Part shown: in pieces, positions 1 through 64,000 of the stretch
Numbering within the stretch: position 1 is the stretch's first letter
Layout of the letters: the number at the start of each line of letters is the position of its first letter
Assembly (NCBI GenBank): GCA_027493955.1
Contig: JAOSJT010000001.1
Span: 1,475,131 to 1,539,130 of the forward strand
DNA length: 64,000 nt
Direction of reading: 5' to 3'
DNA from: Bacteroidia bacterium
GTDB lineage: Bacteria; Bacteroidota; Ignavibacteria; SZUA-365
Notes under the pieces: generated by a model
Told to the model about the DNA's origin: nothing
Databases searched by the model: none
The model's input: only the letters and a program-made list of their open reading frames with translations
Program-made: the position numbers and the translations under genes

Positions 1-2015
1 GCAACATTAATCCGATTTCTCGACTCGTAATTGATCGCTTCGTCCCCGCCGCGCATACGTACGGGGATTTTGTTGAGGAAGACGTTTCTCCGACCAAGTA
101 CGCGGCGCAGAAGAAAATCCATCTGCACGACACTCTGACTCTCGCCATGTTCCGCGCGGACGGCAAGACCTATGTCATGAGCGGAAAGGATGTTGACGAT
201 CTTCGTGATGTTGCCTGCCTCAATTATGCCATTGCCGCCTCTGACACGCTGATGGATAACTCGGCGTTGACGTTTTATCCCAATCCGGCTCTACCTTCGA
301 AATGGAGCATGAATTATGTTTGGCAGCAGGAAACCGAGGGTGGATACTTCACCAGGGTGGAGTACGCTGATGCAGCTTTGTCGTCGGTAAAACAGCAATA
401 CCGAAAAACCTGGGGCCCCTTCCAGCAGCAACCCCGTCCCGTGATAGCGAGCAGGGGGCAGTTTGGTGTGCTTGCCTTCGCCGGTGACGACGGCATATAC
501 TCAAGCACATCCACAAATGCGGGCATGACCTGGTCCGAACCCGCGCTTGTGCCCGGCTCGCAGGCCGGCAGTGGCATCCCCTGCATTCTGATGGACAGCG
601 AGGCGCGCGGAGATAGCGCCTGGTTGCTCGCTTTCGTGAATCGTTTAAATCTGAAGGATGAAACCTGGCTTCACCGAAGTTCGACGAATCAAACAGTAAG
701 ACTTTCCGATAACAATCAGAGCGCCTGCGCCAATCCCAACGCCTCGCGCCTCGGAGACAAGCTCTCCGTGGTATATCAGTATCATGATACCAAGCGCGAT
801 CGCAACCACATTGCGCGCATAGAAGTCGATCTCTCGAAAACCGACCCGCCGAATGATCGAGATGCGTTTGGACTATTGATGCAAAAAGATGACGATGTCA
901 ACCGAGATCCCGCACTCATCTACACGGATACTTCCGATGCCCGGAAATCTCTTCTGTACTGGGTATTCAACAAAGGCGAGAAGTTGCTCTCAGCAGCGAC
1001 CTACGAACAGAACGACAGTCTCAACGGCTGGTATCGCGGTATTGAAGGAGCGTTGAGCAGCAAGCCGACCTCGTATCCGCATCTGCTCCTCCACGAGCCG
1101 GGCAATCCGAAGTTGGTGGTCTCCCGCACAGGTTCCTCCTATGGCATGCAACTGCTAGCCGACAGCACCCCTGCCGTCGTGGTGATGACGCGGAATGAGG
1201 ATCTCGACGCCAACCCGGCACTGCTCCGCCTCGCTACGCAGCTCGGGATGATGTTTCGTGACGCTGGCGGCGATCACTTGATGCATGCGCGATGGCGTAC
1301 ACCCGTCGTTGTACGAGTGGCCGACACCATCGCTATAGTCCATTACGATTATGGCGCCACAAAGAATTTTGCAAGCGCCGTCATGGACTCGCTCACCCGG
1401 ACACGGGTCTTCAACATGACGGACGAGGATGTTGCCGTATTCGCGCTCGATCTTTCGATGTCGCAAACCGCACCAGATACTATAATTTTTGAATCACAGC
1501 TTGTGGATGCCGTGTCCGGTCAGAGTATCTCGGGCAGCGGCGAGATGCGGATAGCACCAAGGACTGGCGATACGACGGTGTATATCGGTCTGGAACTGCC
1601 GAACGGGGATCCTCCCACGGATTGCTTCATCGTGACATCCATGGCCCGGGGGTACTATCAGCCGGGCGAGCTGCCGCGTCTCGACCTAACTCGTTACATG
1701 CTGTACAGCACCGAAACCATGCCGAAGCGGAACTCGTGGGCCTCGCGCGTGTTGCCCCAAACCGGGAGCATACAAACATACCCGCAACCCACCCGCGATG
1801 AACTGCGTTTTGTCGTAGAAGGAGCAGTGCCGGAGGCAAGCCGGGCGCAACTCTTCGACTTGCTCGGCCGCCGCGTAGCCGAGGCGCCGTTGCTGTACAA
1901 CGGCCGCAATTCACACGGGAGCATGAAACTAGAGGGACTTGTACCCGGGATGTATATACTGACCGTGCCGGCGCCAGAAGGTGTGCGTACCACGAAAGTT
2001 CTGGTGGCGAGATGA
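1..2015 (+). CDS. Secreted beta-propeller-like protein with T9SS sorting domain (5' partial)
   Basis: The frame is open from the first complete codon at base 3, so the true start and signal peptide lie outside the window. An Asp-box-like motif (S-T-N-A-G-M-T-W) around residue 170 suggests a sialidase/BNR-type propeller, but no catalytic set is recognisable. The last 75 residues form a type A C-terminal sorting domain: a proline-rich lead, then LFDLLGRRVAEAPL, then GLVPGMYILTV and a final basic stretch. By family knowledge this sends the protein through the type IX secretion system to the surface. The stop codon overlaps the next start (ATGA), so the two genes are probably translationally coupled. 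Specific function is unknown. Confidence 0.8.
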   Translation, partial: NINPISRLVIDRFVPAAHTYGDFVEEDVSPTKYAAQKKIHLHDTLTLAMFRADGKTYVMSGKDVDDLRDVACLNYAIAASDTLMDNSALTFYPNPALPSKWSMNYVWQQETEGGYFTRVEYADAALSSVKQQYRKTWGPFQQQPRPVIASRGQFGVLAFAGDDGIYSSTSTNAGMTWSEPALVPGSQAGSGIPCILMDSEARGDSAWLLAFVNRLNLKDETWLHRSSTNQTVRLSDNNQSACANPNASRLGDKLSVVYQYHDTKRDRNHIARIEVDLSKTDPPNDRDAFGLLMQKDDDVNRDPALIYTDTSDARKSLLYWVFNKGEKLLSAATYEQNDSLNGWYRGIEGALSSKPTSYPHLLLHEPGNPKLVVSRTGSSYGMQLLADSTPAVVVMTRNEDLDANPALLRLATQLGMMFRDAGGDHLMHARWRTPVVVRVADTIAIVHYDYGATKNFASAVMDSLTRTRVFNMTDEDVAVFALDLSMSQTAPDTIIFESQLVDAVSGQSISGSGEMRIAPRTGDTTVYIGLELPNGDPPTDCFIVTSMARGYYQPGELPRLDLTRYMLYSTETMPKRNSWASRVLPQTGSIQTYPQPTRDELRFVVEGAVPEASRAQLFDLLGRRVAEAPLLYNGRNSHGSMKLEGLVPGMYILTVPAPEGVRTTKVLVAR

Positions 2016-3829
2016 AATCAGTGACAACACCAGAATGGGGGCGGAGAGTGACTTCGTCCCTCCCGATCATTTTTGTGATCGTGTGCACTCTATTTTCCTC
2101 CACAGCACTCGCCCAGACCCGTTACTGGGAGGTATTGACCCTGTTCGGAGGCAAGGGCGATGCTACAGTGGTAAAAGTAATGCTGTATGACACGAAACGT
2201 GATCAAGTAATCATTGCCGGTAGTACAGAGGAGCGCGATCTGCCGGTAACGCCGGATGCTATCAAAACCCAATTCACGGACGGGATGGATGGGTATATCG
2301 CAGTGTTCAACGCAGATTGCAGCGAGTTGATCTATTGCAGCTACATAGGTGGCATGCGCTTCGATGGCGTTGCGGATATTATCAGGCTCGATGAGGATCG
2401 CTTGCTGGTAGCGGTAAACACACCGTCGAGAGACCTCCCCGTAACCGGGACGGCATGGTCAGCTGTTCCTCCATCTGGCTCTGATGATTTTGTCTGGCTT
2501 GCCGTGTTGTCGCTCGAAAGTTTTGAGCTGCTGCACGCGGGGTATTTCGGAGGAAACACCTTCGATGCAATCGCAAAGGTGATACGGATGAGGAATGGAG
2601 ACATTGTGATGACGGGTTGGACCGAATCCACCGACTTGCCCGTCACACCGGATGCGTTCCAGAGCCGGAAATTGGGCCGCCCGGATCACGGGGATGCCTG
2701 GATCGCCGTCTTCGACACAGCGTTGGTACTGACGTTTTGCAGCTATCATGGCGGTGCCGGAGATTACGACAATGCCGAGGGTGCTTTGACGGAAACGGAG
2801 GACTATATCGTCTTCACCGGCTGGACATGGTCACCGGACCTGCCGGTGACTGAGAACGCGTATCAAAAAACCTTCGCCGATGGCGGTCGGGGTTGGTGGG
2901 ACGCATATCTGACCATTATCTCGAAAGAGGACAAACGGAACGTCTACACGACATATCTGGGAGGGTCAGACTCGGAGGGCATAGGGGACATCATTGTTGC
3001 AGATGATGATCGCATCGTCCTTATGGGCGCGACGAGTTCGCCGGATTTTCCCGTCACACCGGACGCGTGGCAGTCCGTCCTGAATGAATCATCGGGGAAG
3101 GGTGCCAGCAATATAATCGTGGCCGTTTTCTCTTTGCGCGACATGCGCTTTGAGCACGTCACCTTTATCGGCGGAGGTGGTGGGGATGGCGCCAACGCGG
3201 GCATCTACGATCAGGACCGCGACGCTGTGCGAATACTTGCGACGAGTGGCTCCACTGAATTCCCCTTTCTGCAACCCAAACCTTCGAATATGCCTGACCG
3301 GGGTGTACTGCTTGACTTCGATGTGAGTTCGGGTACGCCTATCGGCGCCATTCCGGTATTGGATTTGCGTGTTTCTTACATGCGCAAACTTATCACCACT
3401 ACTTCGGGCAGAATGCTGTTTACAGGAACTATGGGATACGACGCTAAAGTCGATACCTTACCCGTACGCAGCACTGCGCACAGGTCTGTCATCACCGGGA
3501 TAAGAGACGTCTTCATCGGCGAAATATACAACAAGCCCGTGAGCTTGGAGGCGCTGGCGGATCCCGACAACGTCTCCGGCACGCTACGTATACTCAACAA
3601 TCCCGCAAGCAACGAACTGCGCTTCGTGATTGAGGGTGCAGTGCCGGAGGCAAGCCGGGCGCAACTGTACGACCTGCTCGGCCGTCGCGTGGCCGAGGCG
3701 CCACTGCTGTACAACGGCCGCAATGCGCATGGGAGCATGCAGATCCAGGGGCTTGCGCCGGGTCTGTACCTGCTTGCCATACCGGGAGCGGACGGCGTGC
3801 GCTCGGCGAAAGTGATGGTGACGAAGTGA
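2012..3829 (+). CDS. SBBP-repeat beta-propeller protein with T9SS sorting domain
   Basis: 605 residues. Residues 1-35 form a signal peptide ending in STALAQ. At least five repeats of about 60-80 residues follow, each carrying a DLPVTPDA-like motif (RDLPVTPDA, TDLPVTPDA, PDLPVTENA, PDFPVTPDA), then a Y-x-G-G strand. This is the SBBP beta-propeller repeat pattern. The C-terminal 75 residues are a type A T9SS sorting domain almost identical to that of the preceding gene, including at the DNA level. It overlaps the upstream gene by 4 bases. A surface-exposed binding or structural role is inferred; nothing in the sequence indicates an enzyme. Confidence 0.85.
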   Translation: MKSVTTPEWGRRVTSSLPIIFVIVCTLFSSTALAQTRYWEVLTLFGGKGDATVVKVMLYDTKRDQVIIAGSTEERDLPVTPDAIKTQFTDGMDGYIAVFNADCSELIYCSYIGGMRFDGVADIIRLDEDRLLVAVNTPSRDLPVTGTAWSAVPPSGSDDFVWLAVLSLESFELLHAGYFGGNTFDAIAKVIRMRNGDIVMTGWTESTDLPVTPDAFQSRKLGRPDHGDAWIAVFDTALVLTFCSYHGGAGDYDNAEGALTETEDYIVFTGWTWSPDLPVTENAYQKTFADGGRGWWDAYLTIISKEDKRNVYTTYLGGSDSEGIGDIIVADDDRIVLMGATSSPDFPVTPDAWQSVLNESSGKGASNIIVAVFSLRDMRFEHVTFIGGGGGDGANAGIYDQDRDAVRILATSGSTEFPFLQPKPSNMPDRGVLLDFDVSSGTPIGAIPVLDLRVSYMRKLITTTSGRMLFTGTMGYDAKVDTLPVRSTAHRSVITGIRDVFIGEIYNKPVSLEALADPDNVSGTLRILNNPASNELRFVIEGAVPEASRAQLYDLLGRRVAEAPLLYNGRNAHGSMQIQGLAPGLYLLAIPGADGVRSAKVMVTK

Positions 3830-4193
3830 CACTGCACAACGGAAGGCGGTTTTTAGACCCATTCACCAGTCAGCCACCTACCCGCCATCCGCATTATCCT
3901 GATCCTTGACTACTGTACGGACGAAACCACCAATCTCTTGCGGCAGAGTACAAAAATAGGACATTCATCCCCACTTCGTGAGCAAACCCCTCAGCATCCC
4001 GCAGTCTGAGACGCCGTTGAAGTTGCACAGCGGGATACGCGCGGTTTCGGCACGTTCGGCCCTCCGCATGATGCAGAAGCCACCGGTCAAGTACTCCGAA
4101 AACTTCAGAAATTTCGGCCGATTCGCGCTTCCGCATTGCGCCTTACATTTCGCGCACATAGGAAAAGTGCTCCCTGACCCGTAATTTTTGAGA
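3830..4193 (+). other. Intergenic region, 364 bases, no gene recognised
   Basis: Short open frames exist on both strands here, but none has a ribosome binding site together with a recognisable protein. It separates the two T9SS cargo genes from the co-directional run beginning at 4194, so it presumably holds a promoter. I see no convincing consensus site and no terminator hairpin. Confidence 0.4.
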
Positions 4194-6392
4194 ATGAAGC
4201 AGATTGCACAACATATCAAATCAGGCGCGATGAATGTCGCGGACGTCCCTGCCCCGGCGCTCGGCAGGGGTATGATTCTCGTCAAAAATTACTTCTCCGT
4301 CATCAGCGCCGGAACGGAGAAAACCTCGGTGGACTCTCGGAAATCCTCGATGTTGCAGCGGGCGAAAAGTCAGCCAGAGGAGGTTCGCAAGGTTGTAGAC
4401 GAGATGCGCCGCAACGGTTTTTCCAAAACCTACAAGCGCATCATGAGCAAGCTGGACTCCAGCGCGGCGCTGGGCTACAGCACCGCAGGCGTGGTGCTGG
4501 CCGTCGAAGAAGGAGTGCAGGACATAGAAGTCGGCGATACAGTCGCCTGCGCGGGCGCCGAATACGCGGTACACAGCGATGTTATCGCCGTACCGAGAAA
4601 TCTCGTCGCGAAAATTCCCGACGGGGTTTCCATGGAGACGGCGGCGTACACCACCATCGCCGCAATCGCTCTGCAGGGCGTGCGGCAGACGGCTCCCTCA
4701 CTCGGCGAAACAGTGGTCGTCATCGGCCTCGGTCTGCTCGGGCAGTTTACCGTGCAATTCCTGAAAGCCAATGGCTGTACGGTGATCGGCGTAGATCTTG
4801 ATCCCGCCGCCGTGGCACTGGCCTTGCGCTCCGGTGCCGACGCCGCCCTGCATCGCCATGACGATCCTGTCGAGTCCGTGGTGGCCTCCCTCAGCGGCGG
4901 GCACGGGGCCGACGCAGTGATAATCACGGCGGGGACCAGCAGCAACGATCCCATCGAACTGAGCGGCCGCATTACCCGGGAAAAAGGTCGGGTCGTTGTC
5001 GTAGGCGCGGCCCCGATGAATATTCCTCGTGGTCCGTATTACATGAAGGAAATTGACATTCGCATTTCACGCTCCTACGGTCCGGGGCGTTACGACAGGG
5101 ACTACGAGGCAGAAGGCCTCGATTATCCGATCAGCTACGTGCGCTGGACGGAGAACAGAAACATGCAGGCCTACCTGCAACTCGCGCGGCAGGGCGCAGT
5201 GAATACCGACCTGCTCACCACGCATCGCTTTCCGGTGGAGCAAGCCCTCAATGCCTATGCGCTTATCGAAGGCGAGAAGACGGAGCCCTATGTCGGCATC
5301 GTTCTCACCTACGACGACCTGCCTCCGACGGAGCTCGATACAGTCACCAGACCGCGTCCGGAGCAGCCACCGGTCATTTCCCCGAAACGGAGTTCGCTGA
5401 CCGTCGGCTTCATCGGCGCCGGCAGTTTCGCCTCGGGCTTTCTGTTGCCGCACCTCCGGGAGATGAGCGACGTCACGCTGGACATGGTCTGCAACCGCAG
5501 TGGCCTGACCAGCGCCGACATGCGGAACAAGTTCGGCTTCCGGCGCTCGTCCACCGATGTGCGCGAAGTCCTGGAAGACGAGCAGATCGGCACGGTGTTC
5601 ATCGCCACGCGGCACGGGGAGCATGCACCCTACACCTTTGAAGCCTTGCGCCGCGGCAAGCACGTTTTTGTGGAGAAACCTTTAGCACTCAATGAAGAGG
5701 AACTGCAACCCATCGAGCGTCTGCTTGCGTCAAATCCGGAATTGCACGGCAAACTGCATCTCATGGTGGGCTTCAACCGGCGATTCGCTCCCCTCGTCAC
5801 AGAGATGCGTGATTTTTTCAAGACCGGCGCTGAACCCGCCATCGTCCACTACTACGTCAATGCCGGCTTCCTTCCGGCCGATCACTGGACACAGCACCCC
5901 GTAGACGGTGGCGGACGCATCGTCGGAGAGGTGTGTCATTTCATTGATACTATCCAATTCCTCACCGGCGGGACACCGGTACGACTGTCCGCGGAGTCCA
6001 TCGCATCATCGAACGAAGCCGTCACGAACTGGGACAACGTAAATATCACGATGCGCATGGACAACGGTGCGCTCGGCATCATCACCTATGCGTCGAACGG
6101 CGATACCTCCATACCGAAGGAACGCATCGTGATGTCTTCGGGCAACGCTTCGGCCGTCATGGACAATTTCCAGTCGCTGTTGCTCGCCCGCGGCGGGAAG
6201 CAGGAGCGCAAGCGCGGATCGGGCGACAAGGGGCACCGGAACGAAGTGATCGCGTTCATGGAGGCAATACGAAATAAAAGTTCCGAAGTCATCCCGCTGT
6301 CGAGCCTGCTCGCCACGACACGCACTACCTTCCGCATTCTCGATGCGCTCCGCACGCGGGAAACCGTGACGCTCACGGACGGCGGGAGGTAA
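4194..6392 (+). CDS. Two-domain oxidoreductase: zinc-type dehydrogenase fused to Gfo/Idh/MocA
   Basis: 732 residues. Residues 1-370 are a medium-chain (zinc-type alcohol dehydrogenase-like) reductase with an NAD(P) loop, GLGLLGQF, near residue 180. Residues 400-730 are a Gfo/Idh/MocA oxidoreductase with a second dinucleotide loop, GFIGAGSFASG, near 402 and the family motif EKPLAL near 494. In other bacteria such fusions sit in surface-polysaccharide gene sets and are thought to act on sugar nucleotides; here the undecaprenyl pyrophosphatase gene follows 9 bases later, which fits an envelope role. A TTG six bases upstream is an alternative start; ATG at 4194 is preferred. The substrate cannot be read from the sequence. 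Confidence 0.85.
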   Translation: MKQIAQHIKSGAMNVADVPAPALGRGMILVKNYFSVISAGTEKTSVDSRKSSMLQRAKSQPEEVRKVVDEMRRNGFSKTYKRIMSKLDSSAALGYSTAGVVLAVEEGVQDIEVGDTVACAGAEYAVHSDVIAVPRNLVAKIPDGVSMETAAYTTIAAIALQGVRQTAPSLGETVVVIGLGLLGQFTVQFLKANGCTVIGVDLDPAAVALALRSGADAALHRHDDPVESVVASLSGGHGADAVIITAGTSSNDPIELSGRITREKGRVVVVGAAPMNIPRGPYYMKEIDIRISRSYGPGRYDRDYEAEGLDYPISYVRWTENRNMQAYLQLARQGAVNTDLLTTHRFPVEQALNAYALIEGEKTEPYVGIVLTYDDLPPTELDTVTRPRPEQPPVISPKRSSLTVGFIGAGSFASGFLLPHLREMSDVTLDMVCNRSGLTSADMRNKFGFRRSSTDVREVLEDEQIGTVFIATRHGEHAPYTFEALRRGKHVFVEKPLALNEEELQPIERLLASNPELHGKLHLMVGFNRRFAPLVTEMRDFFKTGAEPAIVHYYVNAGFLPADHWTQHPVDGGGRIVGEVCHFIDTIQFLTGGTPVRLSAESIASSNEAVTNWDNVNITMRMDNGALGIITYASNGDTSIPKERIVMSSGNASAVMDNFQSLLLARGGKQERKRGSGDKGHRNEVIAFMEAIRNKSSEVIPLSSLLATTRTTFRILDALRTRETVTLTDGGR

Positions 6393-6401
6393 GCGGAGAG
6401 C

Positions 6402-7223
6402 ATGGATCTGTTTCAGGCGATCATATTGGGTGTCGTGCAGGGGCTGACCGAGTTCATCCCCATCAGCAGCACCGCCCATTTACGTATCGTCCCGGCATTG
6501 TGCGGCTGGCCTGATCCCGGCGCCGCGTTCACAGCCGTGACGCAGATCGGCACTCTGGTTGCCGTGTTGCTCTATTTTCGCGGTGACCTGCGCAGATTGT
6601 CGGCCGCCTTCCTGCACGGGATACGCAGCCGAAAACCGTTTGGGGAGCCACAGTCGCGAATGTCCTGGTTCATCCTGCTCGGCACGCTGCCCATCATCGT
6701 GTTCGGGCTGCTGTTCAAGGATTTGATCGAGACGGAGTTCCGTTCACTCTGGGTCATTTCCGGCAGTTTGATCCTCCTCGCGCTGCTGCTGGCGCTCGCG
6801 GAGTTTCTCGGCAGACGGACGAGAAACATATCCAACCTCACTGCGCTCGATATTATGCTGATCGGCTGCGCGCAGGCACTGGCGTTGATACCCGGCTCGT
6901 CCCGATCAGGAACGACCATCACCGCCGGACTGTTTTTGAACCTGCAGCGCGAGGATGCGGCGCGATTTTCCTTTCTCTTGAGCATCCCCGCTATCAGTCT
7001 CAGCGGCGTGTATCAACTCTGGCAACTGCGAGAACTGTTAGTCGGCGACTTCGGTGTACATTTGCTCGTTGCGACGGTCGTTTCGGGCATCGTCGGCTAT
7101 GCGAGCATAGAATTCCTGTTGCGCTTTCTCCGAAGTCACAGCACCACCGTGTTCATCCTGTACCGGATCGGGCTCGGTGTACTGCTCATCGTCATGCTTT
7201 CGACACAGATCCTACAACCATAA
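6402..7223 (+). CDS. uppP: Undecaprenyl-diphosphatase UppP/BacA
   Basis: 273 residues, the normal length for the BacA family of integral membrane phosphatases. It recycles undecaprenyl pyrophosphate to the monophosphate lipid carrier used for peptidoglycan and polysaccharide export. Both family signatures are present: LTEFIPISSTAH near residue 14 and PGSSRSGTT near residue 165, on a background of seven or eight hydrophobic helices. It starts 9 bases after the oxidoreductase stop and is followed 19 bases later by the cyclophilin gene, so it is probably mid-operon. Loss or gain of this enzyme is known to change bacitracin tolerance. Confidence 0.97.
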   Translation: MDLFQAIILGVVQGLTEFIPISSTAHLRIVPALCGWPDPGAAFTAVTQIGTLVAVLLYFRGDLRRLSAAFLHGIRSRKPFGEPQSRMSWFILLGTLPIIVFGLLFKDLIETEFRSLWVISGSLILLALLLALAEFLGRRTRNISNLTALDIMLIGCAQALALIPGSSRSGTTITAGLFLNLQREDAARFSFLLSIPAISLSGVYQLWQLRELLVGDFGVHLLVATVVSGIVGYASIEFLLRFLRSHSTTVFILYRIGLGVLLIVMLSTQILQP

Positions 7224-7242
7224 CAACAACAAGGAGTACACG

Positions 7243-7845
7243 ATGCATAAAGCCATCTTCTCCCTTCTGGCCCTCACCGTCCTGCTGACCGTAACGAGCC
7301 TGACGGCCACTGCACAGAAGACCACCAAAACCAAAAGCAAGGAGACCGCCAAAGTGACCAATGAAATAGCCGTCATTGAAACCGATCACGGAACTATCGA
7401 GATCGAATTCTATCGAAAAGATGCCCCGAAGACCGTAGAGAATTTCGTGCAATTGGCCAAGCGCGGCTTTTACAACGGCGTGCTCTTCCATCGCGTCATC
7501 AGCGGTTTCATGATTCAGGGCGGAGATCCCACCGGTACCGGTTCGGGCGGCGAGAGTATTTACGGCGCGACGTTCAACGATGAAATCGACAAGAACTCCG
7601 AGCTGTACAAGACCGGGTACAAGCGCGGCGTGGTGGCCATGGCCAACCGCGGACCAAACACCAACAGCAGCCAGTTCTTCATTATGCACAAGGATTACCA
7701 ACTGCCTCCGCTGTACACCATTTTCGGCCGCGTCACCAAGGGCATCGAGACCATAGACAAGATTGCGGCGCAGCCGACCGCTCCCGGAGATCGTCCCAAG
7801 ACGAACATTCCGATGAAGAAGGTGACCATCAAGACTGCGGACTGA
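7243..7845 (+). CDS. Secreted cyclophilin-type peptidyl-prolyl isomerase
   Basis: 200 residues from the ATG at 7243, which has AAGGAG seven bases upstream; a longer frame from 7177 runs inside uppP and is unlikely. Residues 1-23 are a signal peptide ending TATAQ, followed by a lysine-rich linker. The cyclophilin domain occupies about 42-200 with the diagnostic FHRVISGFMIQGGD, MANRGPNTNSSQFFI and FGRV segments, including the catalytic Arg of FHRV. It should speed proline isomerisation during folding of exported proteins in the periplasm. Confidence 0.95.
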   Translation: MHKAIFSLLALTVLLTVTSLTATAQKTTKTKSKETAKVTNEIAVIETDHGTIEIEFYRKDAPKTVENFVQLAKRGFYNGVLFHRVISGFMIQGGDPTGTGSGGESIYGATFNDEIDKNSELYKTGYKRGVVAMANRGPNTNSSQFFIMHKDYQLPPLYTIFGRVTKGIETIDKIAAQPTAPGDRPKTNIPMKKVTIKTAD

Positions 7846-7857
7846 CATCCGGAAGCA

Positions 7858-8901
7858 ATGACCGAATCGGATCTCCGCAAGCAGCTCGCGAAAAGAAACC
7901 TCCTTCCCGTGTACCTGTTGCACGGGGAGGAGGATTTCCTCGTTGAGCGCTCCGCGAAAGCCATTGCCGACGCCGCCTTGCTGGACGGCGACCGCTCGTT
8001 CAACTATCACGTCTTTCGCGGCACGGAGCACAAGGCAGAAGACGTGGTCTCTTCGGCGAATTCCTTCCCGTTCATGGCGGACAAGCGCGTGGTCATGGTA
8101 AAGGAGAGCGATAAATTTTTCGCCGCTTCTCCCTTGCAGCAGTACCTTCGAAACCCCAATCCGGACACCGTGCTCATCCTCTGCGCCGAGGCGCTGTCCG
8201 GAAGCGGAAGAAAAAAGGCCGGGAGCTCCGCTAAAAAAAGCATGGACGTACCATCCTTTCTTACGGACGTCGAGCGGCAGAAGGGACCGGCTGCTGTACT
8301 GGAGTTCAAGGCACTCAAGGATGCCGCCGCACAAGAGTGGATAGTTGCGGAGTTCCTTGCGACGGGGAAACGAATCACCCCCGAGGCCTGCACCGTTTTC
8401 AATACGCTGAAGGGGAACAGCGCACGCGTGTTGTCATCGGAAATCGAAAAGATCCTTACCGCCGTGCCCGACGCCGCGACAATAGGCGTTGACGAGGTAT
8501 ACACACATCTCGGCGCGTCAAGGGAGTTCAACGTGTTCGAGTTGAGCAATGCGGTTTCTGCGCGGAACGGTATGCTCGCGCAAAACATCCTGGTACGCGT
8601 TTTGGTGACCGAGGAGCCGGTGATGATACTGAATACGCTGTTTCGGCAGATGTTGCTGCTTTGGAAGATCCGGAGCTACAGTTTCAACGGGCGCGCCACG
8701 GATGAAGACGCGCGCAATCTGGGGGCGGTGTTCGGCTGGCAGGTAGAAAACGCCCGCCAGTACGTTACGAATTTCAGGGATTCTGAGTATTTTGAACGGT
8801 GCTTTGAATTTTTCCTCGAAGCGGATCTGGCAATAAAAACCCTTCCTGTCTCGGCAGACATCGCCATCACCCGGCTCGTCGCGCAGCTGACAAGGAAGTA
8901 A
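7858..8901 (+). CDS. holA: DNA polymerase III subunit delta
   Basis: 347 residues, usual for HolA. The start YLLHGEEDFLVERS resembles the family's N-terminal nucleotide-site region (without a working Walker lysine), and the middle contains the sensor-like KGNSARVLSSEIEKI segment followed by the C-terminal helical collar domain. Delta opens the sliding clamp ring in the clamp-loader complex during chromosome replication. It lies 12 bases after the cyclophilin gene and 22 bases before the sigma-factor gene. Identification rests on overall pattern rather than a single catalytic motif. Confidence 0.9.
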   Translation: MTESDLRKQLAKRNLLPVYLLHGEEDFLVERSAKAIADAALLDGDRSFNYHVFRGTEHKAEDVVSSANSFPFMADKRVVMVKESDKFFAASPLQQYLRNPNPDTVLILCAEALSGSGRKKAGSSAKKSMDVPSFLTDVERQKGPAAVLEFKALKDAAAQEWIVAEFLATGKRITPEACTVFNTLKGNSARVLSSEIEKILTAVPDAATIGVDEVYTHLGASREFNVFELSNAVSARNGMLAQNILVRVLVTEEPVMILNTLFRQMLLLWKIRSYSFNGRATDEDARNLGAVFGWQVENARQYVTNFRDSEYFERCFEFFLEADLAIKTLPVSADIAITRLVAQLTRK

Positions 8902-8923
8902 TGTCTTACAATTGGCGGCATTC

Positions 8924-9574
8924 ATGGAACAGGAGCAGGAACTTTCTCTCGAACAGAAAGTAGAACGCCTTATCGGTGATCGAAAACTGGACCGTTCGAC
9001 ACTCGATGCGCTGTCTGATGAAGAACTGATGCTGCTGTTTCAGCGCGATGTGCTCCCCGCTTTCGATATACTGGTGGAGCGATTTCAGAACCCGCTGATG
9101 AATTACATTTTCCGTTTCGTGGGTTCCAATGACGACGCAGCCGATATCCTTCAGGAAACCTTCATCCGCGTGTACAGAAAGCGACATCTGTACAAGACCA
9201 TCGCCCGATTTTCCACCTGGATTTACACAATTGCGGGAAATCTGGCGAAAAGCGAGCTTCGAAAATCGTATCGAAAAGGAAGCATTCCGCTCGTGATTGA
9301 GCGTGAAAACGACGACGATTACGTACTCCCGCTCTCGGTCGAAGACCCCCTCCCCGACAGGCGTGCCGACAGCGCCCTGCTCTACGAACGGATTCAGAAA
9401 TCACTCGAGCAACTTCCCGAAGCGTTCCGCGAAGCTGTCATCCTGCGGGACATTCAGGAATTGAGCTATGAAGAGATCGCCGAGATTATCGGTATGCCCA
9501 TCGGCACGGTGAAGTCCCGCATCAACCGTGGACGCGCACAACTTCAGGAACTTCTCAAAGACCTCTATGCATAA
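8924..9574 (+). CDS. RNA polymerase sigma factor, ECF (sigma-70) family
   Basis: 216 residues from ATG 8924; a TTG at 8912 in frame is a weaker start. Region 2 is seen in DDAADILQETFIRVYRKRHLY and the W-containing RFSTWIYTIAGNLAKSELRK segment. Region 4 is EAFREAVILRDIQELSYEEIAEIIGMPIGTVKSRINRGRAQL with its helix-turn-helix. There is no region 3, so it belongs to the extracytoplasmic-function group. A 29-residue acidic N-terminal extension precedes region 2. The next gene, 17 bases downstream, is a single-pass membrane protein likely to be its anti-sigma factor. The signal and regulon are unknown. Confidence 0.95.
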   Translation: MEQEQELSLEQKVERLIGDRKLDRSTLDALSDEELMLLFQRDVLPAFDILVERFQNPLMNYIFRFVGSNDDAADILQETFIRVYRKRHLYKTIARFSTWIYTIAGNLAKSELRKSYRKGSIPLVIERENDDDYVLPLSVEDPLPDRRADSALLYERIQKSLEQLPEAFREAVILRDIQELSYEEIAEIIGMPIGTVKSRINRGRAQLQELLKDLYA

Positions 9575-9591
9575 TTGCTCCGGTATGTGTC

Positions 9592-10284
9592 ATGAATGAG
9601 ACAAGAGAACATCGAGACGCGGAACAGCATCCGGAGCCCGGATACGATGCATTGCTTCGGGACCTCCGCTCATTGCCGAAAGTCAACGCCCCTCTGGATT
9701 TTCAGCACCATCTCAACGAAAAGCTCAACGCGCTGCGCCACGTCGAAGCCCTGCCGTGGTGGAAGCGTTTTTTTATGCCGGCCCGTGAAGGCGGGTACCA
9801 AATCCCGGCATTCGCCTACGGGGCCGTTGCGACTGTCGTTGTGCTTGCGGTGTCTGTGTACGTGTACCGCGCATCCTTCGTCGAAGAGACTTTCCGGTCG
9901 GAACAGGAAACGCCGGCGGAACAGGTCCTTCCTGAGCAACAGGACATCGACCAACCGGCCCAACAACCCGTCGTGAAGGAGAAGCTGCCTCCCCCTTCTC
10001 CTTCCTCTCCTGCTACTCCTCCGGCTGCGCGACAACCAGAACTTCGGCCTATGCCCCCACCGCCGGTCACAAGAACGCCCGCCCCCGCCCCCGCGCGAAG
10101 AAGTCCCGAGGTTCGCGAGGAAGCCAACGCGACAGAGTCCAACGAATTGAAATTCAGAACCCGCGGTGATTTTGACTATGATCCGGAATTCAGTTCGCCG
10201 CAGGATAGCGTCATGCGGCGTTTGGATTCTCTTCGGAAGCTGCAAATGGACAGAAGACCGCCGAACCAACCCAATCCCCGTTAA
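9592..10284 (+). CDS. Probable anti-sigma factor, single-pass membrane protein
   Basis: 230 residues. The N-terminal 85 residues are cytoplasmic and helical, with DFQHHLNEKLNAL followed by the PWWKRFF pattern often seen just before the membrane in anti-sigma proteins. A single membrane helix spans about 85-100. The periplasmic part is rich in Gln, Pro and Ala (about 115-180) and ends in a charged tail. I do not recognise a named family domain; no zinc-binding HxxxCxxC motif is present. The assignment rests on position directly after the ECF sigma gene and on topology. Confidence 0.6.
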   Translation: MNETREHRDAEQHPEPGYDALLRDLRSLPKVNAPLDFQHHLNEKLNALRHVEALPWWKRFFMPAREGGYQIPAFAYGAVATVVVLAVSVYVYRASFVEETFRSEQETPAEQVLPEQQDIDQPAQQPVVKEKLPPPSPSSPATPPAARQPELRPMPPPPVTRTPAPAPARRSPEVREEANATESNELKFRTRGDFDYDPEFSSPQDSVMRRLDSLRKLQMDRRPPNQPNPR

Positions 10285-10287
10285 CTC

Positions 10288-11580
10288 ATGGATGCCGTCC
10301 TCCCGGCCGTCCCCCTCGCGGAGCGGCAGCGTCCCCGCAACATCGCCGAATACGTCGGGCAGCGTCACCTCATAGCGCCCGGTAAGCCCCTCACGCAAAT
10401 GATGGAGCGTGGAGCGCTTTTCAGTATGATACTGTGGGGTCCACCCGGATCGGGGAAAACCACGCTCGCACGTTTGCTGAGCGGTACGAGCAAGGCCGTG
10501 TTCGAGCAGCTTTCGGCTGTGTCCTCCGGTGTCAAAGATGTGCGTGCCATTATCGAGGCGGCGAAAAAGCGTCGCTGGGAGTTGGGTGAGAGACAAACCA
10601 TTCTCTTTATCGATGAGATTCACCGCTTCAACAAATCGCAGCAAGATGCGTTGCTGCAGGCAGTGGAACAGGGTGACATCGTGCTCATCGGTGCGACAAC
10701 GGAAAATCCGTCCTTTGAAATCATCCCGCCGCTGCGTTCGCGCGCGCGGACGTTCATTCTGAATCCTCTCACCATGGAGGATCTCCAGACGATATTGCAG
10801 CGCGCGCTCGACACGGATGTCGCTCTCTCCCGACTTGACGTACGCATCGAGGATGCGGATATGCTGATTGCGTACAGCGGAGGCGATGCCAGAACGCTGC
10901 TCAACGGGCTCGAAATGTGCTGCCTGCTTGCAGAGCAGGATGGGAAAGTCGTCATCACTCAGGCGGTACTCGAAGAGGCCTTCCAGCGCGCTTTCGCCAA
11001 GTACGACAAAGGCGGGGAGGAACATTATAACATCATTTCCGCCTTCATCAAATCCGTACGCGGCAGCGATCCGGACGCGGCGCTGTACTGGATGGCGCGC
11101 ATGCTCGAGGGAGGCGAGGATCCGCTGTTCGTCGCCCGCCGCCTTATTGTGCTCGCATCCGAGGACATCGGCAACGCCGATCCGAACGCCCTGCTACTCG
11201 CGACAGCATGCTTTCAGGCGGTGCATGCGATTGGCATGCCCGAAGCGCGGATCGTTCTCGCACAAACCGCCACCTTTCTCGCCAGTACCGGGAAAAGCAA
11301 TGCCGCCTACCTCGGCATTGAAAAGGCCTACGCGGACATCCGCGCACTTCCGCCCTATCCCGTGCCACTGCATCTGCGCAACGCCCCGACGAGCCTGATG
11401 AAATCCCAGGGCTACGGCAAGGGTTACAAATACGCCCATGATTTCGCCGGACATTTCGTGGAACAGCACTATCTGCCCGACGAGCTGAAAGACAGGATAT
11501 ACTACGAACCCACGGAAGAAGGACGCGAAGCCCGGATTCGGGAACATCTCCGAACGCTGTGGAAACGCCGCAGAAGCTGA
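10288..11580 (+). CDS. rarA: Replication-associated recombination protein A (AAA+ ATPase)
   Basis: 430 residues, typical of RarA/MgsA. It opens with PRNIAEYVGQRHL, has Walker A GPPGSGKTT near residue 50, Walker B LFIDEIHRFN near 108, sensor I GATTENPSFE, and the C-terminal RarA-specific helical domain with PEARIVLAQTATFLA and the SLMKSQGYGKGYKYAHD segment. It acts at stalled replication forks, related to clamp-loader ATPases. It begins 3 bases after the anti-sigma gene, so it is probably co-transcribed with the sigma pair. Confidence 0.95.
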   Translation: MDAVLPAVPLAERQRPRNIAEYVGQRHLIAPGKPLTQMMERGALFSMILWGPPGSGKTTLARLLSGTSKAVFEQLSAVSSGVKDVRAIIEAAKKRRWELGERQTILFIDEIHRFNKSQQDALLQAVEQGDIVLIGATTENPSFEIIPPLRSRARTFILNPLTMEDLQTILQRALDTDVALSRLDVRIEDADMLIAYSGGDARTLLNGLEMCCLLAEQDGKVVITQAVLEEAFQRAFAKYDKGGEEHYNIISAFIKSVRGSDPDAALYWMARMLEGGEDPLFVARRLIVLASEDIGNADPNALLLATACFQAVHAIGMPEARIVLAQTATFLASTGKSNAAYLGIEKAYADIRALPPYPVPLHLRNAPTSLMKSQGYGKGYKYAHDFAGHFVEQHYLPDELKDRIYYEPTEEGREARIREHLRTLWKRRRS

Positions 11581-11657
11581 AATCTGGCGCACTCTCAGCA
11601 CCAGCTCCCCCCGTCAGCGACGGACAGCATGTGCTCTGCCGGAGCGAGCTTTCTTCG

Positions 11658-12317
11658 TCACTCTCCTCCAATGAGATCGATCAGAAACTTCAACGCCTGA
11701 ATGACGTTGAGTTGCGGTCCCGTGTATTGCTCTGCACGGCGGTAGCCCAACACCGGGTTGTATCCACCATAGCTGCCCTGAACCCTGGCCGCTTCGATGA
11801 CCCATGACGGGACGAACTGCTCAAATTTCATCACATCCTCAAGACGGAAGCTGACCGGCGGAAGCGAATCGCGAACGAAGCCCGAACCCGCGAGCATTTC
11901 CCTCACCACCATATCCTTGTATTGCGGATACTCCCCGATCAGTCGCGTCAATTCCACCCAGGCCTGCTCCGGTGTGATTTCGGGATCCAGTACACGCTTC
12001 GGTGGAGTCCAGACGCGGGCGCTATCCGGTTTCGGTATAAAGACGTCAACCTCCGCTACCTGTGTTTCCGGTATCCGTTGCTGCACGGTTTGCGGCGGCG
12101 ACGGTACGGGGACGACGCGGCTCGCAGCATGCTCAAGAGGCTTTGCGGGCGCCGGGGTATCGCGCAATTCGGTATCAGCTTCGGTAAGCACGAAATAGAG
12201 CTGGCGCTCCGTTTTGACCACCTCGCGCAGATAGATGATTGATGCCATCAGAAGGAAAACAGCGTGTGCGCCAAGAGTGATCAGTAACGCTGCTCGATGT
12301 GCCGTGAACGCCCTCAT
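11658..12317 (-). CDS. Membrane-anchored protein of unknown function
   Basis: 219 residues. A short basic N-terminus is followed by one hydrophobic helix (about 9-28, LLITLGAHAVFLLMASIIYL). A proline-rich linker (about 55-105) then leads to a C-terminal globular region of about 110 residues with no motif that I recognise. This layout, cytoplasmic tail plus helix plus Pro-rich linker, is TonB-like or energy-transducer-like, but the C-terminus lacks a clear TonB motif. It follows upp by 34 bases on the same strand and is convergent with rarA. Confidence 0.6.
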   Translation of the reverse strand: MRAFTAHRAALLITLGAHAVFLLMASIIYLREVVKTERQLYFVLTEADTELRDTPAPAKPLEHAASRVVPVPSPPQTVQQRIPETQVAEVDVFIPKPDSARVWTPPKRVLDPEITPEQAWVELTRLIGEYPQYKDMVVREMLAGSGFVRDSLPPVSFRLEDVMKFEQFVPSWVIEAARVQGSYGGYNPVLGYRRAEQYTGPQLNVIQALKFLIDLIGGE

Positions 12318-12351
12318 GCGTCAGCTCTCACCTTGCGACATCTGTTAGTGC

Positions 12352-12996
12352 TCATTCCGTACCAAACAGTCTGTCCCCCGCATCCCCGAGGCCCGGACGG
12401 ATATAGCCGTTGTCATCGAGTTGGCGGTCCAACGCCGCGACATACATGTGCAGATCGGGATCGTGTTGCGCAATGACGTGTACGCCCGGAGGAGCGGCGA
12501 CAAGGGCCAGGAGCCGGATGCGTCCGGCACCCGCGGCACGTAATTGGTTTAGCGCCGCCAACGCGCTTCCTCCGGTCGCCAACATGGGATCGAGCAGTAG
12601 CACCTCACTGTCGGCGAGATGTGACGGAAGTTTGGTATAGTACGACACGCTTTCCAGCGTCCGCTCGTTGCGATACATACCGAGATGTCCGACAGCGGCA
12701 TTGGGAAACACATCCAGCGCACCATCGAGCATACCGAGACCCGCACGCAGGATAGGTACGAGAATCACGCGGCGCAGGACTTCGACGCCCTCCGTTTCCT
12801 CCAGCGGCGTCTGTATGACTACGGAACGCGTTTCGAGCGTTGACGATGCCTCGAGAGTCAGCACGCGCGCGATGCGCCGGAGGGCAGCGCGGAACTCCCG
12901 TCTGGTGGTAGACGCCGCACGCATGACGCTCATATCGGCGGCTACCGCGGGGTGGCGTGAAACGTGCAACGTGGACGGTATTGATGAATGCTCCAT
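12352..12996 (-). CDS. upp: Uracil phosphoribosyltransferase
   Basis: 214 residues, standard for Upp. It makes UMP from uracil and PRPP in pyrimidine salvage. The PRPP-binding loop LLLDPMLATGGSA is near residue 131. The uracil-binding end DNGYIRPGLGDAGDRLFGT is intact, as is the ILRAGLGMLDG segment. It is divergent from the cation transporter gene with about 70 bases between the starts, and is likely co-transcribed with the membrane protein downstream. Confidence 0.96.
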   Translation of the reverse strand: MEHSSIPSTLHVSRHPAVAADMSVMRAASTTRREFRAALRRIARVLTLEASSTLETRSVVIQTPLEETEGVEVLRRVILVPILRAGLGMLDGALDVFPNAAVGHLGMYRNERTLESVSYYTKLPSHLADSEVLLLDPMLATGGSALAALNQLRAAGAGRIRLLALVAAPPGVHVIAQHDPDLHMYVAALDRQLDDNGYIRPGLGDAGDRLFGTE

Positions 12997-13067
12997 ATGG
13001 AAACATACATTGCCGGAAGACCAGCATCAATACAGGACGATTTTTTGCGCTTCCGTCTGACACGGTT

Positions 13068-14504
13068 ATGCGGTATTTTTCATGCATGCAACCATCCGTC
13101 CCGGCTCACGATCACGAAGTCATGGTAAGGGAAAAACACCGCGTCGCAATGACGTCCGTGATTGCGGCAGTGGCTTTAACCGGACTGAAACTCGGTGTGG
13201 GATTATGGACCGGTTCTCTGGGCATACTGTCTGAAGCCCTGCACTCAGGGCTCGATCTTGTGGCTGCACTCGTGACGCTGGTCGCGGTACGCATTTCCGA
13301 CCGTCCGCCGGACAGGGATCATCAGTTCGGTCACGGAAAAATTGAAAATCTTTCTGCGCTGTTCGAAACACTCCTGCTGCTCGTCACATGCGGTTGGATT
13401 CTCTACGAGGCATGGGACCGGCTTGCCACCGGCGCTGTGCACATCGATCTGAACGTGTATGCGTTCGCTGTCATCATCATTTCTATTGTCGTGGACATTT
13501 CGCGTTCACGCGCACTCATGCGCATCGCGAAAAATACAACAGCCCAGGCCCTCGAAGCGGACGCTCTGCATTTCCAGACGGACATTTACAGTTCCTCCGT
13601 CGTGTTGCTCGGGCTTGTTACCGTCGCGATCGGGTTTCCGGAAGCAGATGCAATAGCGGCGGCAGTGGTCGCATTCATTGTTATCGGGATCAGCGTCCGC
13701 CTTGGGCGGCGCACGATCGATGGATTGCTCGACAGGGTTCCGGAAGGCGTAGAGGAAAGCGTCCGGCAGGTAATCCTGGAAGTGGACGGAGTCGAGAGTA
13801 TCCGCTCCCTTCGCTTGCGGCCTTCCGGCGGCGCGCTCTTCGTGAATCTCGTGATAGGCATACAGCGTACGACCTGGTTCGACAGGGCGCACCGCATAGT
13901 TGACGCAGTGGAGGCCGCACTCGCCCGGGAGTTTCCGCGTATGGATGTGATCGTTCACTCCGAACCCGTCGTGGGCATACGGGAAAAACTCTCCGACCAC
14001 ATTGAATGGCTCGTGCGGCAGAGCGGACTGACGGCGCACAACGTGCAGATACTGTGGGTGGAGGACGGGTATGTTCTGGATTTCGACATTGAGTATCCGC
14101 AAGGAACGAGTTTTACCGACGCGCATACGCTGGCTACGGAAGTCGAAGACAGGATACGCACTGCCCTTCCGCTGATGCGCGAGGTGCGCATTCACCTCGA
14201 GGAAGAGATGGTCACCGCACTTCCCGGGAGGGACGTCACGGGACGTGAACACCGGATTGTGTGTGACGCTGAAGCACTGTTTCTGCGCACGCCCGACGTC
14301 CGTGGCGGATCCGGCATCCGCTGTTACGATACTGTGGAAGGGCTGAAATTCAGCGCGTGTATACAGCTCCCCGCCCGTCTCTCCCTGGCGGAAATGCACG
14401 GCGTCATTGACGCACTCGAGGGTGAAATCAAGGGACTCGACGCTCGCATCAGGAATGTCTTTCTGCACGCCGAACCCGTCGACGATACTCCTACATTTCT
14501 GTGA
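13068..14504 (+). CDS. Cation diffusion facilitator transporter with long C-terminal region
   Basis: 478 residues from ATG 13068; ATG 13086 is equally possible, and the open frame further upstream would overlap the divergent upp start. Six membrane helices span about 25-215. The metal-site patterns are HSGLD in helix 2 and HFQTD in helix 5, as in zinc/iron/manganese CDF antiporters. The cytoplasmic dimerisation domain follows from about 220 (PEGVEESVRQVILEVDGV). The protein then continues about 150 residues further than a 300-residue CDF, with two more segments resembling the same ferredoxin-like fold. The last 14 bases overlap the convergent flavin reductase gene. Confidence 0.9.
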   Translation: MRYFSCMQPSVPAHDHEVMVREKHRVAMTSVIAAVALTGLKLGVGLWTGSLGILSEALHSGLDLVAALVTLVAVRISDRPPDRDHQFGHGKIENLSALFETLLLLVTCGWILYEAWDRLATGAVHIDLNVYAFAVIIISIVVDISRSRALMRIAKNTTAQALEADALHFQTDIYSSSVVLLGLVTVAIGFPEADAIAAAVVAFIVIGISVRLGRRTIDGLLDRVPEGVEESVRQVILEVDGVESIRSLRLRPSGGALFVNLVIGIQRTTWFDRAHRIVDAVEAALAREFPRMDVIVHSEPVVGIREKLSDHIEWLVRQSGLTAHNVQILWVEDGYVLDFDIEYPQGTSFTDAHTLATEVEDRIRTALPLMREVRIHLEEEMVTALPGRDVTGREHRIVCDAEALFLRTPDVRGGSGIRCYDTVEGLKFSACIQLPARLSLAEMHGVIDALEGEIKGLDARIRNVFLHAEPVDDTPTFL

Positions 14505-14973
14505 GTCTTCCGTATTTCCCGCGAAAGTACAAAAGCGGCGGAGCGTCGCGCAGGACTCGCATATCCTGCACTTCCGCCAGAAAGATACTGTGATCGCCAC
14601 CATCGTAGACGGCTGTTACCCGCACGTCCAAATATGCGATGGAGCCCTCGATCACCGGACAACCGGAGTCCGTCTCCCACACGGTTGCGTGCTTGAAGCG
14701 GTCCGCCGGCGGAGCGCCGGCGAATACCGTTGAAAGCAGCTGTTGATCCTCGGCGAGGATATTTACGACAAACCGTCCGCTTTCCTCGATCGCATCGTGT
14801 GAGGTTGTGTTTTTTGCGATGTTGATCTGTATCAGCATCGGCTCCAGGGAAACCGATGTGAAAGAATTTATTGTCAGTCCGACATATTCATTCCCGAATC
14901 GTGTCGTCACGATAGTCACTCCTGTGACAAAGGATCCGAGGACTTGTCGGAATCGCATACTTTGCTCAGTCAT
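14491..14973 (-). CDS. Flavin reductase-like (FMN-binding) protein
   Basis: 160 residues from the ATG at 14973, which has TTGGAG seven bases upstream; an in-frame ATG at 14994 would leave no such site. The protein has the flavin reductase-like split-barrel pattern: FRQVLGSFVTGVTIVTT at the N-terminus, GLTINSFTSVSLEPMLIQINI in the middle, and DHSIFLAEVQDM near the C-terminus. Members bind FMN and reduce it with NAD(P)H, usually supplying a partner monooxygenase. No partner gene is adjacent. It overlaps the convergent CDF gene by 14 bases. Confidence 0.9.
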   Translation of the reverse strand: MTEQSMRFRQVLGSFVTGVTIVTTRFGNEYVGLTINSFTSVSLEPMLIQINIAKNTTSHDAIEESGRFVVNILAEDQQLLSTVFAGAPPADRFKHATVWETDSGCPVIEGSIAYLDVRVTAVYDGGDHSIFLAEVQDMRVLRDAPPLLYFRGKYGRLTEM

Positions 14974-15049
14974 CGAAAATCTCCAATTGGCCATTCATAC
15001 GTGTGCGACGTGTTGTGCGCACCGGGATATACCATAACACGGAAAATGC

Positions 15050-15079
15050 AAAAAAAGCGCCCCGGGGAGTCCGGGGCGC
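15050..15079 (-). terminator. Rho-independent terminator after the aldehyde dehydrogenase gene
   Basis: A perfect 9-bp stem (GCGCCCCGG at 15057-15065 with CCGGGGCGC at 15071-15079) with a 5-base loop. On the minus strand it is followed by seven T residues. It lies about 20 bases beyond the stop at 15100 and ends the Rrf2-dehydrogenase transcript. Confidence 0.9.
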
Positions 15080-15099
15080 CCGCTTTGAATGAAAGAACC

Positions 15100-16632
15100 T
15101 TAGATGTCGAATTTGATGCCCTGTGCGAGAGGCAGCGAGGAGCCGTAGTTGATGGTGTTGGTCTGACGCCGCATGTAGGCTTTCCATGCGTCGGAGCCGG
15201 ATTCGCGTCCGCCGCCGGTTTCCTTCTCGCCGCCGAACGCTCCGCCAATTTCCGCACCCGAGGTACCGATATTCACGTTGGCGATACCACAGTCGGATCC
15301 CCAATGCGAGAGGAAGGTCTCGGCCTCCTGCAGTTTGTCCGTGAAAATGGCCGAAGAGAGTCCCTGCACGACACCATTCTGAAGAGCGATCGCGTTTTCG
15401 ACCTCTCCCGAGTACTTGATCAGATAGAGAATCGGGGCGAAGGTCTCTTCCTGCACGATGTGGAAATGATTCTCGGCCTCTACGATAGCCGGACGGACGT
15501 AGCATCCGGACTCAAAACCGGGTCCGGTGAGCACCTCTCCGCCGTATATCACCGCGCCACCTTCCGCACGGGCGAGTTCGAGCGCCTTGGTGAACATCGC
15601 CACGGCTGCGGTATCGATGAGGGGACCGACATGATTGCTCTCGTCCATCGGCGTACCGATGCGCAGAGACGTGTAGGCCTTCACAATGGCGTCTTTGACC
15701 GTGTCGTAGATGCTGTCGTGAATGATGAGGCGTCGCGTGGTGGTACAGCGCTGACCCGCTGTGCCCACGGCACCGAAGACAATGGCTGGCACCGCCATCT
15801 TCAGGTTGGCATGCGGCGAGAGAATGATCGCATTGTTTCCGCCCAGTTCGAGAATGGCGCGGCCAAAGCGACGCGCAACGACTTCGTTGGCGTGACGGCC
15901 CACGGCCGTTGAACCGGTGACAGACACGAGCGGGATGCGTTTATCGTTGAGCATGCGCTCGCCGATGGTCGCTCCCTTTCCGATGACAAGGGAGAACAAG
16001 CCTTCAGGAAGATTATGCTCCTTGAGCACCTCTCCGATAATATTCTGGCAGGCGATGGCGGTAAGCGGCACTTTCGATGATGGTTTCCAGAGATTCACAT
16101 CGCCGCACACCGCCGCGATCATCGCGTTCCAGGACCATACCGCAACGGGGAAGTTGAATGCGGAAATGGTCAGTACCACACCGAGGGGATGATACTGATC
16201 GTACATGCGATGTTTTTCGCGCTCTGAATGCATGGTGAAGCCGTAGAGCTGGCGTGACTGACCGACGGCGAAGTCGCAGATATCAATCATCTCCTGGACC
16301 TCACCCAGGCCCTCCTGCAACGATTTACCCATCTCGAAGGAGACCAGCATTCCCAGAGGCTGCTTGTATTCGCGCAGCTTGTTGCCGATGATGCGGACGA
16401 TTTCTCCACGCTTGGGCGCGGGAACGGTTCGCCACCATGCGAAGGCCTCAGCAGCCTTTTGCATGACTTTCTCATAATCCTCCTCGGAGGCCTGATACAC
16501 TTTCGCGATGAATTCTCCTGTGGCCGGAGAATGAACGTCAATGACGCCGGCGGTGGTGGATGTATACCACTCCTGACCCGACGAAGCGCCGTAATTGATC
16601 TCCCTGATTCCCAGGACGTTGAGAAACTCCAT
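15100..16632 (-). CDS. Aldehyde dehydrogenase, ALDH7-like (semialdehyde dehydrogenase)
   Basis: 510 residues. The NAD-dependent aldehyde dehydrogenase fold shows [13 protein letters not shown], the cofactor segment [10 protein letters not shown], the catalytic Glu in ILELGGNN and the catalytic Cys in [19 protein letters not shown] and [10 protein letters not shown] are characteristic of the ALDH7/antiquitin branch, whose members oxidise aminoadipate semialdehyde or its cyclic form in lysine degradation; other aldehydes are possible. The gene starts 9 bases after an Rrf2-type regulator and is followed by a strong terminator, so the two form a compact regulated operon. Confidence 0.92.
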
Positions 16633-16641
16633 GAATGCACC

Positions 16642-17088
16642 TCACCTTGGCAATTGAGACGTTGTGACAGTTGACTGTATGCGTTCGAGAACCTGCGCGA
16701 GCGTTATGCCGCGCATCTCGTCTTCAATGCGTATTTGAATATCGGCGAACAGATCGAGAAACCAGGCATGCAGAAGACCGGCGTCGTTCTGTGTCGAAGC
16801 GTTCCCCTTGCCCACATCGAGGTGGAAGGCCTTCTCTGTTTCGACGGAGCAATAGACTTCCTGAAGATGGATCGCTCGGGCCGGTTTGGCGAGAAGAAAA
16901 CCGCCCGCACTTCCGCGCGTACTCCGGACGACACCCCCGCGGACGAGCATGGAAAGGATATTCCGTAAGCGCGAGGGATGCGTTCCCATACGACGCGAAA
17001 GCTCTTCACTGGAAAGCGAATGCTCTCCCGCCTCCGCGAGGAAGCAGAGAGCTTGAATGGCTGTGAAGAGTTTGGTAGAAGCAGACAT
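16642..17088 (-). CDS. Rrf2-family transcriptional regulator
   Basis: 148 residues. The winged helix-turn-helix is clear: LFTAIQALCFLAEAG, then LSSEELSRRMGTHPSRLRNILSMLVRGGVV, then STRGSAGGFLLAKP. The three-cysteine cluster that binds an iron-sulfur centre in IscR and NsrR is absent; only Cys15 and one Cys near residue 80 remain, so sensing through a cluster is unlikely. It sits 9 bases upstream of the aldehyde dehydrogenase gene, which it probably controls. A perfect palindrome 8 bases in front of its start codon is the likely self-operator. Confidence 0.92.
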   Translation of the reverse strand: MSASTKLFTAIQALCFLAEAGEHSLSSEELSRRMGTHPSRLRNILSMLVRGGVVRSTRGSAGGFLLAKPARAIHLQEVYCSVETEKAFHLDVGKGNASTQNDAGLLHAWFLDLFADIQIRIEDEMRGITLAQVLERIQSTVTTSQLPR

Positions 17089-17095
17089 GCGATAA

Positions 17096-17116
17096 TTGTT
17101 ACAGATCCTGTAACAA
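17096..17116. promoter_or_regulatory. Perfect palindrome, candidate Rrf2 operator
   Basis: TTGTTACAG and CTGTAACAA form a perfect 9-bp inverted repeat around a 3-base centre. It lies directly before the start codon of the Rrf2-family gene (start at 17088). Position and symmetry suit a homodimeric regulator that represses its own operon. Binding is inferred. Confidence 0.65.
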
Positions 17117-17220
17117 ATTTCGCAAATCCGGAGATGTCTGTCAAGGGGTCACAACGGGAAATCCGTCGGTGAGGTATCGCCAATCCGGTCTCTCGCGTGT
17201 CACGGAAGTGGATGCAACCC

Positions 17221-19911
17221 TTATATCGCAGCGGCGAGCAACTCTTCCATGGTTTTCAGAAGCATGGCGTGGTCCACCGGTTTCGCAAAATACCGGTTGC
17301 AGCCCGCGCTGAGGCAGCGCTCTCTGTCGGATCCGAATGCATGCGCGGTAACCGCAATCACAGGGACATGCGTATAGCGGGGAATGCGACGCATATCGCT
17401 CACAAAATCTAGACCGCTCTCCTCACCACCCAGAGAAACATCCGCGATGATGATGTTGATGTCCTTGCTCATGAGCGCATCATGCGCCTCAGCCACGCTC
17501 TCGGCGGTGAACACATTGTAGTGCTTCTTCAGTGTGATGCGCATGAACTGCCGGGTGTCGGCGTCATCTTCGACGACGAGCAAATTGGGAAGTTTTCGGT
17601 CTTCAGCAGAAAGAGGCAGAACCGGCGCGACGAAATGCCTTTTCTCGGGTAACACTCCGGATTCGGGTCGGGTCGTGGAAACGATAATGCGCTCCGGAAG
17701 CGTAAGGGTGAATATGGAACCAACGCCACGCGCACTCTTGATGGTGATACGTCCGCCAATCTGCTCCAGATACCGGCGTACCAGCGCGAGGCCCAGTCCG
17801 ACGCCTTCCAGCGCGTGGCCACTATCTCCGGTGTTGCCAAGCGATCCGAGAAACATCTTGTTCTGATATTCCTCGGAAATTCCGATGCCGGTATCTTCTA
17901 CATCGATGGCAATTTCCCCCGTGTCCCGCTGATAGAGCCGGACTTCAACATATCCCTTCCGGGTAAACTTGATGGCATTGTCGAGCAGACTTTCAATACT
18001 CTTGGCGAGGAAGCCCTCATCGGTGCGTACCCGCGCGTCGCCGATCTGATTGTCGAAGGACAGCGCGAGCGATTTCGTTTCGGAGAGCGTACGGGCATCG
18101 TTGACGCGGTCTTCGATCAGTCGTTTGAGGGAAATCTCCGTATCGTGAAATTCGATGGTTCCTGTCTGCAGCCGCGAGATATCCAGAATGATATCGATGG
18201 ATTTCGTTAGTTTGTCGGCGGACTCGAACACAAAGCTGAAATACTTGTCCTGTTCCTTGTTCATCGCAGGCCGTAGCTCGGAGGAAATATGTTTCAGATA
18301 GCCGATCATGATGTATAGCGGCGTCCGAATGCCATGCGAAATGTTTGCGATAAAGGCATCCTTGAGCTTATCGGCGGCTTCGACGGATTCCTTCGCGGCG
18401 ATCAATGATTGCTCGATTTTCTTTCGCTCGGAGATATCGCTCTTGATGGCGACGAAATGCGTAATATTCCCGAATTCATCCTTGACCGGCGTGATGGTCT
18501 GTTCCTCGATGTACTCGGTACCATCTTTCCGACGCGCGGGAAGTTCACCTTGCCACACGCGCCCGGCAAGCACCGTACGCCAGATCAAGGCACGCAGTTC
18601 GCTGTTTTCATTTCCGGGAGCGTCGATGTGCAGTGGTTTGCCGAGAGCTTCCAACTGCGTGTATCCGCTCATCTGCGAGAACGCGGCATTGACCCAGATG
18701 ATGGCGCCGGAGAGATCGGTAATGACGATGGCGTTGGCAGCAGCTTCCAGCGCGGTGCTCTGAAGATGCAATTGCGCTTCCGCTCGTTTCCGGTCTGTGA
18801 TCTCACGAACGATCGTCACGGTCTGGTCAATCCCACAGGGTGCGATACGGGCTTCAAAATACCGTATTCCGTGGGCAAATGGGATCGAGTATTCCTTGAG
18901 CTGTACTTCGCCCGTTTCGAGAGCCACCTTGAAGGGTTGCTCAAATTGCGCCATCAGACTCCAGGCGAACTGTTCACGTGTCATATCCGTCTGCAGCGTT
19001 CCAGGAGGAATCAAGAGCACAGGGTCCGGGGAGTACATTCCGCTGCCATCACGTAACAACATGAGGTCAGGCAAGGCACTCAGCACGGCACGCTGTCGTG
19101 ATTCGCTATCGCGCAATGCTTCTTCGACGCGCCTGCGTTCGTCGATCTCCTCGTTGAGTTCCTTCGTACGCTCGCCGACACGCTGTTCTAGTGTGAGATT
19201 CGCTTCTTCCAGTTCGTCGTACGCGTCTTTGAGGTTGCTTACCATTTGATTGAATGAAAAGGCAAGGTGACCAACCTCGTCCTGCGAAGAGACATGTGCG
19301 CGTTTCACGAAATCACCGCCGGCTATCTGTTCGACGGTCTGGACCATACTGCGCAATGGATTTGTGATCACCGTGGCCACACCGATCACCGTGAGCACAC
19401 CGATCAGGAAGATGATGAGACTGATCAGCGCAATGGAGGTCTGACTGCCAGCGACCTGCTCATCGATGATACGCGTCGAAAGCCCCAGGTACAGAGTCCC
19501 GATGCGCGTCTCCCCGTTCATCACTGCGACAGCGGATTTCGAGATGCCGCCCGTGGGCGAAAAACGGTCCAAGGTGCTGCTATAATCGGCCCTTTCAGCG
19601 ATATCTTGCCCGTGCGCGTACAGCAACCGGCCGTCATTGTCATAGAGCAGGAGATAGGACAGCAGTGTATCCTGCTTCGCGCTTTCGATGGCCAGGTCCA
19701 CAACTTCCTGCGATTTCAGCGTGGAATCCCGTCCAAAGATCAGCGCCGTGGAGCCGGCGAGCGCCTCAGACCGGGCGTGAAGACTTTCCTGCGCCTGTTC
19801 CTTCAACCGCGACGGAAAAAAGATGAATATGAAAATGGAAACCGTCCAGAACAGCAACGACACGACGGCGGTAAGCTTGACGCGAATGGAAAGGTTGGAA
19901 AAAAGCTTCAT
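17221..19911 (-). CDS. Hybrid sensor histidine kinase (HAMP, two PAS, receiver)
   Basis: 896 residues from ATG 19911; a GTG 21 bases upstream is possible. Domains in order: membrane helix at about 12-33, periplasmic sensor to about 165, second helix, HAMP (about 190-245, ending EVGHLAFSFNQMV), coiled coil, two PAS domains (about 290-510), kinase core, receiver. The phosphorylated His lies in ISHGIRTPL near residue 525, where the usual H-box reads SHELRTPL. ATP-binding boxes VEDTGIGIS and GVGLGLALV are intact. The receiver has the acceptor Asp in IIIADVSL near 822 and a conserved Lys in YFAKPVD. It follows the pilus cluster on the same strand, about 85 bases after the secretin gene, so a role in pilus or surface signalling is possible. 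Confidence 0.93.
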   Translation of the reverse strand: MKLFSNLSIRVKLTAVVSLLFWTVSIFIFIFFPSRLKEQAQESLHARSEALAGSTALIFGRDSTLKSQEVVDLAIESAKQDTLLSYLLLYDNDGRLLYAHGQDIAERADYSSTLDRFSPTGGISKSAVAVMNGETRIGTLYLGLSTRIIDEQVAGSQTSIALISLIIFLIGVLTVIGVATVITNPLRSMVQTVEQIAGGDFVKRAHVSSQDEVGHLAFSFNQMVSNLKDAYDELEEANLTLEQRVGERTKELNEEIDERRRVEEALRDSESRQRAVLSALPDLMLLRDGSGMYSPDPVLLIPPGTLQTDMTREQFAWSLMAQFEQPFKVALETGEVQLKEYSIPFAHGIRYFEARIAPCGIDQTVTIVREITDRKRAEAQLHLQSTALEAAANAIVITDLSGAIIWVNAAFSQMSGYTQLEALGKPLHIDAPGNENSELRALIWRTVLAGRVWQGELPARRKDGTEYIEEQTITPVKDEFGNITHFVAIKSDISERKKIEQSLIAAKESVEAADKLKDAFIANISHGIRTPLYIMIGYLKHISSELRPAMNKEQDKYFSFVFESADKLTKSIDIILDISRLQTGTIEFHDTEISLKRLIEDRVNDARTLSETKSLALSFDNQIGDARVRTDEGFLAKSIESLLDNAIKFTRKGYVEVRLYQRDTGEIAIDVEDTGIGISEEYQNKMFLGSLGNTGDSGHALEGVGLGLALVRRYLEQIGGRITIKSARGVGSIFTLTLPERIIVSTTRPESGVLPEKRHFVAPVLPLSAEDRKLPNLLVVEDDADTRQFMRITLKKHYNVFTAESVAEAHDALMSKDINIIIADVSLGGEESGLDFVSDMRRIPRYTHVPVIAVTAHAFGSDRERCLSAGCNRYFAKPVDHAMLLKTMEELLAAAI

Positions 19912-19996
19912 GCTGTGTCTCGATTCTGGCACACGATGATAGCACCCATCATACGCGGCGCGCTTCTGTGAAAGACTTCATCCATTTCAGCGGCGG

Positions 19997-21259
19997 TCAA
20001 CGATTTTGCCGGGCCAGTTCAATCTGGTTCAGCAAATTCTGGCGCAACGCCTCGAGCCTGTTGGCTTCATTCAACAGTGATTGCTGTCCGTTACGTATTT
20101 CGTTCATCCGTGTGGCGATACGTTTTTGCAGAGTTGGAACGATATTCGCTTTCAGGACAATGATCAATTCCTTTTTGTCAATGGTCGTTTCTTCATAGCC
20201 GAAGAGGTAGCGGAGGCCGAAGACCCACCACGGAAGATCCTTGAGAAAAGGGACGCCCCGTCGGATGTTTTTCGCCTCGTTCGAAACAAGACCGCCCACC
20301 ACTGTCTCTTCGCCGTCGATCAGCACGACGGATGTGGTTGCAAGAGTTTTGTTGATGATCGTGGAAACGACGTCCGGAAGGGCTGTGCTGCGTTCGGCGC
20401 TGATTTCGAGATTCACGAATTCAATGGAATCCTGTACGATGACGGTCGGTGTGACTTCAATGATCGTACCGGTGCTGAAAAATTTCTCCGTCGTGTTACC
20501 GGCGAAGTCCTTCTGTTTGATGGAAATATCCTGTCCTACCTGTATGCGGCCTTTCTCACCGGAGCGAACGGTGATGTTCGGGCTCGAGATCAATTCACCA
20601 AGATTTTCGGATTGGAACGCCTTCAATGCCGCGAGCAATTCGACAGTCCCATTTCCGATGGCAAGGGTAGTGATATTGCCTGTTTCGATTTCCGTTTCAC
20701 CTTCCCCGCCTCCATCGTCCGCCTCTTTGAAGGAGGTGGTCCCGGTTACGGAATTCAGTATACCCACAGATGTCGAAGGCGTGGAATTTGTCAGGAACCA
20801 GTCAAGACCCAGCCGTTCGAGTTCACTGCGATTGGCTTCGAAAAATACCGCGCTGATCTGTACCTCACGCGTCTGCAAGGCCTCGGCCGCCTTGACCATT
20901 TTCTCCTCGGACTTCGCCGCCTGCTTGGACAGTGCGTACACACGGGTGAAGTCCTCGGAGTCGATATACCAATGCGCAAGCGCTTTCAGAACCAGCTCGA
21001 AGGCATCGAACCAGTGCATGTTCACGATGTTGATGCCGATTTTGTCCTTGCTATCACCATCGTAGATGATGGGCTTGCTGCGGAAGCGTTTGCTTGCGGC
21101 GTTGAAGATCTCCACCGCCTGCGTAAATGTCGCTTCGGCATCGATGGAGATCAGTTCCTCCGGAGGAGTATATTCCCGCACCGGGAGTCGCTCCTGCGCT
21201 GCGGCATACGTTGCAGCGCAAAGGAGAAGCAGGACGATGAGAAAGTGGCGCATGTTCAT
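19997..21259 (-). CDS. pilQ: Type IV pilus secretin-like protein (PilQ/GspD family)
   Basis: 420 residues from ATG 21259, which has GAGG six bases upstream; an in-frame ATG at 21271 overlapping the previous stop (ATGA) is an alternative. Residues 1-21 are a signal peptide. An N-terminal secretin/STN-like domain is followed by the secretin core: REVQISAVFFEANRSELERLGLDW, LGELISSPNITVRSGEKGRIQVGQDI, and VLIDGEETVVGGLVSNE near the end. At 420 residues it is shorter than many PilQ proteins and lacks AMIN domains. It forms the outer-membrane pore for the pilus. The ending is a Leu/Asn/Gln-rich coiled coil. Confidence 0.88.
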   Translation of the reverse strand: MNMRHFLIVLLLLCAATYAAAQERLPVREYTPPEELISIDAEATFTQAVEIFNAASKRFRSKPIIYDGDSKDKIGINIVNMHWFDAFELVLKALAHWYIDSEDFTRVYALSKQAAKSEEKMVKAAEALQTREVQISAVFFEANRSELERLGLDWFLTNSTPSTSVGILNSVTGTTSFKEADDGGGEGETEIETGNITTLAIGNGTVELLAALKAFQSENLGELISSPNITVRSGEKGRIQVGQDISIKQKDFAGNTTEKFFSTGTIIEVTPTVIVQDSIEFVNLEISAERSTALPDVVSTIINKTLATTSVVLIDGEETVVGGLVSNEAKNIRRGVPFLKDLPWWVFGLRYLFGYEETTIDKKELIIVLKANIVPTLQKRIATRMNEIRNGQQSLLNEANRLEALRQNLLNQIELARQNR

Positions 21260-21267
21260 GGGAGACC

Positions 21268-22176
21268 TCATTTCCGTTTGGAACCGATGTTCTGTGGTTC
21301 GAGGCGAAGTGTGAGAATAAAGCGTTCTATCATGCCGCCTTTGTTGAGCAGGAAGAGCACCTGCCGCCTTTCGGGCATGATTTTGGAGACGTAACCGAGA
21401 TAGACTTCGTCGCCTTCGCTGAGCATGACGAGCTGATTGTTCTGGTCACTGATGAAGGCTTTACCCTTCATTATTGCCAGAAGCGTCGATTGCTCAACAT
21501 TGGGCAAATCAAACGTATTCGGTGGAATTTCCGGCGTAATAAGCGAGCGGAACGGATCGTGTCCGAAAGGAAGGAACGACGTCGAAGCGAGGGACAAGGT
21601 GGTGAGCGTATCGGCAAAGGGTTCCTGATTGGAATAATACGCGAACACGTCCACATCGAACTGGACGGTATGTTCAATGCGCCCCATGTCATCGTTCACT
21701 TTATGGACTTCGCGGATATCGAAATTGGCCAGCTTCATAAGTCTGGGGCCGTATTCCAGGTACTGGACCATGCGGCCGAAACTTGCAAACGGACCCTGCC
21801 CCGCAAGATGATAGCGAATGTAGCCGCAGCCGCTCTGTTCGACCTGCTCCTCGGTAAACACATTGAGATCCAGATCGGGAGTGTACATCAGGATATCGTT
21901 GAGATACTGATTTGTACGGCTGGCGATTTCCTCGCTCGGGAGTGTTTTCGGGCGCTGCCTCCAGGAGGCGTTGAGGAGTTCGACGCGTTCCTGGACCTCG
22001 AGCAGGCGGTCGAACAGTTCATCGGGATTTCCGAGCTGTTGCTGCAACGTGGCGCGCTCGGTCTGGAGCTCCTCCAGACGCGGTTCCTGTTCGAAATAGA
22101 TATACCCGAAGCCCGCCCCGGCTGCCAGAAGCAGTAACACCGCGAGAACAATACTATTGCGTATGGCGTATGGCAT
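21268..22176 (-). CDS. pilO: PilO-like inner-membrane assembly protein, possibly with a PilP-like end
   Basis: 302 residues. It has a single N-terminal membrane helix (about 8-28), then a coiled coil (LEELQTERATLQQQ) and the ferredoxin-like PilO domain containing YIRYHLAGQGPFASFGRMVQYLEYGPRLMKLANFDI split around residue 140. After about residue 225 comes a small beta domain (AIMKGKAFISDQNNQLVML, then EGDEVYLGYVSKI) resembling the single beta-domain of PilP, which contacts the secretin. No separate PilP gene is visible, so a PilO-PilP fusion is inferred. It starts 2 bases after the PilM-PilN gene and ends overlapping the longer secretin start. Confidence 0.75.
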   Translation of the reverse strand: MPYAIRNSIVLAVLLLLAAGAGFGYIYFEQEPRLEELQTERATLQQQLGNPDELFDRLLEVQERVELLNASWRQRPKTLPSEEIASRTNQYLNDILMYTPDLDLNVFTEEQVEQSGCGYIRYHLAGQGPFASFGRMVQYLEYGPRLMKLANFDIREVHKVNDDMGRIEHTVQFDVDVFAYYSNQEPFADTLTTLSLASTSFLPFGHDPFRSLITPEIPPNTFDLPNVEQSTLLAIMKGKAFISDQNNQLVMLSEGDEVYLGYVSKIMPERRQVLFLLNKGGMIERFILTLRLEPQNIGSKRK

Positions 22177-22178
22177 GG

Positions 22179-23822
22179 CTACTCTCCTTTCCCCTGGCTA
22201 TTCGTGGCCGGTGACGGAGCGGAGACCGGAATTTCGCCGATGGCGGTACGAACGGAGTCGTGCCACACCGCAGCGCGGGAGCCGGAATAGGGATACAGAC
22301 TATCGATTTTCAAACTCATGTCGTAACGGAAAACCTTTGCTTTCCCGATCTCCTGCACAGTGACCTCCCGAAGTCTGGTCAGGCCAATGCTGTTGGACAG
22401 TGAAGGAATGCCCGGCCTCTGCAGCGCGTATCCGACAACGGCAGTCCCGCCATCTTTTTCAAATTTCAGCTCACTCACCCATACATTCCCGAGGCGCGCG
22501 GTTGCCTGTGCCAACGTATCCAGCGTCTCCGACTAGGTTTCACTGCCGACGAGCAGGGTATCGAGCGTCAGCGTTGCTGTGCGGATTGCCTGGGATCGCG
22601 ATTCCAACTCGTTGATCTGATCAACGATTTGCTGTTGTTCGGCGAGCTGCTGTTTACTGAAACGCAGTTCTGAATCTATTGCGGAAATTTGATCCTGACG
22701 CTCGAGCACCATAATGGTCAGGATGGTGACCAGAACAAAAAGTCCCAACAATAAGACGACACCGTGCCACGCCAGCTTGAAGATTTTCTGATCCTGGAGA
22801 ATCTTCTGCGGCGTAATGTCGAGGCGATAGAAATGCTCATTCTTCGGCTGCAGGGCCTGCCATGCAAGTGAAACAGGCACTACGTAGCTGCTCATTTCCT
22901 GAAGGATGGCCTTGTCATCGGAGTGACCGATGCGAAGTCGGCGAAGTGAATGGAAGACGACCTGCGGGTTGTTCTCGAGAATTTCTTCCTTCAGTCCGAT
23001 CTCTTCCGCTTTGCCGCTCAAAACAACTCGGTCAGGGCTCACGTACCCTGCATTCTCCGCGGTCAGTTCAATACGATTGTACAGCGTTGAAACGAGATGC
23101 GCATCATGCGCGCCCTGCTGGATCGGCGGACCGATATACTCGATGTCATGGCCTCGCATCACGTAGAAATGCGTGACATCCTCATCGACATGAATCACAT
23201 GCAATAACTCGTTCGGCTTGGCCGGGAAGTGCACACGGACCATGTTTATGAGAGCGATGTCGTTGCTCGTAATGAACTCGATACGCGGCGAGCGCTTGTC
23301 CCCCCCTTGTGGTGACGAGCAGATTTCCACGAGCGGAGACTGGTCAACACTCGCTATCGTCAACGCATGCTTACTCCCGGCGCGTGTTTGCGCAATCGCC
23401 TGTTTCGGGAGTTGCATATTCAGGGTTTTGTTGATTTCCTCAACCACCCGGGCGCGAATCTTCGCGTTGGTGTCCTTTTTATCGGTTTGCAGGAGGATCG
23501 TTCGAACATGCGGATCTTCGAACGACATTGCGAAAGAAGCGCGCGGTTGATAGTGCGTTGCGATGAATTCCCGTATAGAGGAATAATCGATATTTTCCTC
23601 TGTATCGGCGTCACCTCCGCCGGCCCCCTGCTCAAAGGGATTGTCGTTCTTCGGCGCTTCCTCATCCATACTCCCTGTGAATTGCTTCACCGGCAGCGGC
23701 ATGGAAGCGAGATCCATGATGTTGAGCTTGAGTCCGATTCGGCCCACGACCGCGAGACGCAGCGTTGCGCCCTCGATCGAAATACCAATGCAGACTTTTT
23801 GCGGCCGTTTCTGTGTGCTCAT
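22179..23822 (-). pseudogene. PilM-PilN fusion gene with an in-frame amber codon
   Basis: One frame runs from 23822 to 22179 but is broken by TAG at 22533-22535. The first 429 codons hold a PilM-like actin-fold domain (about 10-340), a membrane helix (about 358-380) and a coiled coil ending LLVGSET. After the TAG the same frame continues for 117 codons (SETLDTLAQ, then LGNVWVSELKFE and VTVQEIGKAKVFRYDMSL), which match the globular end of PilN. The stop therefore cuts the PilN domain, not a domain boundary. A single base change would restore the frame. Either the gene is mutated, read-through occurs, the downstream part re-initiates (TTG at 22514), or the base is a sequencing error. Neighbours pilT and pilO look intact. 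Confidence 0.8.
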
Positions 23823-23840
23823 AGCGTGTTGTTCAGGGGT

Positions 23841-25160
23841 TTATGCAACCTGCTTGCTGATCAGCTGCTTGATGCGCTTCTTGTTATTCGCATGATTGAC
23901 GGCTTCGTCAATGCTGATGATTTTCTGCTGGTACAGGCGGAAAAGATCCTGCTCCATGGTGATCATCCCCAGCGCTCCACCTTCGGTGATCATCTGATAG
24001 ATTTCGCCGGTGTTTCCGTTCTTGATCGCGGCACGTACGGAAGGAGTCACGATCAGCACCTCCTTGGCCAGCGTTCTCTTTCGATCCACTGTCGGCACCA
24101 GCTTCTGGGAGACGACCAGTCGCAGCACGTCCGCAAGCCGGTTGCGCACCCGGTCCTGTTCCAGAGGTGGAACCTCACCGATGATGCGGTCTATGCTCTC
24201 AACGGCGGAGGACGTGTGCAAGGTAGAGAAGACCTTGTGACCGGAGTCGGTGATTTCCAACGCGGACATAATCGTCTCGGGATCGCGCATTTCGCCGATG
24301 ACCACGATGTCGGGATCCTGACGCAAGGCCTGTACCGTGCCGTCTTTGAAAGACAGCACATCTCTGCCGACTTCGCGATGCCGGATTACGGATCGTCCCG
24401 GGGTATGGACGTACTCGATCGGCGAGCCGATGATGATGATGTGCGAGTCAACGGAACTGTTATTGGCGTCAATAATCGCGTCGAGCGTCGTACTTTTCCC
24501 GGAGCCGGTAATACCGGTCACCAGGATCAGGCCCTCTTTGGTATGCTTGAGGTTGACGATGTTCGTGATATTCGGATGGAAATTGTATGTCGAGTACGGC
24601 CGTATTTTGGCGGTGATGGCGCGCATGTTCATGCCCACGGCATCGAGATCAAAGTACGCGGTGCCGCGATACCTGAACATTTCGCCATTGACGGTGGTCT
24701 GATAGGAGAAATCCAGGCTGCGCTGTTCCAGCAGAAGATTCCGTTGTCGCGGCAGCACCAGCGATTGGATCAACACATCGGCGAAGGGCGATTCGAGTCG
24801 CGGCAGCGCTGTTTGCGGCAGCTTGTTCCCATGCACACGAAACCAAATTTCCCCCCGCGTTCCGAAACTGCCGATGTCAATATCGGATGCTTCGACGGAG
24901 CGCATGTACTCAAGGACGCGCTCATAGAAATAGCGCAACACCTGGACGGCCTTGTCGTCGAGAGATTCGAGCTGTTTAGCGATGTATTCCTGTCGCTCCG
25001 TCCCGTAATAATGGCCGGGCATATCACGAACGACATACTCCATGACCTTCAGGGCATTGGAGATGACTTTTTCGGCTATGACGGGTTCCTCCCCTTTTCC
25101 GCGCACCGTATGCGCGGTATGGGTGATCCGTTGAGCAGTATCGACGCTGGCGTCATTCAT
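23841..25160 (-). CDS. pilT: Type IV pilus retraction ATPase PilT-like
   Basis: 439 residues, longer than a 350-residue PilT because of about 80 extra N-terminal residues. Walker A GITGSGKSTT is near residue 235, Walker B DPDIVVIGEMRDPET near 295, and the His box HKVFSTLHTSSAVESIDRI near 330. The Asp box, normally EDPIE, reads GSPIE here (HIIIIGSPIEYVH). The C-terminal segment EVLIVTPSVRAAIKNG-N matches PilT. PilT-type ATPases power pilus retraction and twitching. A TATATTCA site at 25253-25260 lies upstream, so this gene may start its own transcript. Confidence 0.92.
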   Translation of the reverse strand: MNDASVDTAQRITHTAHTVRGKGEEPVIAEKVISNALKVMEYVVRDMPGHYYGTERQEYIAKQLESLDDKAVQVLRYFYERVLEYMRSVEASDIDIGSFGTRGEIWFRVHGNKLPQTALPRLESPFADVLIQSLVLPRQRNLLLEQRSLDFSYQTTVNGEMFRYRGTAYFDLDAVGMNMRAITAKIRPYSTYNFHPNITNIVNLKHTKEGLILVTGITGSGKSTTLDAIIDANNSSVDSHIIIIGSPIEYVHTPGRSVIRHREVGRDVLSFKDGTVQALRQDPDIVVIGEMRDPETIMSALEITDSGHKVFSTLHTSSAVESIDRIIGEVPPLEQDRVRNRLADVLRLVVSQKLVPTVDRKRTLAKEVLIVTPSVRAAIKNGNTGEIYQMITEGGALGMITMEQDLFRLYQQKIISIDEAVNHANNKKRIKQLISKQVA

Positions 25161-25252
25161 GGGCAGGCATGATCGTTGACGTGGTACGGACTCAAGTGGG
25201 CTCAGCGGCGGAAGCTATGTGATTCCGCGCGGGTGTCCTGGGACGCACGTTA

Positions 25253-25262
25253 TGAATATACG
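25253..25262 (-). promoter_or_regulatory. Candidate -10/-7 element before pilT
   Basis: Minus-strand CGTATATTCA, 93 bases upstream of the pilT start. The same string occurs before the PfkB kinase gene and near-copies occur before the histone-like and initiator tRNA genes. No clear TTTG element is found 19 bases further upstream, so confidence is limited. Confidence 0.35.
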
Positions 25263-25412
25263 AGGTTTTCAAGAGTTTCGGAATATTGGCTCATAAAAAA
25301 CTTTAAGATGCAGTCTCGCGTCGTACGTGCGACAATGCCGGATGCCGTGGAGAGTGTAAGGGACGTGTCGCCGTAATTCTTTATGCCGCAGTACATGATG
25401 CTGCTCTCCTCG

Positions 25413-26441
25413 TTACTCATAGTACTTGTAAATTTCCACAGCCAGAAGGCCGAGATTGCCGAGCACCGTACTGAGCGTCTGGTAGCTATACTTCACCGAG
25501 GGATTCCCGTTGACGTGCACGTTTGTCACCTTGCTGGGATCGGTATTACCAACCCACACCGTACCAAGAATGGACGGGGTTCCCGTACCGCCGAGTTCGA
25601 TTCGTACGTCACCCGAGAGCGCGAGGATGATTCCTTGCCATTTGACTCCACCCTTCATGATGAGTTGACCATCGACGACGAGGATACCTGCTCCCGTGAT
25701 CGTCCCTGTCCATTCGAGATCACCCGGGACATGGACAATTTCCGGCTTCGCCAGACTGCCGAAGGTAGAGTTGCTCGCATATTTTCCTGCGGGTAACAAG
25801 ATCGTTCTCCGCGCTTTATAGAAATTTTGCAGACTGATCAGATCAGTAGCCCCGAACTGACCGATGCTGGGCTGTCCGCCGGCACCCCATATTCTGTCCT
25901 CCACGCCATTGGTCGTCACCTGTTTTGTGACATCTCCTACGATCTTACTTGTCTGCACACCGATTCCATGAACAGCCGTCGAAGAGCCCATGGTCCCGTC
26001 AATATTCCAGTCGCGTCCGTCTATATCAAAGGCTGTTCCGCTGTTGGTAAAGGAGACGGAATCACCGAATACCGTCAGGGCGCTTTCCACATTGGGAAAT
26101 ATGGAACTCAATTTTGCTTCCACGAGGATGTTGTGCACGGCTCCGTTGATCAGTCCGCGGGACTGAATCCGTACCGAATCGATACCGATATCGGTCACGC
26201 GCACAGAGGTCGTGCCGCCCGCCACCCCTACACTCGTGAAACCCATGCGCCAATTTTTCTCACGACGCAGCCGGCTGACTGCCATATTGACCCCGCTGCG
26301 GGCGACGTTCAGGGCCTGCTCGCGTTCGAAGAGGGAGGCAGTGGTTTCGTTCGAGTAATCCCACATACCCATGAATCCCAACAGGGAAATGGAGAGGAGC
26401 AGGGTGGATAGCGCGACGATGATAAATGATTGCTGACCCAT
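25413..26441 (-). CDS. PilX-like pilus assembly protein
   Basis: 342 residues. A very short leader (MGQQS) is followed by one hydrophobic helix to about residue 27 and then the helical stretch ALNVARSGVNMAVSRLRRE, typical of the PilX/GspK-like start of large minor pilins. The remainder is beta-rich with Gly-rich turns (VPGDLEWTGTITGAGILVVDGQLIMKGG split around residue 255), a beta-solenoid-like pattern found in this type of protein. There is no basic leader or Glu5. It lies between the PilW-like gene (9 bases) and pilT and is predicted to take part in pilus tip or pilus initiation. Confidence 0.65.
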   Translation of the reverse strand: MGQQSFIIVALSTLLLSISLLGFMGMWDYSNETTASLFEREQALNVARSGVNMAVSRLRREKNWRMGFTSVGVAGGTTSVRVTDIGIDSVRIQSRGLINGAVHNILVEAKLSSIFPNVESALTVFGDSVSFTNSGTAFDIDGRDWNIDGTMGSSTAVHGIGVQTSKIVGDVTKQVTTNGVEDRIWGAGGQPSIGQFGATDLISLQNFYKARRTILLPAGKYASNSTFGSLAKPEIVHVPGDLEWTGTITGAGILVVDGQLIMKGGVKWQGIILALSGDVRIELGGTGTPSILGTVWVGNTDPSKVTNVHVNGNPSVKYSYQTLSTVLGNLGLLAVEIYKYYE

Positions 26442-26450
26442 TGCCGCCTC

Positions 26451-27017
26451 CTATTTCAGATTTTTCGGAGTGATGGTGAACTCGTTCTGCGAGTACTGAT
26501 ACCCGTCCTCCGAAGACATGGAACTCTTCAGGCGCATACCCACCGTAATCGCCTTGACATCGGCCGGAGCGGTGGTTTCGATGAGTTTCTTGTACGTCGG
26601 GTCAAGGCGATAGTACTTGAAGTACCCGCGAACGATTCCGAGGTCGGCGCCCTGCACCTTCCGCCCGTTCACGATACGGAAGAGAGGCAACTCGGCCGTA
26701 TTGGTCCAAACGGTATTGGGGCTGTAATCTCCAAAAGTATAGCTGATGGTATCGATCTTTCCATCGTTCCCGAGGTCGCAGCGGAAGGTGAAAATCCGAG
26801 CGGACGACTGCAGGATTTTCAGCGTATCACAGCCGAAACCGGCTTTCATGATATCATGCCGCAGCGTGCTGGTGACTTCGGTCACATCACCCTGCTGGAC
26901 GATTTTGTTGACGGATTCAACCTGCGAGTTTTGCCTCTCGCCCTGGAAAAAGGCGAAGTTCAGGATGATCATACCCGCGATGACCACCGAACCGATGATA
27001 TCCAGATGACTGCTCAT
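26451..27017 (-). CDS. Minor pilin-like protein (PilW-like position)
   Basis: 188 residues. A six-residue polar start (MSSHLD) precedes a hydrophobic helix (about 7-25), then a helical stretch (VNKIVQQGDVTEVTSTLRHDIMKAGFGCDT) and a beta-rich domain. TLRHDIMKAGFG resembles the LRxDIxxAGY pattern of PilW-type minor pilins. No canonical prepilin peptidase site (basic leader, G, F/M, TLxE) is present. It starts one base after the stop of the next minor pilin-like gene. Confidence 0.65.
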   Translation of the reverse strand: MSSHLDIIGSVVIAGMIILNFAFFQGERQNSQVESVNKIVQQGDVTEVTSTLRHDIMKAGFGCDTLKILQSSARIFTFRCDLGNDGKIDTISYTFGDYSPNTVWTNTAELPLFRIVNGRKVQGADLGIVRGYFKYYRLDPTYKKLIETTAPADVKAITVGMRLKSSMSSEDGYQYSQNEFTITPKNLK

Positions 27018-27018
27018 A

Positions 27019-27531
27019 TTAGTATGTGGCCAGGTATGACATACGGACTGTATCGGGAGAAAAGTCGTTTGTGATCACAAGATCCGCACGTTTGGAGAAC
27101 GTGTAGCCGGATACGGCGAGATTCGGATTTGATTCCGAGACGTAGCGTACCGATACCGCAACACGGTACCCCCAGGTTTCCCAGAGACACCTGGGTGTCG
27201 CCGTCGTGGGTGTGGTACCCGGCTGCGGGCTGCGGAACACCGATCCGTGAAAATCGTCGAAATCGTCGAAGTTGGGATAGACGCCGACGCCGGGACCACA
27301 GGATGTGAGATCCGAGGCCTGCCGTATCCACTTCCCACCCGCAATACTCGCGTCGAAGGGCCGCTGTGCCATTTCCTCGAACAACGAACGTCCTATAGCG
27401 ACGGCTTTCTGCGTGTACTCGTTACCGTCCAGCACATCTTCGTTCTGAAAATTCAGGGCACGAAAGTTGAGCATGACGGTACCGAGGAGCATAAATGCCC
27501 CTATCGTCAATGCCATTTGTCCGGAATTCAT
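27019..27531 (-). CDS. Minor pilin-like protein
   Basis: 170 residues. MNSGQ precedes a hydrophobic helix (about 6-24), then an amphipathic stretch (EYTQKAVAIGRSLFEEMAQRPFD) like the PilV-type ALxxAxxLxxxxxxxPFD pattern, and a beta-rich domain with two Cys that could pair. It lacks a canonical leader peptidase site. First of three consecutive pilin-like genes in transcription order; a TATATTCA site is found about 55 bases upstream. Confidence 0.65.
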   Translation of the reverse strand: MNSGQMALTIGAFMLLGTVMLNFRALNFQNEDVLDGNEYTQKAVAIGRSLFEEMAQRPFDASIAGGKWIRQASDLTSCGPGVGVYPNFDDFDDFHGSVFRSPQPGTTPTTATPRCLWETWGYRVAVSVRYVSESNPNLAVSGYTFSKRADLVITNDFSPDTVRMSYLATY

Positions 27532-27585
27532 CGTGCTACCTCGCTTTCCTGCTGATTCTGTTGCGTTCTGTTACCACACGTGCCA

Positions 27586-27593
27586 TGAATATA
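27586..27593 (-). promoter_or_regulatory. Candidate -10/-7 element before the minor pilin-like genes
   Basis: TATATTCA on the minus strand, about 55 bases before the start of the first of the three minor pilin-like genes and in the gap after pilB. It equals the element before pilT. No matching upstream element was found. Confidence 0.3.
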
Positions 27594-27678
27594 GGTCATG
27601 AAATCGTTCGCTGCCTGACAGTCTCATTACATTCACATTACATTTTGTTCAGATTCATTCTTCAGCACACCGGCCGCA

Positions 27679-29475
27679 TCAATCGTCGGACATGGTTGCG
27701 GCGATCACTTCGGCCACGGACGTCGTCCCCTCCTTGACGCGCTCACGCGCAGAGGCGCGCAGGGTGAGCATGCCTTCGGAGATGGCGATTTGACGCACCT
27801 TCTCCTCATCAATTTCCTCTCCGGAGTCGAAGATTGCCTGACGCACAGCCCGGGAGAAGAAGAGCGCTTCATGAATAGCGACCCGGCCCTTATAGCCCTT
27901 GACACAGGAGCTGCATCCGACCGCTTCGTAAAATGTCGTATTCCGGATTTCCTCTTCTGTAAAACCAACATTTTTCAATTCGGGGATGTTCAGATCCCGC
28001 ACTTCCCGCTTGCACTTGGGACACAAGCGCCGCATCAGACGCTGCGCCACCACGAGATTGATCGCATAGGCAATGAGGAAGGTTTCGATGCCCATCTTGA
28101 ACAGACGTGTGACCGCGCTGGGAGCGTCGTTGGTATGCAGCGTCGAGAAGGTGAGGTGACCGGTATTTGCCAGCTTGATCGCCACATCCGCCGTGGCCTT
28201 GTCGCGCATCTCGCCCACCATGACGATATCGGGATCGTGACGGAGTATGGCCCGAATCGCCGCTTCAAAATCGACCTTGTGGCTGATCTTGATCTGACGT
28301 GCACCGTCGATCACGTATTCGACCGGATCCTCGACGGTCAGGACGTTGACCTGCGGCGTGATGACAGAGTAGAGGGCCGCAACCAGCGTGGTACTCTTCC
28401 CGCTTCCTGTCGGACCGGTAAGGATGACCATGCCCTGTGGTTTGGAGATCGATGTTTTGAACCATTCCAGCGCTTTCGGTTGAAAACCGATTTTCGCGAT
28501 GTCCTTGATCACTTTGCGGCTGTCGAGAACACGTATGACGATGCTCTCGAATTTCATGGCAAATTCCGAACCGGCGATGGGCAGCACGGACACACGGAAG
28601 CGAATCACGGTATTGTCGATCGTACGCTGAATAAAACCGTCCTGCGCCGATTCGCGCTCGAAGCGGTCGATGTTCATCGAACGATCCTTGACCACAGCCA
28701 GAACAGCTTCGGGGCGCGTTCCGTCGACACGGTTCCACAGTTGCAGTTTTCCGTCGGAACGGAAGTGGAATTCCGTCGTCGTCAACGACGTCGGAAAAAT
28801 GTGAATATCGCTGACTCCCTGCCGTACCGCTTCGATGAGACACCCCTCGAAGAGGTTGACCAGCATGGACTTGTTGATCTCCGCATCGAGTTCCGCTTCG
28901 TCGATTCCCGATTCGGTATCAACCTCCTCCATTTCCCCTTCCATGTCCTTGAGACTTTCGAGGAAGATGTTGTCTCCTCGAAGGACATTGTCGAGATGGG
29001 GCTGCAGGCTGGGGAGATCCGCGTAATACACTTCATATTTGAGTGCACGGAACAGATTCGCGACACGCGGGATGTCCCTGTGGATTGGAATCGCCGAGAC
29101 CAGGATGAGCTTATCCGGTGTACGGCTGTCGAACTGCATCGGAAGAGTTTTCGACTTGAACAGCATCGCGCGCTGTTCCTGGTTCAGCGATTCGACCAGC
29201 TGTTTGATGACGTTGATCCGGCGTTCCGTCATGGCTTCGTCCACCTTCAGGGTCTTGAAGGCATAGATGCGCGCCACTTCCGAGAACACGGTGTGGTGAT
29301 CGAGCTTGAATTCCTCGACGAGAATCTCGGCGAGACTGCGGCTCTTGTTCCCGACTTCACGCTCCTTGGCGGTCAGGGCTTTGCTGATCGTTTCGCGATC
29401 GACGATGCCCTTATGCAGGAGCGCTACGCCGACTTTATCGACTTTGCGTTCCAGTAAGGAGGCTGCGGCATCCAT
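27679..29475 (-). CDS. pilB: Type IV pilus extension ATPase PilB/GspE-like
   Basis: 598 residues. The N-terminal GspE/MshEN-like domain begins near residue 13 (VGVALLHKGIVDRETISKAL). The ATPase core has Walker A TGPTGSGKSTT near residue 362, the Asp box TVEDPVEY, Walker B DPDIVMVGEMRD and the His box FSTLHTNDAPSAV. A zinc-binding CPKC with CSSC about 35 residues later is present, as in GspE/PilB. It drives pilus polymerisation from the cytoplasmic face together with PilC. The start has AAGGAA eight bases upstream and lies within the last 41 bases of pilC. Confidence 0.95.
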   Translation of the reverse strand: MDAAASLLERKVDKVGVALLHKGIVDRETISKALTAKEREVGNKSRSLAEILVEEFKLDHHTVFSEVARIYAFKTLKVDEAMTERRINVIKQLVESLNQEQRAMLFKSKTLPMQFDSRTPDKLILVSAIPIHRDIPRVANLFRALKYEVYYADLPSLQPHLDNVLRGDNIFLESLKDMEGEMEEVDTESGIDEAELDAEINKSMLVNLFEGCLIEAVRQGVSDIHIFPTSLTTTEFHFRSDGKLQLWNRVDGTRPEAVLAVVKDRSMNIDRFERESAQDGFIQRTIDNTVIRFRVSVLPIAGSEFAMKFESIVIRVLDSRKVIKDIAKIGFQPKALEWFKTSISKPQGMVILTGPTGSGKSTTLVAALYSVITPQVNVLTVEDPVEYVIDGARQIKISHKVDFEAAIRAILRHDPDIVMVGEMRDKATADVAIKLANTGHLTFSTLHTNDAPSAVTRLFKMGIETFLIAYAINLVVAQRLMRRLCPKCKREVRDLNIPELKNVGFTEEEIRNTTFYEAVGCSSCVKGYKGRVAIHEALFFSRAVRQAIFDSGEEIDEEKVRQIAISEGMLTLRASARERVKEGTTSVAEVIAATMSDD

Positions 29476-30886
29476 TGACGAAATTCCTTATTCTATCCTG
29501 AAATACGCCTCCCGCAGTGAACAGCAGCAGATAATCCGCAATGCTGCCCATGCCCGGTGCACTCTTGGGCTTGATGACGGCTGTTTCGGAGGAGACGATG
29601 GTAATGGCGGTCATGACGATCATGATGATCAGGGCCACCCAGAGTTGCATGAAATCCACCACGGACTTCAGTTTATAGGTCGTTTCGCGCTCGTAATAAT
29701 TCGCCAGCTGCAACGACGTTTCCCGCACCATACCCGTTTCCGCACCGGCGTGGAAACGCGAAAGCGCGGTTTTCGTAAATACCCCCGCCGCTTCAAAGGA
29801 CTCGTGCAGTCCCTTGCCGTGCTTGAGCATCATCGGGATGGTGATGGTTTTGATTTGATTTTCAAAGTAGGTATTACCCGTGGCTTCGGCGGCGGTTTTG
29901 ATGATGTCGATGTTCTCTCCTGAACCGCTGTACATGCTGTAGAACACGCGGCAGAAAACCTCTATGGCCGTCTTGTGAATCAGCGCACCCATTACGGGGA
30001 CGCGGAAGGATATTTTATCCACCCATTCCCTGCCCCGGGGATTTTTGATCAGTGCGAAGAGCCCCGCACCCATGGCGATGAGGAGCAGGATGAACCAATG
30101 GATATTTGCGACAAGCCAGTCCGACATCTCCAGCGTCGCTTCGGTCATCGGGGGCAATTCGATGCCGTACTTGAGAAACATGCGCGCTGTCTCGGGGAAG
30201 ATATAGGCCACGTAGAAAATCACGGCGATCACCAGCAGAACCAAGGTGATCATGGGCATGAGCATGGCGCTTTTCATGCTCTTCTTGAACTCCAGACGCC
30301 GCTCAAGGAATTTCGCGGTTGAGTCGTACATCTCGGCCATGGCACCGCTCTTCGATGCGAGGCCGAGCATTTTGGCCGTAAATTTTCCGAAAATATTTTC
30401 GTACTTCAGAAAGACCCGCTCGCTTTCGGCACCCTTCCGGAGATCCGCATTGATGTCCTTGAGCGTCTCCCGAAGCATCTTGTTGTCAATGTCATTCGAC
30501 AGAAGATTCAGAACTTCGTTAAAGGGAAGTTTTTCACGCAGCAAGTCTGCGCTCAAACGCACGAAGGTGATTACATCGGCAACCGGTGGTGTGCCGATAT
30601 TCAAACCGACTTTTTTACGGACAAAGACTACCTTGTAGCCCATACCCGTAAGCGCGGCCACGACCTCTTCTTTCGAAAAGGCCTTTTGCTCACCCTCGAG
30701 CACCTTTTCGCCTTTTTGCGCTTTGTACACGAAGGTCAGGCGTTTCTCCAGCTTGTCGAGCTTGAACGACCGGCCTTTGGAAAGGTCTTGTATCTTGCGC
30801 TTGGCTTCCGCCGCGTTACCGGCTGTGATCGTTCCCTGAACGATCTTTCCCGAAGGAACAACCCCCTGAAACCGAAAATCGGCCAT
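29435..30886 (-). CDS. pilC: Type IV pilus inner-membrane platform protein PilC
   Basis: 483 residues from ATG 30886, which has AGGAAG six bases upstream; a longer in-frame start at 30925 adds 13 residues without support. The N-terminus (ADFRFQGVVPSGKIVQGTI) is typical of PilC/GspF. Two repeats of the GspF domain follow, with FVRLSADLLREKLPFNEVL in the first and VFCRVFYSMYSGSGENIDII in the second, and three membrane helices (near 215, 265 and 440). It forms the platform engaged by PilB and PilT. The last 41 bases overlap the pilB start, in a different frame. Confidence 0.95.
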   Translation of the reverse strand: MADFRFQGVVPSGKIVQGTITAGNAAEAKRKIQDLSKGRSFKLDKLEKRLTFVYKAQKGEKVLEGEQKAFSKEEVVAALTGMGYKVVFVRKKVGLNIGTPPVADVITFVRLSADLLREKLPFNEVLNLLSNDIDNKMLRETLKDINADLRKGAESERVFLKYENIFGKFTAKMLGLASKSGAMAEMYDSTAKFLERRLEFKKSMKSAMLMPMITLVLLVIAVIFYVAYIFPETARMFLKYGIELPPMTEATLEMSDWLVANIHWFILLLIAMGAGLFALIKNPRGREWVDKISFRVPVMGALIHKTAIEVFCRVFYSMYSGSGENIDIIKTAAEATGNTYFENQIKTITIPMMLKHGKGLHESFEAAGVFTKTALSRFHAGAETGMVRETSLQLANYYERETTYKLKSVVDFMQLWVALIIMIVMTAITIVSSETAVIKPKSAPGMGSIADYLLLFTAGGVFQDRIRNFVNGCRSLLTGTQSR

Positions 30887-31100
30887 ATCGCACTTCCTTT
30901 TCTGTCCAGCTTCCTCAGTTTTCATGCCCTGCTTGAAGTTCCGCTTGGCAGGGATTCTCGCTCAACAAGTTAGCGTGGCAACCTTAACAGACACTTAATC
31001 GCACATTACAAGCATGAAAGGAAGATGCGGTGAGATATCGGCCTCTACTCCTGTCCTTCTGCTCCCTCTCTCACATCGCCCTGCGGAACGGCTTTACGAA

Positions 31101-31132
31101 AAGCAAAAGCCGGCACAACTGCTGTACCGGCT
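31101..31132 (-). terminator. Terminator after the pilin-like gene
   Basis: A 9-bp stem with one G-T pair (minus strand AGCCGGTAC with GTGCCGGCT) and a short loop, followed by TTTTGCTTTT. It lies 30 bases beyond the stop at 31162 and separates that gene from pilC. Confidence 0.75.
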
Positions 31133-31161
31133 CCATGCGTGAAAAGCGATGTCCATCTATG

Positions 31162-31578
31162 CTACCAGTTTTGGTAATCCACAATCATGCGTTTTTCAGT
31201 GGTTGCTGTCATGTCAATGGATACCACGACCATACTTTTTGGATTGCGGAGAGAAGCGCCGGTCACCTCCAGGACGGCCTCCGCAGCTTTGGTGATCGTG
31301 TACTTCCCGTTGATGTTTTCGGTCTCGAGAGGTGAAGCGCCTTCATTCATGCCGAGGTGTGACATGTTGATGTTGTCGAAGCGGTTGTTGCCGCCTCCCA
31401 ACATGGATGGTTTCCGAAAATAGCCCTCCGCCGCCGAGACCATGCGCAAACAATCCTGGGTAATGGCGTCCTTGTTCGCCTCTTCACTGTTGCTTCCGAA
31501 AATATTCGTACCCACAACAATCGCGATGCCGACGACCACGACCCCCACCACTACAAGGAGAAGCTGTAACGTGCCCAT
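31162..31578 (-). CDS. Pilin-like protein, possible major pilin
   Basis: 138 residues. MGTLQ leads directly into a strongly hydrophobic helix (VVVGVVVVGIAIVVG, ending near residue 23), then a helical segment and a compact beta domain (NGKYTITKAAEAVLEVTG). Its size, own transcription unit with a strong terminator, and position at the head of the pilus cluster fit a major pilin. There is no basic leader, no Glu5 and no FTLIE motif, so processing by a standard prepilin peptidase is doubtful. GGAG lies nine bases before the ATG. Confidence 0.6.
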   Translation of the reverse strand: MGTLQLLLVVVGVVVVGIAIVVGTNIFGSNSEEANKDAITQDCLRMVSAAEGYFRKPSMLGGGNNRFDNINMSHLGMNEGASPLETENINGKYTITKAAEAVLEVTGASLRNPKSMVVVSIDMTATTEKRMIVDYQNW

Positions 31579-31851
31579 ACCACCGCTCCGTCCGGTTTAT
31601 CTGTGTTCAATTCGTGTCCTCAACCTTTTCCTTTCCTTCGGCCTATCGTCTCAATGCAACAGGCAAGGTAACACGCGAGTCTTACAGCATGCTGAACCGA
31701 ACATTACAAGTCTGTCAGACTGTCGCCTCTCCACGGAGCTTCGTCCTCCCCGGCGGAGCGCACGCGCGCGCGCAACCGCCGGCAAGCCATGGTCTCAGCC
31801 GATCCAACACCACGGGGAAGACGCCGGGCTCAATAGCGCCACGATCGGATG

Positions 31852-34260
31852 TTATACTCTGACGGACAGCGAGGTGATCACATTCCGTCCCGGCGCGGTA
31901 ATGCCGGACGAGTATGGACGATACCTTTTATCTGTAATGTTTTCGATTCCGAAGGACAACGAGAACGTATCATTCAGTCGATAGCGGCTTTTCAGATTCA
32001 CGGTCATCCATGACGGCGAGTACGGGCGACCCAGTTCGTCGGGGGCGTACAGATAGTCCTTGCCGCGCTCCTCGGGGGCCAGGTCATCATATGCCACTTC
32101 ACCATTGTACAGCGCGTACAGATCTATTTCGAGATTGCCGCCTTTCCATCCCAGATGCGTGCTTCCGAACCAGGGGGGCGCGTGACGCAGAGGCGCCGTG
32201 CTGCCATCGTCGAGTTCTTCGATGCCTTTCTGTGCATTGATGCGCGAGACCAGAGAGAGACCCCATGGAAAACGGATTTCCATATCCGCCTGAATTCCGT
32301 ACACCTCTGCGAAAGCGGCATTCTGTATCGCCTGCACACGACTCATCTCACCGTCGTAGACGAGACTGTCCAAACCACCGAAGCTGAAATCCCGCCGTAC
32401 GAGCGCATCATCCAGCCAGGTGAAGTAGCCGGTCACGCTCAACTTCACAGCACGACTGACAACGCTGCTGGCGGTTATCTCCGCGTTATATGCATATTCG
32501 GGAGTGAGCTTCGGGTTGGGAACAATGACATAGCCCGGAGTCGAATCGAATACTTTGCCCGCGTCATCCACATTGGGTGCACGAAAACCGGTGGAAAGAT
32601 TTGCATTGAATTGCCAACCGCCTCCCGCGTTGTATACCGTACCGAGGCTGCCGTTGAGCGCACTGTTGCGCAAGCGCAATTCCGTGAAGGGAAACGGGTA
32701 AAACGTCGTGTCGAAACTCCCATCCAGTGTTATATAGTTGTACCGCAGTCCCGCGTGCAAAATGACACCGGCCCCGAGAATACGGCGGTAATCGGTATAC
32801 ACAGCCCAGGACATCCAATCCGCACCATCCGGATAGCGGCTGGGGCCGGGAGCGATCGATCCCTGAAGGATATTCTCATCTGTACCGCTTGATCCGATGG
32901 AATTGGAGAGCAGCTCGATGCCATAATGGAGTCTGTCGGCCGGTGAGAAATTTCGTTCGAAATCGGCATTGAGCGAGAGTGCGTCCACCTCTTCCGTGCG
33001 GTTGTAGCGCGTGGCAGCATTGAAATCCCGGTCATGCCTGCTTTCCTTGAAGCATTGCCACGCCGCGGTGAGATGGAGATCATCGAACATCGCGTGTTGT
33101 GCATTCAGTGTTGCATTGAGTGCATGCATCATCCACACCTGTGGACCGTAGTTCCACTCCGCCGAACGTTGTTTCGTGCCGCGATACCGCAGGAGACGAT
33201 CATACCGCGCATAGTCGCTCGTTTCGGAGTAATGCGCACCGTATCGTACATCCCATGCATCATTCGGCTTGAAGCGGATTTTCTGCATCACGCTCCACTG
33301 TGTGTACCCGCTGGGGACCTGTACTTCGGGATCAGGATTGCTGAGCATGGTGTCCCTGCCGTCCACGCGTGCGGCGTAGGTGCCGCGAAGGTACGCCTCG
33401 GGTCCGTCGCTCCCCATCCGCAGATCTCCGAACTCGGACCAGGTGAACGTCGTGGCAAAAGCCCATTTCCGCAGGCCGAGACGCAGCCCGAGATGCCCGG
33501 TCTTTTCCCGATTCGCGGAGGAATAGCGCGTGATGGCGTTGGCTGCAAGCAACGGTTGACTGCCGTAGGAAAATCCCGGTGTGATCGTATTGAACGTCAT
33601 GACGCCTCCGAGCGCATCGCTGCCGTACATCACGGAACCGGGCCCAAACAGCACTTCCGTCCGTTCGATGGTAAAGGGATCAACGGAGATGACATTCTGC
33701 ACATTTCCGCTCCTGAAAATGGCGGTGTTCATGCGCACGCCATCCACCGCGAGCAACACACGATTCGTCGCGAAGCCACGTATCATCGGGCTGCCGCCGC
33801 CAAGCTGGCTTTTCTGCACGAAGATCTCTCCGCTGTTGGCAAGCACATCCGCCGCGGTCTGGGGATTCTGCAATGCGGCATCAGCGCGGGACAGGGTGAT
33901 CATGCGCGCCGGGACCTCGCTCCGGGCCTGCTTCCACCGTGTGGCGGAAACGACAACCTCGTCCAGGGCGAATGCCGTCTGACGCAACAGCAGCGTCGGC
34001 GTGCGTTCGGCCAGTTGCGTATAGGAAAGTATGATGCGTTCATAGCCGATCATTTCGATGCGAATGCTGTCCGATGCGGAGAAGGGTGCTATGTCCACCC
34101 TGCCTTTCGCGTCTGTCACAGCCGACACACGAGGACTGAAGCTGAACAGCGCCACCTGTTCGAGCGGCTCACGCGTGACTCCGTCCCGGATGGTCAGCAA
34201 CTGTGCATTGACCAGTGCCGCGTTGAACAGGACGAGGCACAAGAGTAGTATAGTTTTCAT
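31852..34260 (-). CDS. TonB-dependent outer-membrane receptor
   Basis: 802 residues. A signal peptide (1-19) is followed by a carboxypeptidase-regulatory-like beta domain (about 20-95), which is common in Bacteroidota receptors. The plug is at about 100-225 (DEVVVSATRWKQ, then GSPMIRGFATNRVLLAVDGVRMN and VLFGPGSVMYGSDALGGVM). The rest is a 22-strand barrel ending in an aromatic-poor SLSVRV strand. It imports a scarce ligand such as a metal chelate, heme or vitamin using TonB energy; the substrate cannot be told. The gene upstream (34469-35044) may be a partner. Confidence 0.93.
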   Translation of the reverse strand: MKTILLLCLVLFNAALVNAQLLTIRDGVTREPLEQVALFSFSPRVSAVTDAKGRVDIAPFSASDSIRIEMIGYERIILSYTQLAERTPTLLLRQTAFALDEVVVSATRWKQARSEVPARMITLSRADAALQNPQTAADVLANSGEIFVQKSQLGGGSPMIRGFATNRVLLAVDGVRMNTAIFRSGNVQNVISVDPFTIERTEVLFGPGSVMYGSDALGGVMTFNTITPGFSYGSQPLLAANAITRYSSANREKTGHLGLRLGLRKWAFATTFTWSEFGDLRMGSDGPEAYLRGTYAARVDGRDTMLSNPDPEVQVPSGYTQWSVMQKIRFKPNDAWDVRYGAHYSETSDYARYDRLLRYRGTKQRSAEWNYGPQVWMMHALNATLNAQHAMFDDLHLTAAWQCFKESRHDRDFNAATRYNRTEEVDALSLNADFERNFSPADRLHYGIELLSNSIGSSGTDENILQGSIAPGPSRYPDGADWMSWAVYTDYRRILGAGVILHAGLRYNYITLDGSFDTTFYPFPFTELRLRNSALNGSLGTVYNAGGGWQFNANLSTGFRAPNVDDAGKVFDSTPGYVIVPNPKLTPEYAYNAEITASSVVSRAVKLSVTGYFTWLDDALVRRDFSFGGLDSLVYDGEMSRVQAIQNAAFAEVYGIQADMEIRFPWGLSLVSRINAQKGIEELDDGSTAPLRHAPPWFGSTHLGWKGGNLEIDLYALYNGEVAYDDLAPEERGKDYLYAPDELGRPYSPSWMTVNLKSRYRLNDTFSLSFGIENITDKRYRPYSSGITAPGRNVITSLSVRV

Positions 34261-34468
34261 TCTGAAACATCCTTGTCAATTCGGATACTCATGGCAGGCT
34301 TCTCCCGCCAGGGGATGGGAAAAATCGCTCGACGGCACCATCGTGAAGCAGGTACCATACACGCTGATGCGAACGTTCATTGCGAACGCACGCATGCAGA
34401 CACACACCACGACGAGACTGAGACTCATCGGGTGATACGCATATCGGCAAGCGGAAAAGGGAAGAATA

Positions 34469-35044
34469 TCAGAAGAGGAGTTCCGGAGGAGGTTTCGGCG
34501 GTATCAACAGAGAGCTCGGCGGGTGTACGGCCGACGGCGCCGTGACGGCAGCACAGCAGGGAGCGGATGGGAGGGGCATTCCCGCTCCTGCAAGATACAA
34601 TGCGTCCACCATGCGCCGGATTTCCTGTTGCTGACGCCTTCGCTCCGGATTGCTCTGCATTTCGTCCTGCATCATACGATGCAATCCGGCAAACAACGCG
34701 GTTTCGGCATCATCATAGATGCAGGCATAGTAGGTAGTGTCGCCCCGTCGCTCCTGTCGTACGATATCGTACATCTTTCCATCGAAGCGGAATTCTTTGG
34801 CGTGTATGCGCTGAAAACGGGTGTTGGGAGATGTCTCCAGAGACGTCGGGATGGCGAGCCGCACAAGATCTTTCTCGCTGACGCCGGCCTTGATGCGTTT
34901 CCGCACATCGTGACGAATCTGCTGCTGCAGCAGCGAAAACGCAAACAGCGGTCCCGTCGTCTGTGCCATGAGGAGCACAAGCAGAAAAACAGCAATACCT
35001 CGCACTCTCCTGTAGGGTGAAAATGTCGGATGAGCGGAATGCAT
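34469..35044 (-). CDS. Exported small protein of unknown function upstream of the TonB receptor
   Basis: 191 residues from ATG 35044. A basic start and a hydrophobic segment (about 17-36, GIAVFLLVLLMAQTTGPLFAF) look like an uncleaved or cleaved signal. The middle is charged with alternating beta and helix, and the C-terminus is Pro/Ala-rich with a CC pair (SAPCCAA) and a PPKPPPELLF tail. I do not recognise a family. It precedes the TonB-dependent receptor by 208 bases on the same strand; a periplasmic accessory role in the same uptake is speculative. The start codon has no clear ribosome binding site. Confidence 0.5.
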   Translation of the reverse strand: MHSAHPTFSPYRRVRGIAVFLLVLLMAQTTGPLFAFSLLQQQIRHDVRKRIKAGVSEKDLVRLAIPTSLETSPNTRFQRIHAKEFRFDGKMYDIVRQERRGDTTYYACIYDDAETALFAGLHRMMQDEMQSNPERRRQQQEIRRMVDALYLAGAGMPLPSAPCCAAVTAPSAVHPPSSLLIPPKPPPELLF

Positions 35045-35365
35045 GCTGAATGAGTAGGATACGCAATAGGTTCTATGTGGATGCCGAAGCAACGGCAGCG
35101 GGAAACGGATTCTCCGGCAGCAATAAATGTGACGATCCCCCAAACGAAAATCAAGGCAGAAACCACGTCGGTCCTCCCTTCCGGCACTGCGCGTCCACAG
35201 GACATCCCCGGGTGATGACGGTAGATCCGGCGTCATACAAACATCGCCGCACGCAGCAACCTGCGGTACCGAGCGGACAGCCTGCCTGATGCTTGCTGAC
35301 ACGGTGTGCTGCACGCTGAAGGACTTCCCTATGCGTCGATGCACTTCGATGACAATAGGCGGATA
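35045..35365. other. Intergenic region, 321 bases, nothing recognised
   Basis: It lies between ogt and the gene preceding the TonB receptor. I looked on the minus strand for a cobalamin or other riboswitch core and for Fur-like palindromes and saw none. The open frame that extends the downstream gene through this stretch has no protein-like features. Confidence 0.35.
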
Positions 35366-35896
35366 CTACACCAGCAGAGCTCCCTCGACGCGCAGCAGGT
35401 GTTTTTTTCTGTCGATGCCACCGCCGTAGCCGACGAGACTCCCGTCCTCCCCGAGCACGCGGTGACAGGGAATGATGATCGCGATGGGATTTCGCCCTAC
35501 CGCCTGCCCCACCGCCCGTGACGCATGGGGATTACCTATCGCCTCGGCCACGGCGTGGTACGAGCAAGTCGTCCCGTAGGGGATGGCGCGCAACGCCGTC
35601 CACACCTGCAACTGAAAATCCGTACCGAGCAACTGCGACCGCACCTTAAAGCGCTTGAGGTTTCCGTTGAAGTACCGGGTCAGCTGCTCATGGATCGGAT
35701 CATGCAAGCTGCCGGCTGGCACGGCGGTCCATTGAGCGAGATATCGGTTCACCCAGCTGGAATACTCCTGTCCTTCCTCTTCGGCATCGAAGCCGAGGTA
35801 ACACAGCGCGTCGTCCAGCGACAGCAATCGGAGCCGACCGAGCGGCGAAGCTACGAAGGATTGCAATAGAGCCCTGGGTACACGATGTGGTGTCAT
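35366..35896 (-). CDS. ogt: Methylated-DNA-protein-cysteine methyltransferase
   Basis: 176 residues, as in Ogt. It repairs O6-methylguanine by moving the alkyl group to its own cysteine. The active site IIIPCHRVLGEDG is near residue 148, preceded by the DNA-binding segment SYHAVAEAIGNPHASRAVGQAVGRNP and followed by GYGGGIDRKKHLL. The ATG at 35896 has AGGGG about six bases upstream; longer in-frame starts add an unrelated sequence. Confidence 0.95.
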   Translation of the reverse strand: MTPHRVPRALLQSFVASPLGRLRLLSLDDALCYLGFDAEEEGQEYSSWVNRYLAQWTAVPAGSLHDPIHEQLTRYFNGNLKRFKVRSQLLGTDFQLQVWTALRAIPYGTTCSYHAVAEAIGNPHASRAVGQAVGRNPIAIIIPCHRVLGEDGSLVGYGGGIDRKKHLLRVEGALLV

Positions 35897-36066
35897 GGAG
35901 CACCCCTGTGCTGTGGGTTGGCATGATGGTCTGGACAATGTACATAAGTGCGAGCAGAGAGCAAACTTGAGACATGCCGGAGGGTGGTTCCGTCCGGCCT
36001 CCCGCTCGGGAAGGCCGTACCCGTGACCACCGAGGCGCGGCGGCAAGGCGTCGGAGCGGTACAAAT

Positions 36067-36098
36067 ACGAAGAGCATGACAAACGCCATGCTCTTCGT
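36067..36098 (-). terminator. Hairpin downstream of the M16 protease gene
   Basis: A perfect 12-bp stem (ACGAAGAGCATG with CATGCTCTTCGT) and 8-base loop, 36 bases beyond the M16 stop. The minus-strand tail ATTTGT is only weakly T-rich, so it may be a terminator or an mRNA 3'-end stabiliser. Confidence 0.6.
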
Positions 36099-36133
36099 GT
36101 GCAACAAACAGAGTGCGTGGGCCGACTGCGCGG

Positions 36134-38974
36134 TCAGGAACCCTTTTGTTCCGGAAGCAGGACAACCTGAACGTACCGTTCGAGGTTGATGTATTTTTTT
36201 GCGGCGTCAAGGATATGCTGCGCGGTGAGACCGTCGATCATTTTTTCGTACTGCATGAACTGATTCAGCGGCTCGCCGAGCGATATGGCGCGCATGAGCT
36301 GCCCCATCCAGAAGCCGTTTTCTTTCATGCCCGTTTCACGTTCCCGGCGCTGAATTTCCTTGATCTTCCCGATATTCTCCTCGGATGCAGGATTTTCGAC
36401 AACGTCCTTCAGGACCTTGCGCATGGTTTCGATCATTTCGTCCACACGATCGGGACTGGTGCCGAAGTTGATCATGATGGCGTACTCGGCGTCCGGATAT
36501 TTGTCCGCGTTAGCGTTCACACCCACACCGTAGCTGCCGCCTTTATCCTCGCGAATCGCTTCCCGGAGCTGTATCGTGAGATACTCTTCCAGAGCGGAAA
36601 AGGCGTAACGATTTTCGTACGTCCACTCGAAAGGCCCCGTCATCACGAAGGCAATCATGGTTTTATCATCCACGCCTTTCCGCACGATCTTTTCAACCTT
36701 CCCGGTGGGCGGCTTGACGTTGTGATTCTTCCATGTTTCCTTGCGTCCGGTGGTCGGAAGCTGACCGATGTACTTTTCGACCATCGGCTTGAGTTCTTCC
36801 GGCTTGATGTTTCCGACAAACGTGAAGGTGAAATCGCTGGCATCACGGAAGCGATCGGAATAGATGTCGAAAGCCTTGTCCAGATCGACGCGCTCCAGCC
36901 ATGCTTTGGTAACGGGCTGCTGCCGCGGGTGATAATTCGCGAGCGTTGTGGTGAGCGTATCCGAGAACACGCGCTCCGGCTGATTGCCGAAATTCTCGAA
37001 CATGGACATCATGCGTGTCTTGAAGGAATTGAACGATGTGGTGTCTTTACGCGGCTGATGGAAATACAGATAGAGTAACTGGAATGCGGTTTCCATGTCC
37101 TTGGGAGCGAAGCTGCCGTTGAAACCCTCATTTTCCGAGCTGATAGTCGGGGAGACGTTGGCGACTTTCCCGGCCAACGTCTTACGCAGCTGAATCTGAT
37201 TGAATTCGCCCACACCTCCCATGCTGATGATGCTGGATGCGAGCGCGGCACTGGGCAGATCCGTGTCGCCCACGAGGGAGATACCACCGGGACTGGTCGC
37301 ACCGAACAGGACTTCGTCGGCCTTGAAATCCGTCTGCTTGACGAAGACCTTGATACCGTTGGAGAGCGTCCATTCCGTGACGTCGATGTCCTCGTGCTTT
37401 TTCTCCGAGGCAACACGCACCTTTGACGGACCCAATTCGACTAACGGTTTGTTCGCGACTTCGTCCACGTAGGGATCGAGTTTCATGGCTTCCACACGCT
37501 CTATCACTGCACGGAGCTGCTGCTCCGTCGGAGGCGTGAGTCCCTCTTTTTCCGGCATGCTGAACGTGATCACGCGATTCGCATCGGTGAAATATTCATC
37601 CGTCAGTTTATTGACTTCGCGGAGGGTAATGGTCTCAAGATATTTCTTGTACAGTTCGTACTCCATCTCGATACCGGGGATGGGCTCTTCGACAAGGAAA
37701 TTGCGAACGAACTCGGATGCATGCGATCCGGATTGCGTTTTCTCGCGTTCGTTGTACTGCCGTTCCATGCCGCGAAGCACATTGGTTTTCGCGCGTTCGA
37801 GTTCGGAGGCGGTGAAGCCGTGCTGTTTGACGCGATACGCCTCTTTGAGCAGCGCCTCGAAGCCGCGCTCCACGTCGCCTTCCTTCGGAATCGCGTTCAG
37901 GACAACGACCTCGCGGGCGCGCACGAAGCCGCCTTTCCCGGCGGAGGCGGATACGAAGGGCGGATTGTTCTGTTGCAGCAATTCACTGTAGCGGTCGTTG
38001 AGCATCCTGCTGAAAAGCCGTTCAGCCATGGAGGCACGGAAGTCCTTGACTTTCCGCTCCACCTTCGGCTCATGTTTGAAATACAGGGCAACCGACGACG
38101 ATGTCGCTTCGGGATCCGATGCGATGGTGCAGAGCAATTCCGCATGATCCGGAACAGGCTCCGTTGGCCGAACGAGCGCCTCGGCGGGTTTCGGGATCGA
38201 TCCGAACATCGCGGAGATTTTCTTTTCCATCGTCGCAACATCAAAATCACCGACCGCGACAATGGCCATCAGGTCGGGACGATACCACTTGCGGTAAAAA
38301 CCCTTCAGTGTTTCGTACTCGAAGCTCTTCAGAATATCGGGCTTGCCAATCGGAAGACGATCTGCGTACTTCGAGCCATGGAGCAGCACGGGAAATTGTA
38401 TATCGCGGATGCGCGACGAGGCACCCTTCCGGGCGCGCCATTCCTCTATGATGACGCCGCGCTCCTTGTCGATCTCTTCGTCGTCGAAGGTCACATTGCT
38501 CGCCCAATCCACAAGGACCTGCATACCCTGGGTGATGATGGTTTCGTCGTCCATCGGTATCTCCAGCATATACACGGTTTCATCGAAGCTGGTGTAGGCG
38601 TTGAGGTCGGCGCCGAAGCGCATGCCGATGCCCTCGAGATATTCCACGAGCTTGTTTTTAGGGAAATGCTTCGTGCCGTTGAAACACATGTGCTCCACGA
38701 AATGCGCGAGGCCCTGTTCGGGATCGGTCTCCAGAACAGATCCGGCGTTCACAGCCAGGCGCAGAGCGGCGCGGTTTTCCGGCTTCTTGTTCTGCATGAT
38801 GTAGTAGCGCATGCCGTTGGCGAGCGTACCGATTTTCACGTTGGGATTGACGGGGATGTCGGCGCCGAGGCCGGGAACAGGTGCCTTGCCAGGAGTCTCC
38901 TGGGCGAACGCACCCGGGAGAGCGAATATCGTCATGAACACAGCGACGACACTCGTGAGACGGAATACTTTCAT
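36134..38974 (-). CDS. M16 family zinc metallopeptidase (insulinase-like)
   Basis: 946 residues with a signal peptide (1-24, ending AFAQ). The N-terminal half is catalytic: the inverted zinc motif HFVEH near residue 87 and the distal Glu in EIDKERGVIIEEW about 80 residues later. The C-terminal half is a second M16 domain lacking the zinc motif and carries the substrate-binding R/Y pair region. The size equals two fused subunits, as in pitrilysin-type enzymes. It should degrade peptides in the periplasm. GGAG lies seven bases before the ATG, and CGTATCTTAA at 39015-39024 is a candidate promoter element. Confidence 0.95.
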   Translation of the reverse strand: MKVFRLTSVVAVFMTIFALPGAFAQETPGKAPVPGLGADIPVNPNVKIGTLANGMRYYIMQNKKPENRAALRLAVNAGSVLETDPEQGLAHFVEHMCFNGTKHFPKNKLVEYLEGIGMRFGADLNAYTSFDETVYMLEIPMDDETIITQGMQVLVDWASNVTFDDEEIDKERGVIIEEWRARKGASSRIRDIQFPVLLHGSKYADRLPIGKPDILKSFEYETLKGFYRKWYRPDLMAIVAVGDFDVATMEKKISAMFGSIPKPAEALVRPTEPVPDHAELLCTIASDPEATSSSVALYFKHEPKVERKVKDFRASMAERLFSRMLNDRYSELLQQNNPPFVSASAGKGGFVRAREVVVLNAIPKEGDVERGFEALLKEAYRVKQHGFTASELERAKTNVLRGMERQYNEREKTQSGSHASEFVRNFLVEEPIPGIEMEYELYKKYLETITLREVNKLTDEYFTDANRVITFSMPEKEGLTPPTEQQLRAVIERVEAMKLDPYVDEVANKPLVELGPSKVRVASEKKHEDIDVTEWTLSNGIKVFVKQTDFKADEVLFGATSPGGISLVGDTDLPSAALASSIISMGGVGEFNQIQLRKTLAGKVANVSPTISSENEGFNGSFAPKDMETAFQLLYLYFHQPRKDTTSFNSFKTRMMSMFENFGNQPERVFSDTLTTTLANYHPRQQPVTKAWLERVDLDKAFDIYSDRFRDASDFTFTFVGNIKPEELKPMVEKYIGQLPTTGRKETWKNHNVKPPTGKVEKIVRKGVDDKTMIAFVMTGPFEWTYENRYAFSALEEYLTIQLREAIREDKGGSYGVGVNANADKYPDAEYAIMINFGTSPDRVDEMIETMRKVLKDVVENPASEENIGKIKEIQRRERETGMKENGFWMGQLMRAISLGEPLNQFMQYEKMIDGLTAQHILDAAKKYINLERYVQVVLLPEQKGS

Positions 38975-39112
38975 ACATTACTCCACACATTAGGGAATCG
39001 GGTTCAATCAGTTTTTAAGATACGAAGCAACCGGGAAAAAGATGCGGTAATTTTCCGTCCCCAAGTCTGTGCCGCTCCCGGAGCAGCGTAGCGGGCGGAA
39101 CGGGGAGGCCGG

Positions 39113-40402
39113 TTACGCCAGCTTGTATATCACGACCGGATCGCTGCAACCCTTGAGAAGAGCGGTGCCGAGACTCTCGGTGAAAAGCGAGTGATGCTCG
39201 ATGCGGCTCCAGGTGCTGCCGGAAATGAGCACGGAGCTGTTGTAGCTTTTATTGAGCTGTTCGATACGCGAGGCGAGAATGACCGCGCTCCCGGTAACGG
39301 AATACTGCCGCCTTCCCGCCGCCCCGATGTTTCCCGTCACCGCTTCACCCGTATGCACGCCTATGCCAATGCGTGTGAACGGAATCGCTCCCTGCGCGTT
39401 CAGACGCTCGACCGCGGAATGCATCGCCAGTGCGGCGTTCACAGCGTCGCTTGCATGTGCCGCATTGCCTACCGGGGCGCCGAACGTGGCCATGAAACCG
39501 TCACCCAGAAACTGATTGACAATGCCGTTGTTTCTCTCGACGATGGGGATAAGCGTACCGAACACGGTATTGAGATAGCTCACCACCTCGCGGGGCGGAC
39601 GACTGCCGACCAAGGGGGTGAAATCGCGGATGTCGAGGAACAGAACGGTCACGGTGCGCAGCACCCCCTCCGCGTGTTCCGGATGGTTGAGTAATTCTGC
39701 GGCGACGGGCTCGGATACCTGCTGTCCGAAGAGCTGTATCACCTGCCGTTTCTCCTCCGCCGCACGAAGCATGCCCGCGATGCGCAGGCGCAGGAGTCTG
39801 GTGATGAGGGCCGCGGCCGCGCCGGCCGCCAGCAGCAACACGCAACGCGAGGTGTAGAACAAAGGCGAGGCGAAGACGGGGTCCACCGACGATGTGTCAC
39901 TCGTCGAAAGCACGTACAGCACCAGTGCGCAGTATTGCGCCGCGGCCAGGACGCCCGTGAACAGCGAGAGACCGGCGCTCAGTCGCAATACGGAAACGAT
40001 GATAAAAATGAAGTACAACGCGATCATGGGCGACAGCAGCGCGTGCACGGGATGCACCGATTGTCCGACAAGAAGAATGCCCACTCCGGGGAGGGTGATT
40101 TCCACGGTGACGTTGGCGATTCTGCCGAACAGTGGAACGCGTCTGCGCTTTTTCTCGAAGGCAAGAAACAGGAAAGAAATCGCGCCCTCGTACAGGCCGA
40201 TACTCAGCAGCAGCATGAAAACGGGTTGACGAAAGGCCGGAATGCTGAGGGTCGCAAGCAGCTTGTGCGGCAACAGAGCCGAAAGAATGACGACCATGAG
40301 CGCGGTGGAAAAGAAGATGACCGAGAGGATGCGCGCACGAAGCTGTTCGCTGCGTGCCGTCTCGATATCCAGTTCTTCACCGGGTTTCAGCCAGTTGTGC
40401 AT
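39113..40402 (-). CDS. Class III nucleotidyl cyclase-like membrane protein with altered active site
   Basis: 429 residues. The N-terminal half has about six membrane helices (30-205). A cyclase homology domain occupies about 245-429. The two metal-binding aspartates are present (FLDIRDFT and FLGDGFMATFG). The segment that normally reads GDxVNLAxRLE is GSAVILASRIE: the purine-selecting Asp is Ser and the transition-state Asn is Ile, while the Arg is kept. Activity as an adenylate or guanylate cyclase is therefore uncertain. It overlaps the YgiQ gene stop by one base (TGATG), so expression is coupled. Confidence 0.85.
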   Translation of the reverse strand: MHNWLKPGEELDIETARSEQLRARILSVIFFSTALMVVILSALLPHKLLATLSIPAFRQPVFMLLLSIGLYEGAISFLFLAFEKKRRRVPLFGRIANVTVEITLPGVGILLVGQSVHPVHALLSPMIALYFIFIIVSVLRLSAGLSLFTGVLAAAQYCALVLYVLSTSDTSSVDPVFASPLFYTSRCVLLLAAGAAAALITRLLRLRIAGMLRAAEEKRQVIQLFGQQVSEPVAAELLNHPEHAEGVLRTVTVLFLDIRDFTPLVGSRPPREVVSYLNTVFGTLIPIVERNNGIVNQFLGDGFMATFGAPVGNAAHASDAVNAALAMHSAVERLNAQGAIPFTRIGIGVHTGEAVTGNIGAAGRRQYSVTGSAVILASRIEQLNKSYNSSVLISGSTWSRIEHHSLFTESLGTALLKGCSDPVVIYKLA

Positions 40403-42129
40403 CAGTGCCGCCTCCGTCGCGCATTGTCCGGTCTGTGCGCCGCCCCCCCACCCAGCACTGCCTCCTTCTGTCTGCGCTTTCCGGCGAGAGTGCGTTCCAC
40501 GAACAGCGCTTCACCCGTGAAGGGATGCAACTCCGTGTGATACATCACGGAGGCCCAGGTTCCGGGTGTGGGCGTGAAGATCTGCACATGCTCGGCGCTC
40601 ACCCCCAATCCTTCCGCGGCCACTCTGCGCAGAGCGTGCATGTGCTGTTCTTCACAGCCGGGATACGCGGCGATGAAGTAGTAGCTGAGATACTGCTTCT
40701 TTCCTGCGACACGGGATCGTTCGACGAACAATTTTCTGAAGTCCAGATAGTCCTCCAGCCCGCCTTTCCCCATCAAATGCAGGATGCCGGGGTCGGAATG
40801 CTCCGGGGCGAGACGCAATTGTCCGGAGACATGATACGCGGCGAGCTCGTCGAGAAAACGCATGCCGCATTTCTCGTCTGCAAGCAGCAAGTCGGGCCGG
40901 ATGCCGCTGGCCACGAACACATGCCGAATACCCGGGAGGGCTCGCAATTTTCTCAGAAGTCGCTCGTAGCGGCTGTGGTTCACCGGCATACTTCGGCACA
41001 GATCGGGAAAGGCGCAACGTTTGTCGTCGCAAACACCTTTTGCGAGCTTCTTCGCGCATTCGTACCCGTACATGTTTGCGGTGGGCCCACCCACGTCGGG
41101 TATCACTCCGGTAAATTTTCGATGCGTGCTCATTCGTCGGGCTTCGTCGAGCACCGACTGCTCGCTCCTCCATCGAATCGTCCTGCCTTCGTGCACAGCT
41201 ATAGCGCAGAAGTTGCATTCGCCATAGCAACCGCGGTGCGTCTGAACGGAGAAGCGAATCGTATCCAACGCCCGTATCACTCCCTGCCCGTTGTAGGACG
41301 GATGCGCATCGCGTTCGAAATCAAGCGTATAGACCCCATCGAGATCCTCCTGCGTCTCCCATGGCGGAGGCGGATGATGGATAAGCCACCTGTCCCCATG
41401 CCGCTGCTGCAAGCCCTGTGCCGTGTGCGGATCGAGATTGCGGTAAAACGCATCGAACATTCGAATAAAGGCCTGCGGATCTGATTTCACTTCTTCAAAG
41501 GACGGGAGATCCAGATACTCTGCACGTGCGTCCCGCGCGATGCAGCAGGTGCCCGGCACCGCGTCGACGGCTTCACCGTGACGGAGCAATTCCGCGAGAT
41601 GCAACACGGTGCGTTCCCCCATTCCATACACCAGCAGATCGGCTTTGGCATCGAAGAGAATCGAGCGCCTCAGCGCATCATCCCAGTAGTCGTAATGCGC
41701 GACGCGTCGAAGACTTGCTTCGATCCCTCCCAGAATGATCGGCCGTGTGGCGCGGAAGGCGCGGCGGATCAGGTTCGCATAGACTATCACCGCGCGGTCG
41801 GGACGGCGCGTGTTCTCTGCCCCGGGTGTATAGTCGTCGCTGCGGCGCTTCTTTTTCAGGGCGGTGTAATTCGCGACCATGGAATCGACACTGCCTCCCG
41901 TCACACCCCAGAACAGTCGCGGCTCGCCGAGCGCGCTGATATCGGCGAGGTCATGCATATTCGGTTGGGCGATCACACCGACGCGAAACCCTGCTACGAG
42001 CAGAGACTTGCCGATCAACGCGGTGCCGATATGCGGGGCGTCGATATAGGCATCACCCGTGACGAGAATGACGTCCAATTCCTCCCATCCGAGGGTACGC
42101 ATTTCCTTCAGGCTCATGGGAAGGAACAT
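40402..42129 (-). CDS. YgiQ-family radical SAM protein
   Basis: 575 residues. The N-terminal B12-binding-like region (DVILVTGDAYIDAPHIGTALIGK) is the YgiQ family hallmark. The radical SAM cluster motif is CYGECNFC near residue 295 (CxxxCxxC), followed by the long KFTGVIPDVGGPTANMYG segment. The C-terminus is basic (KRRQKEAVLGGG-AHRPDNARRRRH). The reaction of this family is not established. It sits 6 bases after the class II aldolase gene and overlaps the cyclase-like gene by one base. Confidence 0.92.
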   Translation of the reverse strand: MFLPMSLKEMRTLGWEELDVILVTGDAYIDAPHIGTALIGKSLLVAGFRVGVIAQPNMHDLADISALGEPRLFWGVTGGSVDSMVANYTALKKKRRSDDYTPGAENTRRPDRAVIVYANLIRRAFRATRPIILGGIEASLRRVAHYDYWDDALRRSILFDAKADLLVYGMGERTVLHLAELLRHGEAVDAVPGTCCIARDARAEYLDLPSFEEVKSDPQAFIRMFDAFYRNLDPHTAQGLQQRHGDRWLIHHPPPPWETQEDLDGVYTLDFERDAHPSYNGQGVIRALDTIRFSVQTHRGCYGECNFCAIAVHEGRTIRWRSEQSVLDEARRMSTHRKFTGVIPDVGGPTANMYGYECAKKLAKGVCDDKRCAFPDLCRSMPVNHSRYERLLRKLRALPGIRHVFVASGIRPDLLLADEKCGMRFLDELAAYHVSGQLRLAPEHSDPGILHLMGKGGLEDYLDFRKLFVERSRVAGKKQYLSYYFIAAYPGCEEQHMHALRRVAAEGLGVSAEHVQIFTPTPGTWASVMYHTELHPFTGEALFVERTLAGKRRQKEAVLGGGAAHRPDNARRRRH

Positions 42130-42135
42130 ACGGCC

Positions 42136-42795
42136 CTACCTCCGCTCCCGGGCATCGGACCGACCGTAGCTGCGGAATTTCTCTATGACGCGTTCCATCT
42201 CCTCGTCACCGAGAAGAACCGGCGTCCCGATTGCCCTTGCCTGATACTGTATTCGCGCGACGAGTTCCACCTCCTCGGCCACCGTGTACGCGTGTTCCAC
42301 ATCGTCGCCCACAGCCAGCAAACCGTGATTGGCCAGCAGCACAGCGTTGCCGGCTCCCAACGCATCCACGGCGTTGCGCGCGAGCTGTGTGGTGCCGTAG
42401 GTTGCGTACTCCGCGACGGGTACCGTTTTTCCCGCGAAGCCGATCAGGTAATGCACCGCCGAAATTTCCTCTCGCAGGCAGGCAAAGGTGGAGGCATAGG
42501 GCGAATGCGTGTGCACGACGGCTCCGCAACCGGGGCGCACCGCATACACGGCGAGATGCATCGCAAGTTCACTGCTCGGAGGCCGATGACCGCTCAGGGT
42601 GTTGCCCTGCAGGTCGACGAGCACAAGATCATCCTCCGTCATGGACGCGTAGGGAACGCCACTCGGACTCACAAGCACACAGTCCGCGTCTTCAGGGCGG
42701 ATGCTGATATTCCCTCCCGATCCTGTGGTCAGACCGGAGGAGAGCATGGATTTCAGGGCGCCGACAAGCGCAGCGCGTTCAATGTTGTAACTCAT
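42136..42795 (-). CDS. Class II aldolase/adducin family protein (fuculose-phosphate aldolase-like)
   Basis: 219 residues from ATG 42795, which has AAGGAG seven bases upstream; the longer frame reaching 42984 has no such site. Zinc-binding histidines are in VVHTHSPYA and in NHGLLAVG, with the substrate-binding TTGSGGNIS near residue 23 and the catalytic Glu in SSELAMH. The family splits phosphorylated sugars or thio-sugars (fuculose-1-phosphate, ribulose-phosphate, methylthioribulose-phosphate); the exact substrate is not clear. It overlaps the end of the upstream hydrolase gene by 17 bases. Confidence 0.88.
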   Translation of the reverse strand: MSYNIERAALVGALKSMLSSGLTTGSGGNISIRPEDADCVLVSPSGVPYASMTEDDLVLVDLQGNTLSGHRPPSSELAMHLAVYAVRPGCGAVVHTHSPYASTFACLREEISAVHYLIGFAGKTVPVAEYATYGTTQLARNAVDALGAGNAVLLANHGLLAVGDDVEHAYTVAEEVELVARIQYQARAIGTPVLLGDEEMERVIEKFRSYGRSDARERR

Positions 42796-43843
42796 GACTT
42801 TTCTCCTTCGCCGGAGCGGAAAATCTCGCTTCAATATCATGGAAAACCCGGAGCAGCGCTGTCTGCGTTTCCGGTTCCGATGCGCTGTGACCCGATGCGG
42901 GCGTGAGCAGCAGAGTGGACAGGGGCAGGGCCCGATGCAATCGCCACGCAGCTTCGGGCGGACACACGACATCATAGCGGCCATTGACTATCCAGGCAGG
43001 TATGTGCGCGATGCGTCCGGCATTCCGCAGCAGTTCGTCGTCGCCGAGCCAGCAGCGATGTGCCATGTACACGTTTTCGAACAGCGCGAAGGCGAGAGGA
43101 TTTCCCGTTTCGAGCCAGGCTTGTACCCTCCGCAGACGCGTGCTGTCCCGGTCCACCGCACTCGCCGCTGTTTCATACCATGCCCACGCACGCGCGACGC
43201 GCAGCACGGCGAGAGAATCATCCTGTTGCAGCAACTCCGCGAGATACCCCGGAAGCGGACGGCGGGATCTGTCCGGAAGCACGGTGAGCAGTTCTTCATA
43301 CAGGTCCGGAAAAAAATTTGGCCAGCCTCCGTGATACAGATGATCGATTTCCGCATCCGTTCCGAGAAAAACACCCCGGAATACCAAGGCGCATACGCGC
43401 CGCGGATACCGTTGCGCGTACGCGAGCGCCAGAGTACTTCCCCACGATCCTCCGAACAGCACCATGCTGTCTATTCCCAGGGTCATGCGAAGTTTTTCGA
43501 TGTCGTCCACAAGGTCCCAGGTGGTGTTCTCCCGAAGCTCGCCGTACGGCTTCGATCGGCCCGCACCCCTCTGGTCGAACTGGATGATATTGAACACTGC
43601 GGGATCGCACAGCCGTCTCGCGATGGGCGAGCTGCCTCCCCCGGGGCCGCCGTGAAGGATAACAAGCGGCAAACCATCAGGATTGCCGCTGCATTCGTAG
43701 AACAGTTCGTGCAGATCCGAAACGCGCAGATAGCCGCTCTCCCGCGGTTCGAGCGCCGGCCACATGCCGCTCTCTCCCTGTCCGTAGGCATGGAAAAGAG
43801 CGAGTACGCCGAAACCAAGGAAAAACAGAAAGTGCCGTTGCAT
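42779..43843 (-). CDS. Exported proline iminopeptidase-like alpha/beta hydrolase
   Basis: 354 residues. A signal peptide (1-21, ending HAYGQ) precedes a proline iminopeptidase-type fold: HGGPGGGSS oxyanion segment near residue 64, FDQRGAGRS, the nucleophile in GGSWGSTLALAYAQ near 134, a cap domain, and late Asp (NGRYDVVCP) and His (ASGHSAS). PIP enzymes release N-terminal proline from peptides; here the export signal suggests a periplasmic or outer-membrane location. First gene of an overlapping four-gene operon (hydrolase, aldolase, YgiQ, cyclase-like). Confidence 0.9.
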   Translation of the reverse strand: MQRHFLFFLGFGVLALFHAYGQGESGMWPALEPRESGYLRVSDLHELFYECSGNPDGLPLVILHGGPGGGSSPIARRLCDPAVFNIIQFDQRGAGRSKPYGELRENTTWDLVDDIEKLRMTLGIDSMVLFGGSWGSTLALAYAQRYPRRVCALVFRGVFLGTDAEIDHLYHGGWPNFFPDLYEELLTVLPDRSRRPLPGYLAELLQQDDSLAVLRVARAWAWYETAASAVDRDSTRLRRVQAWLETGNPLAFALFENVYMAHRCWLGDDELLRNAGRIAHIPAWIVNGRYDVVCPPEAAWRLHRALPLSTLLLTPASGHSASEPETQTALLRVFHDIEARFSAPAKEKSHELQH

Positions 43844-43900
43844 AAAAAAACCTCGAAATTCAATCTACAGAACCTTGCATCCATGCGCCAATTCTGCCAT

Positions 43901-43930
43901 TTTGGATTCTTCAATGGTATCGTATATTAC
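43901..43930 (+). promoter_or_regulatory. Candidate promoter of the histone-like gene
   Basis: TTTG at 43901-43904, an 18-base spacer and TATATTAC at 43923-43930, close to the Bacteroidota pattern TTTG-N19-TAnnTTTG. It ends 51 bases before the start codon. Confidence 0.45.
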
Positions 43931-43981
43931 AGTGTCACGCTGATATCAACTTACGTTCACTTTTCCATAACTGGAGGAACC

Positions 43982-44167
43982 ATGAATCGCTACCAGGATT
44001 TGCTCACGCTTGTTCAGTCGTTTGAAGGCGATTTCGAAAAGTTTTTCGTCAAAGGCAACAAGTCGGCCGGAACCCGGGTGCGTAAGCACATGAACGAGCT
44101 CAAGAAGTTCGCCCAGGATCTTCGCAATCAGGTTCAGGATATCAAGAAGGCCGAGGAAGGCAAGTAA
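43982..44167 (+). CDS. Histone H1-like DNA-binding protein
   Basis: 61 residues. The ATG at 43982 has GGAGG seven bases upstream, so the real gene is only the end of a much longer open frame. The middle FFVKGNKSAGTRVRKHMNELKK matches the KGNKxAGTRxRK signature of the short histone H1/Hc1-like proteins of Bacteroidota and Chlorobi; the tail is Lys/Glu/Gln-rich helix. These proteins bind DNA and are abundant nucleoid components. Its stop TAA is directly followed by the ATG of a DNA glycosylase, so the pair is probably translated from one mRNA. Confidence 0.9.
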   Translation: MNRYQDLLTLVQSFEGDFEKFFVKGNKSAGTRVRKHMNELKKFAQDLRNQVQDIKKAEEGK

Positions 44168-45100
44168 ATGAAGCCGGCGACGCACTCGCCGATTCATCTC
44201 TCGCTTCCCGGGGCGTTCCATTATGAGCACACCCTCTATTCGCATGGATGGTGTGCTCTTCTCCCTTTTTCACTGGATACATCGTCGAACGTGCTCCGCC
44301 GCACGATCACCCTCCCGCGACGGCGCACCGCCGTTCTGACTTTTGAACCGCAACGCAATCATTCCATGCGTTGCGGCATCGAGCACAGAGGCGCGCTGCG
44401 GGATGCTGACTGGTCCGTTGCGCAACAGAGCATTCGCAGCATGTTTCAGTTGGATCAGAAGCTCGACGCGTTTTATCGCCGTATCTCCCCTGATACACGT
44501 TTCGGATGGATGGCGCAGAAAAAGACCGGGCGCATGCTCCGCGGCCTGACGTTTTTCGAGGACGTGATAAAAATGGTCCTGACCACCAACTGCGCCTGGT
44601 CGCTCACGGAAACCATGACGGAGCGGCTTGTGCGCCGTTTCGGCACGCCCGCCGGCGCCGACAGTCCCGCGTTCCCCGACGCGGAAGCGATTGCCGATGC
44701 GAGCGAGGCCGAACTGCGATCCGAAGTCAAACTGGGGTACAGGGCTCCGTATGTTCTCGCGCTCAGCAGGCGGGTTGCTTCCGGGGTGCTGGATATCGAG
44801 GCGTTCAGAACATCCACCGCTCCGGCAGAGGAATTGTACAAGGAACTGCTGCGACTCGAAGGAGTCGGTCCTTACGCCGCCGGCAATCTCCTCAAACTGC
44901 TCGGGCGTTTCGACTATCTCGGTCTCGACAGTTGGTGCCGCGCGTCATTCTCGAAACTGCACGGAAATGGCGCAACCGTGTCCGACGCCGAGATCGAGCG
45001 CTTTTACGCAGCATATGACGAGTGGAAGGGCCTTGTGATGTGGCTCGACGTCACGCAACACTGGTACGCGGAAAAATTCCCCTTCCTCGCCCAAACGTGA
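44168..45100 (+). CDS. HhH-GPD family DNA glycosylase
   Basis: 310 residues, AlkA/OGG-like in layout. The helix-hairpin-helix is LEGVGPYAAGNLL near residue 234, followed after a Gly/Phe-rich turn by LGLDSW, which carries the catalytic Asp. Before it comes the helical GPD core (TFFEDVIKMVLTTNCAWSLT). No C-terminal FeS cysteine cluster is present. It removes damaged bases, starting base-excision repair; no catalytic Lys is seen at the OGG position, so an alkylbase glycosylase is more likely. Zero bases separate it from the histone-like gene. Confidence 0.87.
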   Translation: MKPATHSPIHLSLPGAFHYEHTLYSHGWCALLPFSLDTSSNVLRRTITLPRRRTAVLTFEPQRNHSMRCGIEHRGALRDADWSVAQQSIRSMFQLDQKLDAFYRRISPDTRFGWMAQKKTGRMLRGLTFFEDVIKMVLTTNCAWSLTETMTERLVRRFGTPAGADSPAFPDAEAIADASEAELRSEVKLGYRAPYVLALSRRVASGVLDIEAFRTSTAPAEELYKELLRLEGVGPYAAGNLLKLLGRFDYLGLDSWCRASFSKLHGNGATVSDAEIERFYAAYDEWKGLVMWLDVTQHWYAEKFPFLAQT

Positions 45101-45210
45101 TGCACCGTCCGAGCGCTCCCTCCGTAACGGTGCATGCCTGCCCGTTATCGAATCCCGTAGTCGTACCATTGAGAAAATATCCCCTTCGCCTGCTTCCGGC
45201 AATACTCACG

Positions 45211-46416
45211 ATGCGTTCAACCATCTCCCGCTTCCCGCTCCGCCGTCTCTCTCTTTTTTCCGCATTGCTCTGTGTCGTATTCACGCCGATGCACGCTCAG
45301 GAGGAGGATTACGTACGCCTACACCGCGAAGCCGTGGTGGTCGACGGACACAACGATGTACTGGGACGCGTCGTTTCGGGCACGCGTGTGGATGTGCGGG
45401 GCTCGACCGGACATTCCGATCTTCCCCGTTTCCGCGAGGGAGAACTGGACGTGCAGGTGTTCAGCATCTGGGTCCATCCGAAGAAGGGTGTGCGCGATGG
45501 TTGGATCAGCGTCCGTGCGCAGCTGGACTCGCTCCATGCCATCGCGAAAAGGCATCCTTCGCAGCTGCGTCTGGTGCGAACGGCGCGGGAATTCGACGCG
45601 GCGTCCGCAGCGGGAGCGTTGGCCGCAGTCATCAGCATCGAGGGGAGCAGTGCACTGGACGGAAAACCGGAACGCATCAGGGAGTTGCACGCAAAAGGAC
45701 TGCGCGTTTTCGCCCCCACCTGGAACTACAGCGTGGACTGGGCTTCCTCATCAGTGGATGAAGCCGCGGGTAAGAAATCCATAGGTCTCACCCATCATGG
45801 CAAGCGGCTCGTGCGTCTGCTGGACTCGCTCGGTATCATTCTCGACATCTCGCATCTAGGCGCTCGTGCAGCGGCCGATGCGCTGTCCGTCACCCGCAAT
45901 CCCGTGATCGCCTCCCATTCATCGTGTGCCGCGCTGAGACCGCATCATCGCAACCTTACGGACGAACAACTCCGCACCGTGGCGAAGCGCGGTGGCGTGG
46001 TGATGATCAACTTTTTCCCGCCCTTCCTTCTTTCCGGTATGACCTCCGCCAAAGTCGCCGCGACACGCAAGCTCTGCACAGCGTTGGATATACTTGCCGC
46101 GAAACACCCACGTCGTGGTACCGCGTTTCTGAAAGAATATGACAGACTACTCGCTTCCGCCCGCAAGAGCGGGCTTCCGACGCTGCTGGACGTCGCGGAC
46201 CACATCGATCACGCGGTGCGCATCGCTGGTGCCGCATCGGTGGGGCTGGGATCGGATTTCGACGGCATCCCCTATGCGCCAGCCGGCCTGCACGATGTCA
46301 CCTGGCTTCCAATGCTGACGCGCGAGTTGTTGCGGCGCGGACACAGCGAAGGCACAGTCGAGGGGATTCTCGGAAAGAATTTCCTGCGTGTGTTCCGGCA
46401 GGTGTGCAAAGAATAA
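45211..46416 (+). CDS. Exported membrane dipeptidase (M19 family)
   Basis: 401 residues from ATG 45211; longer in-frame starts are available but would hide the signal peptide (about 1-28, ending MHAQ). The M19 metal sites are seen in VVDGHNDVLG near residue 45, SIEGSSALDG near 147, ILDISHLG and VIASHSSCAALRPHHRN near 230-240, and GLGSDFDGIP near 347. It cleaves dipeptides, including D-containing ones, in the periplasm. It follows the glycosylase gene by 110 bases on the same strand. Confidence 0.93.
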   Translation: MRSTISRFPLRRLSLFSALLCVVFTPMHAQEEDYVRLHREAVVVDGHNDVLGRVVSGTRVDVRGSTGHSDLPRFREGELDVQVFSIWVHPKKGVRDGWISVRAQLDSLHAIAKRHPSQLRLVRTAREFDAASAAGALAAVISIEGSSALDGKPERIRELHAKGLRVFAPTWNYSVDWASSSVDEAAGKKSIGLTHHGKRLVRLLDSLGIILDISHLGARAAADALSVTRNPVIASHSSCAALRPHHRNLTDEQLRTVAKRGGVVMINFFPPFLLSGMTSAKVAATRKLCTALDILAAKHPRRGTAFLKEYDRLLASARKSGLPTLLDVADHIDHAVRIAGAASVGLGSDFDGIPYAPAGLHDVTWLPMLTRELLRRGHSEGTVEGILGKNFLRVFRQVCKE

Positions 46417-46526
46417 CAGAAGGATTCTTCACGGAGAGCCGGGGTTGGGAGAGCGAGAGGCAGTGACGACGCACACGCGCTCAAGGCCACTCTCGACGCA
46501 CCGCGCACGCGTGCAAATTCACACAT

Positions 46527-46557
46527 TTTGCGCACTCGCCGGGATTTGCGATCTTTG
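46527..46557 (+). promoter_or_regulatory. Candidate Bacteroidota-type promoter of sucC
   Basis: TTTG at 46527-46530, exactly 19 bases of spacer, then GATCTTTG at 46550-46557, matching TTTG-N19-TAnnTTTG in seven of the eight fixed positions that I compare. It lies about 65 bases before the start codon. Confidence 0.5.
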
Positions 46558-46620
46558 TATGATCCGTCATTTTTTCCGCATATCTGGAAATTCACATACC
46601 ATCAGTTCAAGGACAGACGC

Positions 46621-47832
46621 ATGAAAATTCATGAGTACCAGGGAAAGGACATTCTGAAACGCTTCAACGTCCCCACTCCTCAAGGCGGTGTCGCCACATC
46701 CCCCGCGCAAGCGGTGAAGGTCGCGCAGAAGCTCGGCGGATCCCTGTGGGTCGTCAAATCGCAGATACATGCGGGCGGTCGTGGCAAGGGAAATATCTAT
46801 GATCCCAAAACCCGGGCGCTCATTCTCGATGGCGGTGTCAAGGTCGCGAAATCCCTGAAGGAAGTCGAGGAATACACGGCGAAAATGTTGAAGAACCTGC
46901 TCGTGACCATACAGACCGGTGAAGAAGGAAAGATCGTCAACCGCGTCCTGATCGAGCAGGGAGTGAACATCGCGAAGGAATTCTATGCCGGTATGCTTCT
47001 CGACCGCGCACAGTCCAGGAACATTATGATGGTATCCACCGAGGGCGGCATGGAAATCGAGAAAGTCGCGGAAGAAACACCGGAGAAAATTCTCAAAGCC
47101 GTCATCGATCCCACCATCGGTTTCCAGGCCTATCAGGCGCGCGAACTCGCGTTCGGTCTGGGCCTGAGCGGCGCGGCGTTCAAGAATGCCGTCAACTTCA
47201 TGATGAAGCTCGCGCACGCGTACGAGGAACTCGACGCCTCGATGTTCGAAATCAATCCCCTGGTCCTGACCAAGGAAGGCGAGATGATCGCGCTCGACGC
47301 CAAAGTTGCGCTCGATGACAACGCGCTGTATCGTCACAGCGATTTCGGCGCAATGCGTGACACCACCGAAGAAGCTCCGCTGGAAGTGGAGGCATCCAAA
47401 TTCAACCTGAACTACATCAAGCTCGATGGCAACGTCGGCTGTATGGTCAACGGCGCAGGTCTCGCCATGGCGACGATGGACATCATCAAGCTCGCCGGCG
47501 GCGAACCCGCGAATTTCCTCGACGTGGGCGGCGGCGCGAGTGCCGAGACCACGGAGCAAGGATTCCGCATCATCCTGAGCGATCCGAACGTGAAAGCGAT
47601 TCTGATCAACATATTCGGCGGCATCGTCCGCTGCGACCGCATCGCCAACGGCGTCGTCCAGGCCGCAAAAAATCTCAAGCAGCTGAACGTTCCTCTCGTC
47701 GTCCGCCTTGCCGGAACCAACGCCGAGGAGGCCGCCGTCATTCTCGAAAAATCCGGTATGAATTTCATGGTGGCGCACAACTTCAAGGAAGCCGCGGAAC
47801 AGGTCACGCAGGCGCTCGCAGCCAGGAACTGA
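46621..47832 (+). CDS. sucC: Succinyl-CoA synthetase (ADP-forming) subunit beta
   Basis: 403 residues. It begins MKIHEYQGKDILKRF, the standard SucC start, with an ATP-grasp domain (VVKSQIHAGGRGKG near residue 44; EINPLVL near 218) and the C-terminal CoA-ligase domain with LDVGGGAS and INIFGGIVRCD, including the succinate-binding GGIVRCD. It converts succinyl-CoA to succinate with formation of ATP in the citric acid cycle. The alpha subunit gene sucD is not next to it, so it is encoded elsewhere. A strong terminator follows. Confidence 0.97.
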   Translation: MKIHEYQGKDILKRFNVPTPQGGVATSPAQAVKVAQKLGGSLWVVKSQIHAGGRGKGNIYDPKTRALILDGGVKVAKSLKEVEEYTAKMLKNLLVTIQTGEEGKIVNRVLIEQGVNIAKEFYAGMLLDRAQSRNIMMVSTEGGMEIEKVAEETPEKILKAVIDPTIGFQAYQARELAFGLGLSGAAFKNAVNFMMKLAHAYEELDASMFEINPLVLTKEGEMIALDAKVALDDNALYRHSDFGAMRDTTEEAPLEVEASKFNLNYIKLDGNVGCMVNGAGLAMATMDIIKLAGGEPANFLDVGGGASAETTEQGFRIILSDPNVKAILINIFGGIVRCDRIANGVVQAAKNLKQLNVPLVVRLAGTNAEEAAVILEKSGMNFMVAHNFKEAAEQVTQALAARN

Positions 47833-47853
47833 CACGGACAGGTGTACAGCAGC

Positions 47854-47883
47854 AGCGGAGCAGAAATGCTCCGCTTTTTTTTT
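47854..47883 (+). terminator. Rho-independent terminator after sucC
   Basis: A 9-bp stem (AGCGGAGCA with TGCTCCGCT), 4-base loop and a run of nine T residues, 22 bases past the sucC stop. Confidence 0.93.
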
Positions 47884-48132
47884 CGATTGCGCGATATTAC
47901 AGTTCTCTTACAGGGATTTATCCGCATTACAAAAGATTAATGCAACCCACGAAACCGATGCCGGAGCAGGTGAATCACCATTTCATCCAATGAATACAGG
48001 CCTCCCCGCCATGTACCCGCAACCGATCCTGCGGAGGCATGGCGCCGCGTCGTCTGCGAACTTGTGCTATACGGATTCTGTCGAATAAATTACCACCGTT
48101 GACAGTGCAACACCATTGTTCTGCGAGGTACC

Positions 48133-49368
48133 ATGAAACGCCTGCTCCACATTCTTCTGATATCCCTGCTGACCACTCTGGGCGCACACGCACAAGTCGG
48201 CTGGTTTGATCAATCCACGGGGGACGAAACAGTACTCTTCGGCGTCGAGATGCTCGACGCATCCGTCGCTGTCGCCGTGGGTCCGGATGGGGTGATACTC
48301 CGCACCACCGACGGCGGCTCATCCTCGAAACTGGTCCCGTCCGGCACGCAAAACGTGCTGCGCCGCATTCGCTTCCATAGCCCCACTCTTGCCGTGATCT
48401 CGGCCAATGACGGAGAAATGCTGAAATCCACCGACGCGGGCGCCACGTGGGCACCATTGCAGACGGGCACGACGAAAGGCCTGTACGATGTGCACTTCTT
48501 TGACGAAAACCGCTGGCTCGCCATTGGCCAGGGTGCGTACGTCACCGAGACCACGGACGGAGGCGCAACCTGGAAGCAAAAGGCTTCCGGGATTAACAAC
48601 TGGAACGAAATCGCTTTTCGCGGTTCTTTTGGCCTCATGGCCGGAAACAAGGGTGATATCAACGTCAGCACCAACGGGGGAGCAAGCTGGACAAAGCGCT
48701 CCTCTCCGGACGATCTCGAACTGCGCTCCGTGTGTATCCTCGACGACAGCACCGCCGTGATGTCGGGCATCAACGGAACGCTGATCAAGACAACGAACAA
48801 GGGAAGAAACTGGAAGCTCGTTTATGCGTCCATACCCATGGCATCCAACCGTGTATCCAGTGTCCGCAGCCTCACACGCGATCACCTCGTCGCTGTGGCC
48901 TACGGCGGCGTGATCATCGAATCCTGGAATGCCGGAGAAACCTGGGACCCGCAGAACAGCATCACCGGACAAAATCTCGAAAGTCTCTCCTTCATCAACA
49001 GCAAGATCGGCACAGTGGTGGGTTGGAACGGAACAATACTCCGCACCAGCAATGGAGGAACAATGTCGGTGCGGCACGACGGTGCGGCGTTACCGGTCGG
49101 ACTGCGCATTCTGGAACAATATCCCCTCCCCTTGCGTCACGACGCCGTTGCAGCCGGCATCCTTCGTCTCAATGTGGAAGAGGCTGGTCATGTGCGCATC
49201 ACCGCGGTGGATGTGCTGGGCCGCACACGCGCCACGCTCTTCGATGGCTATCTCGTCGAGGGCAGCCACAGCGTTGCACTGCAGCCATCCGCGCTCAACG
49301 CGGGGACCTACATTCTCCACATCGCGCAGAATGCGCGGGCTATCACCGGAAAACTCGTTATTGAATAG
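48133..49368 (+). CDS. Secreted YCF48/Asp-box propeller protein with T9SS sorting domain
   Basis: 411 residues. Signal peptide 1-20 (ending HAQ). Repeats carry the Asp-box patterns TTDGGSS, STDAGATW, TTDGGATW, STNGGASW, TTNKGRNW and SWNAGETW, each about 40-45 residues apart, as in the YCF48-like seven-bladed propeller. The last 85 residues form a T9SS type A sorting domain (ILEQYPLPLRHD lead, then VDVLGRTRATLFDG, then LNAGTYILHI). A surface or secreted propeller; function beyond that unknown. A bidirectional hairpin lies 23 bases beyond the stop. Confidence 0.9.
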   Translation: MKRLLHILLISLLTTLGAHAQVGWFDQSTGDETVLFGVEMLDASVAVAVGPDGVILRTTDGGSSSKLVPSGTQNVLRRIRFHSPTLAVISANDGEMLKSTDAGATWAPLQTGTTKGLYDVHFFDENRWLAIGQGAYVTETTDGGATWKQKASGINNWNEIAFRGSFGLMAGNKGDINVSTNGGASWTKRSSPDDLELRSVCILDDSTAVMSGINGTLIKTTNKGRNWKLVYASIPMASNRVSSVRSLTRDHLVAVAYGGVIIESWNAGETWDPQNSITGQNLESLSFINSKIGTVVGWNGTILRTSNGGTMSVRHDGAALPVGLRILEQYPLPLRHDAVAAGILRLNVEEAGHVRITAVDVLGRTRATLFDGYLVEGSHSVALQPSALNAGTYILHIAQNARAITGKLVIE

Positions 49369-49390
49369 CAGAGCCAGATCTCTTGAGCAA

Positions 49391-49418
49391 TAAACGGACG
49401 GCGCTCGCCGTCCGTTTA
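49391..49418. terminator. Bidirectional terminator hairpin between convergent genes
   Basis: Perfect 12-bp stem (TAAACGGACGGC with GCCGTCCGTTTA) and a 4-base loop, between the YCF48-like gene (+) and the alpha/beta hydrolase gene (-). A T-rich arm is present on both strands. The minus-strand stop codon at 49416 lies within the stem. Confidence 0.8.
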
Positions 49419-50261
49419 CCATTTGCGCGCTTCGTTCAGCAGCCAGGTTGCGGTGACATCGAGGACGCTGTCCAGCGCGGCGGTGCTCCCCGCAAAAGGA
49501 TGGACCGCTCCGAAGGTATGATCGGTATTGGGGATAACGTGCAGGGTCGTGTTGCTCGCATCGGCTGAACTATACAGTTTCCGCCCCTCATCGAGAGGCA
49601 CGGAAACGTCCTGATCGCCGTGGAGGATCAACCACGGCCGACGGATACGTCCCGCCGCGGCAAGGATATCGAGGCGTCGGCTATTGATTTCCAGGTCGTC
49701 GAGCATGCAGACCCCCATGGGCATGAGCTGATTCGTGCGCGCGTTCAGGATTTCCATGCGCCCCTGCTCACGCCACTGCTTCTTGATCTTGGGTCCCCAG
49801 CGGTCGAACGTGCTGACGCCCGCCCAGGTAATCACCGCTCTGATGCGTGCATCCTCCGCGGTTTTCACGACACTGATTCCGCCGCCGAGCGAATGCCCGA
49901 GCACGACGAGCTTCGCAGGGTCCGTGCGCTCTATCCTGAGATCCCCGCCTTCAACAGCATTGATGACATCGTCGAGATCCTCAAGCTCACGCGAAGCGGT
50001 GTTCCGCTCGAACCGGTCGAGAGCGGTAAAATTCAGCGGGTCATCGCCTATCCCGTTGAGAGAAAAATTGAAGCGCAGGACGGAGATGCCGTGCGCGGCG
50101 AGGGTGTCGGCCGCAAAAGGAAACATCCCCCAATCTTTGAAACCCTTGAATCCATGACAGATGATGAGCAAGGGAGCGGCTTCCCCTGTCTCAGCCGGAT
50201 GAATGTTCCCGCGGATGAGATCCCCGTGTCTGTTGGTGAGAGCGAAATCCTTCTTGTCCAT
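49416..50261 (-). CDS. Alpha/beta hydrolase (dienelactone hydrolase/esterase-like)
   Basis: 281 residues from ATG 50261. The alpha/beta hydrolase pattern is ICHGFKGFKDWGMFPF near residue 34, the nucleophile in LGHSLGGG near 120, Asp in HGDQDVSVP and His in NTDHTFGAVHPF near the end. No signal peptide, so it is cytoplasmic. The substrate is not predictable; esters or carbon-carbon bonds of small molecules are typical. It is divergent from the glycosyltransferase gene, with 70 bases between the chosen starts, and no strong ribosome binding site supports either start. Confidence 0.8.
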   Translation of the reverse strand: MDKKDFALTNRHGDLIRGNIHPAETGEAAPLLIICHGFKGFKDWGMFPFAADTLAAHGISVLRFNFSLNGIGDDPLNFTALDRFERNTASRELEDLDDVINAVEGGDLRIERTDPAKLVVLGHSLGGGISVVKTAEDARIRAVITWAGVSTFDRWGPKIKKQWREQGRMEILNARTNQLMPMGVCMLDDLEINSRRLDILAAAGRIRRPWLILHGDQDVSVPLDEGRKLYSSADASNTTLHVIPNTDHTFGAVHPFAGSTAALDSVLDVTATWLLNEARKW

Positions 50262-50331
50262 GCCTATGCTATGTTGTGTGTGTTGCCTATCTTGTTCCAG
50301 CAAAGTAGCGCCTTCCACCGCAACGGACAAT

Positions 50332-51462
50332 ATGCAACTCCCTCAACGAATAGCACTTGTGCACGACTGGCTCACCGGCATGCGTGGCGGAGAAAAGGTA
50401 TTGGAGGTCTTCTGTGAACTGTTTCCTGAGGCACCGGTATTCACACTTGTCGCCATTCCCGACAAGCTCAGCGCGACACTTGCCTCCCGCCGCATCGTTA
50501 CCAGTTTCCTCCAGCGCATCCCCGGCATAGAGCGGCGGTACAGACATTTTCTTCCCCTCTTTCCGCTGGCGATAGAGCGCATGGACCTTCGAGGATACGA
50601 TCTCGTGCTCTCTTCTTCCCATGCCGTCGCCAAAGGTGTGCGCCCGGACAAACATGCCTTACACATCAGTTACATACACACACCGATGCGCTATGTGTGG
50701 GATATGTTCGATCAGTATTTCAATGCGGCCAGTACCGGCAGCGTCGCACTCGCGGTGATTCGACTCATCGCCGCACGGATACGGCGCTGGGACGTTCGGA
50801 GTTGTTCGCGTGTACATCATTTCATCGCGAATTCCGCGTACATTGCCGACCGCGTCGTACGGCACTACCATCGAGACGCCACCGTGATTCACCCGCCGGT
50901 CAGCGTCGAGCGCTTCACCATCGGAGCGGGAAGCGGAAAGGGTTTCCTGGTCGTTTCCGCGCTCGTTCCGTACAAGCGCGTGGACCTTGCCATCGAGGCC
51001 GCAAATGCGCTCGGAGAAGAACTACGCATCATCGGCGACGGACCGGAAGCGTCAAAGCTGCGCGCAATGGCGGGGCCGACCGTTCGTTTCGACGGCTGGG
51101 TATCGGACGAAGAAATTGCGGCCGCCTACAGCAGTTGCTGTGCACTGCTCTTCCCCGGCGAGGAGGACTTCGGTATTGTCCCCGTGGAGGCGATGGCGTC
51201 TGGACGACCCGTGATCGCATACGGCCGAGGCGGGGCGACGGAGACCGTGCGCGATGGGCAGACCGGACTGCTCTTCAACGAGCAAACGACGGCATCCCTC
51301 ATTGCAGCGATGCAACGCTTCGACAGACACACCTTCGACGCAGCGGCCATACGCAGACATGCGGAGGGTTTCAGCCGGGAGCGCTTTGCGGATGAGATCC
51401 GGCAATTCGTAACACATGCCTGGCAGGAATGGCGATTGACGGCGCATGCTGTTTCCGAATGA
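50332..51462 (+). CDS. Glycosyltransferase family 4
   Basis: 376 residues from ATG 50332. GT-B fold: the N-terminal domain begins with RIALVHDWLTGMRGGEKVLE, a typical GT4 start with the GG loop, and IHTPMRYVWDMFDQYF. The C-terminal donor-binding domain has the E-x7-E motif in EEDFGIVPVEAMASG near residue 280 and DGWVSDEEIAAAYSSC. It transfers sugar from a nucleotide donor to a lipid-linked or polysaccharide acceptor; the donor is unknown. A single unit, not inside a visible polysaccharide cluster. Confidence 0.93.
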   Translation: MQLPQRIALVHDWLTGMRGGEKVLEVFCELFPEAPVFTLVAIPDKLSATLASRRIVTSFLQRIPGIERRYRHFLPLFPLAIERMDLRGYDLVLSSSHAVAKGVRPDKHALHISYIHTPMRYVWDMFDQYFNAASTGSVALAVIRLIAARIRRWDVRSCSRVHHFIANSAYIADRVVRHYHRDATVIHPPVSVERFTIGAGSGKGFLVVSALVPYKRVDLAIEAANALGEELRIIGDGPEASKLRAMAGPTVRFDGWVSDEEIAAAYSSCCALLFPGEEDFGIVPVEAMASGRPVIAYGRGGATETVRDGQTGLLFNEQTTASLIAAMQRFDRHTFDAAAIRRHAEGFSRERFADEIRQFVTHAWQEWRLTAHAVSE

Positions 51463-51897
51463 GTTGATGGTAGTTGAGCGGCAGCTTCGGCGGTTTCGCC
51501 GATGCCGTGGTTGAAACCGGGTCTTTGCGGATGCTTGGTTTGGGAGAAGCGAACAACACCGTGCGCTACACGTCGACCCTTTTCAGCCGAATGCAGGTGG
51601 TTTATGCATCGCCCACTTTGTGACCGAATGTGGGCGTTTCATGAATCGCCCGTTTTTTTACCCGAAACGCACTTCCATCGTCCTCGGTGTTGGAGAGGCT
51701 CCGAAAGAATCCGCATCCATTGGTGTCCGTCCGCATACATCGTTTCAGCTTGAACGTTTCAGGCACCGCCATAATCCCGTGCACAAAGAGAGCAAACATC
51801 GATCGCACATTTTGCGTATGTTTCATCCTATCGTATATTCAGCGATGGACGTTCAAATCACCTCAGCAGACAAACATCAATGATGAGGACTACAGGG
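51463..51897 (+). other. Intergenic region, 435 bases, hairpin and promoter only
   Basis: It contains a 7-bp hairpin (CGCCCAC at 51610-51616 with GTGGGCG at 51630-51636, followed by TTTC), which may be a weak terminator, and the promoter of the downstream kinase. Open frames here have no ribosome binding site or protein-like sequence. Confidence 0.4.
51810..51841 (+). promoter_or_regulatory. Candidate promoter of the PfkB-family kinase gene
   Basis: TTTTG at 51810-51814, exactly 19 bases and TATATTCA at 51834-51841, matching the Bacteroidota promoter pattern. It lies 56 bases before the chosen start. Confidence 0.55.
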
Positions 51898-52863
51898 ATG
51901 AATGAAGTAAAAACACCACCACCGGTGCTGTTCGATCTTACGACAGTCGGGGAAGCCTATGTCGAACTGCACGCGGAGGACAACACGCTTCCGGAAGCAC
52001 CAGCATTCGAACGGCGCATAGCCGGTTCGGCCGCACTGACGGCCATATACTACACCATGCTCGGCGGTAAAGCCAACTGCATCGCCTGCGTCGGTGCCGA
52101 CGCTCTCGGAACCTACGTGCAGAACACGCTGCGTCAGCACAAGGTGGAAGCCGGCACGATGCAGTTCTCTAAAGAGCACCCGACGAGTTTGCGTTTCAGC
52201 GCGAAGAAGGGACGGCTGGCGCAGTCCACCTATTACCGGCTTGCAGACTGGCAGCTGCACAACACCAAGGAACATGTGGCGCAGGCACAGAGCTCACGCA
52301 TCGTGTTCGGCAGCGGCTTTATCCTGATCAAGCATCCCGCGCGGCATAGTCTGTTCGAAATGCTGCGCCTTGCAAAAAAATGGGACAGCACTACCGTCTT
52401 CCAGCCGCATTTTGATCCCACGCAGTGGGCCAGCAAAAGCGAAGCGCTGCTGACGATCAAGAAAACCTTGCAGTTCGCCGATATCCTCACACCCACATTG
52501 GACGATGCCGAAGCATTGCTCGGGAAGGGAACAAAGGAAGACTACCTGAAACACTATCACGATATGGGTTGCCGCACCGTTATCATGAACCTCGGCAAGC
52601 AGGGTTCCCTGCTCTCTGACGGCGTAAAAGTCGTGCGTGTCCCCGCTGTCGAGGGAGACGTCGTGGACCCGTCGGGTGCGGACGAAGCATGGCACGCGGC
52701 ACTGTTCTACGCCATGAACAAGGGGAAATCCATGCCGAACGCCGTGTATTTCGCCAATACCGTCTCAAGCTATGTGCTGGCGCGTACCGGGTCGCTCGTC
52801 GCTTTACCCGCTCCCGGTGAGATTACGCAGGAAATGCTCGGAAAGGCGTTTGAAGACGTGTAA
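51898..52863 (+). CDS. PfkB-family sugar/nucleoside kinase with altered catalytic motif
   Basis: 321 residues from ATG 51898 (ATG 51880 is also in frame, GAGG lies between them). Ribokinase fold: DLTTVGEAYVELHAED at the start, IAGSAALTAIYYTMLGGKANCIACVGADALG (the GG substrate-binding region), and DILTPTLDDAEALLGKG. The catalytic signature near residue 260 reads DPSGADEAWHAAL. The family consensus is DxxGAGDxF, so the GAGD anion-hole loop with the catalytic base has become GADE. Whether it still phosphorylates is uncertain. A strong terminator follows. Confidence 0.85.
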   Translation: MNEVKTPPPVLFDLTTVGEAYVELHAEDNTLPEAPAFERRIAGSAALTAIYYTMLGGKANCIACVGADALGTYVQNTLRQHKVEAGTMQFSKEHPTSLRFSAKKGRLAQSTYYRLADWQLHNTKEHVAQAQSSRIVFGSGFILIKHPARHSLFEMLRLAKKWDSTTVFQPHFDPTQWASKSEALLTIKKTLQFADILTPTLDDAEALLGKGTKEDYLKHYHDMGCRTVIMNLGKQGSLLSDGVKVVRVPAVEGDVVDPSGADEAWHAALFYAMNKGKSMPNAVYFANTVSSYVLARTGSLVALPAPGEITQEMLGKAFEDV

Positions 52864-52884
52864 ATCACGTCGCTGCGGTACGAC

Positions 52885-52916
52885 AACGGCGGAACAGGTG
52901 TTCCGCCGTTTTTTTT
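52885..52916 (+). terminator. Rho-independent terminator after the PfkB-family gene
   Basis: A 12-bp inverted repeat (AACGGCGGAACA with TGTTCCGCCGTT) followed by T8, starting 22 bases past the stop. Confidence 0.92.
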
Positions 52917-52990
52917 ACATCCGCAAGTACTTCGCGCCACCGGTGGCGACGCACGAGGAGGCGGCGAAGTCCGAAACCTCCGCGCAGCTT

Positions 52991-53920
52991 TCAGCTTTCC
53001 AGAACTTCTCTTTCGGCGGTGAAGCGATATCCTCGAAGGAACTCTTCCACACCCATCGCTCGCTTGCCCTCCTGCTGGAGCTCGAGTATCGCGAGCGAAC
53101 CGCGACCGCATTGTACCTGAAGGCCGTTGGCGTCAATCCGCAGTGCGCCACTCTCGCCACTGCTCTCTTCTTCGAGCACCTGCGATCGAAGAATTTTTAT
53201 CAACTTCCCGCGGTGATGCGTCCACGCGGCGGGATAGGGACTGAGTCCACGGATGAGATTATGTACGTCACGGGCGGGACGTGTCCAGTCAAGGCGGCAG
53301 GTATCCTTGAAAATTTTCGGTGCCGGTGTCGCCTGCGCATCGTCCTGCAGCTGTGTGATCAGGTTGCCGGTCTCGATACGGCGCACGGTGCGCAGTACGA
53401 CATCCGCGCCAAGCGTCATCAGGCAATCGTGTAATTCACCCGCAGTCATATCGTCGTGCAGTTCCGTGCGCTCCTGCAGGATAATATTTCCCGTGTCCAC
53501 CGCGGGTTTCAGAAAGAAGGTTGTCACCCCGCTCTCCTTCTCTCCCCGGATGAGAGCCCAGTTGATGGGTGCCGCGCCGCGGTACTTCGGGAGCAGGGAG
53601 GCGTGCAGGTTGAAGCTGCCGTAGGTCGGTATGTTGAAGACGGACTCCGGGAGGATACGAAAGGCGACGACAACGAAAAGGTCCGGAGCAAGGGCGCGCA
53701 GCTCGTCCGCGAAACGCTCGTCACGCATTGAATCCGGCTGCAGCACGGGAATCCCCAGTCGCGTCGCTGCGTCTTTCACCGCTGTGCCGCTCATCTGCTG
53801 ACCGCGGCCACGAGGCTTATCGGGAGCGGTGACGACGGTGACGGGTTCGAAACCGGCGTCATGCAAGGCGAGAAGAGACGGCACCGCGAATTGCGGCGTA
53901 CCCATGAACACGATGCGCAT
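52991..53920 (-). CDS. fmt: Methionyl-tRNA formyltransferase
   Basis: 309 residues. It formylates initiator Met-tRNA. The catalytic set is in FNLHASLLPKYRGAAPINWAL (Asn, His) near residue 105 and GVTTFFLKPAVDTGNIIL (Asp) near 140, after the N-terminal MRIVFMGTPQFAVPSL. The C-terminal tRNA-binding domain is complete. It follows def by 30 bases, the common def-fmt pair. The initiator tRNA gene that it serves lies 5 kb away at 59098. Confidence 0.97.
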   Translation of the reverse strand: MRIVFMGTPQFAVPSLLALHDAGFEPVTVVTAPDKPRGRGQQMSGTAVKDAATRLGIPVLQPDSMRDERFADELRALAPDLFVVVAFRILPESVFNIPTYGSFNLHASLLPKYRGAAPINWALIRGEKESGVTTFFLKPAVDTGNIILQERTELHDDMTAGELHDCLMTLGADVVLRTVRRIETGNLITQLQDDAQATPAPKIFKDTCRLDWTRPARDVHNLIRGLSPYPAAWTHHRGKLIKILRSQVLEEESSGESGALRIDANGLQVQCGRGSLAILELQQEGKRAMGVEEFLRGYRFTAEREVLES

Positions 53921-53950
53921 TATTCAGAGCCCGATGGTTGAAGCAGCATG

Positions 53951-54511
53951 TCAGTCGGCGAATTCAACGTTTTTCGCCATAACGTAATCCGCTTTCTCTT
54001 CACCCGCCTTTATCCGTTTGAGCGCGGGAACAACGAGACGCTTGCGCAACCCCTTCAGATAGTCGGTGAAAAAGATGCCATCGAGGTGATCGTATTCGTG
54101 CTGAATCACCCGCGCGAGAAAATCGCCGGCTTCCATCTCCTGATCTTCGAAATTTGCGTCCTTATACCGAATGTGCAATTTTTCGGGCCGTGTGACATCC
54201 TCGCGCAAGTTCGGTACGCTCAGGCACCCCTCTTCGTAGGTGATTTCGTCGCCCCAGAGATCCGTGATTACGGGATTGATCATCACGAGGGGAGTTGATT
54301 CGGTATAGCCCTCGACGGAAGTAAGATCCATGACGAAAAGAGACGAGCCGACTCCGACCTGATTCGCCGCGAGCCCCACGCCGCTTGCCTGATGCATCGT
54401 CTCGAACATATCTACGATGAGTTGCGTCAGCTCCGGACCCGGTCTTTCGACAAGGCGCGTTTCCTCGCGCAGCACTTTTGCATCGTACGGATAGATGGGA
54501 AGAATGGCCAT
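53951..54511 (-). CDS. def: Peptide deformylase
   Basis: 186 residues from ATG 54511; a longer frame adds an unrelated 31 residues. All three motifs are present: GVGLAANQVG near residue 43, EEGCLSVP near 95 with the metal Cys, and QHEYDHLDG near 140 with the two metal His and catalytic Glu. It removes the formyl group from new proteins. First gene of the def-fmt pair. Confidence 0.97.
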   Translation of the reverse strand: MAILPIYPYDAKVLREETRLVERPGPELTQLIVDMFETMHQASGVGLAANQVGVGSSLFVMDLTSVEGYTESTPLVMINPVITDLWGDEITYEEGCLSVPNLREDVTRPEKLHIRYKDANFEDQEMEAGDFLARVIQHEYDHLDGIFFTDYLKGLRKRLVVPALKRIKAGEEKADYVMAKNVEFAD

Positions 54512-54633
54512 GACGGTATTTCCGGAAACAGTCTGTTCGTATATCGTTTCTTCGCAGCACGAAAAATCGTACCTTCGCGCATATGCAATTATAAATGTAC
54601 TCACGAAAATTTTATAGAGGAAGGCAAAACGTC

Positions 54634-55425
54634 ATGGAACTCGGTTTGAAAGGAAAACGTGCTTTCGTCGCCGGCTCCAGCGAAGGCATCGGACGTGCTA
54701 TCGCGGAAGGCCTGGCTCTGGAGGGATGCGACGTCATGCTGTGTTCGCGTTCGGAAGAAAAACTCATCGCCGCCGCGAACGCGATTCGGGCGCGAGTGCA
54801 GGCGGATGTTCATTTCGTACCCGCCGATCTGGATCTCCCGGAACATATCGAAGCCGCCGCTGCGGCGACCCTCGGGGCCTTCGGCGGCGTCGACATTCTC
54901 GTCACGAATAATGGCGGACCTGCTCCCGGAGATTTTCTCAGCATGACCGAGAAACAGTGGCTGGCCGGCTACAACCGTACGCTGATGAGCGGAGTGCGCC
55001 TGATCAGGGCATTTTTGCCAGGCATGATCGAGCGGCAATTCGGACGCATCATCAACGTGACCAGTATTTCCGTAAAGATGCCCGTCGCGCGTCTTCTGCT
55101 CTCCAACACCTTCCGCGCCGGCGTGACCGGCATGGCCAAGACGCTGTCCGACGAAGTGTCAAAGCACGGTATCACCATCAACAACATCGCACCCGGCTAT
55201 ATACGCACCGGACGTCAGACGCAGCTCTTCACCGACCGCGCCGAAAAAGCTGGTGTCACCATCGAGGATATACGCGAACAGATCACCGCCTCCATTCCCA
55301 TGGGCCGCATCGGCCACCCGGATGAAGTCGCGAATCTCGCGGTGTTCCTGGCCAGCGACGCCGCCTCGTACATCACCGGAACGACCATTACGGTGGACGG
55401 AGGCCTCAATCGCGGCCCGATGTGA
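54634..55425 (+). CDS. Short-chain dehydrogenase/reductase lacking the Tyr-Lys catalytic pair
   Basis: 263 residues from ATG 54634, with AGAGGAAGG about nine bases upstream. The cofactor loop is GSSEGIGRAIA, with DLDLPE and NNGGPAPGDF further on. The usual YxxxK active site is missing: after the Ser region (INVTSISVK) the chain reads LLLSNTFRAGVTGMAKTL, so S-N-x-x-R stands in place of Y-x-x-x-K. This layout is known for one branch of FabG-like SDR proteins. The C-terminus DGGLNRGPM is typical. Substrate unknown. Confidence 0.9.
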   Translation: MELGLKGKRAFVAGSSEGIGRAIAEGLALEGCDVMLCSRSEEKLIAAANAIRARVQADVHFVPADLDLPEHIEAAAAATLGAFGGVDILVTNNGGPAPGDFLSMTEKQWLAGYNRTLMSGVRLIRAFLPGMIERQFGRIINVTSISVKMPVARLLLSNTFRAGVTGMAKTLSDEVSKHGITINNIAPGYIRTGRQTQLFTDRAEKAGVTIEDIREQITASIPMGRIGHPDEVANLAVFLASDAASYITGTTITVDGGLNRGPM

Positions 55426-55747
55426 GAGACGATGCATGAGAGCGGAGTTTCGATGTTCGGCCGTCGAAACAGGGCACAGTGAAAGAACCGGTGGCGATGT
55501 TTTCAGGAAGGACTACGACATCCACGCCGGTATCTCTGCGACTCGACGCACCCGGACAGTTTACGCAACCCTAAGGCCGCACCGCGAGAATATAACCCGC
55601 GATAAAACCGTTTACTGATTCCTTTCGTCCCTTGCGGCGACCACCCGCACATTGAATAGTACGCCGATTTCCGTTACCTTGAGAACGATTCAAGGATACG
55701 GACCTCGTTTGAAGCATTCCCCTGCGAATAGAAGTTGCACCGTGACA
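55426..55747 (+). other. Intergenic region, 322 bases, nothing recognised
   Basis: No ribosome-bound open frame, RNA gene or hairpin was recognised. The open frame of the next gene can be extended through part of it from a TTG at 55652, but the extension lacks coding character, and the signal peptide begins at 55748. Confidence 0.4.
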
Positions 55748-58700
55748 ATGATGCACCTCGCTGCAGCTGCGGCGATGTTCCTTTTTGTTCTCCTGCCGTC
55801 GCGGCTGTCGGCCCAGGACCCCCGCACGGGCTGTATTGCGGATCCCGGATCGCATTTTCGCAGTGCCAGGGACTCGGTTGCCTGTCTGGAGGCATTCGAA
55901 CGGCTCGACATGTTGTCCGCACGGCTGGCTGCGGCGCCGACGCCCGGACACATCGCGGAGTACCGGGCAGCGGCCGATTCGGTGCTGACCTTCACCGCAC
56001 ATGCACTTGAGGATACCTCACACCCACTGTATATCGAAGCGCTCGCATGCGTCTCAGAAGCGTTGTGGATGACGGATCGCGAGCAATCCACCGCGATTCT
56101 CGAACGCGCTGTTGCCGCCCTGCGCACGCTTCCCGTGCCCTGCCGCAGCGCCTGGGCCGGGCGTCTGTTCGGCAATCTTGCATACCAGTTGTATGAATCC
56201 GGGTTGTATGAAAAAGCCGAACTGCTGTATCACGAAAGCATCGCGGTGCTCACGGGGCTTGAGCAGCCTCCGGCGGCGCTCACCGCGTCACAGTACCTCT
56301 TTCTCGGTCTGTTGCAGCGGCGTGCCCTGAAACCCGAAAAGGCTGCCGAGGCCTTCTCGGAATCCGCTGCGTGGCAGCTTGCGGCGCGGGACACCGCGAG
56401 CTCGGCCGAAGCACTTGGTTGGTATGCGGACGCGCTCTACCGGTCGCACGATTTTGACGGGGCGGAGCGCGCATACCTGCGCGCATACAGCATGCTGCGT
56501 CAGATTCTGGGTGGTCAGTCCGAACGCACTCTTGCGGCCATGCAGGATCTGGCCACGTACTACATGTTTGTGGCGCGCTTCGATGATGCACATCGCATAC
56601 TGCGGGACATACTCTCCGCTGTAACGCGACCTGGCGCGTCCTACGATGCAATCCTCGTGTTCTACACATACATCAGTCTGGCAGGAGCATGCGCGGAATT
56701 GGGGAGCGACGCGGAGGCTGAATCCTATTTCCATGAGGCGGCTCGCAGCGCTGAGCGTATTCCGGACGCCGACCGGCCTATGTATCAGGCGATGGTCACG
56801 AACAACACCGCATCGTTCCTTGCGAATCGGGAGCGTTACGACGAAGCCGCCACCCTCGTCGAGAAAGCCATGGAGCTGATGGACGTTTCCGGCTGGGCCG
56901 ATGTGGAGCACTTCAAAGCGCGCGCGGCCAGCAACCTCGCCTCGATGTATTCCGAACTCGGACGTTACGCCGAAGCCGAATCGCTGCTCGTATTCGCGGT
57001 GGAAATGTATGGCCGCGCGTTCGGTGAGAACTCGGGCGAACTGGCCGCCCCGCTCAGCAATCTCGGGATGGTGTACAGGGATCTCGGACGATACGAAGAC
57101 GCGTACGCACACATCGTCCGCGCGCTCACCCTCAGTGAGCAATTCTCCGGACCCGGACATCCTCTGCACGCACGTCTGTTGCGGAATCTCGCTTCGGTGG
57201 AACTGGCGATGCGGCGGGACTCGGCCGCTATCGTCCACCTGCGGCAAGCCGAAGCGGAACTCCGTCGCTGGTACGATCCCTGGCACATCGAGATGCTCGA
57301 TTGTTTTCAGATTATGGGGAGATGGTGTGAGCGTCATCCCGACGATGCCGACGCTCCGGATGTGATGCGCCTCCTCGCCGAGGGTACGACGCGTCGGCTG
57401 CGCGATTCGTTCGATTTCGAAAGTGAACAAAGACAACTCCAACTCTACGAGCGCTTCGCCGCGAAAAATCTGGGAATCATTGCGCGATGGGCCCGCAGCA
57501 CCACCAATCCCTCAGCGGCGGAAATACTGTTCACTGCGCTGATGCACCTCAAAGGCGAAATCCTTGCCGAACAGACACGGATACACCGTGGTGTACGGGG
57601 GCGACAACAGGAAGCCGACCTCGCGCAACGATTGTACGACACGCGTGAGCGCTACGCGGCGCTGGCAACAAAGCCGCCTGCGGAGGCGATACTCGCGCTA
57701 CGCCAGCGCTTGCTCCGTGAGATTGATTCGTTGGATGCCGCGCTGCGGAGTTTCAGTGCCGGGTATATGAGGCAGCGTCGTCTCAACGACGCCGGATGGC
57801 GCGAGGTGCAGCGTGCCCTGCGGCGCGACGAGGCGATGATCATCTACCTGTTCACCCCCGCCGGAGAGTCGGACAGCACCCGTGGTCTCGTGGCTATCGT
57901 ACTGCGGGCGGATTCTCCGCCGCTTCTCGTGCCCCTATGCAGCGAGGGCGAGTTGCAAAGAGCGCTCGTAACACCGTTGGACGCGAAAGTTCTGTCCTTG
58001 CTCCCCGAAGACGAGAAGATGCTGAAACTCGGCGCACTCATCTGGGATCCCCTGGCTGGCTCTTTGCGTAATATCCGCCGCTGCGTGATCATCCCGGACG
58101 GCGTCCTCCATCGCGTAGCCTTTGCTGCTCTCGTCAGCAGCGCTTCCGGTGAACCCGCGGTACTTGACGCGGTTTTGGAATTACGCCAGCATGTGAGCCT
58201 GAAGGGTTTGCTCACACGTCATCCCTCCTCCATCCCCGAACGCGATCCAACCGCATCGCGCTGTGTCCTGATCGGAAATCCTGAATTCGGAACTTCGGCG
58301 TCCGGACAGAGCACCCGGCTTCACAGCATCTGGGCTCCATTACCCGGTACCAAGCGCGAACTGCACCGGATCGCCGGCATCTGCAGAGAAAACGGCGTTG
58401 AGACACGCATTGCCGAAGGTGACGAAGCATCGGAGCACACTGTCAAATCGCTGTCCTCCACCGATGTCAGGATATTGCACATCGCTACACACGGATTCTT
58501 TTTCCCCGCACCGAGCGACGAGGCAACTGCATCAACCACCCTCATGGAGAACACCCGCGGGCGCGAGAGCTTTCGCATCGAGAGGCATCCGTTGCTGCGC
58601 TCCGGACTGATCCTGGCGCGGGCCAATGCCGCCTGGAGCGGAGGACCCGTCGGAGAAAAGGACGAGGACGGCATTCTCACCGCGCTGGAGATCAGTCGTC

Positions 58701-59002
58701 TCGATTTCGGCGGAACGGAACTGGTGACATTGAGCGCCTGCGAAACCGCTCTGGGCGACATCACCACCGGCGACGGCGTCTTCGGGCTGCAGAGATCCTT
58801 TTTCATCGCCGGTGCATCGTCATTGCTGATGAGTTTATGGAAAGTCCCGGACCAACCAACCGCTGAACTGATGAGCGCGTTTTATGCCGCATGGTTTTCC
58901 GGAATGAGCACCAGCGAAGCCCTGCGCACCGCACGTTCCGAGCTTCGGATCAAATATCCCGATCCGCGGATCTGGGCGCCGTTCGTGCTGGTAGGAGAAT
59001 GA
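55748..59002 (+). CDS. Secreted TPR and CHAT-domain (caspase-like) protein
   Basis: 1084 residues from ATG 55748. Signal peptide at about 2-24 (ending RLSAQ). Roughly 10 TPR-like helical repeats follow (about 60-560; for example GRYAEAESLLVFAVEMYG and GRYEDAYAHIVRALTLSE), then a charged helical linker and the CHAT domain (about 730-1084). The cysteine-protease dyad is present: His in LHIATHGFF near residue 911 and Cys in LSACETALGD near 997. The segment VFGLQRSFFIAGASSLLMSLWKV and the end WAPFVLVGE are diagnostic. CHAT proteases cut partner proteins after TPR-mediated recognition; the signal peptide means that it acts outside the cytoplasm. No neighbour looks like a substrate. Confidence 0.93.
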   Translation: MMHLAAAAAMFLFVLLPSRLSAQDPRTGCIADPGSHFRSARDSVACLEAFERLDMLSARLAAAPTPGHIAEYRAAADSVLTFTAHALEDTSHPLYIEALACVSEALWMTDREQSTAILERAVAALRTLPVPCRSAWAGRLFGNLAYQLYESGLYEKAELLYHESIAVLTGLEQPPAALTASQYLFLGLLQRRALKPEKAAEAFSESAAWQLAARDTASSAEALGWYADALYRSHDFDGAERAYLRAYSMLRQILGGQSERTLAAMQDLATYYMFVARFDDAHRILRDILSAVTRPGASYDAILVFYTYISLAGACAELGSDAEAESYFHEAARSAERIPDADRPMYQAMVTNNTASFLANRERYDEAATLVEKAMELMDVSGWADVEHFKARAASNLASMYSELGRYAEAESLLVFAVEMYGRAFGENSGELAAPLSNLGMVYRDLGRYEDAYAHIVRALTLSEQFSGPGHPLHARLLRNLASVELAMRRDSAAIVHLRQAEAELRRWYDPWHIEMLDCFQIMGRWCERHPDDADAPDVMRLLAEGTTRRLRDSFDFESEQRQLQLYERFAAKNLGIIARWARSTTNPSAAEILFTALMHLKGEILAEQTRIHRGVRGRQQEADLAQRLYDTRERYAALATKPPAEAILALRQRLLREIDSLDAALRSFSAGYMRQRRLNDAGWREVQRALRRDEAMIIYLFTPAGESDSTRGLVAIVLRADSPPLLVPLCSEGELQRALVTPLDAKVLSLLPEDEKMLKLGALIWDPLAGSLRNIRRCVIIPDGVLHRVAFAALVSSASGEPAVLDAVLELRQHVSLKGLLTRHPSSIPERDPTASRCVLIGNPEFGTSASGQSTRLHSIWAPLPGTKRELHRIAGICRENGVETRIAEGDEASEHTVKSLSSTDVRILHIATHGFFFPAPSDEATASTTLMENTRGRESFRIERHPLLRSGLILARANAAWSGGPVGEKDEDGILTALEISRLDFGGTELVTLSACETALGDITTGDGVFGLQRSFFIAGASSLLMSLWKVPDQPTAELMSAFYAAWFSGMSTSEALRTARSELRIKYPDPRIWAPFVLVGE

Positions 59003-59058
59003 CGACATCTTCATCAACACACCATGCGAACGCGACAGTCTGTTTTCAAGAATTTCGC

Positions 59059-59089
59059 TTGCTTTCGGCAGCCCAGTACCGTATATTAT
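59059..59089 (+). promoter_or_regulatory. Candidate promoter of the initiator tRNA gene
   Basis: TTGCTT at 59059-59064 and TATATT at 59082-59087 are 17 bases apart; read in the Bacteroidota way, TTGC is followed by 19 bases and TATATTAT at 59082-59089. The tRNA begins nine bases later. Confidence 0.55.
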
Positions 59090-59097
59090 AAATCCAC

Positions 59098-59170
<73 letters not shown>

Positions 59171-59173
59171 CAA

Positions 59174-59199
59174 AAAGGCGATCAGCAATGGTCGCCTTT
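59174..59199 (+). terminator. Hairpin terminator of the initiator tRNA gene (first of ten copies)
   Basis: An 8-bp stem AAAGGCGA/TCGCCTTT with a 10-base loop, followed by CTTTG. It begins three bases after the tRNA. The same hairpin is repeated at the start of every array unit. The T tract is modest, so some read-through is likely. Confidence 0.75.
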
Positions 59200-59810
59200 C
59201 TTTGTTCGTTTCCCGGCTACAGTGGAACAATGAATCGTTCGTCGGGCTCATTACTCCGCCTAGGCGGATTGTTGGTTCAAGTCCAGCCCCCGCTACAAAA
59301 AGGCGATCAGCAATGGTCGCCTTTCTTTGTTCGTTTCCCGGCTACAGTGGAACAATGAATCGTTCGTCGGGCTCATTACTCCGCCTAGGCGGATTGTTGG
59401 TTCAAGTCCAGCCCCCGCTACAAAAAGGCGATCAGCAATGGTCGCCTTTCTTTGTTCGTTTCCCGGCTACAGTGGAACAATGAATCGTTCGTCGGGCTCA
59501 TTACTCCGCACAGGTCAGCCTGGGCTGATTGGTTTCCGCCGGAGGCGGACCAGCCCCCGCTACAAAAAGGCGATCAGCAATGGTCGCCTTTCTTTGTTCG
59601 TTTCCCGGCTACAGTGGAACAATGAATCGTTCGTCGGGCTCATTACTCCGCCTAGGCGGATTGTTGGTTCAAGTCCAGCCCCCGCTACAAAAAGGCGATC
59701 AGCAATGGTCGCCTTTCTTTGTTCGTTTCCCGGCTACAGTGGAACAATGAATCGTTCGTCGGGCTCATTACTCCGCCTGGTCAGCCTGGGCTGATTGGTT
59801 TCCGCCGGAG

Positions 59811-59823
59811 GCGGACCAGCCCC
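59811..59823. repeat. Target site duplication, left copy
   Basis: GCGGACCAGCCCC, identical to 61197-61209 on the other side of the insertion element. Removing the element and one copy restores an array unit of 141 bases. Confidence 0.85.
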
Positions 59824-61196
59824 AAAGGCGCTAACTTAAGGAAAAATGGGAACCAGATCATTTGCTAGTACTCGCGCTTGCTGCATGCCTCTGCGGCGTG
59901 GCGCGTTGAAGAAATGTCGGAAGAGCGATTCGGCGTCCCGACACCAGTCCTGCGCCGAGACCCTCCCGAGAATACAAAAACGAATTCCATCAATCAAAGC
60001 TCGTTGAATACGCCAAATCGATGGATTACGTTCTGACAAGTCGATGCCCCCATGGGGAAAAAGAGAGGAATTCCTCCGTCAAATCTTCCAGAATTAAAGC
60101 GGCCAGGAATTTCGCATAGAGGTAGCTGTGCGTAAGGGGAGGATCCTTTGTCGGGACCTCGCCAAGATTCAGGAGGCTTTTCAGACGCTTGAACGCCAAC
60201 TCGATTTGCCATCGGAACCGATAGAGTTCGAGCCCATCGAGCGCGCTCAACTCGTCGGCGGGGACGGACGTCAGCACCATAATGTACCTCGCCGCTTCAA
60301 GTGTTCGAGGGTCAATGGTTCTGCTCTTTCTCGATCGTTCGCGCAGGACCCGTTCACGCGCAGCCTTCGCGGCGGCTTCCGATTTCCGAATGACCAGCAA
60401 TCGCGCGGGGATTGCCGGGATGTTGTCTTTCGGTACCGCCTGCGTGCGGACAGCAAACTCCGTCGGTGTCGCGTCACTGATACTGCGGAGCGCTCTGAGG
60501 ATGTCGAACGCGTCTCCCGCAATATCACATAACGGCACATTCTGCCAATTCAGTCGAATAAGAAAATCAGCCTTGGCGGAGATCACGGCATGGAACCCCG
60601 CGCGATGTGCATAGCCACAATCACCGACAACGAGATCATGAGGGCAAAAGTGAAAGCGCTTGAGGCTTTCGCCGCCATGGACATCGGTCACTTCCACTGA
60701 ATCAATCTTCAAATCCATCAGATTGAAGCCAAGGTGGACGCGCCAATCTGTTCCCATCGAACCCGGTCGATTGATAGTGGTTGCATCCACCAGACGTAGA
60801 TGTCGTGCGGCATGGGCTAGCTGGGGTGGCGGCGCTCGTTCTGTTAACTTAAGAGCGAGTAAATGTCCGAGCCAGTCCGAGGCGAGACGCAGACGCTTCA
60901 TCAAGGCGACATCAGATATATGAGCAATGTCGATGACCTCGGCCCATGCGGCTGTTTGTCGGAGCGACATCTCGCAGAACCCATAGGCAAACGCTAGCCG
61001 TAGTAGGGTTGAAGCCTTATCAATAAGCCTTTTCCGGGTAATCGCCCCAAATTCCTTTGCCGTCCGCTCCAGCACATCATCAGGGGGAAAGAAGGAAAGA
61101 AGATGGGCCCACTCGTATTCAAGTTGACTCTTGGCATCCATGCGGTAAAGGTACAAAACCGCACGGAAAAAGTCAAGCTCTTAAGTTAGCGCCTAT
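59824..61196 (-). mobile_element. IS4-like insertion element inside the tandem array
   Basis: 1373 bases. The ends are inverted repeats of 17 bases with one mismatch: 59824-59840 and 61180-61196 share CTTAAGTTAGCGCCT. A 13-bp direct duplication of the target flanks it, a length typical for IS4-family elements. It holds one transposase gene on the minus strand, which is frameshifted. It interrupts the fifth array unit, so it arrived after the array had expanded. Confidence 0.93.
59836..61141 (-). pseudogene. IS4-family transposase, frameshifted
   Basis: From ATG 61141 the main frame gives 371 residues with the DDE elements: Asp in LRLVDATTINR near residue 110, Asp in VVGDCGYAHRAGF near 175, and the Y-x2-R-W-x2-E-x6-K motif in YRFRWQIELAFKRLKSLL near 325. 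That frame stops at 60026 soon after SFSPWG. The next frame is open from there to 59836 (GIDLSERNPSIWRIQRAL, ending in the terminal inverted repeat) and reads as the missing C-terminus. One extra base in the run of five C at 60047-60051 (G on the coding strand) explains the break; with four the text would be SPWGIDLSERN. The element is probably no longer self-mobile, unless the base is a sequencing error. Confidence 0.85.
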
Positions 61197-61209
61197 GCGG
61201 ACCAGCCCC
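61197..61209. repeat. Target site duplication, right copy
   Basis: GCGGACCAGCCCC, the second copy of the 13-base duplication. It continues directly into an array unit end (CGCTACAAAAAGGCG). Confidence 0.85.
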
Positions 61210-61912
61210 CGCTACAAAAAGGCGATCAGCAATGGTCGCCTTTCTTTGTTCGTTTCCCGGCTACAGTGGAACAATGAATCGTTCGTCGGGCTCATTACTC
61301 CGCCCAGGTCAGCCTGGGCTGATTGGTTTCCGCCGGAGGCGGACCAGCCCCAGCTACAAAAAGGCGATCAGCAATGGTCGCCTTTCTTTGTTCGTTTCCC
61401 GGCTACAGTGGAACAATGAATCGTTCGTCGGGCTCATTACTCCGCCTAGGTCAGCCTGGGCTGATTGGTTTCCGCCGGAGGCGGACCAGCCCCCGCTACA
61501 AAAAGGCGATCAGCAATGGTCGCCTTTCTTTGTTCGTTTCCCGGCTACAGTGGAACAATGAATCGTTCGTCGGGCTCATTACTCCGCCCAGGTCAGCCTG
61601 GGCTGATTGGTTTCCGCCGGAGGTGGACCAGCCCCCGCTACAAAAAGGCGATCAGCAATGGTCGCCTTTCTTTGTTCGTTTCCCGGCTACAGTGGAACAA
61701 TGAATCGTTCGTCGGGCTCATTACTCCGCCCAGGTCAGCCTGGGCTGATTGGTTTCCGCCGGAGGCGGACCAGCCCCAGCTACAAAAAGGCGATCAGCAA
61801 TAATCGTTTTGATTTGCCTGCCTGGACAATCTCGATTAATACTCGTTGCTTGATTCCAGAGTATTCGTTACGTTGCTCTCATATTTCCATGCACCTTACG
61901 GAGAACACGCTC

Positions 61913-62677
61913 ATGCAACGACTGCTACTTCTCTTTCTCCTCGTCGCGGGAATCTGCGTAACATTGACCTTGAGCGCCTGCGATGATGATGAATCGACAG
62001 GACCGAATGATCTCGGAGGCGATCCCAATCTCGAACTGACACAGGTCGGGCAGGAGTTTCCGATTTCCATCACCATCCCGGGATCACCCGGTTCGATTAT
62101 CAGCGAGCTCAAAGACAGCATTGTCATCACCGCGAACAACGGCGGCATCGTGTCGCTTCGTGGAATTTTCTCCTTCGACAGCACCTGGGTGCGGGGCTTG
62201 GAAGCGGAACTCGGCATATCGGCGCTGCCGATGGACGCCAAGCGTGCGGTGCTGACGCATTTCGTCGAGCTGTTCGGCGCCGTGCTGGATACGGCGGACA
62301 AGAACAACATGAATGCCCGTGTGGACGCGAAGCTCAAGGTGACGTCCGAAGGCATGCAGGAATTCGTCAGCAGCGGCGGCGACCTTTCAAAACCGTTTAC
62401 CATCGTCAAGTACAACGCCAACGTCGGTGATACGTGGAATTTCACCAACAGCAAGGGAGAGAACATCACCCGCACCGTTTCATACAAATCCACCACGGAT
62501 GATTTCCCCGTCGGATTCTGGAATATCAAGGTCATCAAGGTCGACGAAACGCGCGAAAGTCCCGTGTTCGAAAAAATCACCTGGGTGACGAATCACAAAT
62601 TCGGACTGGTGGGTGTGCTCCTGAAAACCAAGACCGGAAAGGATGTCAACATGACGGTATTTCCCCCGACGATGTGA
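61913..62677 (+). CDS. Lipoprotein of unknown function
   Basis: 254 residues from ATG 61913, which has GGAG about nine bases upstream; ATG 61889 is also in frame, and longer frames run into the tandem array. The N-terminus is a lipoprotein signal with the lipobox LSAC near residue 23, followed by DDDES, an Asp-rich run. The mature part is a beta-rich domain of about 220 residues with no motif that I know (DTWNFTNSKGENITRTVSY, then FGLVGVLLKTKTG). A role in the envelope is inferred only from the anchor. A terminator lies downstream. Confidence 0.8.
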   Translation: MQRLLLLFLLVAGICVTLTLSACDDDESTGPNDLGGDPNLELTQVGQEFPISITIPGSPGSIISELKDSIVITANNGGIVSLRGIFSFDSTWVRGLEAELGISALPMDAKRAVLTHFVELFGAVLDTADKNNMNARVDAKLKVTSEGMQEFVSSGGDLSKPFTIVKYNANVGDTWNFTNSKGENITRTVSYKSTTDDFPVGFWNIKVIKVDETRESPVFEKITWVTNHKFGLVGVLLKTKTGKDVNMTVFPPTM

Positions 62678-62770
62678 CGCAGATCGGCGAGCTGTGTGCT
62701 AGGTGTTCCCCGGTACGCACTGTCGCCTTCGGGATAATGTCGGGCATCACTCCCCGACCCTTACAGCAGC

Positions 62771-62799
62771 GGCGCGGGAAATACATCCCGCGCCGTTTT
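62771..62799 (+). terminator. Terminator after the lipoprotein gene
   Basis: A 9-bp stem (GGCGCGGGA with TCCCGCGCC), 6-base loop and GTTTTC. It lies about 95 bases beyond the stop and may also serve the convergent gene. Confidence 0.75.
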
Positions 62800-62822
62800 C
62801 ATGAGTAGTGATATCCGACATC

Positions 62823-63707
62823 TCACTGCGTATCGATAGAATCGTCCGGCGGGAAACCCGCCACGCAAAGCCAACTGTCGTCCGGCTGACGTAGGTAGAG
62901 CTGACCATCGCCATAGCCGATGCCGCTGCCGTAAAGGCACGCGCAGCGAGGGCACATATCGGCAAAGGTGATGCTGTCGCGCAGACGTCCGTCGACGAGC
63001 AGCTCTCCTCTATTGAAATCGCATGCGCAGATATCGCAGCGCTCCGGAGCCGCGTAACGCTCGATGTTCAGCTTGCGTCCTTTCGCTTCATCTATCAGCC
63101 TGCGGAGGTGCTCCTCCGCGGTTGCGGGAAGGTGTGAAGTGCGGGCTCTCCTGGGCTGTCGCTCAGGCATAACATAGTCGTCTTCTCCGTTACCGAAGGT
63201 GATATCCACCGTGAAGCCGGATGCACAGTCGAGGGCTTCCACCGCAGCATGGAAAGGAGCAAAACCGGCGGTACCGAGCTCTTTCAGATGATCATCCTCG
63301 AGTTCCGGAACTTCGTCTGCGTATGCGTACCACGTCATCGCATTGCAGAAATTCGTCTCTCCTGTTTCGGGACGTGCGTCGTACCCATAGAACAGATGCA
63401 GCCATGTCGGATCAAACAATACGAGAGTGGTAAACCACAGCCCGCTCACGCCGCCATCCGCGAACGGCCACGATATTCCTATCAAACCGTCAGGTGCGGG
63501 AGCTGCGCCGTCGGTCCACGGCAACTGGCTGCATGCCTCGAGCGCGGTATCCAGCCAGCAGAGCTCGTCGGCAGAGTATCCCGACCGCGAGGTGATTTTC
63601 GTGAGCAGGAGTACAAGTGCATCGATCATCGTCCTGTTGTTGACGTGACGCAGTAGGGCGCTGTTTCCCTCCGCGAGTGATCCGCCCATATTTCCGTTCT
63701 GACTCAT
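62823..63707 (-). CDS. Protein of unknown function with paired-cysteine zinc-ribbon-like end
   Basis: 294 residues from ATG 63707, with AAGGAG seven bases upstream. Residues 1-210 are acidic and Trp/Asp-rich without a recognised family. Near residue 220 the pair CDICACDF and about 30 residues later CPRCACLYG form a CxxC...CxxC set likely to bind zinc. A helical segment (TAEEHLRRLIDEAKGRKL) precedes it. No signal peptide or membrane helix. It follows the TPR-like gene at the window edge on the same strand by 60 bases. Confidence 0.7.
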   Translation of the reverse strand: MSQNGNMGGSLAEGNSALLRHVNNRTMIDALVLLLTKITSRSGYSADELCWLDTALEACSQLPWTDGAAPAPDGLIGISWPFADGGVSGLWFTTLVLFDPTWLHLFYGYDARPETGETNFCNAMTWYAYADEVPELEDDHLKELGTAGFAPFHAAVEALDCASGFTVDITFGNGEDDYVMPERQPRRARTSHLPATAEEHLRRLIDEAKGRKLNIERYAAPERCDICACDFNRGELLVDGRLRDSITFADMCPRCACLYGSGIGYGDGQLYLRQPDDSWLCVAGFPPDDSIDTQ

Positions 63708-63767
63708 GCTGCTCTCCTTGTACTGGTGGATGTGCACAGTTTTCTGACAATTGGATTCAAACCGGGT

Positions 63768-64000
63768 TCACTGCTCCGCAGGATCGTTTACGTAGGCTTC
63801 CTCGGCCTGTATCGCTTCGAGCAACTCGGCCGCCATATCCGTATCAAGTGGGCTGAGAAAGCCCAGCGATTCCCAGGCCAAGTCGAGCTGTCCCGTCATG
63901 AGCTGGCATAACCCGAGACTGAACCACCCTCTAGCCCATAGCGGTTCGAGTTCCGTAACACGCCGGAGACAGTCGCGACCGGTCGGGAAGCGGCCGCAAT
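63768..64000 (-). CDS. TPR-like protein, C-terminal part only (5' end outside the window)
   Basis: An open frame of about 76 codons enters from the right edge and stops at 63768-63770. The translation (LEPLWARGWFSLGLCQLMTG, then QLDLAWESLGFLSPLDTDMAAELLEAI) has the helix-turn-helix spacing and W/G/A/L positions of tetratricopeptide repeats. It ends in an acidic tail (EEAYVNDPAEQ). Function unknown. It reads toward the zinc-ribbon-like gene and may share its transcript. Confidence 0.6.
   Translation of the reverse strand, partial: CGRFPTGRDCLRRVTELEPLWARGWFSLGLCQLMTGQLDLAWESLGFLSPLDTDMAAELLEAIQAEEAYVNDPAEQ

Follow-up and report, generated by a model that had tools for sequence, protein, structure and literature searches.

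A premature amber codon, probably a recent nonsense mutation, in the single pilM-pilN fusion gene of an Ignavibacteria-like bacterium

The genome of an environmental Ignavibacteria-like bacterium, a single contig of 5.24 Mb, contains one copy of pilMN, and this copy is interrupted by an in-frame amber codon. We consider it likely that this codon arose by a recent nonsense mutation, by which the protein loses its periplasmic PilN domain and the cell probably its piliation. The gene lies in the analysed window, a stretch of 64,000 nucleotides, where the frame 23822..22179 on the minus strand consists of 547 codons and is open except for one internal TAG at 22535..22533 (CTA at 22533-22535 on the plus strand), preceded in the translation by TLDTLLVGSET and followed by SETLDTLAQ. 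Minus-strand translation of 22179-23822 confirms the preliminary description of this locus, in which a TAG was placed after LLVGSET with the frame continuing into SETLDTLAQ. The natural terminator of the gene, at 22181..22179 directly before pilO, is also a TAG.

The part of the gene upstream of the internal TAG (429 amino acids) encompasses a putative PilM-like cytoplasmic domain, a transmembrane helix at approximately residues 350-375, and the PilN coiled coil, and is 62-66% identical to the corresponding region of five relative loci. The downstream part (117 amino acids) corresponds to the periplasmic ferredoxin-like part of PilN and would be left untranslated if the amber codon terminates; it is still recognisable after the stop, with 57-63% identity to the same five loci, in agreement with the PilN-like end originally noticed there. 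Because both parts match the same unbroken gene of the relatives, the lesion lies within one gene and does not separate two chance ORFs (Table 1).

Table 1. Position of the amber codon, the parts of the interrupted gene and the surrounding pilus genes (coordinates of the window).
Feature	Position	Strand	Evidence and remarks
secretin, pilQ-like, intact	19997..21271	-	Pfam Secretin, E 3e-28
pilO, intact	21268..22176	-	Pfam PilO, E 5e-5; 71-75% identity to relatives, full length
pilM-pilN, downstream part	22179..22532	-	in-frame continuation, 117 codons and natural stop TAG
putative TTG restart codon	22512..22514	-	GGAG 12 nt upstream, poor spacing
premature amber TAG	22533..22535	-	Trp, Tyr or Phe in relatives
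pilM-pilN, upstream part	22533..23822	-	ORF, 429 aa, ends at premature TAG
retraction ATPase, pilT-like, intact	23841..25160	-	TIGR01420 pilT_fam, 311.7 bits (cut-off 319.1); ~80% identity to relatives
three minor-pilin or pilus-accessory genes, intact	25413..27531	-	full-length matches, same order in relatives
pilB, intact	27679-29475	-	profile matches and match to relatives
pilC, intact	29435-30925	-	profile matches and match to relatives

Among 60 related genomes that were searched, 39 contain a matching gene, and no internal stop was found in the pilM-pilN matches listed. The site itself was compared across 28 aligned relatives from the same class, of which the named ones are metagenome genomes carrying the label Ignavibacteria or Bacteroidetes bacterium; one further genome (G014), whose copy is fragmented, with parts on different contigs or at their ends, was left out. 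In the column of the amber codon, 25 of the 28 sequences have tryptophan, in all cases encoded by TGG, two have tyrosine (TAC) and one has phenylalanine (TTC); none has TAG, and all are unbroken at this point. The nine nearest relatives (63-68% identity) invariably have TGG. The position is accordingly a conserved aromatic one in the class, and TAG differs from TGG, which, judging from the relatives, was presumably the state just before the change, by one G-to-A transition on the coding strand. Two clearly separate genes at this point in relatives, which the preliminary description had named as a refuting finding, were not seen; the gene is single and uninterrupted in every relative. The absence of the stop from every intact relative suggests that this is most likely an ordinary recent loss of function or, less likely, a sequencing error, rather than a case of special decoding.

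The presence of PilB, PilT, PilC, PilO and a secretin in one conserved cluster identifies the surrounding genes as a type IVa pilus operon, an assignment made at the family level because the scores are below the NCBIfam equivalog cut-offs; for the secretin, the best match is TIGR02515 (PilQ), also below the cut-off. The order pilC, pilB, three minor-pilin-like genes, pilT, pilMN, pilO and secretin is the same in one relative, in which a hybrid histidine kinase and an Rrf2-like regulator complete the shared order after the secretin. These two genes, which directly follow the pilus operon in the window (16642-19932), again in the same order in relatives, are possibly pilus regulators. The only broken gene of the operon is pilMN; the window copies of all the others are intact and match those of the relatives, so that the early impression of otherwise intact pilus genes is borne out. 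A strong AAAGGAG ribosome site precedes pilO. The window also contains, at 31162-31578, a pilin-like gene encoding a protein that has a hydrophobic stretch right at its start (MGTLQLLLVVVGVVVVGIAIV). A second pilin-like copy, 59% identical to it, is located at genome positions 1310874-1311287 (L175); before pilC, the pilin-like gene is present as a tandem pair in two related genomes and once in this genome.

The fusion of PilM and PilN, which had initially been taken for uncommon, was found in all 28 aligned relatives and, as far as can be judged from sequence, is the standard form across the sampled bacterial class. Its counterpart in the type II secretion system is GspL, which joins a cytoplasmic domain resembling PilM, a membrane helix and a periplasmic domain resembling PilN in one protein (PMC4471445, PMC3724824). 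The window gene is proposed to encode the same elements in one chain; unlike GspL, it belongs to a type IV pilus operon together with PilT, PilO and a PilQ-like secretin, and no direct sequence match to GspL was found. In NCBIfam, the sole match of the fusion protein is NF045709 (Amuc_1101 type, named PilM-like pilus complex protein), which covers residues 261-454 with an E value of 3e-6 and 26 bits against a cut-off of 650, making the window protein at most a distant relative and not a member; the PilM part was assigned from this weak match and the operon context. A Pfam search with the window protein alone yielded no real match. Within the family, Pfam PilN was matched in 5 of 27 members, and the profile of the 27 members matches Myxococcus xanthus PilN (3jc8; E 4.5e-7) over the membrane helix, the coiled coil and the start of the periplasmic domain. 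The M. xanthus PilN is a separate, unfused protein, and the tryptophan of the class is not conserved in it. An AlphaFold model of the fusion built from four sequences was poor (pLDDT 38.7).

The undecayed sequence after the stop and the intact rest of the operon would also be expected if the TAG were tolerated, with read-through yielding enough full-length protein for piliation. Several lines of evidence, however, render such read-through very unlikely. We searched for tRNAs with the Rfam tRNA model on the whole genome, with ARAGORN on loci and with a pattern for the CTA anticodon. None of the 47 tRNA matches above the Rfam cut-off in the whole genome reads UAG, and none of the six hits of the pattern search is a suppressor: two lie inside known tRNAs (Arg TCT and Glu), and the other four coincide with none of the tRNAs detected. 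The check for suppressor tRNA genes that had been proposed therefore ended with no CTA-anticodon tRNA found in the genome. Release factor 1 is intact (prfA, 510.7 bits, above the cut-off), TAG is a normal stop, including at the end of this very gene, no stable RNA fold follows the internal TAG (the sequence folds no better than shuffles; z +1.63), and TAG is absent from every aligned relative. That read-through at the conserved tryptophan position restricts how much full-length PilM-PilN is made, and hence piliation, in this one lineage appears extremely improbable. As a separate observation, a tRNA-like sequence whose D arm is truncated and whose anticodon loop is TTCACAC (CAC, Val) was detected at L082:11114-11180 (genome ~36113-36179, minus strand); missed by ARAGORN, it lies ~4 kb from an intact tRNA-Val(CAC).

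That TAG has been reassigned to a sense codon, throughout the genome or in part, has a practically negligible probability. The one observation that points in this direction is a second broken gene, a copy of Fe/Mn superoxide dismutase located 27 kb before the window (L112:12782-13411; genome ~1447.9-1448.5 kb, minus strand), which contains two TAG stops, one of them at a Trp codon. This copy, however, is plainly decayed, with two frameshifts, and since two intact superoxide dismutase genes exist elsewhere in the genome, it is an old dispensable duplicate. Furthermore, TAG terminates 17 of 106 well-covered orthologous genes (TGA terminates 63 and TAA 26), release factor 1 is retained, a cognate tRNA is missing from the set found, and apart from the decayed superoxide dismutase copy, no internal TAG was found in any other intact orthologue of a 124-gene sample.

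Another possibility is that the downstream part restarts at the TTG, 18 nt past the stop, and supplies, as a protein of its own, the piece that the pilus machine would otherwise lack. A GGAG motif does precede this TTG, at a spacing that is poor for a ribosome site. The predicted product of 111 amino acids would contain neither a membrane helix nor a signal, given that the helix and the coiled coil precede the stop. From the topology, the fragment would be cytoplasmic and so could not replace the PilN domain, which must be periplasmic. Moreover, no relative is split. Split translation is thus highly improbable, and functional read-through and restart, even taken together, are quite unlikely.

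If the amber codon terminates, the state of the sequence beyond it bears on the age of the lesion. In a test of constraint on a fixed tree of 15 sequences with 25 bootstrap pairs, the share of the tree taken by the window branch was 0.039 after the stop, compared to 0.058 for the PilM part and 0.11 for the membrane-coil part, and the downstream share was the smaller one in 23 of the 25 pairs. There is thus no sign of relaxed constraint after the stop in this set and no extra divergence, and the smaller branch share there than before the stop argues against long neutral decay. Together with the intact state of the other operon genes, this implies that the lesion is either recent or an error; the alternative, that the downstream part is still made, is unlikely.

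A base-calling or assembly error, in which case the true genome would have a sense codon like the relatives and an intact gene, fits the lack of decay and the intact, conserved surroundings of the site equally well. The inferred original context on the coding strand, ACC TGG, moreover contains CCTGG, a Dcm-type methylation motif at which uncorrected long reads can err. Deamination at methylated CCWGG, for its part, accounts for amber hotspots in lacI of Escherichia coli. If CCWGG is methylated in this genome, true deamination and long-read base-call error would both be favoured, which we offer as a suggestion. The genome does encode a C5 methyltransferase (TIGR00675, above the cut-off), the only C5 cytosine methyltransferase found in it (L172:655-2352, genome ~5107 kb; 565 amino acids). 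However, this enzyme is not of the E. coli Dcm type (NF007772, 53.6 bits against a cut-off of 710) and CCWGG is not depleted (0.96 of the expected frequency), so that methylation of the motif is unproven; CCTGG, besides, holds 15% of the Trp codons anyway (72 of 468). In a 1.24 Mb sample of the genome, CTAG is strongly avoided (0.31 of expectation) and GATC mildly so (0.82).

The quality of the consensus was gauged from broken genes in approximately 1.24 Mb of stretches that include 124 orthologue-like genes (45,265 amino acids); they were compared with genes of relatives that codon usage marked as true genes. Two broken genes were identified, pilMN and the superoxide dismutase copy, which indicates that isolated lesions are rare in this genome and that real pseudogenes occur. 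Four other flagged loci proved not to be lesions: an antisense frame of a gene for 713 amino acids (L113), stops beyond natural gene ends (L134 and L118), and an ORF of a relative extending into a tRNA gene (L073). No isolated frameshift of the kind typical of a poor consensus was found in the 124 genes, so that the consensus looks clean. Because the compared sequence lacks typical consensus errors, a real recent mutation is favoured, and an error, which retains a modest chance, is the less likely reading. Among the four options offered in the preliminary description, a recent loss of piliation thus fits best, a sequencing error is less likely, and read-through and split translation have found no support.

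Under the favoured explanation, a recent nonsense mutation, a Trp codon in the genome's single pilM-pilN fusion gene would have been converted to amber by one G-to-A change on the coding strand, and translation would stop after residue 429. The truncated protein would retain everything from the cytoplasmic PilM domain through the membrane helix to the coiled coil, but would be devoid of the ferredoxin-like domain of PilN in the periplasm. PilN is an interaction partner of PilO in other type IV pilus systems, where piliation depends on the PilMNO complex (PMC4471445), and the pilus machine is therefore expected to be non-functional. We infer that the base is real, the mutation recent and piliation lost. 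As with ordinary nonsense mutations in type IV pilus genes, this is one base change in an otherwise intact single-copy gene, and compared with these, nothing unusual is seen in the window gene. The general significance of the case is small, apart from the documentation of the PilM-PilN fusion as the standard form in the class. It does illustrate that a single base can suffice to switch off a complete-looking pilus operon, and the presence of the pilus genes in this genome therefore does not prove piliation.
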